This document shows positions 1 through 64,000 of a DNA stretch of 64,000 nt, one piece after another. The position numbers were made by a program, and so were the translations under genes. The stretch spans positions 1 to 64,000 of the forward strand of contig JABAZP010000008.1 in assembly GCA_018608405.1 (NCBI GenBank), in the 5' to 3' direction. Numbering within the stretch: position 1 is the stretch's first letter; every line of letters starts with the position of its first letter. This stretch comes from Flavobacteriales bacterium (lineage in GTDB: Bacteria > Bacteroidota > Bacteroidia > Flavobacteriales_E > Vicingaceae). The notes under the pieces were generated by a model. The model was given only the letters and a program-made list of their open reading frames with translations, searched no databases and was not told the origin of the DNA.

Positions 1-2
1 AG

Positions 3-236
3 TTTAAAATCTTGTTTTACCTAAATAAAATAGCCCATTATTAAGGAACGACTATCTACTTTTTAGATGAACCATTCGAGAATATTGATATAGCTTCGAA
101 AGAAAACATGATTCAAGTCCTTCATGAAATGTTTTCTTCTAAAAAAACACTCTACATTAGTAGTCACCAACCAAATGAAGTAAAAAAATTAAACCCCTTT
201 TGTTTGGATTTCGACAAGACGCTTTCTGTCGATTAA
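3..236 (+). pseudogene. C-terminal part of an ABC-type ATPase, interrupted by an in-frame stop
   Basis: The frame is open from the window edge to TAA at 234-236 except for one in-frame TAA at 42-44. After that stop it reads TIYFLDEPFENID, a Walker B motif followed by a D-loop-like segment, and then LYISSHQ, the H-loop histidine. The residues before the stop (FKILFYLNKIAHY) fit the helix that follows the LSGGQ signature in ABC ATPases, so both sides look like one protein in one frame. I infer an ABC-family ATPase with a nonsense mutation or a single-base error. The rest lies outside the window and the substrate cannot be told. It points towards the oppositely oriented PH-domain genes. Confidence 0.6.
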
Positions 237-322
237 AGGTGTAATTTGGGTTATATAATTAACTTGTTATCTATTTTATTGAAAAGGTATGATAGTAAAT
301 AACGTAGTGACTAATCTCCAAG

Positions 323-1804
323 TCACATCCAAGTCTGATCCGAACTCTCAATCTTATACAATATATAATTGTACAGCTCAGTAGCAACCTCTTCGTCTAA
401 CTGCCACATTCGTAAACTCCCTGCTGCAGTGTAAAAATCGAAATGTGCAACCTTTCTTCTCTTTTGAAAGACATTTTGCCGGATAGATACACTCTGAAGT
501 TTGTAATATTTCACAAATTCCGTCTTCGGAAAAATCCATCCCTTGCGCAAGCGCAGTCCTTCCGAATCAATCTCTAAGTGCATGTTAGAGGCGCACTGAA
601 TGGAAAGAGGAAGCGCAATCAGCAACCAAAGAATAGAAATTGAGAAAGCTCGGGCATCTAAGAAACCCAATAGGCCGATTAGAGTTGCAGGCAAGATAGC
701 GAACAGCAATACCATTTGAACTTTTAAGTAGTTGTTTGCTTTAAACGTGGTGAAAGAAGACTTTTCTAGCTCAGGAAAAAGCTCGTGAATAATCGCTTGT
801 AATTGAAACTCTTTGCAGCCAGGAATCATCAATGATTGCTTATCTGCAGAAGCCTTGCTACTCGCCTGCTTTACCACAATGGTTTTTAACCCAAACAACC
901 TTCGTAATGGATTGCTAGAGTATTTTAAGTACTGAATTTTATGAATTGGAATTTGGTACTCGGTTTTCTTCAGTAAGCCCGATACTTTTTGTACCTCTTT
1001 TGAACTTATCCTAAATTGAAGTCCATAATACTTTAAAATGGACAAGACCACAGATGAAACGATTAAAATCAATAACAAAGCGAGTACCATTGACGGTAAA
1101 ATTATTAGCCATTTTTTGAGCCAAACCGCTTGACCTTCCTTAATATAGTCTAGAAAAAAAGTGGAGAAAAAATCCTGATTTTGCCAATAATATCCGTTGA
1201 CTAATGCGAACAGGGCAAAACTGGTTTTCAAGTGATTCTCTGTCAATCCAACCTTTACAACATCCAATAAATTGAGTTGAATGAGTGGTTTGCTAAAAGT
1301 TTTAAAAGTCTCTCCCACCTCCTGCTCAACTATATCCTCTTCTGCTGCTACTTGCTTTTTCCTTTCTAATAAAAACTCTTGAATAGATCTGGCATAAGCA
1401 TCTGGCAAAGCTGCAATCTCTAATTCTTTAGTGCCAGAACCGGCTGTATCAATTTTTAAGCCCACCACTTTCAACGCTCTTTGTACTACATTCTGATCAA
1501 TGTGCACAGATTGAATGCGCTCAAAAGGCACTGCTATTTTCTCTCTATTAAACAACCCCTTATCAATGATAAACTCATCACCTTGTACGTAAAACAAAAA
1601 TTTACGGTAAATCAGAATTGAATAAACAAGGGTTATAATCGCAATAACTGCAATGCCTGCCCATAAAACCAGCGAACTTGAATCGGTGCTATATTTCAAG
1701 ATAAAAAAGTAGAAAACAAAATTGACTGCTTTTCGCAAATGCTTAAAAAACAAAACAACTACTCCAACAGGCGATTGCCTCTGGGGCTTACTTAAATCAA
1801 GCAT
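323..1804 (-). CDS. PH domain-containing membrane protein (YdbT-like, bPH2)
   Basis: 493-residue membrane protein with repeated bacterial PH domains (bPH2, formerly DUF304). Two hydrophobic stretches lie near residues 25-65, another pair near 190-260 and one near 365-405. Each pair is followed by a segment of the type 'IPIHKIQYL' or 'VPFERIQSV', which is the recurring bPH2 strand. The closest described relatives are the YdbS/YdbT pair of Bacillus, linked to resistance to some bacteriocins; the biochemical role is not settled. It overlaps the preceding, shorter bPH2 gene by 8 nt, so the two proteins probably form a complex made in fixed ratio. It is the last gene of the dtd-mazG-bPH2-bPH2 unit, and no terminator is visible after it. 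Confidence 0.8.
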   Translation of the reverse strand: MLDLSKPQRQSPVGVVVLFFKHLRKAVNFVFYFFILKYSTDSSSLVLWAGIAVIAIITLVYSILIYRKFLFYVQGDEFIIDKGLFNREKIAVPFERIQSVHIDQNVVQRALKVVGLKIDTAGSGTKELEIAALPDAYARSIQEFLLERKKQVAAEEDIVEQEVGETFKTFSKPLIQLNLLDVVKVGLTENHLKTSFALFALVNGYYWQNQDFFSTFFLDYIKEGQAVWLKKWLIILPSMVLALLLILIVSSVVLSILKYYGLQFRISSKEVQKVSGLLKKTEYQIPIHKIQYLKYSSNPLRRLFGLKTIVVKQASSKASADKQSLMIPGCKEFQLQAIIHELFPELEKSSFTTFKANNYLKVQMVLLFAILPATLIGLLGFLDARAFSISILWLLIALPLSIQCASNMHLEIDSEGLRLRKGWIFPKTEFVKYYKLQSVSIRQNVFQKRRKVAHFDFYTAAGSLRMWQLDEEVATELYNYILYKIESSDQTWM

Positions 1805-2315
1805 ATTGGCTGCTCAATTTAGTAATGTGATCCTTTAATTGATGCGCCTCACCTATTTTTAATCCAGAAATTGTTAAATCGCTAGTTGCTCCTCCAGCGG
1901 TATAAACCTTCACCTCACCCAAATCAAATAATCGGGCCAACGGGGTCTGATTTACTTCGGTATGCTGCACTCGGTTGAATGGAACACTTGTCATAGAAAA
2001 AAAGATCAAACCCGACTTAAATGATACATCATTTTGCCGTAATGCATAACCCTTTATGCTGAACCCTTTCCACTCCGTAAAATAAATCAAACTAAAAATG
2101 ATACCCACCAAAATCATAGGTTGCCACCACTCCAAATCCGATATAATCCCAATGAAAAGTGCAACGCTTCCAACTATTAGAAGAACTATGCTAATGAACA
2201 ATATTCTCAGCCACAGGTAGTCTTTCTCCAGACTTTGAAAGTTAGTTTTCTCCAAAATTGGGAGCGAGTCCATCTGAATTATTGGGTTATTAAACTCAAC
2301 CTTTGTGTCAGTCAT
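1797..2315 (-). CDS. PH domain-containing membrane protein (YdbS-like, bPH2)
   Basis: 172-residue protein with two adjacent hydrophobic segments (about residues 35-80), then one bPH2 domain. The stretch 'MTSVPFNRVQHTEVNQTPLA' is the typical core of this family and is followed by LFDLGEVKVYTAGG. It matches the small partner of two-gene YdbS/YdbT systems. The start codon overlaps the mazG stop as TAATG (1 nt), and its own end overlaps the larger bPH2 gene by 8 nt, which points to translational coupling. Function is unknown beyond a likely role at the envelope. The link to the nucleotide house-cleaning genes upstream may be no more than shared transcription. Confidence 0.8.
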   Translation of the reverse strand: MTDTKVEFNNPIIQMDSLPILEKTNFQSLEKDYLWLRILFISIVLLIVGSVALFIGIISDLEWWQPMILVGIIFSLIYFTEWKGFSIKGYALRQNDVSFKSGLIFFSMTSVPFNRVQHTEVNQTPLARLFDLGEVKVYTAGGATSDLTISGLKIGEAHQLKDHITKLSSQYA

Positions 2316-2644
2316 TATTTTTTAAGTTTATCGTTCTCTTTGTGTCGGTTAGAATCCCTTATAGTTTTCTTTTCTAGGTTCCTCTTCAAAGATCCTTGCA
2401 AATCAACTCCTGTTTGGTTTGCCAAGCAAATAACCACGAAAAGCACATCCGCCAATTCGTCACCAAGATCTTTCCCCTTATCGCTTTCCTTTTCAGATTG
2501 CTCTCCATATCGTCGTGCAATAATTCGAGCAACTTCGCCCACTTCTTCGGTAAGTTGAGCCATGTTGGTTAACTCATTAAAATACCGAACACCGTGCTCC
2601 TTTATCCACTCGTCTACTGCTTTTTGCGCTTGCTCTAATGTCAT
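2315..2644 (-). CDS. MazG-like nucleotide pyrophosphohydrolase
   Basis: 109-residue protein of the all-alpha NTP pyrophosphohydrolase (MazG) superfamily, which hydrolyses nucleoside triphosphates to monophosphates and PPi and removes non-canonical or excess nucleotides. The metal-binding pattern is visible: E33, E34 and E37 in LTEEVGEVAR, then E63 and D66 in GDELADVLF. The length fits single-domain bacterial MazG-type enzymes such as the RS21-C6/YpjD group rather than the double-domain E. coli MazG. Its ATG overlaps the stop of dtd as TAATG and its own stop overlaps the next gene in the same way. Both dtd and mazG remove wrong products, so the pairing makes sense as a house-cleaning unit. Confidence 0.88.
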   Translation of the reverse strand: MTLEQAQKAVDEWIKEHGVRYFNELTNMAQLTEEVGEVARIIARRYGEQSEKESDKGKDLGDELADVLFVVICLANQTGVDLQGSLKRNLEKKTIRDSNRHKENDKLKK

Positions 2645-3096
2645 TATTCTTTATTTTTTGAATCTAAAAGCAGGGTAACCGGACCGTCGTTAATCAAGCT
2701 TACCTTCATGTCTGCTCCAAACTTACCCGATTGAATTTCCTTACCCAAATAACTTGATAGTGTCTGTTTAAATTCTTCATATTTCTGTTCTGCAAAATCA
2801 GGTTTCGCTGCCTTTATGAACGACGGTCTATTCCCCTTTTTTGTAGAAGCGTGTAAGGTAAATTGAGAAATTACCAACGCTCCACCTCCAACATCAATCA
2901 ATGATAGGTTCATATTTCCTTTGTCATCTCCAAAAATGCGCATGTTCACTATTTTCCTGCACAGCCACTCCACGTCTTCTTTCGTATCTGCCTCCTCAAT
3001 CCCAACCAAAAGCATCAAACCTTGTTCAATTTGGCCCGCTACCTTTTTGTCAATCTCCACACTTGCTTCAGAAACTCTTTGGATAACTATTCTCAT
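2644..3096 (-). CDS. dtd: D-aminoacyl-tRNA deacylase
   Basis: 150-residue DTD enzyme, which hydrolyses D-aminoacyl-tRNA (and glycyl-tRNA-Ala) and so enforces chirality in translation; it acts in the cytosol as a dimer. Family signatures are SQFTLHA in the middle, the Gly-cisPro region GNRPSF and the C-terminal NDGPVT. Length and start (MRIVIQRVSEASV) are those of the family. It is the first gene of a tightly overlapping four-gene unit (dtd-mazG-bPH2-bPH2). An 18-bp perfect palindrome begins 4 nt upstream of the start codon and could affect transcription or initiation. The rsgA gene lies 127 nt upstream in the same direction. Confidence 0.95.
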   Translation of the reverse strand: MRIVIQRVSEASVEIDKKVAGQIEQGLMLLVGIEEADTKEDVEWLCRKIVNMRIFGDDKGNMNLSLIDVGGGALVISQFTLHASTKKGNRPSFIKAAKPDFAEQKYEEFKQTLSSYLGKEIQSGKFGADMKVSLINDGPVTLLLDSKNKE

Positions 3097-3099
3097 TGT

Positions 3100-3117
3100 T
3101 TAGTAAACGTTTACTAA
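3100..3117. promoter_or_regulatory. 18-bp perfect palindrome in front of dtd
   Basis: TTAGTAAAC followed by GTTTACTAA is a perfect inverted repeat with no spacer. The core GTAAACGTTTAC recurs at 28017-28028 inside a 20-bp palindrome. The symmetry, with a central CG step, is that of operators for LacI/GalR-family repressors. No such regulator is encoded in the window, so the binding protein is an inference. Confidence 0.4.
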
Positions 3118-3223
3118 TTCGTCTAGACTTGGGCTATTCCCCCTGAAGAGAGACAAGCTGCTCAGTCTGACAAATTACAAGACATTATTCGTAATTCTTA
3201 ATTAAAATATTCATCATTATTTT

Positions 3224-4174
3224 TCATCCTCTGACTCCCTTTGCTCTGTGATGTTCTCTTTCATCATCATGATAAATAGAAAGGTAGTTTTCATAGCGTT
3301 CGATGGCAATTTCACCGGCTTCTACTGCTTCTTTTATAGCGCATTTTGGCTCATTAATGTGCACGCAGTTATTAAACTTGCAACCTTCCATCCTACTCCT
3401 CATTTCAGGAAAGTAATGTGCTAATACTTCATTTTCTAACTCCACAGTTCCAAAGCCTTTAATACCTGGAGTGTCTATTATTTTACCACCGAAAGGCAAT
3501 TCAAACAATTCAGCAAAAGTTGTAGTGTGTTTACCTGTTCTATGATAATCAGATATTTCAGAGGTTTTTAATTTAAAATTCTCGTCCAAGGCATTTACAA
3601 GGGTACTTTTCCCTACACCTGAGTGCCCAGAGAAAATTGATGTCTTTCCCTTCATCATAGCCTTTAGCTCCTCGATTCCTATTTTCTTTTCAGCAGACAC
3701 TTCCAATTGCTCGTAGCCGGCTAAATCATAAATAGCTTTCCACTGGTTCAGCTCTTCTTTTTGTTTGGCAGTTTGGTACAAATCAATTTTATTATACACC
3801 AACACTGTTGGTATTCGATAAGCTTCTGCACCGGCCAAAAAACGATCTACAAACCCCAAAGTTGTTGGCGGATGATCAATTGTAATTACCAAAAACAACA
3901 AATCAACATTTGCAGCAATGATTTGTATTTGCTTTGAGAGATTAATCGATCGACGAACAATGTAGTTTTTACGATCCTCGATGGTATGAATAACGCCCTC
4001 ATCGCCTTCCATGTGAAAACGAATAAAGTCTCCCACAGCAACTGGATTTGTACTTTTTAGGCCTTTCAAACGGAATTTCCCTTTTAACCGAGCGCTAATT
4101 CGCTGTCCGTCTTCCTTTTCTATATCATACCAACTACCTGTAGACTTAACTACTAAACCTCTAATTTCTTCCAT
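3224..4174 (-). CDS. rsgA: Ribosome small subunit-dependent GTPase A
   Basis: 316-residue RsgA (YjeQ/YloQ), the circularly permuted GTPase that checks late 30S subunit assembly. An N-terminal OB-fold (about 1-75) is followed by the G motifs in permuted order: G4 NKID (128-131), then G1 GHSGVGKST (183-191) and G3 DTPG (234-237). The C-terminal zinc site is C265, C270, H272 and C278. All catalytic and metal-binding residues are present. The gene diverges from gldA across a 54-nt gap and lies upstream of the dtd unit on the same strand. It could be transcribed with that unit, although 127 nt separate them. Confidence 0.96.
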   Translation of the reverse strand: MEEIRGLVVKSTGSWYDIEKEDGQRISARLKGKFRLKGLKSTNPVAVGDFIRFHMEGDEGVIHTIEDRKNYIVRRSINLSKQIQIIAANVDLLFLVITIDHPPTTLGFVDRFLAGAEAYRIPTVLVYNKIDLYQTAKQKEELNQWKAIYDLAGYEQLEVSAEKKIGIEELKAMMKGKTSIFSGHSGVGKSTLVNALDENFKLKTSEISDYHRTGKHTTTFAELFELPFGGKIIDTPGIKGFGTVELENEVLAHYFPEMRSRMEGCKFNNCVHINEPKCAIKEAVEAGEIAIERYENYLSIYHDDEREHHRAKGVRG

Positions 4175-4228
4175 ATTTCAGCCCTTAAATTTAGTAAATT
4201 CGTGCTGCATTATAAGAAGAGAAAGAAG

Positions 4229-5134
4229 ATGTCTATTGTTGTTAAAAATGTAACGAAACTTTACGGAGAGCAGAAAGCGCTAGACGATGTAAGCTTTAAG
4301 GCTAATCCTGGAGAAATTGTAGGTTTTTTAGGACCAAATGGTGCAGGAAAATCTACCATGATGAAGATTATAACTGGCTTTATTCCTTCAAATGAAGGCG
4401 AGACTTACGTTTGCGATTTAGATGTGAGTAAAGTGCCCCTAAAAACCAAAAAGAGAATTGGATATTTAGCTGAACAAAACCCACTTTATTACGACATGTA
4501 TGTTCGAGAATACCTGAGCTTTATAGCAGGAGTATTTAAAATAAACAAAACGGCTGCAAGAATCGATGAATTAATCGAAATGGTGGGACTGACGGTAGAG
4601 CAAAACAAAAAAATTGGACAACTTTCGAAAGGGTACAAACAAAGAGTTGGACTCGCCCAAGCCTTGCTTCACGACCCTGAAGTGCTCATTTTAGATGAAC
4701 CAACTACAGGTCTTGATCCAAATCAGTTAGAAGAAATTCGCGGACTTATTAAAAAAATTGGATCTTCTAAGACTGTGATGTTATCTACTCACATTATGCA
4801 GGAAGTTGAAGCAATTTGCGATCGTGTAATCATCATTAATAAAGGAAAGATTGTAGCAAATGAAAAGGCAACAAATTTGAGCACTTTGTTAAGCAGTAAA
4901 AACGTAATTCAAATTGAATTTGAAAAAGCGATTGACGAGAAAGCACTGAGAAGCATAGCAGGTGTTCAGTCTGCGGAGAAACAAGGGAACAATAATTACC
5001 TCATTCAGGTTAACTCAGAAACAGACATTAGGAATCAGTTGTTTCAATTTGCAATTACCCAAGAAACAACGGTTTTAACCTTAAAAAAGGAAGAATTAAA
5101 ACTGGAAGATATTTTCAAGCAATTGACAACCTAA
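4229..5134 (+). CDS. gldA: Gliding motility-type ABC transporter ATP-binding protein
   Basis: 301-residue ABC ATPase closely resembling GldA, the ATP-binding subunit of the GldA-GldF-GldG transporter needed for gliding in Flavobacterium. Walker A is GPNGAGKST (35-43), the signature LSKGYKQ (132-138), Walker B LILDEP (153-158) and the switch histidine H188 in STHIMQE. The GldA hallmarks NPLYYDMYVREYL and LSTHIMQEVEAICDRVIIIN are present. I chose ATG 4229 over an in-frame GTG at 4202 because a -7-like TAAATTCG lies at 4195-4202 and homologues begin at MSIVVKNVTK. gldF and gldG are not nearby. A related Bacteroidota ABC exporter is the main alternative, so actual gliding is not proven. Confidence 0.85.
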   Translation: MSIVVKNVTKLYGEQKALDDVSFKANPGEIVGFLGPNGAGKSTMMKIITGFIPSNEGETYVCDLDVSKVPLKTKKRIGYLAEQNPLYYDMYVREYLSFIAGVFKINKTAARIDELIEMVGLTVEQNKKIGQLSKGYKQRVGLAQALLHDPEVLILDEPTTGLDPNQLEEIRGLIKKIGSSKTVMLSTHIMQEVEAICDRVIIINKGKIVANEKATNLSTLLSSKNVIQIEFEKAIDEKALRSIAGVQSAEKQGNNNYLIQVNSETDIRNQLFQFAITQETTVLTLKKEELKLEDIFKQLTT

Positions 5135-5206
5135 GAACCTACAATTATTTAAATAAAAATCTTTTTCAATTCGTACTTTAGCGAACTTAAAAAATAACAG
5201 AAGAAT

Positions 5207-6460
5207 ATGTCATATTTATTTACTTCAGAATCTGTCTCAGAAGGGCATCCAGATAAGGTTGCCGATCAGATTTCTGACGCATTAATCGATAACTTTTTAG
5301 CATTTGATAAAGAATCAAAAGTTGCTTGCGAAACATTAGTTACAACAGGGCAAGTTGTCTTAGCCGGAGAAGTTAAATCGACAGCATACTTAGACGTACA
5401 AGTAATAGCGAGAGATGTAATCAATAGAATTGGTTACAACAAAGGTGAGTACATGTTCGACGGCAACAGCTGTGGAGTATTTTCAGCAATCCACGAGCAA
5501 TCTCCCGATATTAATCAAGGTGTAGAAAGAGCTAATCCGGAAGATCAAGGAGCAGGAGACCAAGGAATGATGTTTGGTTACGCAAGTAACGAAACGCCGT
5601 CATACATGCCGCTTCCTTTAGAAATTTCTCACATGTTGCTAAAAGAATTAGCGGCACTAAGAAGAGAAAATAAAGAAATTACCTACCTCCGACCAGATTC
5701 TAAATCTCAGGTCACCATCGAGTACGATGAAAACAACAAGCCGGTAAGAATTGACGCGATTGTAATTTCAACCCAACATGACGATTTTGATTCGGAAGCA
5801 AACATGCTAGCGAAGATTAAAAAAGACATGATTGAAATTTTAGTACCACGAGTTAAGGCTCTTCTACCTGCAGAAACTCAAGCACTATTTGATGATCAAA
5901 TTACCTACCACATTAACCCTACTGGAATTTTTGTGATTGGCGGACCGCATGGAGATACAGGTTTAACAGGAAGAAAAATTATTGTGGACACCTATGGCGG
6001 AAAAGGAGCACACGGTGGTGGAGCATTTTCTGGAAAAGATCCAAGTAAAGTTGACCGTTCTGCTGCATACGCTACCAGACACATTGCTAAAAACATTGTT
6101 GCTGCAGGCTTAGCTGATGAAGCGTTAGTGCAAGTTGCTTACGCAATTGGAGTTGCAAAACCAATGGGACTATACGTAAATACTTACGGCACTTCTAAGG
6201 TTAACATGACAGATGGAGATGTAGCTAAAAAGTTAGCTGAGATTTTCGACATGCGCCCTTATGCTATTGAGCAACGGTTTGCTTTAAGAACACCCATTTA
6301 TTCTGAAACAGCAGCTTACGGTCATATGGGAAGAACTTGCGAAAAAGTTGAAAAGACCTTTACTTCACCGAATGGCGAAACAGTTAGCATGACGGTAAAA
6401 TTATTCCCCTGGGAAGAGTTGAACTACGTAGATCAAGTAAAAAGCGCTTTCGGACTCTAA
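5207..6460 (+). CDS. metK: S-adenosylmethionine synthetase
   Basis: 417-residue methionine adenosyltransferase, which makes S-adenosylmethionine from methionine and ATP in the cytosol. Seen motifs: EGHPDK near the N-terminus, [12 protein letters not shown] in the centre and [16 protein letters not shown], the phosphate-binding loop, near two thirds. The protein is about 30 residues longer than E. coli MetK because of a mid-protein extension around [20 protein letters not shown] weak -7-like TACTTTAG lies at 5174-5181. The upstream gap is only 72 nt and shows no SAM riboswitch. A strong symmetrical terminator follows the gene. Confidence 0.97.
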
Positions 6461-6480
6461 CTGGAAGTGATCACAAATAA

Positions 6481-6517
6481 AAAAAGCCCTTAAAACTTAA
6501 GTTTTAAGGGCTTTTTT
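6481..6517. terminator. Bidirectional terminator between metK and der
   Basis: Perfect hairpin: AAAGCCCTTAAAAC, loop TTAA, GTTTTAAGGGCTTT, flanked by an A-run and a T-run. It serves both converging genes. Confidence 0.9.
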
Positions 6518-6531
6518 GTGCATTAATCTTT

Positions 6532-7839
6532 CTATTTCTCTCTGAAGAATAATTGAATTGGCACACCAGTAAAATCGAACAGTTCTCTCAACCTATTTTC
6601 GATGTATCTTTTATATGGCTCCTTAATGTATTTTGGGTGGTTGCAGTAAAAAGCGAATGTTGGCTTGTGTGTTGGCAGCATAGTGACATACTTCACCTTT
6701 ACAAATTTACCTTTCACCGAAGGCGGAGGGTTGTTTTCAAAAATTGGCAACATCACATCATTCAATTTTGAAGTCGATATTTTTCTAATTCTATTTTGAT
6801 AGACCTTCACTGCCATTTCAAGAACATCGTGAATCCTTTGCTTATCCTTCACCGAAGTAAAAATAATAGGCACATCAGTGAAAGGTTGAATTTTCTCTAT
6901 GATTCTACCTTTAAACTCCTTCATGGTGTTTGAACCCTTATCCTCAATCAAGTCCCATTTGTTAACCATGATAACAATACCTTTCTTGTTCTTTATTGCT
7001 AAGCTATAGATGTTCATATCTTGAGCCATCATTCCCTCTTGCGCCTCGATTAACAACACACACACGTCAGCATTTTCGATAGCTCGAATGGAACGCATCA
7101 CAGAATAAAACTCAATGTCTTCTTCTACCTTGCTCTTCTTTCTTAAACCGGCTGTATCCGTTAAAATAAAATCAAACCCATAAGAATTATACCTTGTACC
7201 AACAGCATCTCGGGTAGTACCTGCAACGGGTGTTACAATATTTCGCTCTTGCCCTATTAACGTGTTGATAAATGAAGATTTTCCAACATTCGGCCTCCCA
7301 ACAATTGCAATTCGCGGAACGTCCACCTCTTCAAGCTCTTCTACCTCATCAAATTGTGCGATAACTTCATCTAATAAATCTCCAGTTCCACTCCCGTTGA
7401 TACTTGAAACATGGTGCACATCGCCCAGTCCAAAATTGTAAAACTCAGCCGCATCTGCAATACGTGCGTGATTGTCTACTTTATTAGCGACTACTAAAAT
7501 CTTCTTGTTCGTTTTTCTTAGCAATTTAGCTACAGCATTGTCCAAGTCAGTAATGCCGACAGCTGCATCTACAACAAAAAGAACCACATTAGCTTCTTCT
7601 AAGGCAATAATTACTTGCTTGCGTATTTCTCCTTCAAATTCATCTTCAGAACCTCTTACATATCCTCCAGTATCAATGACCGAGAACTCATGTTGCCCCC
7701 AAGTAGTTGTGCCATACTGCCGATCTCTAGTAACTCCACTTGATTCGTCAACAATGGCTTTTCTACTCTCTGTTAATCGATTGAAAAGTGTTGATTTCCC
7801 GACATTCGGTCTTCCAACTATTGCTACAATATTTCTCAT
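6532..7839 (-). CDS. der: Double-domain ribosome assembly GTPase Der
   Basis: 435-residue Der (EngA), an essential GTPase with two tandem GTP-binding domains that acts in 50S subunit maturation. Each domain shows GRPNVGKS (G1; near residues 8 and 181), a DTxG motif (DTGG, DTAG) and an NKxD motif (NKVD, NKWD). The C-terminal KH-like domain is present and carries the family's [11 protein letters not shown] segment. It lies 6 nt downstream of era on the same strand, so the two ribosome-assembly GTPases form an operon. The gene ends against a bidirectional terminator shared with metK. Confidence 0.97.
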
Positions 7840-7845
7840 AATTCT

Positions 7846-8724
7846 CTATAAATAACCGAATCGCTTCAACTGCTTTTCATCGTTACGCCAGTCCTTGTTC
7901 ACTTTCACAAAAAGTTCTAGAAAAATCTTCTTACCGAAAAACTCCTCAAGATCCTTTCTTGCATCAGAGCCAACTCGTTTAATCTTCTCACCTTTCTTTC
8001 CAATAATAATCACCTTCTGACTTTCTCTACTCGCATGAATAACAGCTCGAATTCGAATAATACGTTCTTCTTCTTTAAATTCTTCCACCTCTATTTCTAC
8101 CGAGTATGGTACTTCTTGCTTGTAAATGAGTAATATTTTCTCTCGAATCTTTTCTTCAACAATAAATCTCTCTGATTTATCAGTATAGTTTTCTTTAGAA
8201 TAAAACGGTGGACTTTCAGGAAGTAACTCCAACACCCTTTTTTCTAAAAAATCAATATTGAAACCTAACAACGCAGAAATTGGAAACACTTCAGCTCTAG
8301 GAAACTTCTCCGACCATAATTGAACGGCTGCCTCCATCGCCACTTGATCCGTCAGATCTATCTTATTTACTAAAACAAGTAACGGTGTATCGATTTGCGC
8401 TAATCGCAGCTCTAGCTTTTCATTTTTCAAGTCTTTTTGACCTAGCTCAACCATTAAAACTAATACATCCGCATCTTCTAAGCTTGTGTAAACAAACTTC
8501 ATCATGCCTTCTTGCAATTTATAGGCAGGGTCAACAATTCCAGGAGTGTCTGAATAAACGATTTGATACTCTTCCTCGTTGACAATACCTAAAATACGAT
8601 GCCTAGTTGTTTGAGCCTTAGGCGTAATAATTGATAATTTCTCACCTACTAATTGGTTCATCAAGGTTGACTTCCCGACATTGGGATGACCGATTATATT
8701 TACGAAACCTGCTTTATGCGACAT
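7846..8724 (-). CDS. era: Ribosome maturation GTPase Era
   Basis: 292-residue Era, the GTPase with a C-terminal KH domain that binds the 3' end of 16S rRNA and links 30S maturation to growth. G1 is GHPNVGKST near residue 12, G3 DTPG, and G4 NKID. The KH signature VIIIGKKGEKIKRVGSDARK sits in the last quarter. Length and architecture are standard. It is the upstream member of the era-der pair (6-nt gap). Upstream lies about 200 nt of non-coding DNA containing the terminator of the next minus-strand gene. Confidence 0.97.
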   Translation of the reverse strand: MSHKAGFVNIIGHPNVGKSTLMNQLVGEKLSIITPKAQTTRHRILGIVNEEEYQIVYSDTPGIVDPAYKLQEGMMKFVYTSLEDADVLVLMVELGQKDLKNEKLELRLAQIDTPLLVLVNKIDLTDQVAMEAAVQLWSEKFPRAEVFPISALLGFNIDFLEKRVLELLPESPPFYSKENYTDKSERFIVEEKIREKILLIYKQEVPYSVEIEVEEFKEEERIIRIRAVIHASRESQKVIIIGKKGEKIKRVGSDARKDLEEFFGKKIFLELFVKVNKDWRNDEKQLKRFGYL

Positions 8725-8773
8725 AAGGTGAATTAAAAGTACAAAGAAACGAATTCTTAAAAAGATGATTCAT

Positions 8774-8803
8774 AAAAAAAGCCTCAAAAGTTTCTGAGGC
8801 TTT
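8774..8803 (-). terminator. Terminator downstream of the SDR gene
   Basis: On the minus strand AAGCCTCA, an 8-nt loop and TGAGGCTT are followed by a run of seven T. It lies 120 nt past the stop of the SDR gene and stops read-through into era. A second small inverted repeat (AGTAGAG/CTCTACT, 8804-8819) sits next to it. Confidence 0.75.
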
Positions 8804-8923
8804 AGTAGAGTTCTCTACTGAAATATCGAACATCAGTTTAACTCCAAGAGATTTTTTAAACACATTAAAAGTGATTCATCTTATTTTGGAAGATGATTGT
8901 TGATCATGATTTAAACTTTACTA

Positions 8924-9949
8924 TTAATCAACCTTGTTAAGATAGGATTCAATTGATTTTGCAGTATCCAAAACAGTCTTTTTAAAGGGTATGGGATTCC
9001 AATCAAATGTTTTCATTGTCAAGGATACATCACCATTATATGTTTTGCCAATAAAAGATCTCATACTTTTTGCTTCTCTATCAAAATTACCAATAAAATT
9101 TAGTAAAAAGTTTGGAGCTAATCTTGTACTTACTTTATCATACCCATTGGAATTAAGTATTTTGGCCACCTCCTGAAAAGCGAAAGGTTCTTCAGTTGTA
9201 ACAATAAATCTTTTTCCGTTTGCTTTTTCATTTTCAAGAGCCAGTGCATGAATTTTAGCAATATCTCGAACATCAGACATGTTAATTGCAGCTTGTGGAA
9301 CCATTGGCATTTTTCCTGACATCATTTGCTTAAACATACCCATTGAAGCTCCTGATAAATCACCCGTAAGAGTTGGACCAAAAACAGGCCCTGGATTCAC
9401 AACTGAAAGTTCCATTGGTGTAGCATCAGTTTGAGCATTAATAAAGTCCCAAGCAGCCCGCTCTGCCAAGGTTTTACTTTTTGCATATGCCGAAACATTT
9501 TTTGCTTTTACGTTTGTCCATGATTCCGAATCGACATTGATAGATTTATCAGCATTTTCTAACATAGAAACCATTGATGAAGTTAAAACAACCCTTTTAA
9601 TACCTGCACTTTTAGCAGCATTTAGTGCTCTCATTGTACCGTCGACTGCAGGTCTTATGTATTCATTTTCATCTTTCGGCTCGATATTGATAAATGGAGA
9701 GGCTACATGCATTACAAACTCACACCCCTTCATTGCATCATCCCAACCATCATCTTTTAGTAGATCCAACTCACAAAACTCTAAATTGTCTTTTGAGTCT
9801 ATCTCTTTTTTAATTGCGTCAATAACCTTTTGAGATTTTGACAAACTTCTAAGGGATCCACGGACTGAATACCCATTTTTCAATAATTCCACGGCACAGT
9901 GATTCCCGATATAACCTGAAATACCTGTTAACAATACTTTTTTATTCAT
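8924..9949 (-). CDS. Extended SDR family NAD(P)-dependent reductase (dihydroflavonol reductase-like)
   Basis: 341-residue extended short-chain dehydrogenase/reductase. The Rossmann nucleotide-binding motif TGISGYIG is at 8-15 and the catalytic YxxxK is Y155 and K159 with S124/S125 upstream. The closest known group is the dihydroflavonol-4-reductase/aldehyde reductase branch (RRVVLTSSM-like centre, VNPGPVFGP after the active site); R30 in SVRGSLR suggests NADP(H). The substrate cannot be inferred. It diverges from an HxlR regulator, a common arrangement in which a redox- or electrophile-sensing repressor controls a detoxifying reductase. A perfect -7 element (TATTTTTG on the minus strand, 9986-9993) lies in the shared region. 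The pair looks like an accessory insertion between era and a tRNA. Confidence 0.8.
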   Translation of the reverse strand: MNKKVLLTGISGYIGNHCAVELLKNGYSVRGSLRSLSKSQKVIDAIKKEIDSKDNLEFCELDLLKDDGWDDAMKGCEFVMHVASPFINIEPKDENEYIRPAVDGTMRALNAAKSAGIKRVVLTSSMVSMLENADKSINVDSESWTNVKAKNVSAYAKSKTLAERAAWDFINAQTDATPMELSVVNPGPVFGPTLTGDLSGASMGMFKQMMSGKMPMVPQAAINMSDVRDIAKIHALALENEKANGKRFIVTTEEPFAFQEVAKILNSNGYDKVSTRLAPNFLLNFIGNFDREAKSMRSFIGKTYNGDVSLTMKTFDWNPIPFKKTVLDTAKSIESYLNKVD

Positions 9950-9985
9950 ATGATTGATTATTTATTATTACTTTTGAATCGATAG

Positions 9986-10020
9986 CAAAAATAATAAAAT
10001 TACTATTAAAACGATAGTGA
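9986..10020. promoter_or_regulatory. Divergent promoter and candidate HxlR operator
   Basis: CAAAAATA at 9986-9993 is TATTTTTG on the minus strand, a perfect match to the Bacteroidota -7 consensus for the SDR gene. At 10002-10018 ACTAT and ATAGT form an inverted repeat with a 7-nt spacer. The hexamer CGATAG occurs twice (9980-9985 and 10012-10017). The spacing suits a dimeric winged-helix repressor; binding is inferred. Confidence 0.45.
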
Positions 10021-10039
10021 TAATTATATTTTAATAATT

Positions 10040-10459
10040 ATGTCAATATTTAATAAGTTTTTTAGGTGTACCTGTCCTGTAACTTCTGCATTAGATATTG
10101 TTGGAGACAAATGGACGCTTGTTGTTATAAAGTTGATGCTATTAGAACAAAAAAAAACATTTAAAGAGTTCTCCGAAAGCGATGAATCAATTGCACCAAG
10201 TATTTTATCTAATAGGTTAAAAACACTTGAAAAAATAGGATTTATAGTCAAACAAAAATTGCCTGACAACCAAAAAACTAATCACTATTTTCTAACTGAA
10301 AAAGGACTTTCGTTAACTCCGGTTATAATAGAGTTGGCCTTGTGGAGCCATCACAATATTAAACCTGTCGATAATCAAGACATAGCAAATGTTAAAGATA
10401 AAAATGAATTACACCTGGCAATCATTGAAAGATATAAATCAAAAACGGTTACACTATAA
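10040..10459 (+). CDS. HxlR-family transcriptional regulator
   Basis: 139-residue winged-helix protein of the HxlR/YodB family. The family start motif CPVTSALDIVGDKWTLVVI is present with C12; a cysteine at this place is the redox or quinone sensor in YodB/HypR-type members. A second cysteine, C10, is two residues earlier. The helix-turn-helix region SILSNRLKTLEKIGFI and the wing HYFLTEKG follow. It is divergently arranged with the SDR reductase and probably represses it and itself; the inverted repeat in the 90-nt intergenic region is the likely operator. Whether it senses oxidants, aldehydes or quinones is not visible. A strong terminator overlaps the end of the gene. Confidence 0.88.
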   Translation: MSIFNKFFRCTCPVTSALDIVGDKWTLVVIKLMLLEQKKTFKEFSESDESIAPSILSNRLKTLEKIGFIVKQKLPDNQKTNHYFLTEKGLSLTPVIIELALWSHHNIKPVDNQDIANVKDKNELHLAIIERYKSKTVTL

Positions 10460-10474
10460 TAGTATAACCGTTTT
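10441..10474 (+). terminator. Terminator of the HxlR gene
   Basis: AAAACGGTTA...TAACCGTTTT hairpin with an inner ACTAT/ATAGT extension, followed by ATTGTTTT. It begins inside the last codons of the gene. Confidence 0.8.
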
Positions 10475-10622
10475 ATTGTTTTAATAGCGGGAATTGGATT
10501 CATTTCTCCCTTCGATCGAAATGGGCCAAAGAGGAGAGCAGCCCAAAGGAACTCCGATTGCTTTGCAATCTGATTTTTTCTTTTGTTCTCAAGACGATGC
10601 AAGCATCACTTGACCCCAAAAT
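10475..10622. other. Non-coding block of short inverted repeats with a tRNA-3'-like end
   Basis: No credible gene. On the minus strand the block contains GATGC-TT-GCATC, GATTGC-AAA-GCAATC and TTCGATCGAA, and ends with GAATCCAATTCCCGCTA, which resembles a T-arm remnant plus the acceptor end CCCGCTA of the adjacent initiator tRNA. It may be a decayed tRNA copy or one copy of a dispersed intergenic repeat. The whole gene-free interval from 10460 to 10880 otherwise holds the HxlR terminator, the tRNA with its terminator, and its promoter. Confidence 0.35.
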
Positions 10623-10650
10623 AAAAACTCCTTGATTTCTCAAGGAGTTT
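10623..10650 (-). terminator. Terminator of tRNA-fMet
   Basis: Minus-strand hairpin AAACTCCTTGA-GAAA-TCAAGGAGTTT followed by TTATTTT, 6 nt after the tRNA 3' end. Confidence 0.85.
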
Positions 10651-10655
10651 CTTTG

Positions 10656-10727
10656 TAGCGGGAGCCAGACTCGAACTGACGATCTTCGGGTTATGAGCCC
10701 GACGAGATACCACTTCTCCATCCCGCA
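10656..10727 (-). tRNA. Initiator tRNA-fMet (CAT)
   Basis: A cloverleaf folds on the minus strand with anticodon CAT at 10693-10695. The anticodon stem has three G:C pairs next to the loop (GGGCTCATAACCC), and position 1 (T) does not pair with position 72 (T). Both are hallmarks of initiator tRNA. The D-stem is GAGA/TCTC and the T-arm GTCAG-TTCGAGT-CTGGC. The discriminator is A73; CCA is not encoded (CAA follows). It has its own promoter and terminator. Confidence 0.95.
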
Positions 10728-10763
10728 ATATATCTTAGGTAGTTGTTATCTATATTGGGAGGA

Positions 10764-10793
10764 CAAAAGTAAGCCTTTTTGTCGGTTCAGCAA
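10764..10793 (-). promoter_or_regulatory. Promoter of tRNA-fMet
   Basis: Minus strand: TTG (10793-10791), 19 nt, TACTTTTG (10771-10764), a perfect Bacteroidota sigma-type promoter. It is followed by TCCTCCC, a GC-rich start region also seen at the tRNA-Leu promoter. The expected start is about 30 nt before the tRNA. Confidence 0.65.
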
Positions 10794-10880
10794 AATTCAC
10801 ATTTAGTTTTTTATAACTTATTTATATTCCTCCATTTTCTGCGTTCAATTGAATTGAATTCAGTTAATTTAGTACACTGA

Positions 10881-11621
10881 ATGAAAATTTTGCAAAACAT
10901 AGGGGAATATTTTATTTTGATGGGAAGAACCTTCTCTCAACCCACAAAAGCCTCTTTAATTAGGAAGCAAATCTCATTTGAACTGAACTCTCTTGGGCTC
11001 GGCTCTATGGGTATTATCACAATCATTTCAGCTTTCATGGGAGCCGTAATTACGCTGCAAACCGCATCCAATATCGACAGTGCTTTAATACCTGATTACA
11101 CCGTTGGATTTACAGCAAGGCAGTCGATGATTTTAGAATTTTCTACCACCATCATTGCCCTGATCTTGGCAGGCAAGGTGGGTTCTAACATTGCTTCTGA
11201 AATAGGAATGATGCGGGTAACTGAACAAATTGACGCATTAGAAATAATGGGAGTAAATTCAGCCTCTTACTTAATCGTTCCCAAAATACTAGCAGCCGTA
11301 ATTATAAATCCCTTTTTAGCAATTTGGAGTATGTTTATTGGGATATCTGGAGGTTATCTAGTAGCTGAATTCTCTGGAGTCGTTACGACAGATGCATTTA
11401 TTGAAGGGGTTCAATTAGACTTTAAAATGTTTTCAATTTACTATGCGCTGATAAAAACAGCTGTATTTGCATTTATCATAACATCTATACCGGCCTATTA
11501 TGGCTACAATGTAAAAGGTGGTGCATTAGAGGTTGGTGTTGCAAGTACCAAAGGTGTGGTAACATCTAGTATCGTTATTTTAATCGCAAACTACGTCATC
11601 ACTCAATTATTACTAATTTGA
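10881..11621 (+). CDS. MlaE-family lipid transport ABC permease
   Basis: 246-residue permease of the MlaE/TrgD1 family. With an ATPase (MlaF) and a periplasmic MCE protein it moves phospholipids between inner and outer membranes. About five to six hydrophobic segments are visible, and the family segment 'IASEIGMMRVTEQIDALEIMGVN' region (residues about 110-133) is well conserved. It is followed by mlaF with a TTGA overlap. No MlaD/MCE gene is adjacent in this window, although Bacteroidota often place it after the ATPase. A -7-like TAATTTAG at 10865-10872 would give a very short leader. Confidence 0.88.
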   Translation: MKILQNIGEYFILMGRTFSQPTKASLIRKQISFELNSLGLGSMGIITIISAFMGAVITLQTASNIDSALIPDYTVGFTARQSMILEFSTTIIALILAGKVGSNIASEIGMMRVTEQIDALEIMGVNSASYLIVPKILAAVIINPFLAIWSMFIGISGGYLVAEFSGVVTTDAFIEGVQLDFKMFSIYYALIKTAVFAFIITSIPAYYGYNVKGGALEVGVASTKGVVTSSIVILIANYVITQLLLI

Positions 11622-12370
11622 TTGAACTTAAAAACATATCAAAGTCATTTAACGGCAAACAAATTTTGCACGGTATTGATGTGGTTTACGAGAAAGGTAA
11701 AACCAATTTAATCATTGGAGCTTCCGGTTCAGGAAAGTCCGTGCTAACAAAATGCACCGTAGGACTTATTGAACCTGACGAAGGGCAAGTGCTTTATAAC
11801 GGAAAGAATTTTACAGCTATGAAACTGGACGACAGAAAAGAAGTCCGAAAGAAGATTGGGATGTTGTTTCAGGGGGGTGCATTATTTGATTCATTAAGTG
11901 TGGAAGAAAATATTAAATTCCCACTGCGAATGCATGCAAGCATGACGGAGAAAGAAATGCAAGACCGAGTGAATTTCTGCCTTGGCAGAGTTAATATGAG
12001 CGGTATCAATGATCGATTCCCTGCTGAAATAAGTGGAGGAATGCAGAAAAGAGTTGGCATTGCCAGAGCCATTTCATTAGGTCCAAGCTACTTGTTTTGT
12101 GACGAGCCAAACTCAGGGTTAGATCCTGGTACTTCTATTTTAATTGATAACCTAATTAAAGAATTAACCGAGGAATTCCAAATTACTACCGTAGTAGTAA
12201 CGCATGACATGAATTCAGTAATGGAAATTGGCGACCATGTAATTTTCATTCACAAAGGTCACAAGCACTGGGAAGGAACAAAAGACACGATTCTTAAAAC
12301 CACCAACAAAGAGCTGTCTGACTTGGTTTTCGCCTCAGATTTGATGAAGAAGGTTCGAAAGCTAAGCTAA
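11618..12370 (+). CDS. MlaF-family lipid transport ABC ATP-binding protein
   Basis: 250-residue ATPase partner of the MlaE-type permease. Walker A is GASGSGKS (34-41), the ABC signature is ISGGMQKRVGIARA, and Walker B with its D-loop is FCDEPNSGLDPG; DEPNSGLDP is typical of the MlaF group. The best start is TTG 11618, which overlaps the permease stop by four bases and gives MIELKNISKSF; no ATG start fits. Overlap and order indicate one transport complex at the inner membrane, supplying or retrieving outer-membrane phospholipids. The expected MCE component is missing locally. A hairpin terminator follows, shared with the converging TPR lipoprotein gene. Confidence 0.88.
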   Translation: MIELKNISKSFNGKQILHGIDVVYEKGKTNLIIGASGSGKSVLTKCTVGLIEPDEGQVLYNGKNFTAMKLDDRKEVRKKIGMLFQGGALFDSLSVEENIKFPLRMHASMTEKEMQDRVNFCLGRVNMSGINDRFPAEISGGMQKRVGIARAISLGPSYLFCDEPNSGLDPGTSILIDNLIKELTEEFQITTVVVTHDMNSVMEIGDHVIFIHKGHKHWEGTKDTILKTTNKELSDLVFASDLMKKVRKLS

Positions 12371-12457
12371 GAATTATCCCTCTATCTATTCAATCTATAC
12401 TTTCTTGCTATTTACTAGATAAGCAATTAGTGAACAAGGTAATACAGTTTAAGAAAC

Positions 12458-12492
12458 AAAAAAGGCATTTCCTTTTATGGAAATGCCTTTTT
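12458..12492. terminator. Bidirectional terminator between mlaF and the TPR lipoprotein gene
   Basis: AAAAAAGGCATTTCC, loop TTTTAT, GGAAATGCCTTTTT: a perfect stem with A- and T-runs serving both converging genes. Confidence 0.88.
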
Positions 12493-12513
12493 AATAGAAT
12501 TCTATTAACAGTA

Positions 12514-14241
12514 TTAGTTCACTGCGGCTTGAAATTCTGAATCATCTTTATACTTTGTGAATTCAGCATCTTTCTTTGCTCTTGCTTTCATGTCACCATT
12601 TGCAGCAACAGAAGCTTTCAAGTTAGAAACCATCACGTTCTTATCTCCTTTTCTTGCTCCAATAATTGCCTTCAAATATAAGCTCTCTGCAGAACTAGCA
12701 GTTGAAGAACCATCTATTGTCTGCATGGCAGTTTCGTAGTCTCCGTTCAACGTTTGTGCTAATGCAGCGTTATAAGACTTTGTAGAACCATAGCTTGTAA
12801 CCGCTGTAGAATAGTCTCCCATCCACATTTGTAAGTAACCCATGTTTGCTCCAACTTCTGGACCTGCTCCGTTTGCAGCAGCATAATACTCCATTGCCTT
12901 GTCAGTATTACCCATTGCTCTTTCGTAAACTCCTAAGTTGTTATTTACAACAGGGTTGTTTGGAGATAATGAGTTTGCTTTGTCAAAGTTCGCCTTCGCA
13001 TCAGCCATTGAATTTTGCATAGATTGGATATAACCTACATTGTTTGGTCCTCTCCAATCGTTTGGAAATTGCTTTGTGAAAGTTGTATAGATATCCATTT
13101 TCTTTTGCATGTCATCAAACATAGTTGCTGCATATAACAATTCCTCAGCACTTAACGTGTCAGGATTTGAAGTAGCAAAATCTTTAATTTTCTCATCAGA
13201 AAAACTGGTCATCTCTCCTTTAAGGTTCACTTCAGATCTTCTTAAGCTTGGCAATATCTTTTCTTGGATTACTTCAAAAGTTGCCGCTAAGTTTCTGATC
13301 TCTTCTTCTCTCTTCGTGTTATCTTCATACATTGAAAGAACTCGTAAGATTAAATCCTTATCCTTAATGTCAGAAGCTTGCATAGCAGCCTTAAAGCCAT
13401 CCCAATCTTCTCCCTTACCGTTTTTCATGAAGAAATCCTTGTCTGAAGCAGCTTTAACTTTCGCACTTCTTAAGATAGAGTTCACAGCAGAAGCTCCGGT
13501 GTTAGCTCTTTGATCCGCCAAGTTAGCATTCAGTGAAATTTCTCCTTCTGGTGAAGCATAAGCTGTAACATCTGTTCCTTTAAAAACAAACATTGGATTC
13601 TTTGCCATTTTAGCTGCCCATGCCTTCATTGTTTTCACATCTTCGTCAGATAACTCAGAAGAACGAACATAAGATTTGTTCTTTTCATAATTGATAACAG
13701 CTGCAGCATTCATTGGAGTAGTTTTTGTAAACTTATCAGCTCCAAGTATTACTTTATCGTCATCCATTGCTGACATAGGTGTTATAACTGTACCCGTTGC
13801 AATTTGAACCGGCTCAAATGCCTTTTCTTTTCCCTTATACTTTCCTGCTGCTGAAGCATTCAAAGTCGCTACATCCATTCCTGTTACATATGCAACTTTA
13901 TCTGTATAAGAAAAGCTTCCACCTTTCTCATAAGCTATTTTTTGCCCGTCTACTTCAGAATCTTCTCCTGCTAAGACAATCTTATCAAGGTTCTTATCAC
14001 CACCTTCATAATTAATCATTGGAGTAATTTCCACTGAAACTTTCTTATTGAAAAACCTCGGCGGAATTGTTCCGGCAATGTTAATTTCAACACTGTCTCC
14101 ATGCATCTCTAAAGGATTGGGAGTGACCGTATAGCTCACCTCTGAAGCTCTTTTAGTCATATTATTCAAAGGATTACAAGCTACTGTAGTAACTGCAGCT
14201 AATCCTATAACCGCGAATGATTTAATGGTCTTATTCTTCAT
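12514..14241 (-). CDS. TPR-containing exported lipoprotein with an OmpA-like segment
   Basis: 575-residue protein with a lipoprotein signal peptide (lipobox TVAC, C22). After a beta-rich region with 'VEITPMINYEGG' come residues 220-260 (VTAYASPEGEISLNANLADQRA), which resemble the OmpA-family loop that binds peptidoglycan. The C-terminal part (about 360-540) carries tetratricopeptide-like repeats such as NNPVVNNNLGVYERAMGNTDKAMEYY. Similar TPR lipoproteins are widespread in Bacteroidota outer envelopes, but I do not recognise a named family. The gene is monocistronic, ends at a strong terminator and has alanine- and lysine-rich, regular codon use suggesting good expression. A structural role at the outer membrane or peptidoglycan is inferred only. 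Confidence 0.7.
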   Translation of the reverse strand: MKNKTIKSFAVIGLAAVTTVACNPLNNMTKRASEVSYTVTPNPLEMHGDSVEINIAGTIPPRFFNKKVSVEITPMINYEGGDKNLDKIVLAGEDSEVDGQKIAYEKGGSFSYTDKVAYVTGMDVATLNASAAGKYKGKEKAFEPVQIATGTVITPMSAMDDDKVILGADKFTKTTPMNAAAVINYEKNKSYVRSSELSDEDVKTMKAWAAKMAKNPMFVFKGTDVTAYASPEGEISLNANLADQRANTGASAVNSILRSAKVKAASDKDFFMKNGKGEDWDGFKAAMQASDIKDKDLILRVLSMYEDNTKREEEIRNLAATFEVIQEKILPSLRRSEVNLKGEMTSFSDEKIKDFATSNPDTLSAEELLYAATMFDDMQKKMDIYTTFTKQFPNDWRGPNNVGYIQSMQNSMADAKANFDKANSLSPNNPVVNNNLGVYERAMGNTDKAMEYYAAANGAGPEVGANMGYLQMWMGDYSTAVTSYGSTKSYNAALAQTLNGDYETAMQTIDGSSTASSAESLYLKAIIGARKGDKNVMVSNLKASVAANGDMKARAKKDAEFTKYKDDSEFQAAVN

Positions 14242-14337
14242 GTCAAATTATGTTCTAAACATTTTAGTTCTAATGTGCAATATTAGTTAATTCTGTTATT
14301 ACATACAAATAACGCACTACTTCCTTTCAATTCAAAT

Positions 14338-14859
14338 TTATTTTTGCACAAACAATGCGCACTCAAGTTCATCTTGACATTCCTGCAGATCGTTTTTAAT
14401 TGATTTTAAGGAATATGGAAGGCAAAACTCAGGGGCTAAATCTACAAATGGTAAAAGAACAAATTTTCGGTTGGTTAAAAGTGGATGTGGAATGGTAAGA
14501 CAAAGGGAGTCTATGGTTGCATTATTATAGGTTAAGATGTCAATATCTATAACCCGATTCTGATACTGGCCTCCCCTTGATTTTTCGAGTCTACCCATTC
14601 CTAATTCAATTTCTTGAACTTTCTTTAACAATTGTATTGGTGCTAAACCGGTCTTCACGTGAACCACACAATTCAAAAAAGGGTTTAGAAGTTCGTTGCC
14701 CCATGGTTGCGATTCATAAACCTCAGAAAATTCAATTGGTTCAGTTGCTATAAGTTGCAGTTGCTTACCTGCCTCATCTAAGTATAACAGACGATCTCCA
14801 ACATTAGACCCCAAGCAAAGATACACGTTATTTCCCCTTTTATCACTTCGCATTACCAT
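14338..14859 (-). CDS. folK: 6-hydroxymethyl-7,8-dihydropterin pyrophosphokinase (HPPK)
   Basis: About 173-residue HPPK, which transfers pyrophosphate from ATP to 6-hydroxymethyl-dihydropterin in folate synthesis. Motifs: YLCLGSNVGDR at the start, the PWGNELLNPFLN substrate region, LGMGRLEKSRGGQYQNR, and RVIDIDIL, whose aspartates bind the two magnesium ions. The frame opens further upstream with GTG at 14883, but ATG 14859 (or 14853) is closer to the family start. It is divergent from sppA, an arrangement I recall from other Flavobacteriia. folA and thyA, later steps of folate use, are about 15 kb away. Confidence 0.93.
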   Translation of the reverse strand: MVMRSDKRGNNVYLCLGSNVGDRLLYLDEAGKQLQLIATEPIEFSEVYESQPWGNELLNPFLNCVVHVKTGLAPIQLLKKVQEIELGMGRLEKSRGGQYQNRVIDIDILTYNNATIDSLCLTIPHPLLTNRKFVLLPFVDLAPEFCLPYSLKSIKNDLQECQDELECALFVQK

Positions 14860-14896
14860 TAATGTAAATCTATTCAATTGCACTCATTAATGCGGT

Positions 14897-14904
14897 TAGG
14901 TTTG
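14897..14904 (+). promoter_or_regulatory. -7 element of the sppA promoter
   Basis: TAGGTTTG matches TAnnTTTG exactly, 17 nt before the sppA ATG. A weak -33 (TTC, 14873-14875) lies 21 nt upstream. Confidence 0.45.
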
Positions 14905-14921
14905 TAAAAAATATTTAATCT

Positions 14922-16709
14922 ATGAAACAGTTTTTCAAATTTATGTTCGCCTCCATGTTGGGGTTTAGCTTAACCATCTTTTTAGTAGTCGTGTTCTTTA
15001 TTGCGAGTATTTCAGCCCTAGTTGCTGGTGCTGAAAATAAAGAGGCTCCAAAAATTGCTCAAAACAGTGTTCTTCATATTCAATTCGAAAATGCGATTCA
15101 AGATCGACCGTCAAACAATCCATTTGAAAATATTGACTTTAACACCTTCGAGAATAAAACTCCGTTGAGTTTAAAAAATATCCTAGATAACATTAAAAAA
15201 GCAAAATCCAATGATGATATTAAAGGTATTTATTTAGACATAGCATCGCTGCAAGCGAACATGGCAAATATTGAAGAAATCAGAAACGAACTCATCGACT
15301 TTAAAGAATCTGGTAAATTTATTGTTAGCTACAGCGAAAATTTTGGCCAAAGCGAATACTATTTAAGCAGTGTCGCTGATGAGATTTATTTAAACCCAGC
15401 AGGAGAAATGACTTTTAAAGGGCTAAGTGCGCAAGTGATGTTCTTTAAAGACATGCTTGGCAGACTAGATATTGACATGCAGGTGATTCGTCATGGTAAA
15501 TTTAAAAGTGCTATCGAACCTTTCATAAGAGAAGATATGAGTGATGCTAACAGAGAGCAGGTTTCTACACTTGTAAATACCTTGTGGAACCACATGACCA
15601 ATCAGATCTCAAGTGCACGGAACATTTCAGTAGAAGAATTGAACACCATTGCAGACGAACTATTAATTAGAAGTGCAATTGATGCAAAGCAATACCAATT
15701 AGTTGATGATTTATTGTATGAGGATGAAGTTTTAGCTGCCTTAAAAATGAAAGTTGGGATTGAAGAAGACGAGACGCTGAAAACTATTGCATTGAAAAAA
15801 TTAAACAAAGTAAAAGACAGTAAAATCGAGGGTAGTAAACTTAAAATCAACTCTAAAAATAGAATTGCAGTTATTTTTGCCGAAGGCGAAATCGTTAGTG
15901 GCGAAAGTCGTGACGGAGTTATGGGATCAGAGACTGTTGCAAATGCAATTAAAGACGCAAGATTAGACAGTAAAATAAAAGCAATTGTTTTACGAGTTAA
16001 CTCCCCTGGAGGAAGCGCTCTTGCATCAGATGTTATGTGGCGAGAAGTAATGCTAGCAAAAGCAGAAAAGCCGGTAATTGTTTCAATGGGAGGCGTTGCA
16101 GCCTCAGGTGGTTATTACATCTCTTGCGCTGCGGACAAAATTTTTGCAGAAGCAAGTACCATAACTGGTTCGATAGGAGTATTTGGATTAATTCCTAACA
16201 TGAAAGGAATGTTTAATAATAAGCTTGGAATTAACATAGACCGAGTAAATACCAATACATTTTCCGATGGTTTAACACCTTTCAGACCTTTAGAAGTAAA
16301 GGAAAGAGAAGCTTTAAAAAGTATGATTGAAACCATTTATTCAGATTTTACTCAAAAAGTTGCTGACGGTAGAGGTATGACTCAAGCAAATGTAGACAGC
16401 ATCGGACAAGGGAGAGTTTGGACAGGAATTAATGCTAAAGAAATAGGGTTAGTTGATGAAATTGGAGGCTTAAATGACGCCATAGAGTTCGCTGTTGAAA
16501 CAACAGGTGTAGAAGATTATAGACTGCAAGAATTGCCGACACAAGAAGACCCATTCGAAAAAATGATGAAGGAGTTTTCAACTGAGGTGAAGTACAAAAT
16601 TCTTGGTGAAGACCTTGGAAAAGCCGAGCACTATTACAGAAATATTAAAAGCGTAATTAGCACAAGAGGAGTATATACAAGACTCCCGGTTGATATTATT
16701 ATTGACTAA
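14922..16709 (+). CDS. sppA: Signal peptide peptidase SppA (67K type)
   Basis: 595-residue membrane-anchored serine protease with two tandem S49 domains, which degrades leftover signal peptides and possibly membrane proteins. An N-terminal membrane anchor spans about residues 12-35. The catalytic dyad is split as in E. coli SppA: lysine K195 in HGKFKSAIEP of the first domain and serine S395 in GGVAASGGYYIS of the second. LRVNSPGGSALAS (358-370) forms the oxyanion region. Length is typical of the long form, and all key residues are present. Its own promoter and terminator flank it, so it is transcribed alone. Confidence 0.95.
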   Translation: MKQFFKFMFASMLGFSLTIFLVVVFFIASISALVAGAENKEAPKIAQNSVLHIQFENAIQDRPSNNPFENIDFNTFENKTPLSLKNILDNIKKAKSNDDIKGIYLDIASLQANMANIEEIRNELIDFKESGKFIVSYSENFGQSEYYLSSVADEIYLNPAGEMTFKGLSAQVMFFKDMLGRLDIDMQVIRHGKFKSAIEPFIREDMSDANREQVSTLVNTLWNHMTNQISSARNISVEELNTIADELLIRSAIDAKQYQLVDDLLYEDEVLAALKMKVGIEEDETLKTIALKKLNKVKDSKIEGSKLKINSKNRIAVIFAEGEIVSGESRDGVMGSETVANAIKDARLDSKIKAIVLRVNSPGGSALASDVMWREVMLAKAEKPVIVSMGGVAASGGYYISCAADKIFAEASTITGSIGVFGLIPNMKGMFNNKLGINIDRVNTNTFSDGLTPFRPLEVKEREALKSMIETIYSDFTQKVADGRGMTQANVDSIGQGRVWTGINAKEIGLVDEIGGLNDAIEFAVETTGVEDYRLQELPTQEDPFEKMMKEFSTEVKYKILGEDLGKAEHYYRNIKSVISTRGVYTRLPVDIIID

Positions 16710-16730
16710 AGCTAAAGCAACACTTTTTTA

Positions 16731-16767
16731 AACCGCTTCCTTTACATAAAGAGAAGCGGTTTTTTTA
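16731..16767 (+). terminator. Terminator of sppA
   Basis: AACCGCTTC, 12-nt loop, GAAGCGGTT followed by TTTTTTA. Confidence 0.88.
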
Positions 16768-16823
16768 TGAGCATTTTGCACAGAATATCATTATTTTTAT
16801 AGAAACCAAACTTCACTCGAAAC

Positions 16824-18341
16824 ATGCCCATTTTCAATTCAATTTTTTCTTGGTGGATGAAAAAGAGGGCTCATCAAATTGAGCTTTTCTTAAAGTACCC
16901 TATCGAAGTCCAAAATGAGCGGTTTGAAGAACTAATTACAACAGCAAAAAACACCGAATTTGGGAAAAAATACAAATTCAACTTGTTAGACACAATTCAG
17001 CAATTCAAAGAAACGGTTCCCGTTCACGATTATGAAGACTTAAAACCCTATGTCGACCGATTAAAAAGAGGCGAACAAAACCTGATTTGGCCATCAGAAA
17101 CAAAGTGGTTTGCAAAGTCCTCCGGAACCACTTCTGATAAAAGCAAGTTTATTCCGGTTACAAAGGAGGCATTAGAAGAGTGCCACTATAAGGGAGGAAA
17201 AGACATGCTTTCCATTTATTGTAAGCGACACTCAGAAACGTTTGTGTTTACCGGGAAAACACTAATGATGGGAGGTAGCAGTCAAAGTATTGATCCTAAC
17301 ACCGAATCGTATGAGGGAGATTTGTCTTCGATAATTATTCAGAACTTACCCTTTTGGGCAGACATTATGCGAACTCCTAACAGAGAAACTGCTTTAATGA
17401 AAGATTTTGAAGAAAAGCTTTCGAGAATGACCAAAATAACGGTAAATGAAAATGTCACAAGCCTCTCCGGGGTACCTTCTTGGATGCTAATTTTATTAAA
17501 TAAGATATTAGAAGAAACCGGAGCGCCAAATATATCCACCATTTGGCCCAACCTAGAAGTTTTCTTTCACGGGGGTGTAGCGTTTACACCTTACCGCCAG
17601 CAGTTTAAGGAGCTAATTCCAAGTTCTAAGATGAACTACATGGAAACCTACAATGCCTCCGAAGGTTTTTTCGGCATAGAGGATTTACACCATGAAGGCG
17701 AACTACTATTGATGCTAGACTACGGAATTTACTACGAATTTGCTCCCATGCAGGAGTGGAACAAAAAATTTCCGGAGACACTCAGTTTAGACGAGGTAGA
17801 GCTTGAAACGAATTATGCCTTGATTATTTCGACAAATGCAGGATTATGGCGCTATAAAATTGGGGACACGATCCAATTTGTATCAAAATACCCTTTTCGA
17901 ATTAAGGTTTCGGGAAGGACAAAACATTACATGAACGCATTTGGAGAAGAAGTGATTATTGATAATGCCGAACAAGCTTTAGAGCATGCATGTAATTTGA
18001 CAAGCTCAAGTATAGAAGACTACACGGCGGCTCCAATTTATTTAACACACAAAGAAGCAGGAAAACATCAATGGCTGATTGAATTTCGGAAAAAGCCAAA
18101 TGACTTAGCGCAATTCACACATTACCTAGATGAAAAGCTAAAAGAGCTCAACTCTGACTACGAAGCAAAACGAAAAGGTAATATGGCACTAGAATTGCCG
18201 TTAGTTCAACCCATGCCCGATAAAACCTTTTACAATTGGATGAAGAAAAAAAACAAATTAGGGAGTCAGAATAAAGTTCCCAGACTGAGTAATACGCGAG
18301 AGCATATTGAGGACATCCTTGCCATGAATCAAATCGTCTAA
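16824..18341 (+). CDS. GH3 auxin-responsive promoter family protein (acyl-adenylate-forming)
   Basis: 505-residue member of the GH3 family, named after the plant enzymes that conjugate amino acids to jasmonate or auxin through an acyl-adenylate. The nucleotide-binding P-loop-like segment WFAKSSGTTSDKSKFIP (about residue 95) and NYMETYNASEGFFGIED, the motif 2 region, are clear. The later segment YKIGDTIQFV precedes the C-terminal domain. Bacterial GH3 proteins are common in Bacteroidota but their substrates are unknown; an acyl-amide synthetase role is inferred from the fold. The next gene starts directly after its stop (TAAATG). Confidence 0.85.
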   Translation: MPIFNSIFSWWMKKRAHQIELFLKYPIEVQNERFEELITTAKNTEFGKKYKFNLLDTIQQFKETVPVHDYEDLKPYVDRLKRGEQNLIWPSETKWFAKSSGTTSDKSKFIPVTKEALEECHYKGGKDMLSIYCKRHSETFVFTGKTLMMGGSSQSIDPNTESYEGDLSSIIIQNLPFWADIMRTPNRETALMKDFEEKLSRMTKITVNENVTSLSGVPSWMLILLNKILEETGAPNISTIWPNLEVFFHGGVAFTPYRQQFKELIPSSKMNYMETYNASEGFFGIEDLHHEGELLLMLDYGIYYEFAPMQEWNKKFPETLSLDEVELETNYALIISTNAGLWRYKIGDTIQFVSKYPFRIKVSGRTKHYMNAFGEEVIIDNAEQALEHACNLTSSSIEDYTAAPIYLTHKEAGKHQWLIEFRKKPNDLAQFTHYLDEKLKELNSDYEAKRKGNMALELPLVQPMPDKTFYNWMKKKNKLGSQNKVPRLSNTREHIEDILAMNQIV

Positions 18342-19157
18342 ATGAAAGCTACCCTTTTTACCTTTTTATTTCTCTGCATTTGCTTTACTGGATTATCTCA
18401 AGAAGTAGTATCTCGAGAAGTTGTATTTGGGAAAAGGCTATTTGCATTTCCCCATAAAGCAGATCACTTTACTACAGATCAACTTGGCAATATATTTCTT
18501 TGGAATGACAACATTATATGGATGTATTCTAACAAAGGGGACTCACTTGCTGCCTTTAACAGCAGGAAATACGGGTCAATTAGTCATGTAGATGCGACCA
18601 ACCCTTATGAAATATTAGTCTTTTTTGCTGATTACAACTTGGTGCTTTTTTTGGACAATTATTTGAGCGACAATGGAAAGGATATTGACTTACAAGAGTT
18701 AGGGTATGACCAAATCTCCAATGCATGTAAATCTCGTGCTAACGGTATTTGGATTTATGATGTAATCCAACAACGAGCAATCCATTTGAATGACAATTAT
18801 GTTAAAGACAAACAGACATTAAACCTTTCGCAGTGGTTCAATGAAAGAATTACACCGAATCTACTATTGGAGTTTAACAATCAACTTTTCATTAGTTCGG
18901 ACGAAGCACTTTTTGTTTTTGACCATTTTGGAACATTCAAGCGCAAAATTCCAATTAAGAACATTACTACTTTTCAAATTGTGAACGAAGAGATTCGATA
19001 TTTAAAGGATCAAAACTACTGCAGCTATATTCAAAAGAGCTTCGATGAATCATGTCGTGAAATTCCAATTAAATCATTGAAAAATCTTCGGGTTGAAAAA
19101 ACTGGACTTTACGTTTTTACCTCTGAAAAGCTAAGCGTTTTTTCGACGAATAAATAA
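18342..19157 (+). CDS. Exported protein of unknown function, coupled to the GH3 gene
   Basis: 271-residue protein with a clear signal peptide (hydrophobic residues 4-17, likely cut after GLSQ or nearby). The mature part is rich in beta-strand-like repeats with segments such as LGNIFLWNDN, ANGIWIYD and NQLFISSDEALFVFDHFGTF, which suggest a small beta-propeller with NHL/WD-like blades. I do not recognise a named family. The start codon follows the GH3 stop with no gap, so the two are co-translated. Its location outside the cytoplasm differs from that of GH3, so a direct enzymatic partnership is not obvious. Confidence 0.65.
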   Translation: MKATLFTFLFLCICFTGLSQEVVSREVVFGKRLFAFPHKADHFTTDQLGNIFLWNDNIIWMYSNKGDSLAAFNSRKYGSISHVDATNPYEILVFFADYNLVLFLDNYLSDNGKDIDLQELGYDQISNACKSRANGIWIYDVIQQRAIHLNDNYVKDKQTLNLSQWFNERITPNLLLEFNNQLFISSDEALFVFDHFGTFKRKIPIKNITTFQIVNEEIRYLKDQNYCSYIQKSFDESCREIPIKSLKNLRVEKTGLYVFTSEKLSVFSTNK

Positions 19158-19166
19158 TAAAAAGCC

Positions 19167-19196
19167 TTGCTGTCCGTCTGCTTTTTGTTATCTTAG
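19167..19196 (+). promoter_or_regulatory. Candidate promoter of the deoxynucleoside kinase gene
   Basis: TTG (19167-19169), 19 nt, TATCTTAG (19189-19196). The -7 element has one mismatch to TAnnTTTG. It lies 20 nt before ATG 19217 and overlaps an alternative GTG start, which argues for the ATG. Confidence 0.4.
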
Positions 19197-19216
19197 TGAC
19201 TTATAAAATAGCACGT

Positions 19217-19831
19217 ATGCACATAGCAATAGCAGGGAATATCGGGTCTGGAAAAACCACTTTAACATCACTTTTAGCAAAACATTACAAATGGGAACCG
19301 CATTTTGAGGATGCGGATGAAAATCCGTATTTGAATGATTTCTACAATGACATGCAGCGTTGGTCGTTCAACTTACAAGTTTATTTCCTGAATAACCGAT
19401 TTAGTCAGGTACAAGAGTTTAGGAACAATAAGAAAAATGTCATCCAGGATCGAACGATTTATGAAGATGCTTACATCTTTGCTCCGAACCTACATGCTAT
19501 GGGTTTAATGACTTCAAGAGATTTTGAGAGTTATTTTTCACTGTTCAAGTTAATGGAGTCGTTCATCGCTCCTCCCGACCTACTAATCTACCTGAGAGCC
19601 TCTATACCTGTGCTTGTGGATCAAATTAGTAACCGAGGAAGAGAGTACGAAGAAAGTATTAGATTGGATTATTTAAAACGCTTAAACGAGCGCTATGAAG
19701 CATGGATTAGCACCTATGACCAAGGCAAACTACTAGTAATTGACGTTGACAACATTAACTTCTTAGAAAACAAAGAAGACTTAGGAAATGTAATTAGCAA
19801 AATAGACGCTGAAGTTCACGGCTTATTTTAA
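19217..19831 (+). CDS. Deoxynucleoside kinase
   Basis: 204-residue member of the dNK family (deoxyadenosine/deoxyguanosine kinase type), which phosphorylates salvaged deoxynucleosides to monophosphates. The P-loop is GNIGSGKT (7-14). Also visible are the substrate-binding FEDADENPYL, the DRTIYEDAYIF segment with the DR motif, and RGREYEESI with the lid arginines. Length is standard. The start was set at ATG 19217 because a promoter-like element covers the upstream GTG. It sits alone between the GH3 pair and a strong terminator. Which deoxynucleoside is preferred cannot be judged from sequence. Confidence 0.9.
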   Translation: MHIAIAGNIGSGKTTLTSLLAKHYKWEPHFEDADENPYLNDFYNDMQRWSFNLQVYFLNNRFSQVQEFRNNKKNVIQDRTIYEDAYIFAPNLHAMGLMTSRDFESYFSLFKLMESFIAPPDLLIYLRASIPVLVDQISNRGREYEESIRLDYLKRLNERYEAWISTYDQGKLLVIDVDNINFLENKEDLGNVISKIDAEVHGLF

Positions 19832-19845
19832 TTTATTAAAACCGA

Positions 19846-19904
19846 GACATAAAAAAACCTTGTCACACTGAGCGTAGTCGAAGTGGACAAGGTTTTTTTA
19901 TGTC
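19846..19904. terminator. Long perfect hairpin terminator carrying a dispersed-repeat motif in its loop
   Basis: A 19-bp perfect inverted repeat (19846-19864 with 19886-19904) with A7 and T7 tracts serves both converging genes. The 21-nt loop contains CACTGAGCGTAGTCGAAGTG, a sequence I recall as recurrent in intergenic hairpins of Bacteroidota and other bacteria. Confidence 0.85.
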
Positions 19905-19917
19905 TTAGAAGTGCACT

Positions 19918-22638
19918 TTACATTCGAAATGCTTTTAGTTGGAATTTTAAATCAAAGTTGTCGTAGATGAATTTATCTAACACCGCTTCGAAAGTCTTGG
20001 ACTTGTATTTGATTCCAAATTTTGTTCTGTCAATAGCAAACGCCGAAGTGATGCCAAAGCCTTCTTCAGTTGGTCTAACCTCAACATCAAACTTTATAAC
20101 CTCAGTAACATCTTTAATCGTAAACTCACCTACTAAAACTTGTTCTCCATCATCGTCCATCATACCTCTAGAGATGTGCAATCTTGCTTTTGGAAATTGA
20201 GCAACATCGAAAAAATCAGGCGCTTTTAAATGACCCTCTAGATCTTGATTTTCTTCAGGGTCTTCAATATCAGTAACTGTAATTGAATTCATATCCATGA
20301 TAATTTCACCTTCTTGAATAACTCCATCCTTAACAACCACTGATCCATTCTCAATTCGAATATCTCCGTAGTGCTCTCCTCCTACTTTCTTTCCAACCCA
20401 TCTCAATCTACCACTTTCAGCATTAAGAGCATAGCTACCATCTGCAATACTACTTCCATCCATTGCAGTTTCAACAGGCATTGTCACTGCCGACTCTGCA
20501 CCATGAGATGTTGCAGCTCCGTGACCACCGCCTTCAGCGATATGTGGAGCAATTACTAATGAAACGATAGACATTAACTTAATTAGAATATTCATAGATG
20601 GACCTGAAGTATCCTTAAATGGATCACCTACAGTATCACCGGTTACTGAAGCAGAGTGTGCATCAGAACCTTTGTACTCCATTTTACCATTAATCATAAC
20701 TCCTTTCTCAAAAGATTTCTTAGCATTATCCCATGCTCCTCCTGCATTGTTTTGGAAAATTCCCATCAATACACCAGAAACAGTAACTCCTGCTAATAAA
20801 CCTCCTAAAACTTCAGGACCAAAAGCAAAACCAACTAAAATAGGAACTATCAACGCAATCAATCCCGGTAAAATCATTTCTCGGATAGATGCTTTTGTAG
20901 AAATTTCTACACACTTATCGTATTCTGGTTTTGCCTTGTATTCCATGATACCTGGAATCTCTTTGAATTGGCGTCTAACTTCTTGAACCATGTCCATTGC
21001 AGCTCTACCAACTGCAGCAATTGTAAGTGCAGAGAAAATGAAAGGAATCATCGCTCCAACAAATAAACCTGCTAAAACATTAGCTTTGTAAATGTCAATA
21101 GAATCAATTCCTGAAATACCAACAAAAGCTGCAAACAATGCTAACGCTGTTAATGCTGCCGAAGCAATTGCAAAACCTTTACCTGCTGCTGCAGTTGTAT
21201 TACCTACTGCATCTAAATTATCAGTTCTGCCTCTTACTTCTTCCGGCAAACCACTCATTTCAGCAATACCTCCTGCGTTATCTGCTATTGGTCCAAAGGC
21301 ATCAATTGCTAATTGCATCGCTGTAGTTGCCATCATACCTGCTGCTGCTATCGCAACACCGTACAGTCCTGCAAATTCGTGAGAAATAAATATTCCTGCT
21401 GCTAAAACCAAAACTGGAATTACTGTAGACTCCATACCTACAGCCAAACCACCAATAATATTGGTTGCATGACCTGTAGAAGACTGCTGTACGATAGAGT
21501 TCACCGGCTTTTTACCCATAGCAGTATAGTACTCCGTTACAATACTCATAATTGCCCCAACTACAAGACCTGTAATGATAGCCCAAAAAATGTCTAAAGA
21601 AGTTAACTCGTATCCTCTAATGGTCATGTTTTCCACCATCATATAGTCTACTAAGAAGTAGGAAGCTATTGCCGTTAGAATAACCGACAACCAGTTTCCA
21701 AGGTTCAATGCACCTTGTACTGAACCATCTTCGCCTTTTACTTTTACAAAGAAGGTTCCGATAATTGAGAAAATCAAACCTAATCCTGCAATTACCATTG
21801 GCAAAAGGATTGGAGAAAGTCCGTTAAATTGGTCTGGAGTACCAAATTCTACTTCAGCCCCTAAAACCATAGTTGCTAATATGGTTGCTACGTAAGAACC
21901 AAACAAATCAGCTCCCATACCAGCCACATCTCCTACGTTATCCCCAACATTATCGGCAATGGTAGCAGGGTTACGAATGTCATCCTCTGGAATACCTGCT
22001 TCTACCTTTCCTACTAAATCTGCTCCAACATCAGCAGCTTTAGTATAAATACCACCTCCAACTCTTGCGAACAAAGCAATAGATTCAGCACCTAAAGAGA
22101 ATCCCGCTAAAATTTCAATTGCTAAAATGTAACTGCCTTTATCTGACATAGAACCTTCTGGCCCGAACATTCCTAACAACACAATAAATATACTACCCAA
22201 ACCTAAAACTGCTAAACCAGCAACTCCAAGTCCCATAACTGTTCCTCCTGAAAATGAAACATTCAATGCCTTCGCTAAAGAAGTTCTTGCAGCTTGTGTA
22301 GTTCTTACGTTCGCTTTTGTGGCAATGTTCATTCCCAAGTATCCTGCTAATGCAGAAAGAAACGCACCTATTATAAAGGTGATCGCAATTACAGGGTGAG
22401 AACTCTCTGTCATGGTACCAGACCATGCTAATAAGATAGAAGCGATTACTACGAAATAAGCCATCACCTTCCATTCTGCTTTCAAGAATGCCATTGCTCC
22501 AGTTGCAATGTGATTTGCAAGTTCTTTCATATTATCATCTCCAGCATCTTGTTTAGATACCCAAGCTGATTTTACTGCCATTACAAGCAATCCAATAATT
22601 CCTAAAAACGGAACTACGTACAATAAAAAATTTTCCAT
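19918..22638 (-). CDS. hppA: Membrane-bound K+-dependent ion-pumping pyrophosphatase fused to a C-terminal YceI domain
   Basis: 906 residues. Residues 1 to about 700 are a membrane pyrophosphatase, which couples PPi hydrolysis to ion transport across the inner membrane. The PPi site DX7KXE is D203, K211, E213, followed by [18 protein letters not shown]483 and G486 in [12 protein letters not shown] match the K+-dependent class. The glutamate usually found in ADLFESY of helix 6 is glycine (G247), while helix 5 has E185 in [10 protein letters not shown]. This is the arrangement I recall for Flavobacterium johnsoniae-type H+ pumps, so H+ transport is inferred. After a His/Ala/Gly-rich linker, residues 734-906 form a complete YceI domain ([16 protein letters not shown] start, lipocalin-like barrel that binds isoprenoids). 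The C-terminus of this enzyme class lies outside the cytoplasm, so YceI should be periplasmic. Confidence 0.93.
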
Positions 22639-22681
22639 AATGTTTAATTAGTGTATAGTCTTTTTTCTTTTTTGAAGTCCG

Positions 22682-22712
22682 CAAAAGTAGAAGTAATATT
22701 TTTTATATGCAA
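22682..22712 (-). promoter_or_regulatory. Promoter of the pyrophosphatase-YceI gene
   Basis: Minus strand: TTG (22712-22710), 20 nt, TACTTTTG (22689-22682), followed by CGGAC. It fits the Bacteroidota consensus exactly and predicts a leader of about 40 nt. Confidence 0.65.
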
Positions 22713-22821
22713 TACGCTGAATGAATGCGGTACAATAACGCCTTGGTTAGCGCATTTGACCTTTCCAGGCTGATAAATATTCAACTCTCAACGTTTCTCC
22801 ATTAATCGTCTCATTAAACTC

Positions 22822-22857
22822 AAAAAAAATGGTCAATCAGAATACTCCAATTGACCA
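22822..22857 (-). terminator. Terminator of pdhB
   Basis: Minus-strand hairpin TGGTCAAT, 12-nt loop, ATTGACCA, then eight T; about 50 nt after the pdhB stop. Confidence 0.82.
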
Positions 22858-22907
22858 AGCTCACATTTCATTTATAATCGCATGGTAACCCTGCGATGTA
22901 TTTACAG

Positions 22908-23888
22908 TTATTTTACGTAAGAAACGTCTTTCACTGCATCGATCAAATCCTTCACGTTCGGTAACCAAGCTTCTACCAAAGTTGGTGCGTAAGGTAATGG
23001 CGTATCCTTTGTATTTACTCTTCTAATTGGAGCATCTAAATAATCAAATGCATTTCGTTGAATCATGTAAGTTAATTCTGTTGAAATGTTACCCAAAGGC
23101 CATGCTTCTTCCAAAATTACCATTCGGTTGGTCTTTTTTACTGAATCAATTACGGTAGCGTAATCTATTGGACGAATAGTTCTCAAATCTATAACTTCAG
23201 CGTTAATTCCGTCCTTCGCTAATTCTTCGGCAGCAGCTAGTGCTACTTTCATAATCTTACCAAAAGAAACTATTGTAACATCCGAACCTTCTCTCACTAT
23301 TTTCGCTTGTCCAATTGGAATTAAATACTCTCCTTCCGGAACTTCTCCTTTATCGCCATACATTTGTTCAGACTCCATGAAAATAACTGGATCCATATCT
23401 CGAATAGCTGACTTTAATAAGCCTTTTGCATCTGCAGGATTAGAAGGTACGATCACTTTTAATCCAGGACTATTTGCGAACCAATTATCAAAAGCTTGAG
23501 AGTGCTGAGCTCCCAATTGTCCCGCAGAACCAGTTGGACCTCTGAACACCATTGGAGCACCAAAATGACCACCTGACATGCTTAACATTTTTGCCGCTGA
23601 ATTGATAACCTGATCAATCGCTACCAAAGAGAAGTTGAACGTCATGAATTCAATGATTGGCTTTAACCCATTCATAGCAGCACCAACCCCTATACCAGCA
23701 AATCCTAGCTCTGCAATAGGCGTATCGATTACTCTCTCTGGGCCAAATTCGTCTAGCATACCTTGACTTACTTTGTAAGCACCATTGTATTGAGCAACTT
23801 CTTCTCCCATCAAAAAGACACTGTCATCTCTTCGCATCTCCTCGTTCATTGCTTCTCGGAGGGCTTCTCTAAATTGTAATGTTTTCAT
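22908..23888 (-). CDS. pdhB: Pyruvate dehydrogenase E1 component, beta subunit
   Basis: 326-residue transketolase-like E1 beta subunit, which with E1 alpha decarboxylates pyruvate on thiamine diphosphate. Family signatures: FLMGEEVAQYNGAYKVSQG, DTPIAELGFAGIGVGAAMNG, FRGPTGSAGQLGAQHSQ and a C-terminal domain with VILEEAWPLGN. The frame extends 30 nt upstream, but a perfect -7 element (TACTTTTG, 23923-23916) covers that extension, so ATG 23888 (MKTLQFREAL) is the start. The gene stands alone: neither pdhA nor the E2 gene is in the window, as in many Flavobacteriia. A branched-chain keto-acid E1 beta is less likely given the sequence. Confidence 0.92.
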   Translation of the reverse strand: MKTLQFREALREAMNEEMRRDDSVFLMGEEVAQYNGAYKVSQGMLDEFGPERVIDTPIAELGFAGIGVGAAMNGLKPIIEFMTFNFSLVAIDQVINSAAKMLSMSGGHFGAPMVFRGPTGSAGQLGAQHSQAFDNWFANSPGLKVIVPSNPADAKGLLKSAIRDMDPVIFMESEQMYGDKGEVPEGEYLIPIGQAKIVREGSDVTIVSFGKIMKVALAAAEELAKDGINAEVIDLRTIRPIDYATVIDSVKKTNRMVILEEAWPLGNISTELTYMIQRNAFDYLDAPIRRVNTKDTPLPYAPTLVEAWLPNVKDLIDAVKDVSYVK

Positions 23889-23915
23889 AATCGATTGTTC
23901 TATATAAAAGGACGT

Positions 23916-23923
23916 CAAAAGTA
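23916..23923 (-). promoter_or_regulatory. -7 element of the pdhB promoter
   Basis: CAAAAGTA on the plus strand is TACTTTTG on the minus strand, an exact consensus match 27 nt before ATG 23888. No clear -33 TTG was found at the expected distance. Confidence 0.5.
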
Positions 23924-23990
23924 ATAAATTGACAACAAACTAATACATGTGATGTTTTAATTCCAGAATAGAAATTGAGAAAAAAATAAT

Positions 23991-24022
23991 TTGCCTAAAT
24001 GCACTGATTTTGATTAATTTCG
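23991..24022 (+). promoter_or_regulatory. Candidate promoter of etfBA
   Basis: TTTG ending at 23993, 21 nt, TAATTTCG (24015-24022). The -7 element has C in place of the last T; the same TAnnTTCG variant stands before gldA, leuS and the M1 peptidase gene. Confidence 0.42.
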
Positions 24023-24095
24023 TAGACCTTCGATGCTAACCAATCGTCTACACTTAATGCGTTTATTGTAAATAAGTTAATTTAAAAAGTTCAAT

Positions 24096-24836
24096 ATGAA
24101 AATTTTAGTTTGTATCAGTAAAGCACCTGACACGACGTCGAAAATTGCTTTTACCGACAACAATACTGCATTTGATAAAAATGGAGTGCAATTTATAATC
24201 AATCCTTACGACGAGTGGTATGCATTGGTTAGAGGCTTGGAGTTAAAGGAAGCGAACGGTGGAAGTGTAACCATTTTAAATGTTGGAGGGGCAGACAATG
24301 ACCCAACGATTAGAAAAGCGCTTGCCATTGGAGCAGATGATGCCGTAAGAATTAACATGGAACCTACAGATGCTTTAGGCGTTGCCAAGCAAATTGCTGA
24401 CTATGCTAAAGAAAATACATTTGACATGGTTCTTTGTGGGAAAGAAACAATCGACTACAATGGTTCTCAAGTCGGCGGAATGGTTGCTGCGTTTTTGGAT
24501 CAACCATTTATTTCGAATGCTTCTAAACTTGATATGGCAGGAAATACTGCAACAGTTGAAAGAGACATTCAAGGAGGAAAAGAAATTGTACAAGTGGACA
24601 CACCGTTTGTTTTAAGTGCAGCTAAAGGCATGGCAGAAGCTAGAATTCCAAACATGAGAGGAATTATGGCAGCTAGAACAAAACCATTAAATGTAGTAGA
24701 GCCAAGTGCTTTTGAAAACACAACAGAGATTGCCTCTTACGAATTACCTCCTGCTAAAGGAGCTTGCAAAATGGTATCTGCAGATAACCCTGCTGAATTA
24801 CTAAATTTATTACGAAACGAAGCAAAAATCATTTAA
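24096..24836 (+). CDS. etfB: Electron transfer flavoprotein, beta subunit
   Basis: 246-residue ETF beta subunit, which with EtfA carries electrons from acyl-CoA and other flavin dehydrogenases to the quinone pool; it binds AMP in the classic enzymes. The family start MKILVCISKAPDTTSKIAF, the GADDAVRI segment and the signature VERDIQGGKEIVQVDTPFVLSA are visible. It precedes etfA by 3 nt, so both are made together. The 207-nt divergent region with pdhB contains promoters for both directions. This is most likely the standard beta-oxidation ETF rather than a bifurcating type, because no dehydrogenase gene accompanies it. Confidence 0.94.
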   Translation: MKILVCISKAPDTTSKIAFTDNNTAFDKNGVQFIINPYDEWYALVRGLELKEANGGSVTILNVGGADNDPTIRKALAIGADDAVRINMEPTDALGVAKQIADYAKENTFDMVLCGKETIDYNGSQVGGMVAAFLDQPFISNASKLDMAGNTATVERDIQGGKEIVQVDTPFVLSAAKGMAEARIPNMRGIMAARTKPLNVVEPSAFENTTEIASYELPPAKGACKMVSADNPAELLNLLRNEAKII

Positions 24837-24839
24837 GAC

Positions 24840-25793
24840 ATGTCAATATTAGTATACGCCAACACGGCAAAAAATAAAGTACATAAATCAGCTTTTGAAG
24901 CAGTCTCATATGGTGCTCAAATTGCTGAAAAATCTGGAGACAGCGTAACTGCAGTTGTTGTAGGAAACGCGGACGATTTAGATACACTTGGGAAATATGG
25001 AGCCGACAAGGTAATTCATGTAACCAACGATAAACTAAACGATTTTCAACCCACCCTGATTGCTCAAGCAATTCAACAAGCGGCAGAAGAAAACAATGCT
25101 TCTATTATTGTTTTTTCTCACGATTTGTCTGGAAAATCTGTTGCACCAATCTTGGCTGCAAAAATGAATGCGGGCATTGTTACCGGTGCTGTAGATTTAC
25201 CACAAATGGATGGTGATTTTATTGTGAAAAAAGCAGTTTTTTCAGGAAAAGCATACGCACACGTTAAAGTAACTACTGCAACAAAAATCATTTCTCTTAC
25301 GCCAAATGCATTAGAGAAAAAAGAATACAACAAAACAGCAAGCGTTGAAGACAAAGCTTACGAATTAGGCGATTCACGCCTAAAGGTGGTAGAGCAAAAA
25401 ATTCAATCCACTGATTTGCCGTTAACAGAAGCGGAGTTAGTAGTAAGTGCAGGTAGAGGTTTAAAAGGCCCTGAAAATTGGGGAATGATTGAAGACCTCG
25501 CCAAAGCTTTAGGAGCTGCAACTGCTTGTTCAAGACCAGTATCTGATATGGATTGGAGACCTCACCACGAACACGTGGGTCAAACAGGTGTTGCTATTCG
25601 ACCTAACTTATACATTGCAATTGGTATCTCAGGAGCCATTCAGCACTTAGCTGGTGTGAACCAATCGAAAGTGATTGTAGCCATCAATACTGATCCAGAA
25701 GCGCCATTCTTTAAAGCGGCCGATTATGGCATTGTAGGAGATGCTTTTGAAGTTGTACCGAAATTAGTAGTGGCTGCAAAAGCCATGAATTAA
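24840..25793 (+). CDS. etfA: Electron transfer flavoprotein, alpha subunit
   Basis: 317-residue ETF alpha subunit, partner of EtfB in the FAD-containing electron shuttle. The N-terminal part has the adenine nucleotide alpha-hydrolase-like fold. The C-terminal FAD domain shows VVSAGRGLKGPENW, RPVSDMDWRPHHEHVGQTG and the signature LYIAIGISGAIQHLAGVNQSKVIVAIN region, where the flavin is held. ATG follows the etfB stop after 3 nt. A long inverted repeat ends the operon. All conserved FAD-binding segments are intact. Confidence 0.95.
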   Translation: MSILVYANTAKNKVHKSAFEAVSYGAQIAEKSGDSVTAVVVGNADDLDTLGKYGADKVIHVTNDKLNDFQPTLIAQAIQQAAEENNASIIVFSHDLSGKSVAPILAAKMNAGIVTGAVDLPQMDGDFIVKKAVFSGKAYAHVKVTTATKIISLTPNALEKKEYNKTASVEDKAYELGDSRLKVVEQKIQSTDLPLTEAELVVSAGRGLKGPENWGMIEDLAKALGAATACSRPVSDMDWRPHHEHVGQTGVAIRPNLYIAIGISGAIQHLAGVNQSKVIVAINTDPEAPFFKAADYGIVGDAFEVVPKLVVAAKAMN

Positions 25794-25810
25794 TTTCAAA
25801 AACACGAATA

Positions 25811-25855
25811 AAATAACTTTTGTCCCTACCATTTAATGGCGGACAAAAGTTATTT
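25811..25855 (+). terminator. Hairpin terminator after etfA
   Basis: A 15-bp perfect inverted repeat: AAATAACTTTTGTCC and GGACAAAAGTTATTT around a 15-nt loop that itself pairs CCAT/ATGG, followed by CATTTT. It covers the first in-frame ATG of the next frame (25836), supporting a later start there. Confidence 0.75.
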
Positions 25856-25871
25856 CATTTTAAAACAAATC

Positions 25872-26462
25872 ATGGAGAAAATAGCCTTAGACATAGTAGG
25901 ATTATCATACAGCCAAACGCAATCTGGAGCATATGCTTTGGTGTTGGGCGAACAAGATGGAAATAGAAGACTACCCATTATTATCGGTGCGTTTGAAGCG
26001 CAAGCAATTGCCATCGAGTTAGAAGATATGACTCCTAGTAGACCATTAACCCACGATTTATTCAAAAGCTTCGCCAATTCCTTTAAAATCAACATTGAAG
26101 AAGTATTAATTTACAATCTCATGGAAGGCATCTTTCATGCTAAATTGATTTGCCGACAAGGAGAATCTTTAGTGGAGATTGACACTCGAACATCAGATGC
26201 TGTGGCGCTTGCTGTTCGTTTTAAGTGCCCTATTTTTACGCACGAATTTATTTTAAAAGAAGCCGGAATAATCGTAGAAGAAGGAGCCGATTCCGACTCA
26301 AAGCCCGCGGCAAAAACTCCGAAATCTGATAAAAAAGGTGTAGCTTCGTTATCGCTTACAGAGTTGAACAAAAAACTTGAAATTGCTTTGGATACTGAGA
26401 ATTACGAAGAAGCGTCAAGGCTCAGAGATGAAATCAACAAAAGAGGCGAAAGCAACAACTAA
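25872..26462 (+). CDS. Bifunctional nuclease (BFN/DUF151) family protein with a UVR motif
   Basis: 196-residue protein. The N-terminal BFN domain (about 1-130) has the family core LPIIIGAFEAQAIAIELE and the downstream IDTRTSDAVALAVRFKCPIF. A lysine-rich linker leads to a C-terminal UvrB/UvrC motif (LNKKLEIALDTENYEEASRL), as in many Bacteroidota homologues. Plant BBD and Thermotoga relatives have reported nuclease activity; the bacterial role is uncertain. The start at ATG 25872 (MEKIALDIVG) is preferred over ATG 25836 because the latter lies inside the etfA terminator. The nupC-type gene follows after 12 nt, so both are probably one transcript. Confidence 0.85.
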   Translation: MEKIALDIVGLSYSQTQSGAYALVLGEQDGNRRLPIIIGAFEAQAIAIELEDMTPSRPLTHDLFKSFANSFKINIEEVLIYNLMEGIFHAKLICRQGESLVEIDTRTSDAVALAVRFKCPIFTHEFILKEAGIIVEEGADSDSKPAAKTPKSDKKGVASLSLTELNKKLEIALDTENYEEASRLRDEINKRGESNN

Positions 26463-26474
26463 CCAAGAACAGCA

Positions 26475-27932
26475 TTGAAAAAAAATTCGGCCCTTCCTCT
26501 TTTGTTGCTCTTAGGCTGTTTACCATCAGAGTTATTAGCTCAAGAAGTCGCTGCCGAAGCAGCTTCCATAGCGACTATACCAATGGAGGGGTTTACATTT
26601 AACTCTTTTATAAGAGGAATTATTGGACTGGTTTCTTTATTCGCAATAGCTTTTATTTTTAGTAGCAACCGCAAAGCCATCAATTGGCGAACCGTTGGAA
26701 TAGGTCTTGCCTTTCAAATTGTGATTGCAATTGGTGTGCTGAAAGTACCTTTTATTCAAAATATATTTGAATTCATTGGTAAAATCTTTGTAAAAATTCT
26801 AGAATACACTCAAGCCGGAAGTAAATTTTTATTTGAAGGCCTGGTGGTAGATATGGACACCTTTGGGTTCATTTTTGCCTTTCAAGTGCTGCCTACCATT
26901 ATTTTCTTTTCGGCCTTAACTTCTGTATTATTTTACCTTGGTATCATTCAAAAGGTAGTGAAAGCATTTGGCTGGCTGCTATCTAAATTGCTTCGAATTT
27001 CGGGAGCAGAAAGTTTGAGCGTGGCTGGTAACATCTTTTTGGGTCAAACTGAAGCTCCACTGCTCATTAAAGCCTACCTCGAAAAAATGAACAAGAGTGA
27101 GATTCTCTTGGTAATGATTGGAGGTATGGCAACTGTAGCCGGAGCCGTACTTGCGGCCTACATTGGTTTTTTAGGTGGAGACGACCCTGTTTTACGACTC
27201 GTTTTTGCAAAACATTTATTGGCCGCTTCGGTCATGGCTGCGCCTGGAGCCATTGTTATTTCAAAAATACTTTATCCCCAAACTGAATCGAATGATACAG
27301 ATGTTGAAGTTTCTGCAGATAAGATAGGATCTAATTTTTTAGATGCGATTGCCAATGGAACAACCGAGGGTTTAAAATTAGCAGTCAACGTTGGCGCAAT
27401 GCTTTTGGTTTTTGTCGCCTTTATTGCTTTAATCAACGGTGGTTTGGGCGCATTGGCTTCCTTTGACGGCCTAACCATCGAATCGTTGGGCATTGACTGG
27501 CATTTTACTTCGTTGAATGAGGTCATTGCAGCCAATAGCTCTTACGATGGATTATCATTAGAATTTATATTGGGAACCATATTTGCTCCACTCATGTGGT
27601 TAATTGGCGTGGCTAAAGAGGACATGATGCTAATGGGACAACTTTTGGGAATTAAGCTAGCAGCAAGCGAGTTTGTAGGCTATATTCAACTAGCAGGCTT
27701 GAAAGACATCACCAACATTTCACATTTAAAATACGACAAGTCCATTATTATGGCAACGTACATGCTATGTGGTTTTGCCAACTTTGCCTCGATCGGAATT
27801 CAAATTGGAGGCATTGGCTCTTTAGCTCCCGGACAGCGAAAAACCCTTTCTAAGTTTGGCATGAAAGCACTCTTGGGTGGTTCTATTGCGTCTTTAATTT
27901 CAGCTACGATAGCTGGAATGATTTTGGGCTAA
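26475..27932 (+). CDS. nupC: NupC-type concentrative nucleoside transporter
   Basis: 485-residue CNT-family symporter, importing nucleosides with H+ or Na+. It has the family segments GNIFLGQTEAPLLIKAYL in the centre, MATVAGAVLAAYIGFLGG and a C-terminal CGFANFASIGIQIGGIGSLAP motif. The N-terminus carries an additional hydrophobic leader ending in LLAQEVAAEAAS, as is common in Bacteroidota members. The start is TTG 26475; no ATG lies near the leader. It follows the BFN gene by 12 nt. Nucleoside uptake fits with the deoxynucleoside kinase and thyA in the region, but those genes are not in the same operon. Confidence 0.9.
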   Translation: MKKNSALPLLLLLGCLPSELLAQEVAAEAASIATIPMEGFTFNSFIRGIIGLVSLFAIAFIFSSNRKAINWRTVGIGLAFQIVIAIGVLKVPFIQNIFEFIGKIFVKILEYTQAGSKFLFEGLVVDMDTFGFIFAFQVLPTIIFFSALTSVLFYLGIIQKVVKAFGWLLSKLLRISGAESLSVAGNIFLGQTEAPLLIKAYLEKMNKSEILLVMIGGMATVAGAVLAAYIGFLGGDDPVLRLVFAKHLLAASVMAAPGAIVISKILYPQTESNDTDVEVSADKIGSNFLDAIANGTTEGLKLAVNVGAMLLVFVAFIALINGGLGALASFDGLTIESLGIDWHFTSLNEVIAANSSYDGLSLEFILGTIFAPLMWLIGVAKEDMMLMGQLLGIKLAASEFVGYIQLAGLKDITNISHLKYDKSIIMATYMLCGFANFASIGIQIGGIGSLAPGQRKTLSKFGMKALLGGSIASLISATIAGMILG

Positions 27933-28012
27933 ACTTCCAACACTTCTCCTCCGTTGATCAACTCAAATGCACCAATACAAGGTATCCTGATTATATTGTT
28001 ATTTTTACTATT

Positions 28013-28032
28013 GTTTGTAAACGTTTACAAAC
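28013..28032. promoter_or_regulatory. 20-bp perfect palindrome downstream of nupC
   Basis: GTTTGTAAAC followed by GTTTACAAAC. The centre TGTAAACGTTTACA fits the general LacI/CcpA-type operator pattern, and the 12-bp core also occurs at 3103-3114. It lies 81 nt before the frameshifted ORF and 80 nt after nupC, so its target is unclear. Confidence 0.42.
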
Positions 28033-28060
28033 GGCAATAAACGCACTCTTCAGCTTATTC

Positions 28061-28078
28061 GGTTGTTATGCAACAGCC
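28061..28078. repeat. Short inverted repeat upstream of the frameshifted ORF
   Basis: GGTTGTT-ATGC-AACAGCC, one mismatch in 7 bp. Such a hairpin could mark the edge of an acquired segment, but it is too short to assign to an attC or insertion boundary. Confidence 0.25.
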
Positions 28079-28113
28079 AGAAAGAACATTGCGGATAAAT
28101 TGAAAAGTATTGA

Positions 28114-29011
28114 ATGAAATTACAAATACAAAGCTATCTAAACCAAATAGATTCCGAATTACAGGAATGCTACTCGGACGAAATCAATCTGCGAGAGACT
28201 GATTTTGACAAGTACAGCATATTTGATTTTGTAAACTTCCACCTAATTTACCAACACATTCTAAACGACAAGTCTAACAAAAACGACTTGTTCATAAGCA
28301 TACCCGAAGACGAATACCGAGAAAACTTTTTTGCTTCAATTTTTAATTCAATTGTTCTAATAAAACTTTTTCAACCTTGAGAAAGAGAATCCTCCTCTTG
28401 AAATAGGAGATTTAATATATTCTGAAACAAAAAAACGTGTATTTAAAGTAATTGGCAAGACTGTTAAAGGATTAAGACTGAAATACCAATTTCCAAAAAG
28501 AAATGAAAAAGGAGCGGAAATTTCAATTAGCGGTCATAAGTTTTACAAAATAAATCCTAATCTATCCAATGGTCGAAATACAGGCAAAAACATTGACAAC
28601 TATGTAAACTATTTAAAAAACGTTTTTGGAAAAAATTTCCCATTCATAACTGATTTTAAGAACAATACTTTGGTTATAGCAGACCAAATATTTTTCAAGG
28701 AAAGTAAGCATTTACCAATTAGGTATACAAATAGGAATGGCAAAATAAAGAATGACTTGCCTTTTTCCAATTATATGGTAGAATGCTGTAATAATTTTGA
28801 AACAGCCCAAAACTATATATTAGATAAAAACCAAAAGTTTGACGAGATAATAATTATTGGGGATTCCAAGTATCGCGATTATTTTGATTTCGTTCTGCAA
28901 GAAAAATATCGAGACAAGTACAAAAACATCATCATAATTGGCACAGAAAAGCCAAGTTCTGAAAATCAATTTTTAGACAGGTTCAGCTTGAAAAAATTGT
29001 CCGTTGCTTAG
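28114..29011 (+). pseudogene. Unrecognised protein gene split by a +1 frameshift
   Basis: The first part (28114-28380) ends in IKLFQP-stop. The frame used from about 28364 onwards continues NLEKENPPLEIGDLIYSETKK and stays open to 29011. Removing one T from the CTTTTT run near 28366-28371 joins them into one protein of about 298 residues, so this is one gene with a homopolymer indel. It may be a real mutation or a sequencing error. The product is lysine- and asparagine-rich, with two hydrophobic strand motifs (EIIIIGDSKYRD and NIIIIGTEKPSS) hinting at an alpha/beta domain near the C-terminus. I recognise no family. It could be a shortened piece of a larger accessory or defence protein. The ORF lies between housekeeping genes nupC and thyA in a decayed stretch. 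Confidence 0.55.
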
Positions 29012-29077
29012 GAAATTGCATTTTATCAGGTAAACTACAATTATCCAAATTAAAACCAAAGCTGATCAAGTAAAATC

Positions 29078-29188
29078 TTATACAGGTACTATAGGGCTTT
29101 GTGATTTTAGTTGTTCGTTTAGCCTTGTCCTTAGTTGAAGGTTTATAACATTTGCAAGCAGATTTTCTTGTTTAATAATCTCAAAATA
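29078..29188 (-). pseudogene. Possible C-terminal remnant of a decayed gene
   Basis: On the minus strand a 36-codon open stretch reads EIIKQENLLANVINLQLR, then TRLNEQLKSQSPIVPV and a stop. It is bounded upstream by a stop and has no start codon. The amphipathic, low-complexity-free sequence looks like the helical C-terminus of a larger protein rather than random translation. No family can be assigned from this length. Confidence 0.25.
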
Positions 29189-29239
29189 TTAACTTTATCT
29201 AACTTATCATGCAACAAATAGCTGATTTAATACACAAGC

Positions 29240-29659
29240 ATGGGAAAATATATAGCAGCATTACTATTATTCACGACAGTTCTTGGTTTCATCGGTTGCG
29301 ATCGACCCCAATGCGAAAACAGCAATCCAGTATTTGAGAATAACACTCCAGATTCAAAAGAGTATAAAGATGAATTAGTTCGACAACTAAAAATAGTGGA
29401 CGATGCTGAACTAACCTATTGGCTCAAAAAATATGATGCTACAAATGGAGTAGAATCACTGTACTTTAACATACAAGGTGATGGCTTGTGCGCCATTCTC
29501 CATTTAACTGTCAAAAATTGGAGTAAATTAGAAGATGTTAGAGAACGGAAAGGCGTAGGAAGACTAGGTGCCGAATTCACCAACTTAACCTTTGATATTG
29601 TTCAAGACTCAAGCTCTACAGAGTTTATTTACAACACCTATGATCGGTTGATTGACTGA
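29240..29659 (+). CDS. Small lipoprotein of unknown function
   Basis: 139-residue protein with a lipoprotein signal peptide: hydrophobic residues 5-18 and a lipobox GFIGC with C20 as the modified cysteine. The mature part is acidic with no recognised domain; a YFNIQGDGLCAILHLTV segment looks like paired beta strands. C25 and the cysteine in DGLCAIL are the only other cysteines. It lies in the accessory stretch between nupC and thyA, and nothing suggests an operon. A function cannot be given. The signal peptide and normal codon use argue that the gene is real. Confidence 0.6.
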   Translation: MGKYIAALLLFTTVLGFIGCDRPQCENSNPVFENNTPDSKEYKDELVRQLKIVDDAELTYWLKKYDATNGVESLYFNIQGDGLCAILHLTVKNWSKLEDVRERKGVGRLGAEFTNLTFDIVQDSSSTEFIYNTYDRLID

Positions 29660-29793
29660 ACCAACATCTTGGAAGTAATTTATGTTACTCTATATATAAA
29701 AGGTAAGTTCTAAATCTTTCTTTTGCTTCTATCTTGTTTATATCTTGTTCCTAAATTGCTTCTCCACCCTTAAAAAAACTCATCCTGTAAAGG

Positions 29794-29801
29794 TAAATTT
29801 G
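29794..29801 (+). promoter_or_regulatory. -7 element of the thyA promoter
   Basis: TAAATTTG matches the Bacteroidota consensus exactly, 23 nt before the thyA ATG. No clear -33 TTG was found. Confidence 0.45.
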
Positions 29802-29824
29802 AATAGAATTTAGATTCCATTCAA

Positions 29825-30619
29825 ATGCAACAATACCACGATTTATTACAACACATTCTAGACAACGGAGCTGTAAAAACAGACAGAACCGGCACTGGAA
29901 CCAGAAGTGTGTTTGGCCACCAAATGCGTTATAACCTGCAAGAGGGGTTTCCATTAGTTACGACAAAGAAGCTTCACCTCCGCTCTATTATTCACGAATT
30001 ACTTTGGTTCTTGACAGGGGATACCAATATAAAATACTTGAAAGATAATGGCGTTCGCATTTGGGATGAATGGGCAGATGAAGATGGAAACTTAGGCCCA
30101 GTTTATGGCTCACAGTGGAGATCTTGGCCTACGCCAAATGGAGGGTCAATTGATCAAATTCAGAAGATCATTGACCAAATAAAAAACACTCCAGATTCTA
30201 GAAGAATTATTGTGAGCGCTTGGAATGTGGCAGAAGTAGAAAACATGGCGCTACCGCCTTGTCATGCGTTTTTCCAATTTTATGTTGCAGATGGGAAGCT
30301 TTCTTGCCAACTCTATCAGCGCAGTGCAGACACTTTTTTAGGTGTTCCCTTTAACATTGCCTCATACGCACTGCTAACCATAATGGTTGCCCAAGTTTGC
30401 AATCTGCAACCAGGTGACTTCGTTCACACATTAGGAGACGCTCATTTGTATTCAAATCATTTGGAGCAGGCCCAGTTGCAACTTATTCGAGAGTTACGTC
30501 CTTTGCCAACGATGAAAATTAATCCTGAGGTGAAAAATATCTTCGATTTTAAATTTGAAGATTTTACCTTAGAAAATTACGACCCACATCCGCACATTAA
30601 AGCAGCTGTAGCGGTTTAA
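29825..30619 (+). CDS. thyA: Thymidylate synthase
   Basis: 264-residue ThyA, which methylates dUMP to dTMP with methylenetetrahydrofolate and releases dihydrofolate. The catalytic cysteine is C146 in [11 protein letters not shown], the same number as in E. coli. [11 protein letters not shown] near residue 21 and the dUMP-binding [21 protein letters not shown] are intact. Dihydrofolate is recycled by FolA, encoded downstream. Between them lies a RhuM-Fic gene whose ATG overlaps the thyA stop (TAATG), so thyA, the Fic gene and folA form one translationally coupled unit. Confidence 0.97.
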
Positions 30620-31599
30620 TGGAAATGGTCAGCAAGGTAGAAATATATGAAACTACAGAAAGTCAAGTAAACGTAGAGGTGCAATTTGAAGGCGACACTG
30701 TTTGGCTGTCTCAATCTCAAATGTCTGAATTATTCGACCAAACAAAACAGAACATTAGCCTTCATATATCCAACTGCTTTAACGAAGGAGAATTGAATAC
30801 AGCTTCAACTGTCAAGGAATCCTTGACAGTTCAAAAGGAGGGAAACAGGCAGGTTAAGAGAAATACGAAATACTATAATTTAGATGTAATCATCTCGGTA
30901 GGTTATAGAGTCAAGTCGAAAAATGGCACAAAGTTTAGAATTTGGGCCACAAACAGACTAAAGGAACTTCTTATTACAGGCTATGCTATCAACCAAAAAA
31001 GACTTGAACAAAAAGAACAAGAAGTAATTCATCTTAAAAATGGAATAAAAATACTCAGTCGGGTAATTAAAAATAAAACAAACCAAGAAAACAATGACTG
31101 GTTAAACACTTATGCTTTAGGATTGCGACTACTTGATGACTATGACCATGAAGCACTTGACATAAAAGGTATATCGGAAATCGAAACGAGTTATCCTGAC
31201 ATGAATCAATACGAAGCTATTGTGAATCATATGAGAAAAGAGTTTAATTCTGATGTATTTGGAAAGGAAAAGGATGGAGGATTTAAAAGTGCGATTGAAC
31301 AAATAAAAAAAGGGTTCAACAACTCAGACTTTTACCCAACAATCGAACAAAAAGCTGCAAACCTACTATATCTGATTATCAAAAACCATGCTTTTGTAGA
31401 TGGCAATAAACGAATAGGAGCAGCTTGTTTTCTCCTTTTCTTAAAAGAGAACAATATTCTAACAAATTCTGACAAAAGCCTATTAATAAGCAATGAGGCA
31501 CTTGCTAGTATTACTTTATTCGTAGCTTCCAGCAAAGCCGAAGAGAAAGAAAGTGTAGTAAAATTAATCGTTAGTGTACTAAATAGAAATCAACAATGA
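30619..31599 (+). CDS. RhuM-type protein with a C-terminal Fic/Doc domain
   Basis: 326 residues in two modules. Residues 1-125 match the RhuM family (VWLSQSQMSELFDQTKQNISLHI, a winged-helix-like DNA-binding motif, then TKYYNLDVIISVGYRVKS and GTKFRIWATNRLKE). Residues about 195-320 form a Fic/Doc domain with the active-site loop HAFVDGNKR (257-265), so the catalytic histidine, acidic residue and anion-binding end are all present. Fic enzymes usually transfer AMP or phosphate to a protein target, while RhuM modules occur in Salmonella SPI-3 and many mobile regions. No separate antitoxin is visible; no inhibitory [S/T]xxxE[G/N] motif was confirmed. The gene overlaps thyA by 1 nt (TAATG) and folA by 4 nt (ATGA), a remarkable position for a mobile-type gene. 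Confidence 0.87.
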   Translation: MEMVSKVEIYETTESQVNVEVQFEGDTVWLSQSQMSELFDQTKQNISLHISNCFNEGELNTASTVKESLTVQKEGNRQVKRNTKYYNLDVIISVGYRVKSKNGTKFRIWATNRLKELLITGYAINQKRLEQKEQEVIHLKNGIKILSRVIKNKTNQENNDWLNTYALGLRLLDDYDHEALDIKGISEIETSYPDMNQYEAIVNHMRKEFNSDVFGKEKDGGFKSAIEQIKKGFNNSDFYPTIEQKAANLLYLIIKNHAFVDGNKRIGAACFLLFLKENNILTNSDKSLLISNEALASITLFVASSKAEEKESVVKLIVSVLNRNQQ

Positions 31600-32096
31600 A
31601 AATATCATTAATTGTGGCAGCATCAGAAAACAATGTAATTGGCAGAGACAATGACCTACCTTGGAAGTTACCAGACGACATGAAGTTCTTTGTGCGAACT
31701 ACCAAAGGGCATTGCATCTTGATGGGACGTAAAAACCTAGAGTCTTTCGGCAGATTATTACCAAACCGAACAAACATATTGCTCACCAGAGACGAGAACT
31801 ACGAATTTGGAGGCGCTGAAATATTTTCCGACCTAGAGAAAGCAATTGCATTCGCAAAAAACTTAGGGGAAGAAGAGTTAATGGTAATTGGTGGAGGTGA
31901 AATTTACCGTCAGTGTATGCCTTTTGCAGATCGCATTTACCTTACTAGAGTGCACGCCAAAATTGAGGGCGATGTTTACTTCCCAGAATTAGATTCCAGT
32001 GTTTGGGAATTAAAGTCAGAAGAATTTCACGATAAAGACGAAAAGCACAACTATGCTTTCACCTTTCAAGTCTTTGAACGAACAGAGATTGTCTAA
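31596..32096 (+). CDS. folA: Dihydrofolate reductase
   Basis: 166-residue DHFR, which reduces dihydrofolate to tetrahydrofolate with NADPH; the target of trimethoprim. Visible are the N-terminal MKISLIVAASENNVIGRDNDLPW, the active-site aspartate D28 in KLPDDMKFF, and the NADPH-binding GRKNLESFG and VIGGGEIYRQ. Length is usual for chromosomal enzymes. Its ATG overlaps the stop of the Fic-domain gene as ATGA. Together with thyA, two genes upstream, it forms the thymidylate cycle. A perfect bidirectional terminator ends the operon. Confidence 0.96.
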   Translation: MKISLIVAASENNVIGRDNDLPWKLPDDMKFFVRTTKGHCILMGRKNLESFGRLLPNRTNILLTRDENYEFGGAEIFSDLEKAIAFAKNLGEEELMVIGGGEIYRQCMPFADRIYLTRVHAKIEGDVYFPELDSSVWELKSEEFHDKDEKHNYAFTFQVFERTEIV

Positions 32097-32101
32097 ATGA
32101 A

Positions 32102-32137
32102 AAAAGCGCCATTTCGAGGCTTCGAAATGGCGCTTTT
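32102..32137. terminator. Bidirectional terminator between folA and clpX
   Basis: AAAAGCGCCATTTCGA, loop GGCT, TCGAAATGGCGCTTTT: 16-bp perfect stem for both converging genes. Confidence 0.9.
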
Positions 32138-32156
32138 GATATAACTAAAAATCAAT

Positions 32157-33389
32157 TTAAGCCACCTTCAATTGCTTAAAGGCAGACTTATCGAACTTAT
32201 TTTTTGCATACTTTAAATCAATTCGAATCACCTTGTCAGCTGATTCCGTATCAGTAGGCATACTAAACATATGGTCAATTAAAATAGCCTCACAAATTGA
32301 ACGCAGGCCTCTCGCACCTAACTTGTATTCAATGGCTTTCTTAACGATGTAGTCCAACACCCCTTTGTCAAACTTTAATTCAAATCCATCCATTTCAAAC
32401 AGCTTTACGTACTGTTTTAAAATAGCATTCTTAGGCTCAGTCAAAATCCTTTTTAGCGCCTCCTCATTCAAAGGCTCTAAGTAGGTTACTACCGGTATTC
32501 TACCAATCAACTCTGGAATTAAACCGAACGAACGAATATCAGAAGGAATAACATAACGCAAGAAATCTTCTTTCTCAATCACTTCAGTTTCCGTTTTTGC
32601 TTTAAAACCCAAGGCGTTTGAATTCAATCGTTTTCCAATTACCTTTTCAATTCCCGAGAATGCTCCGCCACAAATGAACAGTATATTTTGGGTATTTATG
32701 GAAACTAACTTTTGCTCTGGGTGCTTACGTCCTCCTTGAGGTGGAACACTAACAGTTGAACCTTCCAACAACTTTAACAGTGCTTGTTGAACACCTTCAC
32801 CGGAAACGTCTCTCGTAATGGAAGGATTATCTCCTTTGCGTGCGATTTTATCTACCTCATCAATGAAAACAATTCCCTTTTCAGCTTTTGCTACATCATA
32901 ATCTGCTGCTTGCAGTAAACGCGACAAAATACTTTCTACATCTTCTCCAACGTAACCGGCCTCTGTCAATACAGTAGCATCTGCAATACAGAAAGGAACA
33001 TCTAATAATCGAGCAATGGTTTTAGCCAACAACGTTTTACCACTTCCTGTTTCTCCCACCAACATAATGTTGGACTTCTCTAACTCTATGTCTTTAATGG
33101 CAGCTCCCTTTACCACCCTTTTGTAGTGGTTATAGACCGCTACTGAAAGCACCTTCTTCGCAGCTTCTTGTCCAATCACATATTCGTCTAAGTGCTTCTT
33201 AATTTCAGCTGGTTTGTGAATAGTAATATTGAAGTCCTTCGCTGATGGCTTAATTTCTTCTTTCACTATTTCACCAGCCTGTACAATACAGTTATCACAA
33301 ATGTGACCTGTAATACCTGCAATTAAAACGTTCGTGTCTTTTTTATCTCGACCACAAAATGAACAGTGGATTTTATTCTTTTCACTCAT
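32157..33389 (-). CDS. clpX: ATP-dependent Clp protease ATP-binding subunit ClpX
   Basis: 410-residue AAA+ unfoldase that feeds substrates to ClpP. The N-terminal zinc-binding domain has C9, C12, C31 and C34. Walker A is GETGSGKT (111-118) and Walker [10 protein letters not shown] with D176 and E177. The pore-loop GYVGED and the ClpP-binding IGF-type loop region ([11 protein letters not shown] precedes the sensor domain) follow the family layout; the loop itself is not a perfect IGF here and was not pinned down. It lies 74 nt downstream of clpP, with an intervening hairpin that may lower its expression relative to clpP. Confidence 0.96.
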
Positions 33390-33404
33390 AAGCTAATTCT
33401 ATAG

Positions 33405-33443
33405 AAAAAATTAGCCCCGTCTCGAAAAACGGGACAGGGCTAA
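33405..33443 (-). terminator. Hairpin terminator or attenuator between clpP and clpX
   Basis: Minus strand: TTAGCCC, inner stem-loop CCCGTTTTTCGAGACGG, GGGCTAA, then six T. It would partly or wholly end clpP transcripts ahead of clpX; no separate clpX promoter is obvious in the 15 nt that remain. Confidence 0.7.
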
Positions 33444-33463
33444 ATTACGTGATTTTGTGCAAT

Positions 33464-34126
33464 TTATTTTCGAACCAATACTTCGTCAATCATACCGTAC
33501 TCTTTCGCTTCCGCAGAAGACATCCAATAATCTCGATCAGAATCCTTCTTAATTTTTTCAAACGGTTGCTTTGAGTGCTTTGCTATAATGTCATACAACT
33601 CATCTTTAATCTTAAGTACTTCTTTTAAAGCAATCTCCATATCTGAAGCCATACCTTGCGTTCCGGCTGATGGCTGGTGAATCATTACTCTTGAATGTGG
33701 CAACGCAGTTCTTTTTCCTTCAGCTCCTGCACACAATAAAACAGCTCCCATAGAAGCAGCCATACCTGTGCAAATTGTTGCTACATCGGGTGCAATGTAC
33801 TGCATGGTATCATAAATTCCCAGCCCTGCATATACTCCTCCTCCCGGAGAGTTTACATAAATCTGAATATCTTTCTTAGCATCTGCAGATTCCAAGAATA
33901 GCAGCTGTGCTTGAATTATATTGGCCATTTGATCGTTCACCCCTGTTCCTAAAAAGATGATTCGATCCATCATTAAACGTGAAAACACGTCCATTTGAGC
34001 AACATTCAAAGAACGCTCCTCAATAATATAAGGAGTCATTGATGCTTCAACGTAGTTTTCTACGTGCATGCTATTAATCCCTTGGTGCTTAGTAGCGTAT
34101 TTTTTAAATTCTTTTCCGAAATCCAT
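33464..34126 (-). CDS. clpP: ATP-dependent Clp protease proteolytic subunit
   Basis: 220-residue serine protease forming the tetradecameric Clp core. The catalytic triad is S125 (TGMAASMGAV), H150 (MIHQPS) and D199 (DSDRDYW), with the same spacing as in E. coli. The N-terminal part is about 28 residues longer than the processed E. coli enzyme, which fits a propeptide or axial-loop extension typical of Bacteroidota. It is 8 nt downstream of tig, and the order tig-clpP-clpX is the widespread chaperone-protease operon. Confidence 0.96.
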   Translation of the reverse strand: MDFGKEFKKYATKHQGINSMHVENYVEASMTPYIIEERSLNVAQMDVFSRLMMDRIIFLGTGVNDQMANIIQAQLLFLESADAKKDIQIYVNSPGGGVYAGLGIYDTMQYIAPDVATICTGMAASMGAVLLCAGAEGKRTALPHSRVMIHQPSAGTQGMASDMEIALKEVLKIKDELYDIIAKHSKQPFEKIKKDSDRDYWMSSAEAKEYGMIDEVLVRK

Positions 34127-34134
34127 AAAGTATG

Positions 34135-35493
34135 TTATTTAGTCCTCTTTTTCTCAGCTAATTTAACGAAATCGTCATAAGAAACTTCCTTCTCTTTGAC
34201 TTTCGCTGTTTCATTGTAAAACGCTCTTAGCTTAGTTGCATATAATTGCTCATATAACCGTCTAGCTTCGTCTTGGTTCTCTAAAACTCGATTTGCAGTT
34301 TCTTCCATTTCAGCTTCTTCCATCATATTGCCTCCCATTCCAGATAATTGCTGAGCAATTAATCCTTTGGTGTGAGCAACAACTTCATCTTTCGTAACCT
34401 CAATATTGTTGTCTTTGATGAGCTTATTTTCAATCAACTGCCATTTTAATCCCATTGCATATTGCTCGTATTCCGAATCAATTTGCTCTTTCGTAATTGG
34501 CTTTTCGTTAGCAGTCATTAACCACTTTTTCATGAACGAGTCAGGCAAATCTAATTTTGCTTTTTTAATCAAGTAGTCTTGAACATCTCTTTCAAACAAT
34601 TGCTCTGCATTTTGAGCGAAAGACGCTTCCATTTCTGCTCTCAACTTCTCCTCCATTTCAGCTTTCGATTTCACGTTATCTTTTCCGTAAATTTTATCGA
34701 AAAACTCTTGGTTTAATTCAGCAGCTTCCATTCTGTTTATTTTAGAAATGGCGTACTGAAATTCTGATATCTGGTCCTTTATGTATTGCTCATCAATTCC
34801 TAACCAAGCAGCTACATACTTAGCATCAGCAATGTCTTGTGGTTTTACTTTCACCACATCACCCACTACTTTGCCAATAAATTTCTTTTGATCCTTCTTA
34901 TCGTTGATTGTTCTGATGTTAACAACCGTTTCGTTCAAAATACCGCCCTCTTTAACGGTTTTACCGTCTAACTCTTCCCATTTTCCGAAAAGCATATCTT
35001 CCTCCTCAGATTTATCAGCCTCTCCCATTTTACCGTATCGCTTAGCAATTTCGGTAATCTGCTCGTCAATCATTTTCTGATTCGCCTTAATCTTCAATTT
35101 CTCAAACTTGTCTTTCTCAGTAATTTCGACTTTTACCTCTGGTGCTAAACCAATTTCATAGGTAAACGAAAAATCTTTTTGATTCTCCCAATCAATTGCA
35201 TCTGCATCTTCCTTTTTAGGAAGTGGGTTCCCAAGAACATCTAGCTTATTCTCGCTAATGAACTTGTATAAATTGTCGGAAAGGGTTTTGTTAATTTCAT
35301 CTACCAACAAGTTGGTTCCAACCATTTTTTTAACCATGCCCATTGGCACCATACCTTTTCTAAATCCAGGTAAGTTGGTTTGCTTGCGATGTCTTCTTAG
35401 TGCAGACTCTACCTTATCTTTGTAATCTGCTTCTTTAATGTTGATAGTAATTTCAGCGTTCAGCTTATCAATGTCTTTTTTAACTACTTCCAT
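34135..35493 (-). CDS. tig: Trigger factor
   Basis: 452-residue ribosome-bound chaperone. The N-terminal ribosome-binding domain shows the signature LPGFRKGMVP (about residue 40; compare GFRxGKxP), followed by a divergent central FKBP-like domain and a long helical C-terminal arm domain. The frame extends 54 nt further upstream into a hairpin and towards the tRNA-Leu gene; ATG 35493 (MEVVKKDIDKLNAEI) agrees with the family start. The sequence is typical of the divergent Bacteroidota trigger factors, which lack strong PPIase motifs. It leads the tig-clpP-clpX operon. A strong hairpin with a T-run sits only about 16 nt upstream of its ATG. Confidence 0.93.
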   Translation of the reverse strand: MEVVKKDIDKLNAEITINIKEADYKDKVESALRRHRKQTNLPGFRKGMVPMGMVKKMVGTNLLVDEINKTLSDNLYKFISENKLDVLGNPLPKKEDADAIDWENQKDFSFTYEIGLAPEVKVEITEKDKFEKLKIKANQKMIDEQITEIAKRYGKMGEADKSEEEDMLFGKWEELDGKTVKEGGILNETVVNIRTINDKKDQKKFIGKVVGDVVKVKPQDIADAKYVAAWLGIDEQYIKDQISEFQYAISKINRMEAAELNQEFFDKIYGKDNVKSKAEMEEKLRAEMEASFAQNAEQLFERDVQDYLIKKAKLDLPDSFMKKWLMTANEKPITKEQIDSEYEQYAMGLKWQLIENKLIKDNNIEVTKDEVVAHTKGLIAQQLSGMGGNMMEEAEMEETANRVLENQDEARRLYEQLYATKLRAFYNETAKVKEKEVSYDDFVKLAEKKRTK

Positions 35494-35508
35494 TGTAAAA
35501 TTTTGTTT

Positions 35509-35543
35509 AAAAAAAATGGCGTAAAACAAAAGCCTTACGCCAT
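35509..35543 (-). terminator. Terminator of tRNA-Leu directly in front of tig
   Basis: Minus strand: ATGGCGTAA, 10-nt loop, TTACGCCAT, then eight T. The T-run ends about 16 nt before the tig ATG, so tig must be reached by read-through or by a promoter that overlaps the tRNA or hairpin. Confidence 0.82.
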
Positions 35544-35548
35544 TCAAA

Positions 35549-35633
35549 TGGTGCGGATGGAGGGACTCGAACCCACACGCCGTGAAGCACTAGATCCTAA
35601 GTCTAGCATGTCTACCAATTTCATCACATCCGC
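35549..35633 (-). tRNA. tRNA-Leu (TAG)
   Basis: 85-nt class II tRNA on the minus strand with a perfect 7-bp acceptor stem (GCGGATG/CATCCGC), anticodon stem CTAGA/TCTAG and loop CTTAGGA (anticodon TAG at 35597-35599). It has a long variable arm, T-loop TTCGAGT, discriminator A and an encoded CCA end. It reads CUA/CUN codons. Confidence 0.95.
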
Positions 35634-35676
35634 TTTTCAATATAACCAAGAACTCAACCCAATTAATTGGGGAGGG

Positions 35677-35684
35677 CAAAAGTA
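35677..35684 (-). promoter_or_regulatory. -7 element of the tRNA-Leu promoter
   Basis: Minus strand TACTTTTG followed by CCCTCCCC, nearly the same as at the tRNA-fMet promoter (TACTTTTGTCCTCCC). A TTG at the usual -33 distance is not present. Confidence 0.55.
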
Positions 35685-35778
35685 CTAAATTTTCTAATAA
35701 ATGAGAAAAAGCAACTCTGCTTTCAACAATTTAAATTTCATTGAGGTTGTGTAATTTTCAATCTCTAAAAAACAGCTC

Positions 35779-36609
35779 ATGAAAATTAATCCGAAAGACG
35801 TCTCATTAGGTAAACTGCACAATACTTTACTTGGCTCTGTTGGTCCTAGACCAATAGCTTTTGCAAGTACTATTGATAAAAATGGCAACCGTAATTTAAG
35901 CCCATTTAGTTTCTTTAATGTATTCAGTGCAAACCCTCCTATTGCAATTTTTTCGCCTGCTAAAAGTGGCCGAACGAATACACAAAAGGATACCTATCAT
36001 AATGTGAAAGAGGTTGCTGAATGTGTCATAAACATTGTCAATTACCCAATTGTACAGCAAATGAGCCTTTCAAGCACCGCATATGGTCCTGAGGTAGATG
36101 AGTTTGTGAAAGCGGGATTAACACCAATTGAATCAGAAATGGTGCGCCCTTTTAGAGTGAAGGAGTCACCTGTTCAACTAGAGTGTATTGTAAAAGAAGT
36201 TGTTGAATTGGGCAATGAAGGTGGTGCCGGTAATTTGGTGATTTGTGAGGTAAAACTAATTCACATTGACGATACTATTTTAAACGAAGAAGGCATGATT
36301 GACCAAAATAAAATTGATTTGGTAGGCAGAATGGGTGGAGATTATTACGTGAGAGCAAGCGGTGCTTCTTTATTTGAGGTACCAAAACCAATTCGCCAAA
36401 AAGGAATTGGAGTAGACGCTTTGCCAGAAGCAATTAAAAACAGCACTATCTTAACCGGAAATGACCTCGGCATGTTGGGTAATGTTGAAGTGTTACCGGA
36501 AATAAATTCATCGAGTTTTTTAGAAAATTGGGAAGTGAAACAGAAAGCCGCTCAAAAAATGTTGAAAGATGCAAAGATTGAAGAAGCGTGGAAGGTGCTA
36601 GTGCGGTAA
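35779..36609 (+). CDS. Flavin reductase-like FMN-binding protein
   Basis: 276-residue protein of the flavin reductase-like domain superfamily (FMN-binding split barrel, DIM6/NTAB-type). The family pattern GPRPIAFASTIDKNGNRNLSP is at residues 22-42, followed by FSFFNVFSANPPIAIFSPA. These proteins bind FMN or reduce flavins with NAD(P)H, but the partner enzyme is often unknown; none is nearby. The C-terminal extension of about 70 residues is usual for Bacteroidota members. It is a single gene between the tRNA-Leu promoter and a T9SS cargo gene. Confidence 0.85.
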   Translation: MKINPKDVSLGKLHNTLLGSVGPRPIAFASTIDKNGNRNLSPFSFFNVFSANPPIAIFSPAKSGRTNTQKDTYHNVKEVAECVINIVNYPIVQQMSLSSTAYGPEVDEFVKAGLTPIESEMVRPFRVKESPVQLECIVKEVVELGNEGGAGNLVICEVKLIHIDDTILNEEGMIDQNKIDLVGRMGGDYYVRASGASLFEVPKPIRQKGIGVDALPEAIKNSTILTGNDLGMLGNVEVLPEINSSSFLENWEVKQKAAQKMLKDAKIEEAWKVLVR

Positions 36610-36676
36610 TTAGTGCCAAGCAAGCAGCGAATTGAATCGATGGTGCATCCTACATATCATCGTTTAAAGTTAATTT

Positions 36677-38344
36677 ATGAGGTTTTTAATGTTCTTTTTA
36701 ATCGTTTTTAGCATTGAGCTTTCCGCTCAGCATCAAGCTTACCTTGATGTTGGCAATGTAAGGGCATTAGTAAATTCTGACGGATTACTATTCCATAATA
36801 AAATAACAGGATTAGGAGGGTTTGAGGCACCAATAGGAGATAGTATTAATAGCATTTTTGCCTCTGCTATTTGGATGAGTTCAGGAGATACTCTGTCCGG
36901 CAAAACGGCTAAAGTTTCAATTGGACACGAAATATATGGAAATCAAGATGAGATTTATGTTGGTCCGGTTGATATTATTTCTCAGAAGAAGGATACATCA
37001 GGAAAATTTCAGCGGTTATGGAAGATTGAGAAGGATACTGTGGACTATCATATTGCCAATTGGAATCAACCCAATTATCAAATTCCGACTTCTATTTTGG
37101 AATGGCCCGGAAATAGGAATAGTAATACAGCAAAAATATTGGCTCCTTTTGAAGATATTGATGGTGATAGTATATATGAACCCAAACAGGGAGACTACCC
37201 TCTAATCCTTGGTGATCAAGCAATTTATGTTATTGCTAACAACTTCAAAGATGAACCTGTTGACTCAATTTTTGAATATGTACCTGACCCAAATAACCCT
37301 TCTATAATTATTGATTCGATTTTTAAAGGAATTTCAACTCCTATGCAAATTGAAATTCATATGATGTTGTATGCTTATTCCAATTCTACAAAAGAGATAT
37401 CCAACTCAATCTTTGTTAGGACAAAGTTATTTCATCGCTCAAACTCAAGTTTATTGGACCATTTCAACTTTAAATTTTCAACCTTTAACGACTTTGATAT
37501 CGGTGGTCCATCTGACGACTATATGGGCACAGATACTATCAGAAACATGGTTTTCGCGTACAATTCTCCCAATATTGATATTGGCAGTAATCAAATAAAA
37601 GGATATTCGAAAAATCTGGCTGCCCAAGCGGTAAAATTTTTAAATAGCTCGTTAGCAGGTTCAATGGAACACATAGATCCGTTTACTGGACTCTGGGGGC
37701 ACCAGAAAAGATTTGTGATTCCCTTGCAGAACGGCCGTTGGCCAAATGGTCGGTTTCTCACTTATGGAGGAGATGGTTATCTTTACTGCACGGACAGAAA
37801 CAACTTAACAAGTTATTATTTCCCTGGAAATCCGGTTCTAATTGGCGATAGCAGCCAATGGACAGCTCTGAATCGTTGTCCCACTGACACTACTTATGGC
37901 CAACATCCTCCTTCAGACACTAGAATTATTGGAACTCCGAAGCTCTCCACCTCCTTCCTGCATGGAACAAATATTGAACTTAACTACGCCTATGTTTTCG
38001 CTCAAGACACAGGCGGGGTTGTTGCTTCAATAGCTGCATTACAAGTTGCAGCAGATTCGGTTCAAGCTTTTTATGATCGGGAAAAATTTGTAGGAATTTC
38101 AGAACAGAAAGTTAGAACCCAACTAGACTTTAAAGTTTATCCAAATCCTGCCAAGGAAACTATTACAATTGAAACAAACCTTCTCGATTTTGAATTAGAC
38201 ATTGTTAATCTACAAGGTCAATTAATTCAACAGTTTAAAAACACCAAGGTGTTGAACATTTCAAATCTAACTGAGGGTATTTACTTTGTGAAAATCAAAA
38301 GCAAATCAAAATTAGGTGTAAAGCGATTAATGGTTGTCGATTAA
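36677..38344 (+). CDS. Secreted protein with a type IX secretion C-terminal sorting domain
   Basis: 555-residue exported protein. It has a signal peptide (residues 1-18, likely cut after ELSAQ) and a C-terminal type A T9SS sorting domain of about 75 residues: FKVYPNPAKETITIET, DIVNLQGQLIQQF, then LNISNLTEGIYFVKI and a final basic strand. The body contains DIDGDSIYEPKQGDYP, an acidic loop that looks calcium-binding. No catalytic domain is recognised; similar proteins are common large-surface cargo of Flavobacteriia. It implies that the organism has a functional T9SS, consistent with gldA. The start of leuS lies 85 nt downstream. Confidence 0.82.
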   Translation: MRFLMFFLIVFSIELSAQHQAYLDVGNVRALVNSDGLLFHNKITGLGGFEAPIGDSINSIFASAIWMSSGDTLSGKTAKVSIGHEIYGNQDEIYVGPVDIISQKKDTSGKFQRLWKIEKDTVDYHIANWNQPNYQIPTSILEWPGNRNSNTAKILAPFEDIDGDSIYEPKQGDYPLILGDQAIYVIANNFKDEPVDSIFEYVPDPNNPSIIIDSIFKGISTPMQIEIHMMLYAYSNSTKEISNSIFVRTKLFHRSNSSLLDHFNFKFSTFNDFDIGGPSDDYMGTDTIRNMVFAYNSPNIDIGSNQIKGYSKNLAAQAVKFLNSSLAGSMEHIDPFTGLWGHQKRFVIPLQNGRWPNGRFLTYGGDGYLYCTDRNNLTSYYFPGNPVLIGDSSQWTALNRCPTDTTYGQHPPSDTRIIGTPKLSTSFLHGTNIELNYAYVFAQDTGGVVASIAALQVAADSVQAFYDREKFVGISEQKVRTQLDFKVYPNPAKETITIETNLLDFELDIVNLQGQLIQQFKNTKVLNISNLTEGIYFVKIKSKSKLGVKRLMVVD

Positions 38345-38429
38345 GATACAAGCACGCCAACTTTCTTCTTTATTTGATTCTTCATTCGTATTTGCAATCC
38401 GTAATTTCGCAGTCCAATTTGATGAAAAC

Positions 38430-41354
38430 ATGGATTACAATTTCTCTGAGATAGAAAAAAAATGGCAAGCTTACTGGCAAGAAAATCAAAGCTTCGCGAC
38501 AGAGTCAAATACTAAAAAACCAAAATATTACGTTTTGGACATGTTTCCTTATCCTTCGGGGGCAGGTTTGCACGTTGGACACCCATTAGGTTATATTGCT
38601 TCAGACATTTATTCAAGATACAAACGTCATTTAGGATTCAATGTTTTACACCCAATGGGTTACGATTCGTTTGGCTTGCCTGCCGAGCAATATGCGATTC
38701 AAACGGGACAACATCCTAAAATTACCACAGAAGAAAACATTTCTACTTATAGAAGACAATTAGATCAGATTGGGTTTTCATTTGACTGGAGCAGAGAGGT
38801 GAGGACTTCTTCACCAGAATATTATAAATGGACGCAGTGGATTTTTATTCAGCTATTCAATTCTTGGTACAACAAAGTGACCAACAAAGCGGAAGATTTA
38901 AAAGATTTAATTCAACACTTTGAAACCAAAGGCACAGCCGATTTAAAAGCACATACCGATTCTGAACTGGAATTCTCAGCTGAAGAGTGGAAAGCAAAAT
39001 CAGAAAAAGAGAAAGCAGCGATTTTAATGGACTACCGCTTGGCCTTTTTAGCAGATTCATTTGTGAATTGGTGTCCAGGTTTAGGAACTGTTTTAGCCAA
39101 TGATGAAATTAAAGATGGCGTTTCTGAGCGTGGTGGCTTTCCTGTTGAACGCAAAAAAATGCAGCAATGGAGCATGAGAATTACAGCCTACGCTCAGCGT
39201 TTACTAGACGGTTTGGATACCGTTGATTGGACGGATGCCATTAAAGAAATTCAACGAAACTGGATTGGAAAATCGAAAGGAGCTTCAATTGCCTTTGATG
39301 TAGAAAACTCTGATAAAAAAATCGAAGTATTTACTACTCGACCTGACACGATTTTTGGTGTGTCATTTATGGTAATTGCACCAGAGCATGAATATGTTTC
39401 AGAGCTTACAACAACTGAGCACAAAGAGAAAATTGAAGCTTACGTGAAATACGCAGCTTCTCGTTCCGAAAGAGAAAGACAAACCGAAGTAAAAAAGATT
39501 ACAGGGGCATTTACCGGTTCTTACGCCATTCATCCGTTTAACGGAAAACAAATCCCAATTTGGATTGGCGATTATGTTTTGGCAGGTTACGGAACAGGCG
39601 CTGTTATGGCAGTTCCTTCAGGAGACCAAAGAGATTGGGACTTTGCAGAACATTTCAACTTAGAAATTCCAGCCGTTATAGAAGGTCAAAATGTAGACGA
39701 AGGTGCCGACGATAACAAAAGCGGCATTATTTGTAATTCAGAGTTTCTAGATGGACTACCTGTTAAAAAAGCAATTGGTACAGCCATTAAAGCCATTCAA
39801 GACAAAGGTATTGGTAAGGGACAAACAAATTACCGATTGAGAGACGCGGTATTTAGTCGCCAACGATATTGGGGAGAACCAATTCCTGTCTATTTTGAAG
39901 ATGGAATCGCAAAAGCAATTCCCGAAAATGAATTACCGCTTACTTTACCTGAGGTTGATAAATATTTACCGACTGAAGATGGAGAACCACCCTTAGCAAG
40001 AGCTGAGGATTGGAGCTACAAGGGAAATCCAATAGAAGCGTCAACCATGCCAGGTTGGGCAGGAAGCTCATGGTATTTATACCGGTACATGGACAAGCAA
40101 CGAGATGGTGGGTTTGCAGCCAAAGAAAGTTTAGACTACTGGAAGAACGTTGACCTATATTTTGGAGGTGCTGAACACGGCACAGGTCACTTATTATATT
40201 CTCGTTTTTGGACAAAATTCTTGAAAGATAAAGGTTTGTTAACCGTTGACGAACCATTTCAAAAGTTGATTAATCAGGGAATGATTTTAGGGAATTCAAG
40301 GTTTGTGTATCGCACGATTCTTACTACGACTTGGACTGATAAGAACGAACAAGAAGTTCAAAAACAACATTCAATTTATTTATCAAAGAATATTTCTGAC
40401 CGATTTGTAAGAGATGAATCTACTCCGGATGATTTAATTGAACTAAAAAATACAATTGAAGAAGCAAAAAGAACGGTTTATACTTCTGAAAATTTGAAAT
40501 GGCAGGAGTCTGAATTATCTCATAAAGTTGCTGCGGTTAATGTAAATATTGCTTTTGTTGAAGGAGTAGAACTAGACACAGATAAGTTCAAAACAGAAAA
40601 CAACGGAAAGGAAAGTGCAGCACATTTCGTTTTAGAAGATGGCAAATACATTTGCGGATCTGAAGTGGAAAAAATGTCAAAATCCAAATTCAACGTTGTA
40701 AATCCAGATCACATTGTAGAAAAATATGGCGCGGATACTTTGCGTTTGTATGAAATGTTTTTAGGGCCTTTAGAGCAAGCCAAGCCTTGGGACATGGAAG
40801 GCATTGAAGGGGTTCACCGTTTCTTACGTAAGTTTTGGAGACTTTTTCACGACAAAGAGAACAACTTTATTGTTTCCGATGAAAAGGCAACGAAAGAAGA
40901 GCTGAAAGCACTGCACAAAACCATCAAAAAAATTACGGAAGACATTGAGCGATTCTCCTTCAACACCGGAGTTTCTGCTTTCATGATTTGCACCAATGAG
41001 TTGACCGATCTAAAATGCCACAAAAAAGAGGTTTTAGAACAACTGGTCATTTTAATTGAACCGTATGCGCCTCATATTGCTGAGGAGTTATGGAATAAAA
41101 TGGGACATTCTGAATCGGTTTCAACGGCTGAATTTCCAATATTTGAAAAAAGTCACTTAGTTGAGTCCGCTCACAAATACCCAGTTTCATTTAATGGGAA
41201 GATGCGTTTTATGGTCGAATTGCCACTTGATTTATCGAAAGATGAAATAGAAAAAACGGTTTTAGCCCATGAAGATGCTCCCAAATGGTTAGAGGGTAAA
41301 ACACCTAAAAAGATAATTGTCGTTCCTGGTAAAATTGTGAATTTTGTAGTATAA
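38430..41354 (+). CDS. leuS: Leucyl-tRNA synthetase
   Basis: 974-residue class I synthetase that charges tRNA-Leu and edits norvaline and isoleucine. HIGH-type motif HVGH is at 48-51 and KMSKS at 748-752; the CP1 editing domain contains TTRPDTIFGVSFMVIAPEH and GTGAVMAVPSGDQRDWDF. It is over 100 residues longer than the E. coli enzyme because of insertions (around residues 150-200 and 640-740), common in Bacteroidota. The frame extends back to TTG 38334 inside the T9SS gene, but ATG 38430 (MDYNFSEIEKKWQ) is the family start. A TAnnTTCG-type element (TAATTTCG, 38402-38409) may be its -7. Confidence 0.96.
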   Translation: MDYNFSEIEKKWQAYWQENQSFATESNTKKPKYYVLDMFPYPSGAGLHVGHPLGYIASDIYSRYKRHLGFNVLHPMGYDSFGLPAEQYAIQTGQHPKITTEENISTYRRQLDQIGFSFDWSREVRTSSPEYYKWTQWIFIQLFNSWYNKVTNKAEDLKDLIQHFETKGTADLKAHTDSELEFSAEEWKAKSEKEKAAILMDYRLAFLADSFVNWCPGLGTVLANDEIKDGVSERGGFPVERKKMQQWSMRITAYAQRLLDGLDTVDWTDAIKEIQRNWIGKSKGASIAFDVENSDKKIEVFTTRPDTIFGVSFMVIAPEHEYVSELTTTEHKEKIEAYVKYAASRSERERQTEVKKITGAFTGSYAIHPFNGKQIPIWIGDYVLAGYGTGAVMAVPSGDQRDWDFAEHFNLEIPAVIEGQNVDEGADDNKSGIICNSEFLDGLPVKKAIGTAIKAIQDKGIGKGQTNYRLRDAVFSRQRYWGEPIPVYFEDGIAKAIPENELPLTLPEVDKYLPTEDGEPPLARAEDWSYKGNPIEASTMPGWAGSSWYLYRYMDKQRDGGFAAKESLDYWKNVDLYFGGAEHGTGHLLYSRFWTKFLKDKGLLTVDEPFQKLINQGMILGNSRFVYRTILTTTWTDKNEQEVQKQHSIYLSKNISDRFVRDESTPDDLIELKNTIEEAKRTVYTSENLKWQESELSHKVAAVNVNIAFVEGVELDTDKFKTENNGKESAAHFVLEDGKYICGSEVEKMSKSKFNVVNPDHIVEKYGADTLRLYEMFLGPLEQAKPWDMEGIEGVHRFLRKFWRLFHDKENNFIVSDEKATKEELKALHKTIKKITEDIERFSFNTGVSAFMICTNELTDLKCHKKEVLEQLVILIEPYAPHIAEELWNKMGHSESVSTAEFPIFEKSHLVESAHKYPVSFNGKMRFMVELPLDLSKDEIEKTVLAHEDAPKWLEGKTPKKIIVVPGKIVNFVV

Positions 41355-41513
41355 TCTGCAGAATTAATTTTAAATATTGCATCCTAATTAGATGTTTCAA
41401 ATTTGAATTAAATCATTTAGGTTTCAAATTTTCTCATCAGGCTATACAAATTCAATTGTAAATAACTATTCATTCAAGTCACTTTTCATTCATTACATCA
41501 GTGTAATTTTGGC

Positions 41514-41521
41514 TCTGCTGA
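41514..41521 (+). promoter_or_regulatory. -7 element upstream of the M23 peptidase gene
   Basis: TAATTTTG, an exact consensus match 44 nt before the TTG start. The preceding 60 nt hold repeated CATTCA motifs but no clear TTG at -33. Confidence 0.42.
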
Positions 41522-41565
41522 ATGAATAAGAATTGAAGGGAATACAACTGAAAAAGAGATAGAAA

Positions 41566-42831
41566 TTGAAGAAAAAATTAAAATGGATTAGTGTTGCATT
41601 GACTGCACTTTTGGGATTTTTTGTTGTTTTGTTTATTCTCAATTCAGAACAGACCAGTGAGGAAACGGCGCCGATTGTAGTCATTCAAGACACCATTGTC
41701 CCTATAAACCAATTGTTTGATATTAATGTAGATTCATTTGAAGTCATTCAATCGACCATTAAAAAGAATGAGTTTCTAGCAAATATTCTATTACCCTACA
41801 ACATTGATTATGCAATAATTGGCGCACTTGCAAAAAAGTCAAAATCTATATTTGACGTTCGAAGAATTGCTGTTGGACAGGACTACACTCTTTTAATTAG
41901 CAAGGATAGCCTCCAAAAAGCGGCCTACTTTATTTATGAAATTGATGCAGTTGACTATGTTGTTTATGACCTAAGAGATTCCATTGAGATTGTACGCAAG
42001 AAGAGACCCATTGAATCAAAAATTCAGACAGCGTCGGGAATCATCAACTCTTCCCTTTACCAAACTTTACAAGAATCAAATGCTAACCCTTTTTTAGCCG
42101 TAAAACTAGCGGATATTTTTGCATGGTCTATCGATTTTTATCGCATTCAAAAAGGCGATTGGTTTAAAGTAATTTACGAGGAAAAGTTTGTTGATGGAAA
42201 TTCGATTGGAGTTGGAAAAATTGAAGTAGTAGAGTTTAAACACTTTGACAGATCTTACCTCGCTTTTGGTTATGATGTAGATGGTAGGACCGAATACTAC
42301 GACGAAAAAGCCAACAGCTTACGAAAAGCTTTTTTAAAGTCGCCTTTGAAATTTAGCAGATTGAGCTCTCGCTTTACCATGAGACGATTTCACCCGGTGC
42401 AGAAGCGTTGGAAAGCTCATTTAGGAACAGATTATGCCGCTCCAAGAGGAACGCCTATTTTGGCAACCTCTGATGGGGTTGTTATTAAATCAGCCTACGG
42501 AAGAGGAAATGGGAACTACGTGAAACTTCGGCACAATTCCGTTTACGAAACACAGTATTTGCACATGAGCAAACGAAATGCTAAAGTTGGAACGCAGGTG
42601 CGACAGGGAGATGTTATCGGTTATGTTGGTAGCACCGGTTTAGCAACGGGACCACATGTTTGTTATCGTTTTTGGAAAAATGGAAGGCAAGTAGATCACT
42701 TAAAGGAAGACTTCCCCTCAGCAGAACCAATCTCCCCTTCAATAAAAGCAGACTTCCTAATCAAAAAAGATTCGCTGCAAGCAGATTTAGCTTTAGTGGT
42801 GGTTGATAAAATGGATGAAGGCGACAACTAA
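41566..42831 (+). CDS. Membrane-anchored M23 (LytM-type) peptidase with a variant metal site
   Basis: 421-residue envelope protein: an N-terminal anchor (residues 8-27), a central region of about 220 residues with a LysM-like or OapA-like appearance, and a C-terminal M23 domain. The first motif HLGTD gives H285 and D289, YLHM gives H333, and the normally HxH motif reads GPHVC with H364 but C366 in place of the second histidine. In M23 enzymes that second histidine is the zinc ligand, so cysteine may replace it or the enzyme may be inactive. I recall the GPHVCYRFW form from other Bacteroidota proteins of this family. A role in peptidoglycan remodelling, or as an activator, is inferred. Start TTG; no ATG fits. 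It converges with the ion channel gene. Confidence 0.85.
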   Translation: MKKKLKWISVALTALLGFFVVLFILNSEQTSEETAPIVVIQDTIVPINQLFDINVDSFEVIQSTIKKNEFLANILLPYNIDYAIIGALAKKSKSIFDVRRIAVGQDYTLLISKDSLQKAAYFIYEIDAVDYVVYDLRDSIEIVRKKRPIESKIQTASGIINSSLYQTLQESNANPFLAVKLADIFAWSIDFYRIQKGDWFKVIYEEKFVDGNSIGVGKIEVVEFKHFDRSYLAFGYDVDGRTEYYDEKANSLRKAFLKSPLKFSRLSSRFTMRRFHPVQKRWKAHLGTDYAAPRGTPILATSDGVVIKSAYGRGNGNYVKLRHNSVYETQYLHMSKRNAKVGTQVRQGDVIGYVGSTGLATGPHVCYRFWKNGRQVDHLKEDFPSAEPISPSIKADFLIKKDSLQADLALVVVDKMDEGDN

Positions 42832-42842
42832 CACGCTGAGAG

Positions 42843-43694
42843 CTAAAGCCTCTCCCCACAATTTTTACAATACTTCGCATCGTAATCATGTCCTTCTTCA
42901 GAGCAATGAGGACAGGACTGCGTAGAAACTTCACTTTTATCTTTTGGCATTTTCGACTTTGCTATTTCTCCTCCTACAATCCCGGTAGGAACTGCAATTA
43001 TTCCGTAACCCAATAGCATAATAACCGAAGCTAATGTTTGTCCAAGAGTTGTTGCAGGCGCTATATCACCATAACCCACAGTTGTAATGGTTACAACCGT
43101 CCAATACATGGAGGTTGGAATACTTGTAAATCCATGCTCCGGTCCTTCAATAATGTACATTAGTGTTCCCATAATTAGAACCAACACAATTACGCCTCCA
43201 ATAAAAACGGTGATTTTTACTGCACTAGCTTTTAACGCATTTTTTAACACATTAGCTTCTGAAATGTAACGCGTTAACTTTAATATCCTAAAGACTCTTA
43301 GTAGTCGAATCGTTCGAATAACCAATAAGTACTGCGGCCCTGCTACAAAAAGTGAGATATAGGTAGGTATGGTGGAGAGCAGATCTACAATGCCCATGAA
43401 ACTTGTGGCATATTTCCAAGGTTTGTTAATAGAAATTAACCGCAAGAAATATTCAATAGAAAATAAGATGGTGAAAACCCATTCTAAAATAATTAAGAAA
43501 TCACGGTGAGCCGTTTTAATGGAATCTACTGTTTCTAGCATTACAGCAATTACCGAGGCCAAAATTGCCCACAGCAAAACCACATCAAAGAGCTTACCCT
43601 TTGGAGTATCCGCCTCGAAAATTATTTCGTGCATCTTAACTTTCCAATTAGGTGCCGCCTTTTTATCTATTTTCTCGAATTCTCTTTTTGCCAT
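42843..43694 (-). CDS. Voltage-gated-type potassium channel with a C-terminal zinc ribbon
   Basis: 283-residue six-helix channel. The S4 helix has regularly spaced positive residues (R127, R130, R133, R136, K139, R142) in VIRTIRLLRVFRILKLTR. The selectivity filter is TVGYGD (205-210) after a pore helix MYWTVVTITT, which indicates K+ selectivity. After the last helix, a 20-residue linker leads to a zinc ribbon CPHC...CKNC (C261, C264, C276, C279) at the very end, an unusual addition that might sense metal or redox state or help assembly. Convergent with the M23 gene (11-nt gap) and divergent from the GSCFA gene (36-nt gap). Confidence 0.88.
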   Translation of the reverse strand: MAKREFEKIDKKAAPNWKVKMHEIIFEADTPKGKLFDVVLLWAILASVIAVMLETVDSIKTAHRDFLIILEWVFTILFSIEYFLRLISINKPWKYATSFMGIVDLLSTIPTYISLFVAGPQYLLVIRTIRLLRVFRILKLTRYISEANVLKNALKASAVKITVFIGGVIVLVLIMGTLMYIIEGPEHGFTSIPTSMYWTVVTITTVGYGDIAPATTLGQTLASVIMLLGYGIIAVPTGIVGGEIAKSKMPKDKSEVSTQSCPHCSEEGHDYDAKYCKNCGERL

Positions 43695-43730
43695 AATTGA
43701 AAGCTAAAAGTAGTTAATTTGCAAAAGAAG

Positions 43731-44705
43731 ATGAAAAGAGATTTTAGAACAATTTTTGAACCGAATGCCGCCTCAATTAAATTGAGTCATGAATCCAAAA
43801 TTTACCTCAGCGGCTCTTGTTTTACGGAGAACATTGGTAAAAAAATGAGTGAATTAAAGTTTACGGCGTTGATCAATCCATTTGGCATTAGTTACAACCC
43901 CATTTCGATTCACCAAAGTCTGCGCTTAATTGATGCGTCGGAGATAAATAGTGAAGTCGATGAGGGCATCCACTTTTCTTATGACTTGCATTCAGAATTA
44001 AATTCTAATTCTGAAGAGAACTTTAGAATAAACGTCCAACAAGCAATAGACACTCAAAATAACTTCTTAAAAACCAATAGCACCATCATTCTATCTTACG
44101 GCACTGCTTGGGTGTATGAAGAAAATGCAACCGGCAAGATTGTAACTAATTGCCACAAGCAACCATCCAATCTTTTCACCAAAAGGTTATTGACGGTAGC
44201 GGAGATTGTTGCCTCTTGGGAATTTACAAAGGAGTATTTAGCTGAAAACTTCCCAGACAAAAATTACATCTTTACAGTTAGCCCAGTTCGTCATTTGAAA
44301 GATGGGTTTCGAGAAAATCAACTCAGCAAATCCACCTTACATTTAGCAGTAGAAGAAATTTGTAAAAACGAAAGTAATTGTCATTATTTTCCTGCCTACG
44401 AATTAGTGCAAGACGATTTGCGCGATTATCGATTCTATAAAGAAGACCTGTTGCACCCAAACGAAACAGCAGTGCAATACATTTGGGAATATTTTTCAGA
44501 GACCTATTTTTCTAAAGGTACTCAACTGATTAATCAGCAAATTGAAAAGCTCAACACTTCACTTCAGCACAGGGCTTTCCAACCGGACAGTGCAAAACAT
44601 CAAAAATTCTTATTGAATTTAAAGTCAAAAATTAAAGCTTTCCAATTGGCAAACAATTTGGATTTTCAAACGGAGATTGACTTTTTAAAAACACAGATAA
44701 TATAG
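43731..44705 (+). CDS. GSCFA domain-containing protein (SGNH-like hydrolase)
   Basis: 324-residue protein with the GSCFA domain, named after its N-terminal motif; here it reads SGSCFTENIG (G28, S29, C30, F31, T32). The domain is related to SGNH/GDSL hydrolases and S29 would be the nucleophile position. Other conserved parts are INPFGISYNP, SYGTAWVYE, FTVSPVRHLKDGFREN and a late DLLHPNETAV, where D and H could complete a triad. The substrate is unknown; a polysaccharide or lipid esterase role is an inference. ATG 43731 is preferred to an in-frame TTG 12 nt upstream. recR follows after about 90 nt. Confidence 0.85.
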   Translation: MKRDFRTIFEPNAASIKLSHESKIYLSGSCFTENIGKKMSELKFTALINPFGISYNPISIHQSLRLIDASEINSEVDEGIHFSYDLHSELNSNSEENFRINVQQAIDTQNNFLKTNSTIILSYGTAWVYEENATGKIVTNCHKQPSNLFTKRLLTVAEIVASWEFTKEYLAENFPDKNYIFTVSPVRHLKDGFRENQLSKSTLHLAVEEICKNESNCHYFPAYELVQDDLRDYRFYKEDLLHPNETAVQYIWEYFSETYFSKGTQLINQQIEKLNTSLQHRAFQPDSAKHQKFLLNLKSKIKAFQLANNLDFQTEIDFLKTQII

Positions 44706-44740
44706 ATTCGCAAGAATTGTTTATTACTTGATTTATCGTT

Positions 44741-44792
44741 CGTAATTAAAAAAATCGTTTTTCGTAATTCCTTATTCAGAATCGTAATTTTG
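44741..44792 (+). promoter_or_regulatory. Three spaced CGTAATT repeats and the recR -7 element
   Basis: CGTAATT occurs at 44741, 44763 and 44783, spaced by 22 and 20 nt, about two helical turns. The last copy merges into TAATTTTG (44785-44792), an exact -7 element. The expected transcription start then lies at or next to the recR ATG (44799), so the mRNA may be leaderless or nearly so. Confidence 0.4.
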
Positions 44793-44798
44793 GACTTC

Positions 44799-45419
44799 AT
44801 GGAAGAATACCCTTCGAAACTTTTGGCCGATGCTATTGAACAATTTTCTTCACTCCCGGGAGTAGGAAAAAGAACAGCTATGCGTCTCGCACTTTTTCTG
44901 CTAAAGCAAGAAAAAGAAGAAGTAAATCGATTTGGAGAGGCTTTCATAAAGCTTCGAAATGACATAAAGTATTGTGAAAAGTGTTACAACATATCAGAGG
45001 AAAAGGTCTGCTCTATTTGTTGCAATGGCCTTCGAGATGAAAGCTTAATTTGCGTGGTAGAGGATGTTCGTGATGTAATGGCAATCGAAAACACAGGGCA
45101 ATATAAAGGTCAATACCATGTTTTAGGTGGAATTATTTCACCCATGGATGGAATTGGACCTTCCGACATTCGTATTGAGGAATTAGTAGATCGAGTATCT
45201 GAAGGCAAAGCAAAAGAAGTTATTATGGCGCTGAGCACAACCATGGAAGGAGATACTACCAACTTCTACATATTTAAACGATTGAAAGAGTTCAACATCA
45301 ACATTTCGGCAATTGCTAGAGGCATTTCAGTAGGCGACGAGTTAGAATATGCCGACGAGCTAACTTTGGGCCGCTCATTACTGAATCGAGTTCCGTATGA
45401 AAATACCTTAGCTAGATAA
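44799..45419 (+). CDS. recR: Recombination protein RecR
   Basis: 206-residue RecR, which with RecO (and RecF) loads RecA at gaps. The helix-hairpin-helix [13 protein letters not shown] is near the N-terminus, followed by a C4 zinc finger ([16 protein letters not shown]; four cysteines) and a Toprim domain starting [14 protein letters not shown]. The C-terminal Walker-B-like region [19 protein letters not shown] is normal. ATG 44799 (MEEYPSKLL) is preferred over TTG 44790 since the -7 element overlaps the latter. The next gene starts 1 nt after its stop, so the glycosyltransferase is co-transcribed. Confidence 0.95.
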
Positions 45420-45420
45420 G

Positions 45421-47379
45421 ATGAAGCTAAGTGTCATCATTGTTAACTACAACGTTCAATACTTTTTAGAGAATTGCCTCAATTCGGTTTACAACTCTTC
45501 TGAGGGCATTGAATTTGAAGTTATAGTGGTTGACAACAACTCTGTTGATGGTTCACTTGAAATGCTAAAAGAAAAGTTTCCGCAAACTACCGTCATTTCA
45601 AATAAGGACAACAAAGGCTTTTCTAAGGCAAACAACCAAGCAATAAAAATAGCAAAGGGAGAATATGTTGTATTGCTTAATCCCGACACGGTAGTTGAGG
45701 AAAACACATTCAAACTTTGTTGTGATTTCATGGATGAAAATCCAAAATCCGGAGGTCTTGGCGTTAAAATGTTAGACGGAAAGGGAAATTTCTTACCTGA
45801 ATCTAAACGAGGACTACCCACTCCGGGAGTTGCTTTTTATAAAATATTTGGGCTATCAGCACTCTTCCCAAAATCAGAGAAATTTGGCCAGTACCATTTA
45901 GGTCATTTGAGCAAAGAGAAGAATCACGAAATAGAAATACTGAGTGGTGCCTTCATGATGATGCGTAAATCAGTTTTAGATGAAATTGGACTATTAGACG
46001 AAAGCTTTTTTATGTATGGTGAGGACATTGACCTTTCTTATCGTATTACACAAGCAGGCTACACCAATCATTATTTCTCAGAAACACAGATCATTCATTA
46101 TAAAGGAGAGAGCACGAAAAAAAGCAGCATTAATTATGTATTTGTTTTTTATCGAGCTATGGCAATTTTTGCCAAAAAACACTTTTCAAATAAAAATGCA
46201 CAGCTCTTTTCGACCTTAATCAACTTTGCTATCTATATTCGGGCAGGCTTAGCTGTATTAACACGTACGATAAAGCACTTTCTGCTACCCATTCTAGATG
46301 GAGTCATTTTAAGCTCTGGGATATATTTATTTAAAGAATACTATGAAGACAATGTAAAGTTTATTGCAGGAGGAGCATATCCTGAAGAAGTTGAAACGTA
46401 TGGCATTCCGATTATTCTTTTTATCTACCTCTTTTCACTATTATTTAATGGAGCTTATTCAATTCCCACCTCTTTTAAAAAGATAGCAACTGGAGTTGTA
46501 AGTGGCTCCGTTTTGTTGCTAATGACGTATTCATTGCTCAGCGAAAACTATCGCTTCTCTAGAGCTATTATCCTTTTTACCGTTCTTTTTGCAACCGCTG
46601 CTATTCCACCTTTTCGTTACTTTCTGCACCTTTTAAAAGTAAGAAAATTCGCCAGTAACAGGGCTCAACGAATTGCCATTGTCGGTAAAGCTGATGAAGT
46701 AAATAGGATTAGTTCGTTTATTAAGAAAACATTGATAAAACCAGAGAAAATCATCAATGTAAATGCAGAAAATGAAGGAGAAAGTGAAAGCAACTTCTCT
46801 GCACGCTTGTATCAGCTAAAAAATATCATTGAGATTTACGACATCAACGAAGTTATTTTTTGCGCTAAAGACTTGAGTTCAGCTGAAATCATCGAGCAAA
46901 TGGGCGACATTCAAAAGGAAGATGTAGATTTTAAAATTGCACCACCTGAGAGTTTATACATTATTGGTAGTAATAGCATTGAAAGTTCAGGAGAGTATTA
47001 CATCATGGCGTCCGACACGATTTTAAAACCTGTCAATCAAAAAAATAAACGAACACTCGACTTTTTCTTATCACTTTTTTTTATCCTGCTCTCCCCACTC
47101 TTCTTTTGGTTTGTAAGCAATAAGGGCAATTACTTTGGCAATCTATTTAAGGTGCTTTTTGGTGCGCTTACCTTTGTGGGCTTTTACACCTCCGACGAAA
47201 TTTCAGATAAAAACTTAAAGGTTAAAAAGGGCATTCTTAATCCTACCGATTTACACGATTCATTTGCACTGGACCAAGAAAACATTGAGCAACTCAATTT
47301 CGAGTATGGTCGTGATTATTCAGTAGGTAAAGACCTAGAAATTGTTTTCAAAAACATCGGACAATTAGGAAGATATTGA
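45421..47379 (+). CDS. Family 2 glycosyltransferase fused to a degenerate sugar-phosphate transferase module
   Basis: 652 residues. Residues 1 to about 260 are a GT2 rhamnosyltransferase-like domain (SVIIVNYNVQYFLENCLNSV; LLNPDTVVEEN with the metal-binding NPD; FMYGEDIDLSYRI). Membrane helices follow (about 275-400). Residues about 417-520 resemble the nucleotide-binding CoA_binding_3 domain of WcaJ-type polyprenyl-phosphate sugar transferases (RIAIVGKADEVNRISSFIKK). A transferase-like membrane hairpin begins at 544 (RTLDFFLSLFFILLSPLFFW), but the catalytic core is absent. The last part (625-647, LNFEYGRDYSVGKDLEIVFK) looks like the end of such an enzyme. So the second module appears shortened and probably non-catalytic. 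It follows recR by 1 nt. Confidence 0.82.
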   Translation: MKLSVIIVNYNVQYFLENCLNSVYNSSEGIEFEVIVVDNNSVDGSLEMLKEKFPQTTVISNKDNKGFSKANNQAIKIAKGEYVVLLNPDTVVEENTFKLCCDFMDENPKSGGLGVKMLDGKGNFLPESKRGLPTPGVAFYKIFGLSALFPKSEKFGQYHLGHLSKEKNHEIEILSGAFMMMRKSVLDEIGLLDESFFMYGEDIDLSYRITQAGYTNHYFSETQIIHYKGESTKKSSINYVFVFYRAMAIFAKKHFSNKNAQLFSTLINFAIYIRAGLAVLTRTIKHFLLPILDGVILSSGIYLFKEYYEDNVKFIAGGAYPEEVETYGIPIILFIYLFSLLFNGAYSIPTSFKKIATGVVSGSVLLLMTYSLLSENYRFSRAIILFTVLFATAAIPPFRYFLHLLKVRKFASNRAQRIAIVGKADEVNRISSFIKKTLIKPEKIINVNAENEGESESNFSARLYQLKNIIEIYDINEVIFCAKDLSSAEIIEQMGDIQKEDVDFKIAPPESLYIIGSNSIESSGEYYIMASDTILKPVNQKNKRTLDFFLSLFFILLSPLFFWFVSNKGNYFGNLFKVLFGALTFVGFYTSDEISDKNLKVKKGILNPTDLHDSFALDQENIEQLNFEYGRDYSVGKDLEIVFKNIGQLGRY

Positions 47380-47486
47380 GAATACGTACCAAGCTAAACT
47401 CCCAATCACAGATAGATTACTAAGTCTGGAATACCCTTCTAATACCTCAGTGCAGACCAACTTCCTTTAATGCGGTCGCTTAAGCT

Positions 47487-49700
47487 CTACCCAATAATTT
47501 TATTCAAGGTTGTACTTGGTCTCATGGCTGCTTCCACCTTCTTCTCATTCGGATGAAAGTATCCTTCTATGTCTACTGAAACGCCCTGAGCGTGGTTTAA
47601 CTCTTCCACTATTGTAGCTTCGTTCTCTACTAAGGTTTGCGCCAATCCCATGAAGGTGGCTTTCATTTCTTCGTTATCATCTTGCTCTGCTAGCGCTTTC
47701 GCCCAATACATAGCCAAATAAAAATGACTTCCCCGGTTATCCAATTCATCTACCTTTCTGGATGGCGACTTTCCGTTCAACAATAATTGCTCTGTCGCTT
47801 GATCTAAGCAATCTGCCAATACCTGTGCGTTCTGATTGTTATTCTTTTCTCCTAGGTGCTCTAGTGAAACTGCTAGTGCCAAAAACTCTCCTAAAGAGTC
47901 CCAACGCAAGTGGTTTTCAGCGGTAAACTGCTCTACGTGCTTTGGAGCTGAACCACCCGCTCCTGTCTCAAATAAACCACCGCCATTCATAAGCGGAACA
48001 ATAGACAACATTTTTGCCGAAGTACCCAATTCTAAAATTGGAAATAAATCAGTTAAGTAATCACGCAAAACATTTCCTGTCACTGAAATTGCGTTTTCTC
48101 CTTTCTTTATTCTGGCTAAAGTAAATTTAGTGGCCTCCTTTGGAGACATAATTTGAATATCCAACCCTTCAATGTCATGATTTGGCAAATATTTATTGAC
48201 CTTTTTAATTAATTCAGCATCGTGCGCTCTATTTTCATCTAACCAAAAAATAGTTGGCCAACCTGTTGCTCTCGCTCTATTAACTGCCAGTTCTACCCAG
48301 TTTTCAATGGGTGCATCTTTTACTTGGCACATTCTCCAAATATCTCCTTGTTCAACATTGTGTTCAAGCACTGCGTTGCCATCCTGACCGATAACTTTGA
48401 CAACTCCGTCAGCTTTTATTTCAAAGGTTTTATCGTGAGAACCGTATTCTTCAGCTTTTTGAGCCATAAGGCCTACATTGGGAACAGTACCCATCGTTGT
48501 TGGGTCAAATGCTCCGTGCTCTTTACAAAACTTAAAGGTTTCATCATAAATAGATGCATAGCTGCTATCAGGAATAATCGCCTTAGTTTCCTGTAAGCTG
48601 CCGTCAGCATTCCACATCATTCCTGACGTTCTAATCATTGCAGGCATTGAAGCGTCAATAATTACATCTGAAGGAACGTGTAAGTTGGTAATGCCTCTAG
48701 CTGAGTTAACCATGGCCATATCCGGACCATCGTTCATACATTTTTCAATAGCTCCTAAAATAGCTGCCTTTTTATCTGAGTCCAGCTCATCTAGTTGCTC
48801 AATCACGCTGCCCAAACCATCGTTTGGGTTTGCTCCAATTCGATTTAAATCATCTCCAAATTGCTCAAAAACATCGTCGAAAAACACACGAACAGCATGA
48901 CCAAAAATAATAGGATCTGAAACCTTCATCATAGTTGCTTTCATGTGCAATGAAAACAATACATTTTTGGACTTGGCATCTTCTTTTTGTTCCCTCAAAA
49001 ACGTAATTAATGCCTTTTTACTTAAAAAGGTAGCATCAATTACTTCACCTGCAAGGAGAGGTGTGCTTTGTTTCAAAACTTCAACATCGCCGTTGCTTTT
49101 GTGCAGCTCAATTTTAACATCATCAGCATTTAAAAATGTTAAGGATTTTTCATTGTTGCAAAAATCATCTGCCCCCATAGTTGCAACATGTGATTTTGTG
49201 TCACTTTTCCATTCACCCATTGAGTGAGGATTTCTCCGAGCAAATTCTTTTACTGCTTTTGGTGCTCTTCTATCAGAGTTTCCTTCTCTTAAGACAGGGT
49301 TAACAGCACTTCCTTTTACCTTATCGTATCGCAGCTTTATTGATTTTTCTTCATCTGTCTTTGGGACCTCAGGATAATTAGGAATAGTAAAATCTTGAGC
49401 TTGTAATTCTTCAATTACCGCGAACAACTGAGGCACAGAAGCTGAAATATTTGGAAGTTTAATGATGTTAGCTTCAGCTGTTTTAGCAAGTTCACCTAAT
49501 TCAAATAAAGCATCATTTACTTTCTGATTCTCTTCCAAGTATTCAGGAAAAATCGCCAAAACTCTTGCTGCTAAAGAAATATCTCTCGACTCTACTTCAA
49601 CATTAGCAGCATTTGTAAATCGCTTGATAATAGGCAATAGTGAATATGTTGCTAATGCTGGTGCTTCGTCCGTCTTGGTGTAAATGATTTTTTGAGCCAT
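47487..49700 (-). CDS. icd: Monomeric NADP-dependent isocitrate dehydrogenase
   Basis: 737-residue monomeric (IDH-II) isocitrate dehydrogenase, unrelated in length to the 400-residue dimeric form. It converts isocitrate to 2-oxoglutarate and CO2 with NADPH formation in the TCA cycle. Family segments include the N-terminal [29 protein letters not shown] with the substrate-binding [23 protein letters not shown], and [20 protein letters not shown]. Length is close to the Azotobacter and Corynebacterium enzymes. It has its own promoter (49771-49800) and converges on the glycosyltransferase gene, with no clear terminator between them. Confidence 0.95.
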
Positions 49701-49770
49701 CTGTAAACTTTTTTTGTTCTCTACGCTACTTAAAAAGTGTAGGTTTTTTGTGTCATATTTTAAAGGATTA

Positions 49771-49800
49771 CAAAGGTAATTCTTTTCTTTCGCTAGCGAA
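49771..49800 (-). promoter_or_regulatory. Promoter of icd with an overlapping palindrome
   Basis: Minus strand: TACCTTTG (49778-49771), an exact -7 element, with TTC at 49800-49798 after a 19-nt spacer as a weak -33. The perfect 12-bp palindrome TTCGCTAGCGAA (49789-49800) overlaps the -33 region and could be an operator. The predicted leader is about 65 nt. Confidence 0.5.
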
Positions 49801-50130
49801 TCGCTTTGGCAATGAAAATCTCAATGAGAGATTAACTAGACTAATTGTGTGATCTGCATAGCGACCAACAAGCTAACACCTATTAAATGATTAACTATTT
49901 ACTTCATTCCAAAAGAGCGCTTTCATACTTGTTTTTGTAAGGAAGAAAACACTTTTATACTGTGAGGTTTGCCAACCAGAACAGTTACATAACCTACGCA
50001 CGCAAATGAAGTTGTTAAACTCCAAAACAATATTCGATTTTTGCAGAATTTGAAATCGTTGGTTCAATTCGGGTAATTGAATGAAATAATATTTTGTTTC
50101 CCAAGCCGAAAAGGAGAATTTTGACAAAAC
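49801..50130. other. Gene-free stretch between icd and the MORN-like gene
   Basis: No supportable gene. Minus-strand frames of 60-84 codons exist, but they start inside the terminator hairpin at 50131-50160 or have no domain or signal peptide. Composition is AT-rich intergenic DNA without a clear RNA fold. The short repeat AATCTCAATGAGAGATT lies near 49817-49833. Confidence 0.4.
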
Positions 50131-50160
50131 AAAAAGGAGAGGCAACTGCCTCTCCTTTTT
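50131..50160. terminator. Terminator of the MORN-like gene
   Basis: AAAAAGGAGAGGCA, loop AC, TGCCTCTCCTTTTT: perfect, working in both directions; 40 nt after the stop. Confidence 0.88.
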
Positions 50161-50200
50161 AAACTAACACCGATTAAATCGGCTTGAGAAAATATTACTT

Positions 50201-50665
50201 CTAATACTCTCTCTCTGAAACTAACTCTTGTTCTTCGTTCCACATTTTCCAAGTGCCAACTTTCTCGCCCTTGTCATAGAACATCTCATATCTTTTATTT
50301 CCTTCTGCATCCCAAATGGTCCACTCGCCTTCTTTATCTCCTAAGTAGTAATTAGCTTCTGTAACTTTATTACCGCTTTCATTCCATTTGATCCACTTCC
50401 CGTGTTTCTCTCCATTTCTGTATTCACCAACTTCTTTCTTCGCACCACTGTTGTAATAAAAAACGGCCTGACCATTTAAAACTCCATTTTCCAAGGTGTA
50501 AGACGCTTCCTTATTTCCATTTTCATATCTAATAGTGTAATCTCCTTTCACCAACTCTTTATTGGCAGTGTAATATTGTCCATTTTCTAATACTAATGAT
50601 TCTTGAGCTATAAGTGTTGCTCCAAAAAACAAACAAACTAAACCTAAAACAATAACTTTTTTCAT
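50201..50665 (-). CDS. Exported MORN-repeat (YwqK-like) protein
   Basis: 154-residue secreted protein with a signal peptide (residues 1-20, ending ATLIAQ). The mature protein consists of repeated MORN/YwqK-type units such as NGQAVFYYNSGAKKEVGEY, NGEKHGKWIKWNESGN, LGDKEGEWTIWDAEGN and KGEKVGTWKMWNEE, about 22-23 residues each. Such repeats form a beta-meander of unknown use in Bacteroidota; the 'antitoxin YwqK' name in databases should not be taken literally. ATG 50665 is preferred over an upstream start 48 nt earlier, since the signal peptide begins there and a -7 element (TATATTTG, 50698-50691) lies between. Its terminator is at 50131-50160. Confidence 0.82.
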   Translation of the reverse strand: MKKVIVLGLVCLFFGATLIAQESLVLENGQYYTANKELVKGDYTIRYENGNKEASYTLENGVLNGQAVFYYNSGAKKEVGEYRNGEKHGKWIKWNESGNKVTEANYYLGDKEGEWTIWDAEGNKRYEMFYDKGEKVGTWKMWNEEQELVSEREY

Positions 50666-50690
50666 AACACTTCTTACTTTGATGATAATA

Positions 50691-50698
50691 CAAATATA
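50691..50698 (-). promoter_or_regulatory. -7 element of the MORN-like gene
   Basis: Minus strand TATATTTG, an exact consensus match 25 nt before ATG 50665. No clear -33 was found. Confidence 0.45.
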
Positions 50699-50741
50699 AG
50701 AATAAATTAACATTGAGTTAAGATTGGAGATGTTAAAAAAT

Positions 50742-50773
50742 AAAAAACCCTTAAAGCTAGAGCTTTAAGGGTT
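50742..50773 (-). terminator. Terminator of the CarboxypepD-like gene
   Basis: Minus-strand hairpin AAACCCTTAAAGC-TCTA-GCTTTAAGGGTTT followed by TTTATTTTTT, 23 nt after the stop. Confidence 0.85.
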
Positions 50774-50795
50774 TAAAATAATGTTAACTCTATTG

Positions 50796-51113
50796 TTATT
50801 TTGATTGAATCTCTAATTGCAATTCTGTTTGAGCTGATTTTTTTAATTGGATTTGAGCTATTAAATCTTCGTGAGAAACGAAACTTACCTTAATTTTTTG
50901 AGATGTAGTTGTAACGTTATCAAAACTAAATAACCCGTCAAAGTCAGTATAAGCTTCTTGCTTTGAGTCTAGCAATACTACTTTCGCTCCAGTTACAGGG
51001 TTTCCTTCATCATCAATTACTTTGCCTTGAACAGTGGTAGATTTTGCGTTACCGCCTGCTAATACTATTAAGGTAGTTAAAGAAAAAATAAAACTTAAAA
51101 TCGCTTTTTTCAT
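50796..51113 (-). CDS. Small exported CarboxypepD regulatory-like domain protein
   Basis: 105-residue secreted protein: signal peptide (residues 1-20, ending VLAGG) followed by a single carboxypeptidase regulatory-like (CarboxypepD_reg-like) beta-sandwich, with VQGKVIDDEGNPVTGAKVVL, DFDGLFSFDNV and a final LQLEIQSK strand. In larger proteins this domain forms the N-terminal extension of TonB-dependent receptors; alone it is a small periplasmic or surface protein of unknown use. It has its own -7 element (TAGCTTTG, 51140-51133) and terminator. It is divergent from the M1 peptidase gene. Confidence 0.78.
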   Translation of the reverse strand: MKKAILSFIFSLTTLIVLAGGNAKSTTVQGKVIDDEGNPVTGAKVVLLDSKQEAYTDFDGLFSFDNVTTTSQKIKVSFVSHEDLIAQIQLKKSAQTELQLEIQSK

Positions 51114-51132
51114 TGAAGTCTAAATTCTGGTA

Positions 51133-51140
51133 CAAAGCTA
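51133..51140 (-). promoter_or_regulatory. -7 element of the CarboxypepD-like gene
   Basis: Minus strand TAGCTTTG, exact match, 19 nt before the ATG. Confidence 0.45.
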
Positions 51141-51302
51141 TGGCAACTCTTGAGCATGAATTTTAAAATAGACTTATCAATGCGTTAAAGTCTGGTTAAA
51201 TCAATGTTAAGTAAATCGTTTTATTCTTTCTTTTAAACAAACAATCTGAATTAGACTATTAGATATCATTAACTTCGCGACTCATTTTTTTGATACCATT
51301 TT

Positions 51303-53213
51303 ATGAGAAATACCTTATTAATTCTTGCCTTAGCTGCCGTGTCTGCAATCAGTTGTGGAACGGAAAAGGGAAAAGAACAAATAGAACAAGAAACGGCTAT
51401 GAACGAAAGAAACAACCTTGAACTAGACTATAGCGATCACCATAGTTACTTAAAACCAAAGGAAGCAGTTGTAAAGCACTTAAACTGGAAAGCAACGATA
51501 GATTTTAATCAGAAAACATTAGCGGCCACTGCAACCTACACCATTGATAATATAAAAGGAGTTGATACTATTTATTTAGATGTCCGTAACCTTGCCATAA
51601 ATAAGGTAAACAGAGATGATTCTCAGAAAGACTTAGACATTGTTGTTCACAAAAAGGAGCCATTTCTTGGTGACCAATTGGCAATACCTATAACAGCAGC
51701 AACAAAAACGATTAGCATCAATTATGTGGCGAATGCTGAAGGTGCTGATGCATTACAGTTTTTGAATCCAGTTCAAACGGCTGGTAAAAAACACCCTTTC
51801 TTATTCACTCAATCGCAAGCAATTCTAGCTCGAACGTGGTTACCGTGTCAAGATAGCCCGGGAATCAGATTTACGTACGAAGCGGAAGTGACTGTGCCAA
51901 AAGAGTTGATGGCATTAATGAGCGCCAAGAACCCAACGGAGAAAAACGAAAGTGGTGTATATCACTTTACAATGGACCAGCCTGTTCCTTCCTATTTATT
52001 TGCTTTGGCGGTGGGTGACTTAGAATACAAGTCTTTAGGTAAAAACACAGGGGTTTACGCAGAGCCTTCTGTTATTGAATCTGCTGCTTATGAATTTGAG
52101 GACATGCAAGACATGGTAGATACCGCAGAAACGTTATACGGACCTTATCAATGGGGCGTGTATGATGTCATAGTGTTACCTCCCTCCTTTCCTTTTGGTG
52201 GAATGGAAAACCCGAGGTTAACTTTTGCCACACCGACTATTATTGCGGGTGATAAATCACTTACTGCATTAATCGCACATGAATTGGCCCATTCATGGTC
52301 AGGTAATTTGGTAACAAATGCCACTTGGGAAGACATTTGGTTGAACGAAGGATTTACAGTTTACTTCGAAAATCGAATAATGGAAGAAATATTTGGTGCA
52401 GATTTCGCAAATATGCTCGCTCTTTTATCGTACCAAGACCTTCAAGATGAAATTAAATGGTTGAACAGCGAAAATCGATCTGCTGACACACGTTTAAGAG
52501 TTGATCTAGAAGGGAGAAACCCAGATGACGGATTAACAGGCATCCCTTACGATAAAGGATTCTTTCTAATGAAATTAATGGAAGAAACGGTAGGTCGAGA
52601 AGAATGGGATAATTTCTTGAAGACGTATTTTGATACTTTCAAATTCAAAGTGATGACTACAGATTCATTTTTGGACTATCTGGATAAAGAATTATTGAGC
52701 AAAAACCCCGAATGGGAAACAACCATTCAGCCAAACAAATGGATTTTTGAAGAAGGCTTACCGGAGAATTGCCCTAAAATTACCTCTACAAAATTTGAAG
52801 CGGTTGAGCGTGAATTAACCAAATGGACCAATGGAGGAAAAGCTAGCGCAATAGAATCTTCGGAATGGGTAACCCCACAATGGTTGCATTTCATTAACTT
52901 AATTAATGACACGTTGAGTCAAGAGCAGATGAGTGAATTAGATGCCACATTTGGATTTACACAATCGGGCAACTCTGAAATTAAAGCTGCTTGGTTTGAA
53001 AAAGTAATACCTAATAACTATGCAGGTCTCGAAAACGCTGTGGAAGAATTTTTGATAGAAGTTGGTAGACGTAAATTCTTAACCCCTATATACAAGGCAT
53101 TGTTAAAATCGGAAGGTGGTTTATCTGCTGCAAAGGCTATTTATGAAAAAGCAAGACCAAACTACCATGCCGTTTCAAGCGAAAGCATGGATAAATTATT
53201 AGGGTATAAATAA
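51303..53213 (+). CDS. M1 family zinc aminopeptidase lipoprotein (leukotriene A4 hydrolase-like)
   Basis: 636-residue aminopeptidase with a lipoprotein signal (lipobox SAISC, C18), so it is probably tethered in the envelope. The exopeptidase motif GGMEN is 299-303, the zinc motif HELAH 326-330 with catalytic E327, and the third zinc ligand E349 in NEGFTVYFEN. The C-terminal helical domain (about 510-636) and the overall length fit the leukotriene A4 hydrolase/aminopeptidase B branch rather than PepN. It is the first gene of a plus-strand run; trmB starts 1 nt after its stop. A TAnnTTCG-type element (TAACTTCG, 51270-51277) may be its -7. Confidence 0.92.
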   Translation: MRNTLLILALAAVSAISCGTEKGKEQIEQETAMNERNNLELDYSDHHSYLKPKEAVVKHLNWKATIDFNQKTLAATATYTIDNIKGVDTIYLDVRNLAINKVNRDDSQKDLDIVVHKKEPFLGDQLAIPITAATKTISINYVANAEGADALQFLNPVQTAGKKHPFLFTQSQAILARTWLPCQDSPGIRFTYEAEVTVPKELMALMSAKNPTEKNESGVYHFTMDQPVPSYLFALAVGDLEYKSLGKNTGVYAEPSVIESAAYEFEDMQDMVDTAETLYGPYQWGVYDVIVLPPSFPFGGMENPRLTFATPTIIAGDKSLTALIAHELAHSWSGNLVTNATWEDIWLNEGFTVYFENRIMEEIFGADFANMLALLSYQDLQDEIKWLNSENRSADTRLRVDLEGRNPDDGLTGIPYDKGFFLMKLMEETVGREEWDNFLKTYFDTFKFKVMTTDSFLDYLDKELLSKNPEWETTIQPNKWIFEEGLPENCPKITSTKFEAVERELTKWTNGGKASAIESSEWVTPQWLHFINLINDTLSQEQMSELDATFGFTQSGNSEIKAAWFEKVIPNNYAGLENAVEEFLIEVGRRKFLTPIYKALLKSEGGLSAAKAIYEKARPNYHAVSSESMDKLLGYK

Positions 53214-53214
53214 T

Positions 53215-53910
53215 ATGGCTGGAAAGAAAAAACTCGAGCATTTTGCGGAAATGAAACTATTCCCTCATGTCTTTGAGCCAGAGCTAGACGAAGTATTTCG
53301 AACTAATTATAAGATGAAAGGTAATTGGAGAAAAGATTTCTTCAAAAATGATCATCCTTTAGTAGTTGAATTTGGTTGCGGAAAAGGAGAGTACAGTGTG
53401 GGTATGGGCCGGAAGTTTCCGAATAAAAATTTTATTGGGGTAGATATTAAAGGTGCTAGAATGTGGCGAGGCGCAAAAACAGCCGAAGAGGAGAACTTAA
53501 AAAATATCGCTTTTTTAAGAACTAGAATTGAGTTCATCGAAGGCTGTTTTGCAAAAAATGAAGTAGATGAAATTTGGATTACCTTCCCAGACCCACAAAT
53601 GAAAGACAGAAGGGAAAAGAAAAGACTAACCGGACCCTTATTCATTGATAGATACAAGCAATTTTTAAAGCCAGACGGAATTATTCACCTGAAAACGGAC
53701 AGCGACTTTTTCTATGAATTTAGTGTGGAAGAATGCGAACGAAACGGATATGAAGTGCTTTTCAAAACAGACAATTTATACAAAGAAGGCATTCATAATT
53801 TTGATACCGATTTCCAAGAAATCTTAAATATTAAAACACACTACGAGCAAATTTTCACTGAGAAAGGTCACAACATTCACTATCTAAGATTTAGACCGAA
53901 TGCCCGATAA
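53215..53910 (+). CDS. trmB: tRNA (guanine-N7-)-methyltransferase
   Basis: 231-residue TrmB, which forms m7G46 in the tRNA variable loop using S-adenosylmethionine. The SAM-binding motif is VEFGCGKGEYSVGMG, followed by FIGVDIKGARMWRG, the catalytic-region FPDPQMKDRREKKRLTGP and HLKTDSDFF. The sequence is of the Bacteroidota type with the KKRL region intact. Its ATG is 1 nt after the M1 peptidase stop, and its end overlaps the next gene by 11 nt, so trmB and the alkyltransferase-like gene are translationally coupled. Confidence 0.94.
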   Translation: MAGKKKLEHFAEMKLFPHVFEPELDEVFRTNYKMKGNWRKDFFKNDHPLVVEFGCGKGEYSVGMGRKFPNKNFIGVDIKGARMWRGAKTAEEENLKNIAFLRTRIEFIEGCFAKNEVDEIWITFPDPQMKDRREKKRLTGPLFIDRYKQFLKPDGIIHLKTDSDFFYEFSVEECERNGYEVLFKTDNLYKEGIHNFDTDFQEILNIKTHYEQIFTEKGHNIHYLRFRPNAR

Positions 53911-54265
53911 CTCAATTAAAATAAGCGAGAAAAACAAAGACTATTTCGACTCAGTTTTTCAAGTTGTTCGGTTGATTCCAAAAGGAAGAGCAACCTCATA
54001 TGGTGCAATTTCAAATTACTTGGGCACTAAAAGTGGCGCGAGAATGGTGGGTTGGGCCATGAATGCTTCACACAGTCAAAAAGAATACGTACCGGCTCAT
54101 CGAGTTGTAAATAGAAATGGAATGTTGACTGGAAAACATCATTTCCCTTCTCCAACCGCTATGCAAGAGGCTTTAGAAAGCGAGGAAATTCTAGTAAAGG
54201 ATGATAAAATTCAAAATTTTAAAGCCGTTTATTGGGATCCTTCAGAAGAACTAAAGTTTGATTAA
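53900..54265 (+). CDS. Alkyltransferase-like protein (ATL), MGMT fold without the acceptor cysteine
   Basis: 121-residue protein with the DNA-binding domain of O6-methylguanine-DNA methyltransferases (IPKGRATSYGAISNYLG; GARMVGWAMNAS). The alkyl-acceptor motif PCHR is PAHR here (P65, A66, H67, R68), so it cannot remove the alkyl group. This defines alkyltransferase-like proteins, which bind O6-alkylguanine and mark it for nucleotide excision repair. The following VVNRNGMLTGKHHF is normal for the family. It overlaps trmB by 11 nt. The ATL function is inferred from the cysteine loss; no partner repair gene is adjacent. Confidence 0.88.
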   Translation: MPDNSIKISEKNKDYFDSVFQVVRLIPKGRATSYGAISNYLGTKSGARMVGWAMNASHSQKEYVPAHRVVNRNGMLTGKHHFPSPTAMQEALESEEILVKDDKIQNFKAVYWDPSEELKFD

Positions 54266-54327
54266 ACTAAGTTAAATTGAACTTGTTTTGATAGGAAATA
54301 CTCCTCAAGTAAGCTTAATTTTACAGC

Positions 54328-55407
54328 ATGCAAATAACTTTAGAAAAAATCCTAGAAGCACTTTCTTTTGTCATAGAACCAGACTTAAAGAAAGACATTG
54401 TTGCGTTAAATTTAGTTTCAAAAATTGAAGTTAAAAACGGAGTTATTTCTTTTGATTTAAAAATTTCAAACCCTGCCATGCACAATAGAAAACGCATGGA
54501 GGAAGCCTGTGAGCATCAGCTAAAGCGGTTTCTTAGACCAGACATTAAAATGGAGGCGACTATTTCTGCTATGGGAAAAGCTCACGAAAGAGCGCCGGAA
54601 CATCGAAGTATTTTACCAAATGTAAAGCATATTATTGCTGTTGCATCAGGTAAGGGTGGAGTTGGAAAGTCTACAGTAGCATCAAATTTAGCAGCAGGGT
54701 TAGCCATGCAAGGATTTAAGGTTGGTATGGTTGATGCCGATATTTACGGCCCTTCTGTTCCGGCCATGTTCGACGTTGCCATGGAAAAACCTTCTACTAT
54801 AGAAGTGGATGGAAAAGAATATATTAAACCGATAGAAAGTTATGGCGTAAAAATGTTATCTATCGGATTTTTCTCAACACCCGACCAGGCGGTTGTTTGG
54901 AGAGGCCCAATGGCCACAAAGGCATTAACACAGCTTTTTAAAGATGCCTATTGGGGAGAATTAGATTTTATGGTTATCGACTTACCTCCGGGTACCGGTG
55001 ATGTTCATTTAACCATGGTGCAACAAGTTCCATTAACAGGAGCTATTGTGGTAAGTACTCCTCAAGAAATTGCATTGGTAGATGTGAGAAAGGCACTAGG
55101 AATGTTTAGTCTTCCAGAAATCAACGTACCTGTTCTAGGACTAGTTGAAAACATGGCCTACTTTACTCCTCCCGAATTGCCAGAAAACAAATATTACATA
55201 TTTGGTGAAGGTGGTGCAAAGGAGCTAGCTGAACGAATGGACATAAATTATCTAGCAGAAATTCCAATCGTTCAAAGTATAAGAGAGGCAGGTGACGCAG
55301 GAAGACCTGCTGTTTTGCAAGAAACGACTCCACAAGCCATTGCTTTTAGAGATTTAGCGACAAAGGTGGCAGAAAAAGTAGGTTTAACGGTACCAAAATC
55401 AGTTTAG
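54328..55407 (+). CDS. mrp: Mrp/ApbC family iron-sulfur cluster carrier ATPase
   Basis: 359-residue P-loop protein that binds and transfers Fe-S clusters. The N-terminal MIP18/DUF59 domain (about 1-85) precedes the deviant Walker A GKGGVGKST (108-116), the switch region MVDADIYGPSVP and DLPPGTGDVHLTM. After LGLVENMAYF, where proteobacterial ApbC has a CxxC cluster site, this protein reads TPPELPENKYYIFG without cysteines. The same is common in Bacteroidota Mrp proteins, so cluster binding may differ. The next gene, a NifU-domain protein, lies 32 nt downstream and is a likely partner. Confidence 0.92.
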   Translation: MQITLEKILEALSFVIEPDLKKDIVALNLVSKIEVKNGVISFDLKISNPAMHNRKRMEEACEHQLKRFLRPDIKMEATISAMGKAHERAPEHRSILPNVKHIIAVASGKGGVGKSTVASNLAAGLAMQGFKVGMVDADIYGPSVPAMFDVAMEKPSTIEVDGKEYIKPIESYGVKMLSIGFFSTPDQAVVWRGPMATKALTQLFKDAYWGELDFMVIDLPPGTGDVHLTMVQQVPLTGAIVVSTPQEIALVDVRKALGMFSLPEINVPVLGLVENMAYFTPPELPENKYYIFGEGGAKELAERMDINYLAEIPIVQSIREAGDAGRPAVLQETTPQAIAFRDLATKVAEKVGLTVPKSV

Positions 55408-55439
55408 AACTAAATTTTACCTAACATTGTTTGAACAAT

Positions 55440-55688
55440 ATGGAAGCAGTCAACAATTCAGAACTTTTCACTAAAATAGAAGGAGCCATCGAGCAATTAC
55501 GCCCGTTTTTAGAAGCAGATGGTGGTGACATTCGACTTTTGAGAATTGAGGACAACATTGCCAAAGTGCAACTGTTAGGAGCTTGCCACAGTTGCAACAT
55601 GTCGGCTATGACGTTAAAAGCCGGTGTCGAGGAAGCGGTAAAAAAAGTAGCTCCAGAGATTATTCGAGTAGAGGCAGTTGAAGAATAA
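55440..55688 (+). CDS. NifU C-terminal domain (Nfu-type) iron-sulfur scaffold protein
   Basis: 82-residue single-domain Nfu protein that assembles or carries a [4Fe-4S] cluster. The conserved core RPFLEADGGDIRLL and the CxxC site C49 and C52 in GACHSCNMSAMTLK are present. The frame opens at TTG 55431, but ATG 55440 (MEAVNNSELF) is preferred. It lies 32 nt after mrp and is very probably in the same transcript, giving a compact pair of cluster carrier and scaffold. Its size matches stand-alone Nfu proteins of Bacteroidota. Confidence 0.93.
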   Translation: MEAVNNSELFTKIEGAIEQLRPFLEADGGDIRLLRIEDNIAKVQLLGACHSCNMSAMTLKAGVEEAVKKVAPEIIRVEAVEE

Positions 55689-55694
55689 GTCTGT

Positions 55695-56072
55695 TTGAAA
55701 TTGAAAGGCTTAATTCACACTGTAGTTCTCTTATTTCTTGCGTTGTCAGCAACAAGGTCTTATTCTCAACAAAGTAAGTTGAGCGTTGAATCTGCCTATT
55801 TTCAATTGATAGATGAAGGGTATGAGCAAGGTCAATACAAACCAATAGTTGATATAGGACTTAGGTTGCTGCTTAGTGAGAATAAAAAACACAACTTTGG
55901 TTTTTCTGTAAATGCTAACTTTTCAAACTCTCAGTTTGGTAACAACCAAAACTTCAATACCCTTCAATTCCGGTTAATTTCATCTCTATTCCCTATAGAC
56001 AGCTCTCGGTTTCATCCCTTCTATGGATTGTCATTAAGTAGTCGCTCCTTAATAATGGGCTATTTTATTTAA
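55695..56072 (+). CDS. Short exported protein, outer-membrane beta-barrel-like, possibly truncated
   Basis: 125-residue protein starting with TTG (55695 or 55701; no ATG). A signal peptide (hydrophobic 8-19, ending SYSQQ) is followed by alternating strand-like segments: IVDIGLRLLLSENKKHNFGFSV, FNTLQFRLISSLFPI and FHPFYGLSLSSRS. These suggest the first strands of a small outer-membrane beta-barrel. It ends at LIMGYFI, where a full barrel would need more strands, and no continuation is seen in the next 200 nt in any frame. It may be a truncated or decayed barrel. It follows the NifU gene by 6 nt. Confidence 0.5.
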   Translation: MKLKGLIHTVVLLFLALSATRSYSQQSKLSVESAYFQLIDEGYEQGQYKPIVDIGLRLLLSENKKHNFGFSVNANFSNSQFGNNQNFNTLQFRLISSLFPIDSSRFHPFYGLSLSSRSLIMGYFI

Positions 56073-56287
56073 TTTTTTGAGGCATAGCCTTTTGACTTGC
56101 AAAAATGAGGAAATATTCTTTAATTTTTGCACCTAGTTTACGAAAAGAAAAAAATAATGTTCGCCCTAATTTGGATATAGAAAATAGAACCACTGAAATC
56201 GCGGATAGTTTCACTCTTCTGACCTAAATTCCGCTAGGTTAAACTTAGGTATATTCAACTTTCAATGCCTACCTTAGGCTAACACTA

Positions 56288-57589
56288 TTACAACACCTCC
56301 AATCGATCTGCATCCATTTTGATGAAAACAAATAACAAAATGGTAAACGCCCAGAGAGAGGAACCACCGTAGCTAAAAAATGGTAATGGAATACCAATTA
56401 CCGGCGCCAGACCAATGGTCATTCCAATGTTAATGGTGAAGTGAAAAAAGAAAATGGCCGCAGCACCGTAACCATAGATGCGGGCAAATGCGGAACGTTG
56501 TCGCGAACAAAGGAATAAGATGCGCAGTAACAGCGCCATAAACAAGGTAATGACAACAAAACTGCCAATAAATCCCCACTCTTCTCCTATGGTACAAAAT
56601 ATAAAATCAGTGCTTTGTTCCGGCACAAAATCATATTTGGTTTGTGTTCCTTTTAGGTACCCTTTTCCTGAAAAGCCGCCTGAACCGATTGCAATTAGCG
56701 ATTGATTCACATTGTATCCGGCACCAAATGGATCGGATTCGATTCCTAACATTACGTTAATTCTTTTTGATTGATGAGGCTCTAAAATGTTGTTAAATAC
56801 GTAATCCACACTCTTTACCAATCCTGAACAAGTGATAAAAATTACAGTAATAAAAAGCAGTACCTGTTTCTTTTTTCGATTAAAATAGTATACAAGGCTC
56901 ATCAGCACGGCAAGCGCAAGAATGAGCATCCAACCACCGGTTAATTCAACATCGAACGGAAGCTGATAAACCTCATTTTGGAAAACAAGGGTAATAACGA
57001 ACAAGAAAGCCGATACCAAGCCAATCAGCAAAAAGTTGCCTGAAAGCCCCTCTCTAAAAAGCACTAAAATAAATGCACCATAAACTAAGGCCGAACCCGT
57101 GTCGTTCTGCAGTAAAATTAAAATGGCCGGAACTCCAATAATTGCTGCGGCAGTTAGCTTTGTTTTTAAATCGGTCATCCTTATGTTGAGCGTACTCAAG
57201 TACTTTGCTAGTGCTAAATTTGTCGCAAACTTCGAAAACTCGGAAGGTTGAATTTTAAACCCACCTATTACAAACCAAGATGTTGCACCTTTTGTAGCAG
57301 CACCAACTACGAGTACAGCGACCAATGCAAAAAGTATAAAACCGTAAATAAAATAGCCGAAAGTCGAGAAGAAGCGTTCATCTATGAGGAGAATCACAAT
57401 GGCAATTACTCCTGCAGTTCCAATCCAAAGTAGCTGCTTCCCGTAACGCTGAGTAGTATCAAAAATACTTTCGAACTCTTCATTATATACTGCAGCGTAA
57501 ATATTTAACCAACCGGCTAAAACCAACAGTAAATAAAGCCCTACGGTAATCCAGTCTATGTTGTCGATCAGACTTTTACTCCCCCTCAT
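56288..57589 (-). CDS. rodA: Rod shape-determining SEDS peptidoglycan polymerase RodA
   Basis: 433-residue SEDS protein that polymerises glycan strands together with PBP2 during cell elongation. About ten hydrophobic segments are visible. The conserved SEDS regions are IQPSEFSKFATNLALAKYLS, LLQNDTGSALVYGAF (D in the catalytic neighbourhood), and the C-terminal GIPLPFFSYGGSSLWAF. ATG 57589 is preferred to a TTG 9 nt upstream; either overlaps the end of mrdA (14 nt), so PBP2 and RodA are co-translated. It is the last gene of the purH-mreBCD-mrdA-rodA operon. Confidence 0.95.
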   Translation of the reverse strand: MRGSKSLIDNIDWITVGLYLLLVLAGWLNIYAAVYNEEFESIFDTTQRYGKQLLWIGTAGVIAIVILLIDERFFSTFGYFIYGFILFALVAVLVVGAATKGATSWFVIGGFKIQPSEFSKFATNLALAKYLSTLNIRMTDLKTKLTAAAIIGVPAILILLQNDTGSALVYGAFILVLFREGLSGNFLLIGLVSAFLFVITLVFQNEVYQLPFDVELTGGWMLILALAVLMSLVYYFNRKKKQVLLFITVIFITCSGLVKSVDYVFNNILEPHQSKRINVMLGIESDPFGAGYNVNQSLIAIGSGGFSGKGYLKGTQTKYDFVPEQSTDFIFCTIGEEWGFIGSFVVITLFMALLLRILFLCSRQRSAFARIYGYGAAAIFFFHFTINIGMTIGLAPVIGIPLPFFSYGGSSLWAFTILLFVFIKMDADRLEVL

Positions 57590-59417
57590 TTGACGCAATT
57601 TTAGGCACTGTTCCTATTAAGTTTCCCTCCAACATTCGCTTTTCTATATGCGGTCTAGTTATGGTGTCTCTCAAGTATTGTTCAATCATTAAACCTGCTA
57701 TTGGCGCAGCCCACCGAGAACCCCAGTATCCATTCTCAACATAAACAGATAGGGCAATTTTTGGATTCTCTTTAGGAGCAAAAGCAATGAATGTTGAATG
57801 GTCATCTCCATGGGGGTTTTGGACGGTTCCTGTTTTTCCGCAAACTTGTAGTGAATCTATTTTGGCCGAAGTTCCTGTTCCTTTCTCCACAACTTTATAC
57901 ATGGCTTCCACGACCTCGTTAAAATATTTTGCCTCTATGCCAGTTTCATTTCTAACAATGGTAGAATCAAACTCAGCAATGGGTTGCCCATTTATTTCCT
58001 TAGCAATGTGCGGAGTAATATAATAACCTCTGTTTGCAATAGCAGTTACCATATTGGCCATTTGCATGGGTGTAAATCCCAACTCCCCTTGCCCAATAGC
58101 CAAAGACAAAATTGTCGTTGAGTGCCACTTTCCTTTCAAATAATACCGGTCGTAATAATCGGTTTTAGGAACAAAACCACTCAGCTCATTTGGTAAGTCA
58201 ATCCCTGTTTTCTTTCCTAAACCAAAATTGGTAACGTAATTACGCCAAACATTATAACCCTCCTCGGCTGTATGGTAGTTGTCTATAATACTTCTGAAAA
58301 CATTACAGTAATAAGCATTACAAGAAGTTTGAATGGAGAATTCTAAGTTGACCGGCGATGAATGCACATGGCATCCCATTTTTCTGCCACTAAAGCTATA
58401 TCCTCTGTAGCACGAGTAAAGCATAGAAGGTGTTAGCACTTGCTCTTGCAATCCAATTAATGCATTAATGCTTTTAAAGGTTGATCCCGGCGGGTATTTG
58501 GCCATTAATGCTCTATTAAACAATGGCTTTAATGTATCTTGACTTAATACTCCGTAATTTTTTGAACGCTGTCTTCCTACCAATAGATTGGGATCATATG
58601 TTGGCATACTAATCAATGCTAATATTTCTCCTGTGGAGGGGTCGATGGCGACAATGCTACCCTTTTTGTTCTGCATTAATTTTTCTCCGTAAGCCTGCAA
58701 GTCTGCATCAATGGTAAGCTTTAGGTTGCTTCCCGATACTGCGGTAGCATCAAACGCCCCATCTTGAAACTTCCCCTTTGGTCTATTAAAAACATCGACC
58801 ATTTGAACCTCTTGACCTCTTTTGCCTCGAAGCACTTTTTCATAGTGTTTTTCAATACCGCTTATACCAATATTATCCCCAGACTTATAGTACGAATTGT
58901 TTTCAATTATCTTTGAATTTGCCTCTCCGACATAGCCTACTAAGTGAGCAGCTGTTCGTTTTGGATATGTTCTGAGCGTTCTAGTTTGAACAAAAAAGCC
59001 TGGGTAGTTAAACAGCTGTTCTTGAATTTTGGCATAAGACCTTGCTGAAATTTCTTTCTCAAAAATGGAAGCCTTGTACCTGGAATAGTTTTTAGCTCTA
59101 TTAAAGCGCTGGTCAAAACCCTCTTTTGTGATTTCTAATAAAGCGCAGAACCCGGCAGTATCAAAGTCTTCTTCAATAGCTTTTGGTACAACCATCAAGT
59201 CGTATGCAGCCTCATTGTACACAAGCAGCGTTCCATTTCTATCGTATATTAAACCTCTAGCCGGATACTTTACGACGGTGCGCAAAACATTATTCGTTGC
59301 ATCTAACTTATAGTGGCTATCGATTACTTGGACGTAAAAAAGTCGGATTAAAAATATGATTCCCACAATTAAGAAAATTGCTCCAATCACGATCCGTCTA
59401 GATTCGTACTGTCTCAT
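57576..59417 (-). CDS. mrdA: Penicillin-binding protein 2, elongasome transpeptidase
   Basis: 613-residue class B PBP with one N-terminal membrane anchor (about 9-28), a pedestal domain and a transpeptidase domain. The active-site motifs are S312-T-F-K315 (PPGSTFKS), S365-C-N367 and K528-T-G530 (VCGKTGTVQNPHG). It cross-links peptidoglycan in side-wall growth as partner of RodA. Its start overlaps mreD by 4 nt and its end overlaps rodA. Length and domain order are standard for PBP2. Confidence 0.96.
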   Translation of the reverse strand: MRQYESRRIVIGAIFLIVGIIFLIRLFYVQVIDSHYKLDATNNVLRTVVKYPARGLIYDRNGTLLVYNEAAYDLMVVPKAIEEDFDTAGFCALLEITKEGFDQRFNRAKNYSRYKASIFEKEISARSYAKIQEQLFNYPGFFVQTRTLRTYPKRTAAHLVGYVGEANSKIIENNSYYKSGDNIGISGIEKHYEKVLRGKRGQEVQMVDVFNRPKGKFQDGAFDATAVSGSNLKLTIDADLQAYGEKLMQNKKGSIVAIDPSTGEILALISMPTYDPNLLVGRQRSKNYGVLSQDTLKPLFNRALMAKYPPGSTFKSINALIGLQEQVLTPSMLYSCYRGYSFSGRKMGCHVHSSPVNLEFSIQTSCNAYYCNVFRSIIDNYHTAEEGYNVWRNYVTNFGLGKKTGIDLPNELSGFVPKTDYYDRYYLKGKWHSTTILSLAIGQGELGFTPMQMANMVTAIANRGYYITPHIAKEINGQPIAEFDSTIVRNETGIEAKYFNEVVEAMYKVVEKGTGTSAKIDSLQVCGKTGTVQNPHGDDHSTFIAFAPKENPKIALSVYVENGYWGSRWAAPIAGLMIEQYLRDTITRPHIEKRMLEGNLIGTVPKIASNEGE

Positions 59418-59932
59418 CTTCTATCTTCAGTGTTTGAACTAAAAACTTGGACCAAAATAATCATTATGAGACTAAAAATTGTGCTTGCCAGCGCTCTACC
59501 TAGGGTATCAAAAAACTCAGAAAATCTAAAAACTTCAACAAAAAACAGGAACGAGTGATGCAAGAGTACACCAATCGTTGCATATTGGAGAAACCAAACC
59601 CACCCTAATGCGCCTGCCGTAGGAGGCACATTCAACTCGTAACCATCTCTTGGCGCCAATACGTTTAACAAATACGGACGAATGAAGCCCAGAAAAACGC
59701 AAGCAGATGCGTGCATTCCCATGGTATCTGTAAATACATCTATACTTAAACCCAGCAAAAAAGAGATTCCTAATACAAAAGCTTTGTTCCATTCGATTGG
59801 CAACCAAAGAATAAATAAAATATAAAGGTATGGATTGACTGTACCTCCCAGTTGAATATTATTTAGAATAAGCACCTGAAACAATACAAAAAGAATGAAC
59901 TGAAGCGGATATGTTATAAAAGTTTTAATCAT
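59414..59932 (-). CDS. mreD: Rod shape-determining protein MreD
   Basis: 172-residue inner-membrane protein with about five to six helices, small and poorly conserved as usual for MreD. The segment GLSIDVFTDTMGMHASACVF is the best-conserved part of the family (compare GlxxDllsgxxlGxxaxxy). It works with MreC and MreB to position wall synthesis. It overlaps mreC by 8 nt at its start and mrdA by 4 nt at its end. Identification rests on both sequence and operon position. Confidence 0.88.
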   Translation of the reverse strand: MIKTFITYPLQFILFVLFQVLILNNIQLGGTVNPYLYILFILWLPIEWNKAFVLGISFLLGLSIDVFTDTMGMHASACVFLGFIRPYLLNVLAPRDGYELNVPPTAGALGWVWFLQYATIGVLLHHSFLFFVEVFRFSEFFDTLGRALASTIFSLIMIILVQVFSSNTEDRR

Positions 59933-60761
59933 CGCCGTTCTCCCTCCCAGATTCTAATTGTTTTACTTCCATTGAAGTATTATTCTTCACAACATATACG
60001 TAGGTTAATTGCCTGAAGTCATTCAGCAATTGCATTTTGATTTCATAAAAATTTTCTCCCTCCGGCACTTCAAAAGTTTTAATAATTGCTGTCGGCAACC
60101 CTTCAGGAAAGATACTAGAGTAACCGCTAGTGACCACAGTATCTCCTTCCGTCAACAAAACGTGATTCGGTATATCTTTCAGCACCGTCAATCGATAGTC
60201 CTCTCCGTCCCACTGCATAGAACCAAAGTAGTCTGATTTTTTCAGCTTAACGCTTATTTTAGATTCCCTGTGCAGCACAGAAACTACTGAAGAGTAATTG
60301 GCTGAAACATCTTTCACAACTCCTACAATTCCACTTGGCCCAATAACTCCCATGCCGTTCTTTACTCCATTATTAAACCCTATGCTTAAAGTTAAATAAT
60401 TGTTCTGTTTGTTAGTAGAATTATTAATCACTTTTGCCTTGGTATATAAATACTTGCGTTTATAGATGGTGTCTTTAACAATTATATTTTCACTGAAAAC
60501 TTTCACAAAACTACCCAGCTGATTTTCCCTTAGCAATTTATTTTCATTGCTCAAATCATTGTTAACTTCTTTTAAATTGACGTATTCTGTCAAGTCAGAG
60601 TATTTAGAATAAATACCCCCTGCAACTTTATTAGTAGAATTTAAAAAAGATGACCCTTGAAAATGATTATTCTTTAAAATAAGATAGAAAGCTAGTGCTT
60701 CCACACCTACAAAGAGGAAAAAAAACGAATACTTTCGAATAAAGGCGATTAAGTTTCGCAT
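59925..60761 (-). CDS. mreC: Rod shape-determining protein MreC
   Basis: 278-residue bitopic protein with one N-terminal membrane helix (about 10-28), a coiled coil of leucine- and asparagine-rich heptads (about 60-85) and a periplasmic double beta-barrel. The family segment KNGMGVIGPSGIVGVVKDVS and RESKISVKLKKS are clear. It bridges cytoplasmic MreB with PBP2. It follows mreB by 15 nt and overlaps mreD by 8 nt, within the elongasome operon. Confidence 0.92.
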   Translation of the reverse strand: MRNLIAFIRKYSFFFLFVGVEALAFYLILKNNHFQGSSFLNSTNKVAGGIYSKYSDLTEYVNLKEVNNDLSNENKLLRENQLGSFVKVFSENIIVKDTIYKRKYLYTKAKVINNSTNKQNNYLTLSIGFNNGVKNGMGVIGPSGIVGVVKDVSANYSSVVSVLHRESKISVKLKKSDYFGSMQWDGEDYRLTVLKDIPNHVLLTEGDTVVTSGYSSIFPEGLPTAIIKTFEVPEGENFYEIKMQLLNDFRQLTYVYVVKNNTSMEVKQLESGRENGDD

Positions 60762-60776
60762 GTCCTCGTATTACTA

Positions 60777-61802
60777 TTAATTTCTAATCAAAAACGGCAG
60801 TTTAGCTGAGTTTTTTAATGCTATTCCTGTTCCTCTTGCCACTGCTCTAAGGGGGTCTTCAGCAACATGAACTGGTAGTTTTGTTTTCAATGAGATTCGT
60901 TTATCCAACCCTCTGAGCAACGATCCACCGCCGGCTAAGTACAATCCTGTTCTATAAATATCCGCTGAAAGCTCTGGAGGAGTCATTTCTAGCGCATTTA
61001 GAATTGCCGCCTCAATTTTGGTAATTGATTTATCTAATGCATGAGCAATTTCAACGTATGAAACCTTAATTTCTTTAGGTGTTCCGGTCATTAAATCACG
61101 CCCTTGGATTGCATAATCATCTGGTGGGTTATCTAATTCTGGTAAAGCAGAACCAACTTCAATTTTAATTCGCTCCGCAGAACGTTCACCAATCAATAAG
61201 TTGTGCTGACGACGCATATAATCTACAATGTCGTTCGTAAAATCATCTCCTGCCACACGAATTGACTTATCACAAACTATTCCTCCCAACGCGATTACGG
61301 CAATTTCTGACGTACCTCCCCCGATATCAATAATCATGTTGCCCATTGGTTCCAAGACATCAATTCCTATCCCAATTGCTGCTGCCATCGGCTCATGAAT
61401 CAAGTACACTTCTTTGCCTCCTGCATGCTCTGCAGAATCTTTTACCGCTCTTTTTTCTACCTCAGTAATTCCAGAAGGAATACAAATCACCATTTTTAAG
61501 GATGGATTAAAAAAACGTTTCTTTTGATTAATCATCTTAATCATTCCCCTGATCATGTATTCTGCCGCTTGAAAATCAGCAATAACACCATCTTTTAATG
61601 GACGAACGGTTTTAATATCTTCGTGTGTTTTTCCGTGCATTTGCATGGCCTTTTTCCCCACAGCAATAACTTTCCCTGTGCTTCTTTCAATAGCAACTAT
61701 AGAAGGCTCATCCACTACTACTTTATCGTTGTGAATTACCAAGGTATTTGCAGTACCGAGGTCAATTGCAATTTCTTGCGTAAAAAAATCAAAAAATCCC
61801 AT
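60777..61802 (-). CDS. mreB: Actin-like rod shape protein MreB
   Basis: 341-residue bacterial actin that organises side-wall synthesis. The phosphate-1 motif DLGTANTLV is near residue 16, followed by phosphate-2 DIGGGTSEIAVIALGG and the adenosine motif LAGGGSLLRGLD. An N-terminal amphipathic start (MGFFDFFTQE) fits membrane binding. It lies 5 nt downstream of purH and is followed by mreC. The presence of the whole set indicates a rod-shaped cell. Confidence 0.97.
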   Translation of the reverse strand: MGFFDFFTQEIAIDLGTANTLVIHNDKVVVDEPSIVAIERSTGKVIAVGKKAMQMHGKTHEDIKTVRPLKDGVIADFQAAEYMIRGMIKMINQKKRFFNPSLKMVICIPSGITEVEKRAVKDSAEHAGGKEVYLIHEPMAAAIGIGIDVLEPMGNMIIDIGGGTSEIAVIALGGIVCDKSIRVAGDDFTNDIVDYMRRQHNLLIGERSAERIKIEVGSALPELDNPPDDYAIQGRDLMTGTPKEIKVSYVEIAHALDKSITKIEAAILNALEMTPPELSADIYRTGLYLAGGGSLLRGLDKRISLKTKLPVHVAEDPLRAVARGTGIALKNSAKLPFLIRN

Positions 61803-61807
61803 AGTTA

Positions 61808-63340
61808 TTAATGTTTAAAGTGGCGAATACCGGTAAATACCATTTTTAAATCGTTGTTGTTACAGTAATCGATAGACAGTTGGTCTTTGATAGACCCACC
61901 CGGCTGAACTACTGCTGTAATCCCTGCATTTTTTGCCAGTTCCACACAATCAGGAAAAGGAAAGAATGCATCTGATGCCATGACTGCACCCGTTAAATCA
62001 AACCCAAAATGCTTGGCTTTTACTACTGCTTGCTGCAACGCGTCAACTCTTGATGTTTGACCTGTTCCGCTTGCCAATAGCTGTCCATGTTTTACAAAAA
62101 CAATCGCATTTGACTTTGTGTTCTTTACCAATTTAGCTGCAAAAACTAAATCGTCTTTTTCTTCTTCTGTTGGCTCTAATTTAGTTGCTGTTGTAAAATC
62201 TGCCTTTGTTTCAGTTTGGGAGTCTTTATCCTGCACTAAGTAGCCGTTCAATGCTGTTCTAACTGTTTTCTCAGCCATTTCCACCTCGTTCTGCCGCAGA
62301 ATAATTCTATTCTTTTTGCCTTTCAAAACCTCCAAAGCTTCAGCTTCATACGATGGAGCAATGACTACTTCACAAAATAATGAATGAATTTGCTCAGCAG
62401 TTGCGATGTCAATCGTATCGTTTGCAATTAAAACTCCTCCAAATGCCGAAACAGGATCTCCTGCTAATGCAGCAGCATATGCGCTAGCCATGCTCTTCCT
62501 CGTTGCAATTCCACAGGCATTGTTGTGTTTTAGAACCGCGAAAGTTGGATCGTCATTTTTAAATTCTGCAATTAAGTTGACTGCTGCATCGACATCTAAT
62601 AAATTATTGTAAGAAAGCTCCTTACCATGTAATTTCTCAAACATTGAATCCAAATCACCATAAAAAGTGCCCTTCTGATGTGGATTTTCTCCGTAACGCA
62701 AGGTAGCAGCTTCTCGTTCACTTAATTTCAATGACTCTGTCTCACCTTCAGCATTGAAGTAATCAAATATCTTAGAATCGTAGTGCGATGAAATGTCAAA
62801 TGCTTTTCTTGCCATTGCTTTTCGATCCGCTTTATTCGTTTCTCCGCCTTTTTCTTCCAGCAAACTCAACACTTCAGAATACTGCTCTCTTGAGGATACG
62901 GTTAAAACGTCATTATAGTTTTTTGCCGCCGCCCGAATCAATGAAATTCCGCCAATATCAATCTTTTCAATAATCTCAGCTTCTGAACCTCCACTTGCTA
63001 GCGTTTCTTCAAACGGATAAAGGTCAACAATGACCAGATCAAACTCAGGAATTTCATATTCGGCCAAATGCTTCTCATCTTCTTCCAAACCTCTTCTGCT
63101 CAGAATTCCTCCGAACACTTTTGGGTGCAATGTTTTTACCCTACCACCCAAAATAGAAGGGTACGAAGTAAGGTCTTCAACCCTATGAATGTTAATACCT
63201 AAATTCTCAAGGTGCTTTTGAGTTCCACCTGTTGAGTAAATATTTACTCCTAGCTTTTGCAATTGCAAAGCAATGGCATCTAAACCATCTTTATAAAACA
63301 CTGATATTAAAGCGTTCTTTATTCTTTTTTTATCTGACAT
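61808..63340 (-). CDS. purH: Bifunctional AICAR formyltransferase/IMP cyclohydrolase
   Basis: 510-residue PurH, catalysing the last two steps of IMP synthesis: formylation of AICAR with 10-formyl-THF and ring closure. The N-terminal cyclohydrolase (MGS-like fold) shows YSTGGTQKHLENLGI, LGGRVKTLHPKVFGGIL and FDLVIVDLYPFEE. The formyltransferase part has the catalytic KHNNACG, FFPFPDCVELAKNAGI and a C-terminal VFTGIRHFKH. Length is typical. It is the first gene of the operon, 5 nt before mreB, a gene order I know from Bacteroidota. Confidence 0.97.
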   Translation of the reverse strand: MSDKKRIKNALISVFYKDGLDAIALQLQKLGVNIYSTGGTQKHLENLGINIHRVEDLTSYPSILGGRVKTLHPKVFGGILSRRGLEEDEKHLAEYEIPEFDLVIVDLYPFEETLASGGSEAEIIEKIDIGGISLIRAAAKNYNDVLTVSSREQYSEVLSLLEEKGGETNKADRKAMARKAFDISSHYDSKIFDYFNAEGETESLKLSEREAATLRYGENPHQKGTFYGDLDSMFEKLHGKELSYNNLLDVDAAVNLIAEFKNDDPTFAVLKHNNACGIATRKSMASAYAAALAGDPVSAFGGVLIANDTIDIATAEQIHSLFCEVVIAPSYEAEALEVLKGKKNRIILRQNEVEMAEKTVRTALNGYLVQDKDSQTETKADFTTATKLEPTEEEKDDLVFAAKLVKNTKSNAIVFVKHGQLLASGTGQTSRVDALQQAVVKAKHFGFDLTGAVMASDAFFPFPDCVELAKNAGITAVVQPGGSIKDQLSIDYCNNNDLKMVFTGIRHFKH

Positions 63341-63561
63341 GAAGGGGTTTGCTTATCCTAACAAGGTTAACGATTATCTCAAAAGTGTGAAAGGGAATAA
63401 CGCTGATTTCGAAAGAAGAAATGAACAATTTACATGAGTTATCAACCATTCATATTTATACGACTCACGAAGCCTTAAAAACCGTTAATTATTCTTGAGA
63501 AAACTTAAATAATTAGACCGCATTGTAAAATTCACCTACTTTCACCTTCAACCTTAACAAC

Positions 63562-64000
63562 ATGAAAAGTAAACTTGCCACAACCCTTTTGTTTTTAGTT
63601 GCAGTGAATCATAGTTCTTGTCAAGACAAAAAGCAACCAAGCGTCCAAACAGAAACAACTAACGAAGTAATTCACACCTTACGTTCAGGACTTTTTTCAA
63701 GCTACACCCAGGAAAAAATAAAAGTTGCGGATTTCATCGAGCATTACCTTAATCTCATGTATGACTCAACTGTAACAACAAGAAATGCACTTTGGGATTC
63801 AAAAATCCTTACCGACCAGCAAGATTTTATCTTAAAGGGAGGGTTTGAAAAAGGATTTCTGATTCAAAATAGCCCGCAAATTCTTGGAATTCGAGCAACG
63901 GGAAATCAACAGTATGAAGTAAAACTCGCCATTGAACAAAATGGTTTCGTTTACAAAATCATGAACCTTACCGTTGCCTTTGACGGATTAAATCGACCCT
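63562..64000 (+). CDS. Lipoprotein of unknown function, 5' part only
   Basis: The frame starts at ATG 63562 and is open to the window end (146 codons seen). It has a lipoprotein signal peptide MKSKLATTLLFLVAVNHSSC with the modified cysteine at C20, followed by a Q/T/E-rich linker. The next part, FSSYTQEKIKVADFIEHYLN, LWDSKILTDQQDFILKGGF and YEVKLAIEQNGFVYKIMNL, looks like an alpha/beta domain such as small SnoaL- or NTF2-like proteins, but I cannot assign it. It is divergent from purH across 221 nt. The C-terminus lies outside the window. Confidence 0.65.
   Translation, partial: MKSKLATTLLFLVAVNHSSCQDKKQPSVQTETTNEVIHTLRSGLFSSYTQEKIKVADFIEHYLNLMYDSTVTTRNALWDSKILTDQQDFILKGGFEKGFLIQNSPQILGIRATGNQQYEVKLAIEQNGFVYKIMNLTVAFDGLNRP

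Follow-up and report, generated by a model that had tools for sequence, protein, structure and literature searches.

The locus examined here raises the question of where transcription of tig, the gene of trigger factor, and of the clpP and clpX genes behind it begins: a hairpin closed by eight T lies directly before the tig start codon, and a tRNA-Leu gene lies directly before the hairpin. A sequence-only reading of this DNA had offered two answers, either that tig, clpP and clpX depend on read-through of the tRNA terminator from the tRNA-Leu promoter, or that a promoter is hidden within the tRNA gene. We have analysed the window, i.e. the whole stretch of 64,000 nucleotides that holds the locus, together with its source genome (a 2.6-Mb assembly in 38 contigs, 93% complete) and with tig loci of the same phylum.

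The survey comprised 145 tig loci, a non-random sample made up of 65 best matches and of 80 regions that were hand-picked from the listed matches to cover families. Other listed matches, for instance the partial ones of genomes G005, G305 and G309, were left out, and the surveyed loci are related to each other. The window's order was represented by 46 genomes, all of the window's family (f1). Starts of tig were set by script as the nearest in-frame start codon, and some of them are GTG or TTG.

Organisation of the locus

The tRNA gene, the hairpin and the three protein genes all lie on the minus strand (Table 1). The tRNA-Leu(UAG) gene is the single match for this tRNA in the source genome, the assembly of which is 93% complete. 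The sequence-only reading had named the promoter of tRNA-Leu as the next one upstream of tig, and this agrees with the sigma-A type box found there, from which transcription of the tRNA would be expected to start near 35672; no clear -33 element was seen upstream of the box. The expected tRNA-Leu leader opens with the palindrome CCCAATTAATTGGG (35658-35671, minus strand), directly behind the promoter.

The hairpin begins three bases past the tRNA and reads GAATGGCGTAAGGC-TTTT-GTTTTACGCCATTT, then T, in the terminator scan, the first three T of the T8 run being counted within its stem. The hairpin with eight T described earlier is real, and the gap between the T run and the tig ATG, which begins at 35493, is 15 nt and not 16. 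The operon likely ends at a strong hairpin that lies behind clpX and carries a T-rich tail.

Table 1. Features of the tRNA-Leu to clpX region, with positions in the window
Feature	Position	Strand	Evidence and remarks
tRNA-Leu promoter, TACTTTTG, sigma-A -7 box (TAnnTTTG)	35677..35684	(-)	read from sequence; upstream stretch 18.7 bits (matrix)
tRNA-Leu, anticodon UAG	35549..35633	(-)	ARAGORN tRNA-Leu(tag); Rfam RF00005, 56.5 bits at 35552-35633
Terminator-like hairpin, 14 pairs	35514..35545	(-)	terminator scan, fold; covariation in family
T8 run closing the putative terminator	35509..35516	(-)	read from sequence; 15 nt to tig ATG
tig, trigger factor	34135..35493	(-)	TIGR00115, 197.8 bits vs cut-off 180.2
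clpP	33464..34126	(-)	NCBIfam model over cut-off; 8 nt behind tig
Second hairpin, then T-rich stretch, behind degenerate -7 box TAATTTAG	33414..33435	(-)	clpP-clpX gap
clpX	32157..33389	(-)	NCBIfam model over cut-off; 74 nt behind clpP
Strong hairpin with T-rich tail behind clpX	32102..32137	(-)	script scan for terminator-like hairpins

The hairpin between tRNA-Leu and tig

With 14 pairs, five of them G-C, a loop of four and the T8 run, the hairpin has the form of an intrinsic (Rho-independent) terminator. The predicted fold energy is -18.5 kcal/mol, and the hairpin ranks 7th among the 19 terminator-like entries that the script found in the window, a list in which some hairpins figure on both strands and one entry figures twice. 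Terminator-like hairpins ending 24-42 nt behind the tRNA were found at 20 of the 30 tRNA loci read in the source genome, and several of the ten loci without one sit within tRNA clusters or at contig ends. Judged by these predictions, the hairpin before tig is the ordinary form of the putative tRNA terminators of this genome. At 10655-10727 (minus strand) a tRNA-Met gene has an identical promoter box, TACTTTTG, and a terminator of ordinary form; about 700 nt separate it from the next open reading frame of at least 90 amino acids on its strand.

The conservation in relatives for which the sequence-only reading had proposed to look is evident. A terminator-like hairpin is present in the tRNA-tig spacer of 61 of the 99 tRNA-bearing loci vs 7.8 expected from dinucleotide shuffles, that is in 33/40 loci of the window's family, 21/36 of the other families of the class and 7/23 of other classes, and spacers shorter than 40 nt (7/7) are without it. 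In an alignment of the window's family, the rows of which were picked for carrying the hairpin, a 13-pair stem is paired in 97.9% of the cells (23 of 37 distinct stretches), a figure that is flattering because 14 stretches were left out: those with no hairpin passing the script (L010, L011, L013, L014, L065 and L070), those with a different hairpin (L026 and L063) and near copies (L016, L019, L024, L025, L123 and L124). Six pairs of the stem are changed on both sides, which as a count is not unusual (82 of 500 shuffles reach six); the cells changed on both sides number 38 vs 14.6 in shuffles and 0-7 with the partner slid, which points to covariation of the stem in this family.

A conserved terminator ahead of a protein-quality operon has the form of an attenuator, and the hairpin might be a regulated one, in which a factor or an alternative fold shifts read-through with growth, heat or tRNA charging and tig and clpP respond. 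The tRNA and the terminator are, however, separate and compatible in the predicted fold, where no alternative pairing was noticed by eye, and several lineages are without the terminator; we regard regulated attenuation as quite improbable. A search of 33300-35900 with Rfam matched the tRNA as the sole family and gave no known sensor domain; a protein antiterminator is conceivable.

Linkage of tRNA-Leu(UAG) and tig in the phylum

On the same strand and at most 420 nt upstream of tig, tRNA-Leu(UAG) was found in 76 of the 108 loci of the window's class, which represent 18 of 29 families, and outside the class, within the same phylum, in 23 of 37 loci (12 of 23 families). All 40 examined loci of the window's family have it; family f27, whose 18 examined loci cluster with named Flavobacteriaceae on the tig tree, lacks it before tig in every one of them. 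The fewest changes in tRNA-Leu presence amount to 7 (FastTree, 145 tig proteins of the class), and the linkage probably predates the class, with several losses later. A tRNA gene that lies directly upstream on the same strand and is conserved there is one mark of a tRNA-headed mRNA operon, and this is the arrangement that the predicted genes display. At three loci (L072, L076 and L092) the tig start lies only 15-17 nt past the tRNA, without a terminator; a promoter would fit there only within the tRNA gene itself, and a shared transcript is thereby implied.

In family f44, which is outside the class (L103-L106, L108, L109 and L112), the tRNA-tig spacer is without a terminator-like hairpin. The spacer at these loci often holds CCTGTTTA or CCTGTTCA, and the tig start set by the script is GTG.

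Position of the promoter

The promoter box TAnnTTTG is placed at -12 to -5 in Flavobacterium psychrophilum (PMC9723704) and is also described in Bacteroides fragilis (PMC7366714). A scan for E. coli-type sigma-70 promoters, which gave 15 sites vs 16.4 expected, was set aside, the box of Bacteroidota being different.

Where the tRNA is present in the class, TAnnTTTG lies within 110 nt upstream of it in 69 of 76 loci and within the tRNA-tig spacer in one of 76 (L094, which has a spacer of 221 nt). Of the 32 loci that lack the tRNA, 31 carry the box within 160 nt ahead of tig, the exception (L071) having the near-box TAACTTCG before tig. Inside the tRNA gene itself the box was found in none of the 76 loci of the class and in none of all 99 tRNA-bearing loci, and it lies in the spacer of one of these 99. 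Among the seven of 76 tRNAs in the class without an exact upstream box, L046 and L082 have the near-box TATCTTCG or TACCTTCG, the upstream region of L123 is cut by a contig end, L011 has a weak box at -73, and L006, L012 and L058 have none within 75 nt. A second, named set (80 loci), which partly overlaps the first, gave a box upstream of 16 of 17 tRNAs, in the spacer of one of 17 (L156) and before 60 of 63 tRNA-less tig genes, with TACTTTCG before tig in one exception (L158) and no convincing box in L220 and L221. Shuffles lead one to expect chance boxes in 4.7 of 86 spacers; since the spacers are short and chance boxes few, it is the contrast between 69/76 and 31/32 that carries the weight. 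With the box before the tRNA when the tRNA is present and before tig when it is absent, the promoter of the operon appears to be that of the tRNA.

Scoring with a leave-family-out matrix, which was trained on stretches holding an exact TAnnTTTG box, gave median values of 16.3 bits for the stretch before the tRNA, 18.9 for that before tRNA-less tig and -2.9 for the tRNA plus spacer. In the window itself the best site in the tRNA plus spacer scores -2.9 bits vs 18.7 before the tRNA, and one tRNA-plus-spacer stretch out of 76, that of L094, exceeds the 10th percentile of promoter regions. Sites with one mismatch to TAnnTTTG were found in the tRNA plus spacer neither in the window nor in six of the eight nearest loci (L001-L008), with single sites in L003 and L008. 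A sigma-A promoter in the tRNA gene or the spacer was rejected on the exact box, on the matrix and on the one-mismatch sites in L001-L008, and the earlier suggestion of a promoter hidden in the tRNA gene finds no support for a promoter of this type. For the class, these predictions place a sigma-A promoter upstream of the tRNA and, apart from L094 and, in the named set, L156, none between tRNA and tig. The dependence of tig on the tRNA promoter that was proposed earlier is supported by this comparison as regards the promoter, while passage of the terminator is deduced from the arrangement of the sequence.

It could also be supposed that the terminator is essentially complete and that tig is transcribed from a promoter which escapes recognition (ECF, sigma-54 or a strongly degenerate sigma-A promoter) and is situated within the tRNA gene, the hairpin or the 15 nt that precede tig. 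The terminator looks strong, boxes can arise behind the tRNA, as L094 and L156 show, and for E. coli a promoter, P2, is described on the 3' side of metY (PMC6511841). The scarcity of exact and one-mismatch boxes in tRNA genes and spacers argues against such a promoter, however, as does the fact that the 15 nt before tig vary among close relatives, and we think it unlikely that tig is transcribed in this way.

Outside the window's class, 13 of 23 tRNAs have the box upstream and just one of 14 tRNA-less tig genes is preceded by it; the contrast between loci with and without the tRNA fails there. A tree-based sign test for loss of the tRNA together with gain of a promoter was not significant and is underpowered, with five supported independent pairs, of which on average 2.0 went in the expected direction, 0.5 in the opposite one and 2.5 showed no difference; the tree used was a FastTree tree with long branches meeting.

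The locus L156 has tRNA-Leu, the terminator and, before tig, the box TATATTTG, and on the tig tree it branches immediately outside the group without tRNA to which the Flavobacteriaceae belong. It is possible that L156 represents a stepping stone, in which tig gained a promoter prior to the loss of the tRNA. Against a simple story of this kind, L151, which has a box and no tRNA, branches still further out.

clpX and the clpP-clpX gap

The gap between clpP and clpX was surveyed in the 100 loci that yielded both genes. At the loci L001-L014 of the window's family, TAnnTTTG occurs in the gap in 9 of 14, mostly close before a hairpin (L009 is without one), and in the window and L002-L005 the degenerate TAATTTAG and then a hairpin precede clpX. 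These sequences suggest that in most close relatives clpX is probably served by its own promoter. The earlier claim that clpX, too, depends on read-through from the tRNA stands in part only, and the inclusion of clpX in a unit fed from the tRNA appears weaker than that of tig and clpP. The clpX mRNA may start with a stem-loop (33389-33463 of the window, minus strand; exact box and hairpin in close relatives).

A hairpin close behind the clpX promoter box, where it would be a structure at the 5' end, is present in most of L006-L014, and the pairing of the stem before tig is conserved. Both observations would fit a hairpin that mainly serves RNA processing or protection, protecting the tig mRNA at its 5' end or marking the 3' trailer of the tRNA for cleavage, while terminating little. 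T runs follow the hairpin as they do at the 20 of 30 tRNA loci of the source genome, though, and several lineages are without the hairpin; a main role of this kind seems to us improbable.

Relation to known operons

The closest known case is the E. coli metY-rimP-nusA-infB operon, for which PMC6511841 describes promoters P-1 and P0 before the tRNA, terminators t1 and t2 between the tRNA and rimP, and primary transcripts that join pre-tRNA and mRNA. Both arrangements have a tRNA first in a protein operon, promoters upstream and a terminator in between, the promoter and terminator of tRNA-Leu-tig being predicted ones. They differ in the tRNA and in the proteins encoded, and the same paper adds for E. 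coli the promoter P2 at the metY 3' side and RNase III sites. The factors encoded in the metY operon act on translation and termination, whereas trigger factor acts on folding.

E. coli also has a tRNA(Thr-Tyr-Gly-Thr)-tufB operon, and this type resembles tRNA-Leu-tig in that tRNA genes immediately precede a heavily used protein gene. The source genome contains a Thr-Tyr-Gly-Thr tRNA cluster (L232, minus strand) with the EF-Tu gene (257-1444) 55 nt behind tRNA-Thr(GGT). No TAnnTTTG was found between tRNA-Thr(GGT) and the EF-Tu gene, and no terminator-like hairpin within 70 nt behind the tRNA; this copy is thus unlike tRNA-Leu before tig in having no terminator found behind tRNA-Thr(GGT).

The gene order tig-clpP-clpX occurs in many bacteria and is the same here, and we know of no tRNA at the head of these genes in E. 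coli. A literature search (tRNA or tRNA-Leu with tig or clpP; tRNA-mRNA operons), which covered titles and abstract openings and had incomplete journal coverage, gave no description of tRNA-Leu-tig among the matches listed. As far as this search shows, tRNA-Leu-tig is a new case of a tRNA-headed protein operon.

Proposed transcription of the operon and its implications

Overall, we consider it likely that a single transcription unit comprises tRNA-Leu(UAG), tig and clpP. It would be driven by the sigma-A promoter ahead of the tRNA and fed by leakage of the terminator. Most transcripts would stop at the hairpin and T run and give the tRNA only, and a minority of polymerases would read through the putative terminator. 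The usual tRNA nucleases would then excise the tRNA and leave a tig-clpP(-clpX) mRNA, and in this manner the terminator would determine the amount of trigger factor and ClpP mRNA that accompanies each tRNA-Leu transcript. Part of the transcription of clpX would probably come from a promoter in the clpP-clpX gap. The sequences show the anatomy, its conservation and where the promoter lies with respect to the tRNA; we infer terminator activity, read-through, RNA processing and strength. The terminator looks strong, at 7th of 19 entries, and leakage has to be assumed. Promoters of stable RNAs are strong, and a leakage of a few per cent can thus suffice for a normal amount of mRNA; in its simplest form read-through would be passive leakage.

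More tentatively, and with some doubt on our part, it may be proposed that across the Bacteroidota the tRNA-Leu(UAG) terminator leaks and serves as a valve, fixed or regulated, that ties the supply of the ribosome-bound chaperone trigger factor and of ClpP to the output of the tRNA promoter and, as part of the same proposal, that lineages which have lost the tRNA (the Flavobacteriaceae, for example) have a distinct promoter for tig instead, perhaps gained with the tRNA still present (L156). If this is true, the capacity for folding and degradation would track the capacity for translation by linkage in cis.

A tRNA-mRNA operon would have been kept in many families of a phylum, with a putative terminator before a chaperone gene in most of the loci seen. 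An annotation of transcripts that ends at the predicted tRNA terminator would leave tig without a promoter, and the lineages in which the tRNA is lost and a promoter lies directly before tig may serve as a natural experiment on operon evolution. It thus becomes testable whether the levels of trigger factor and ClpP in Bacteroidota are set by transcription of a tRNA.
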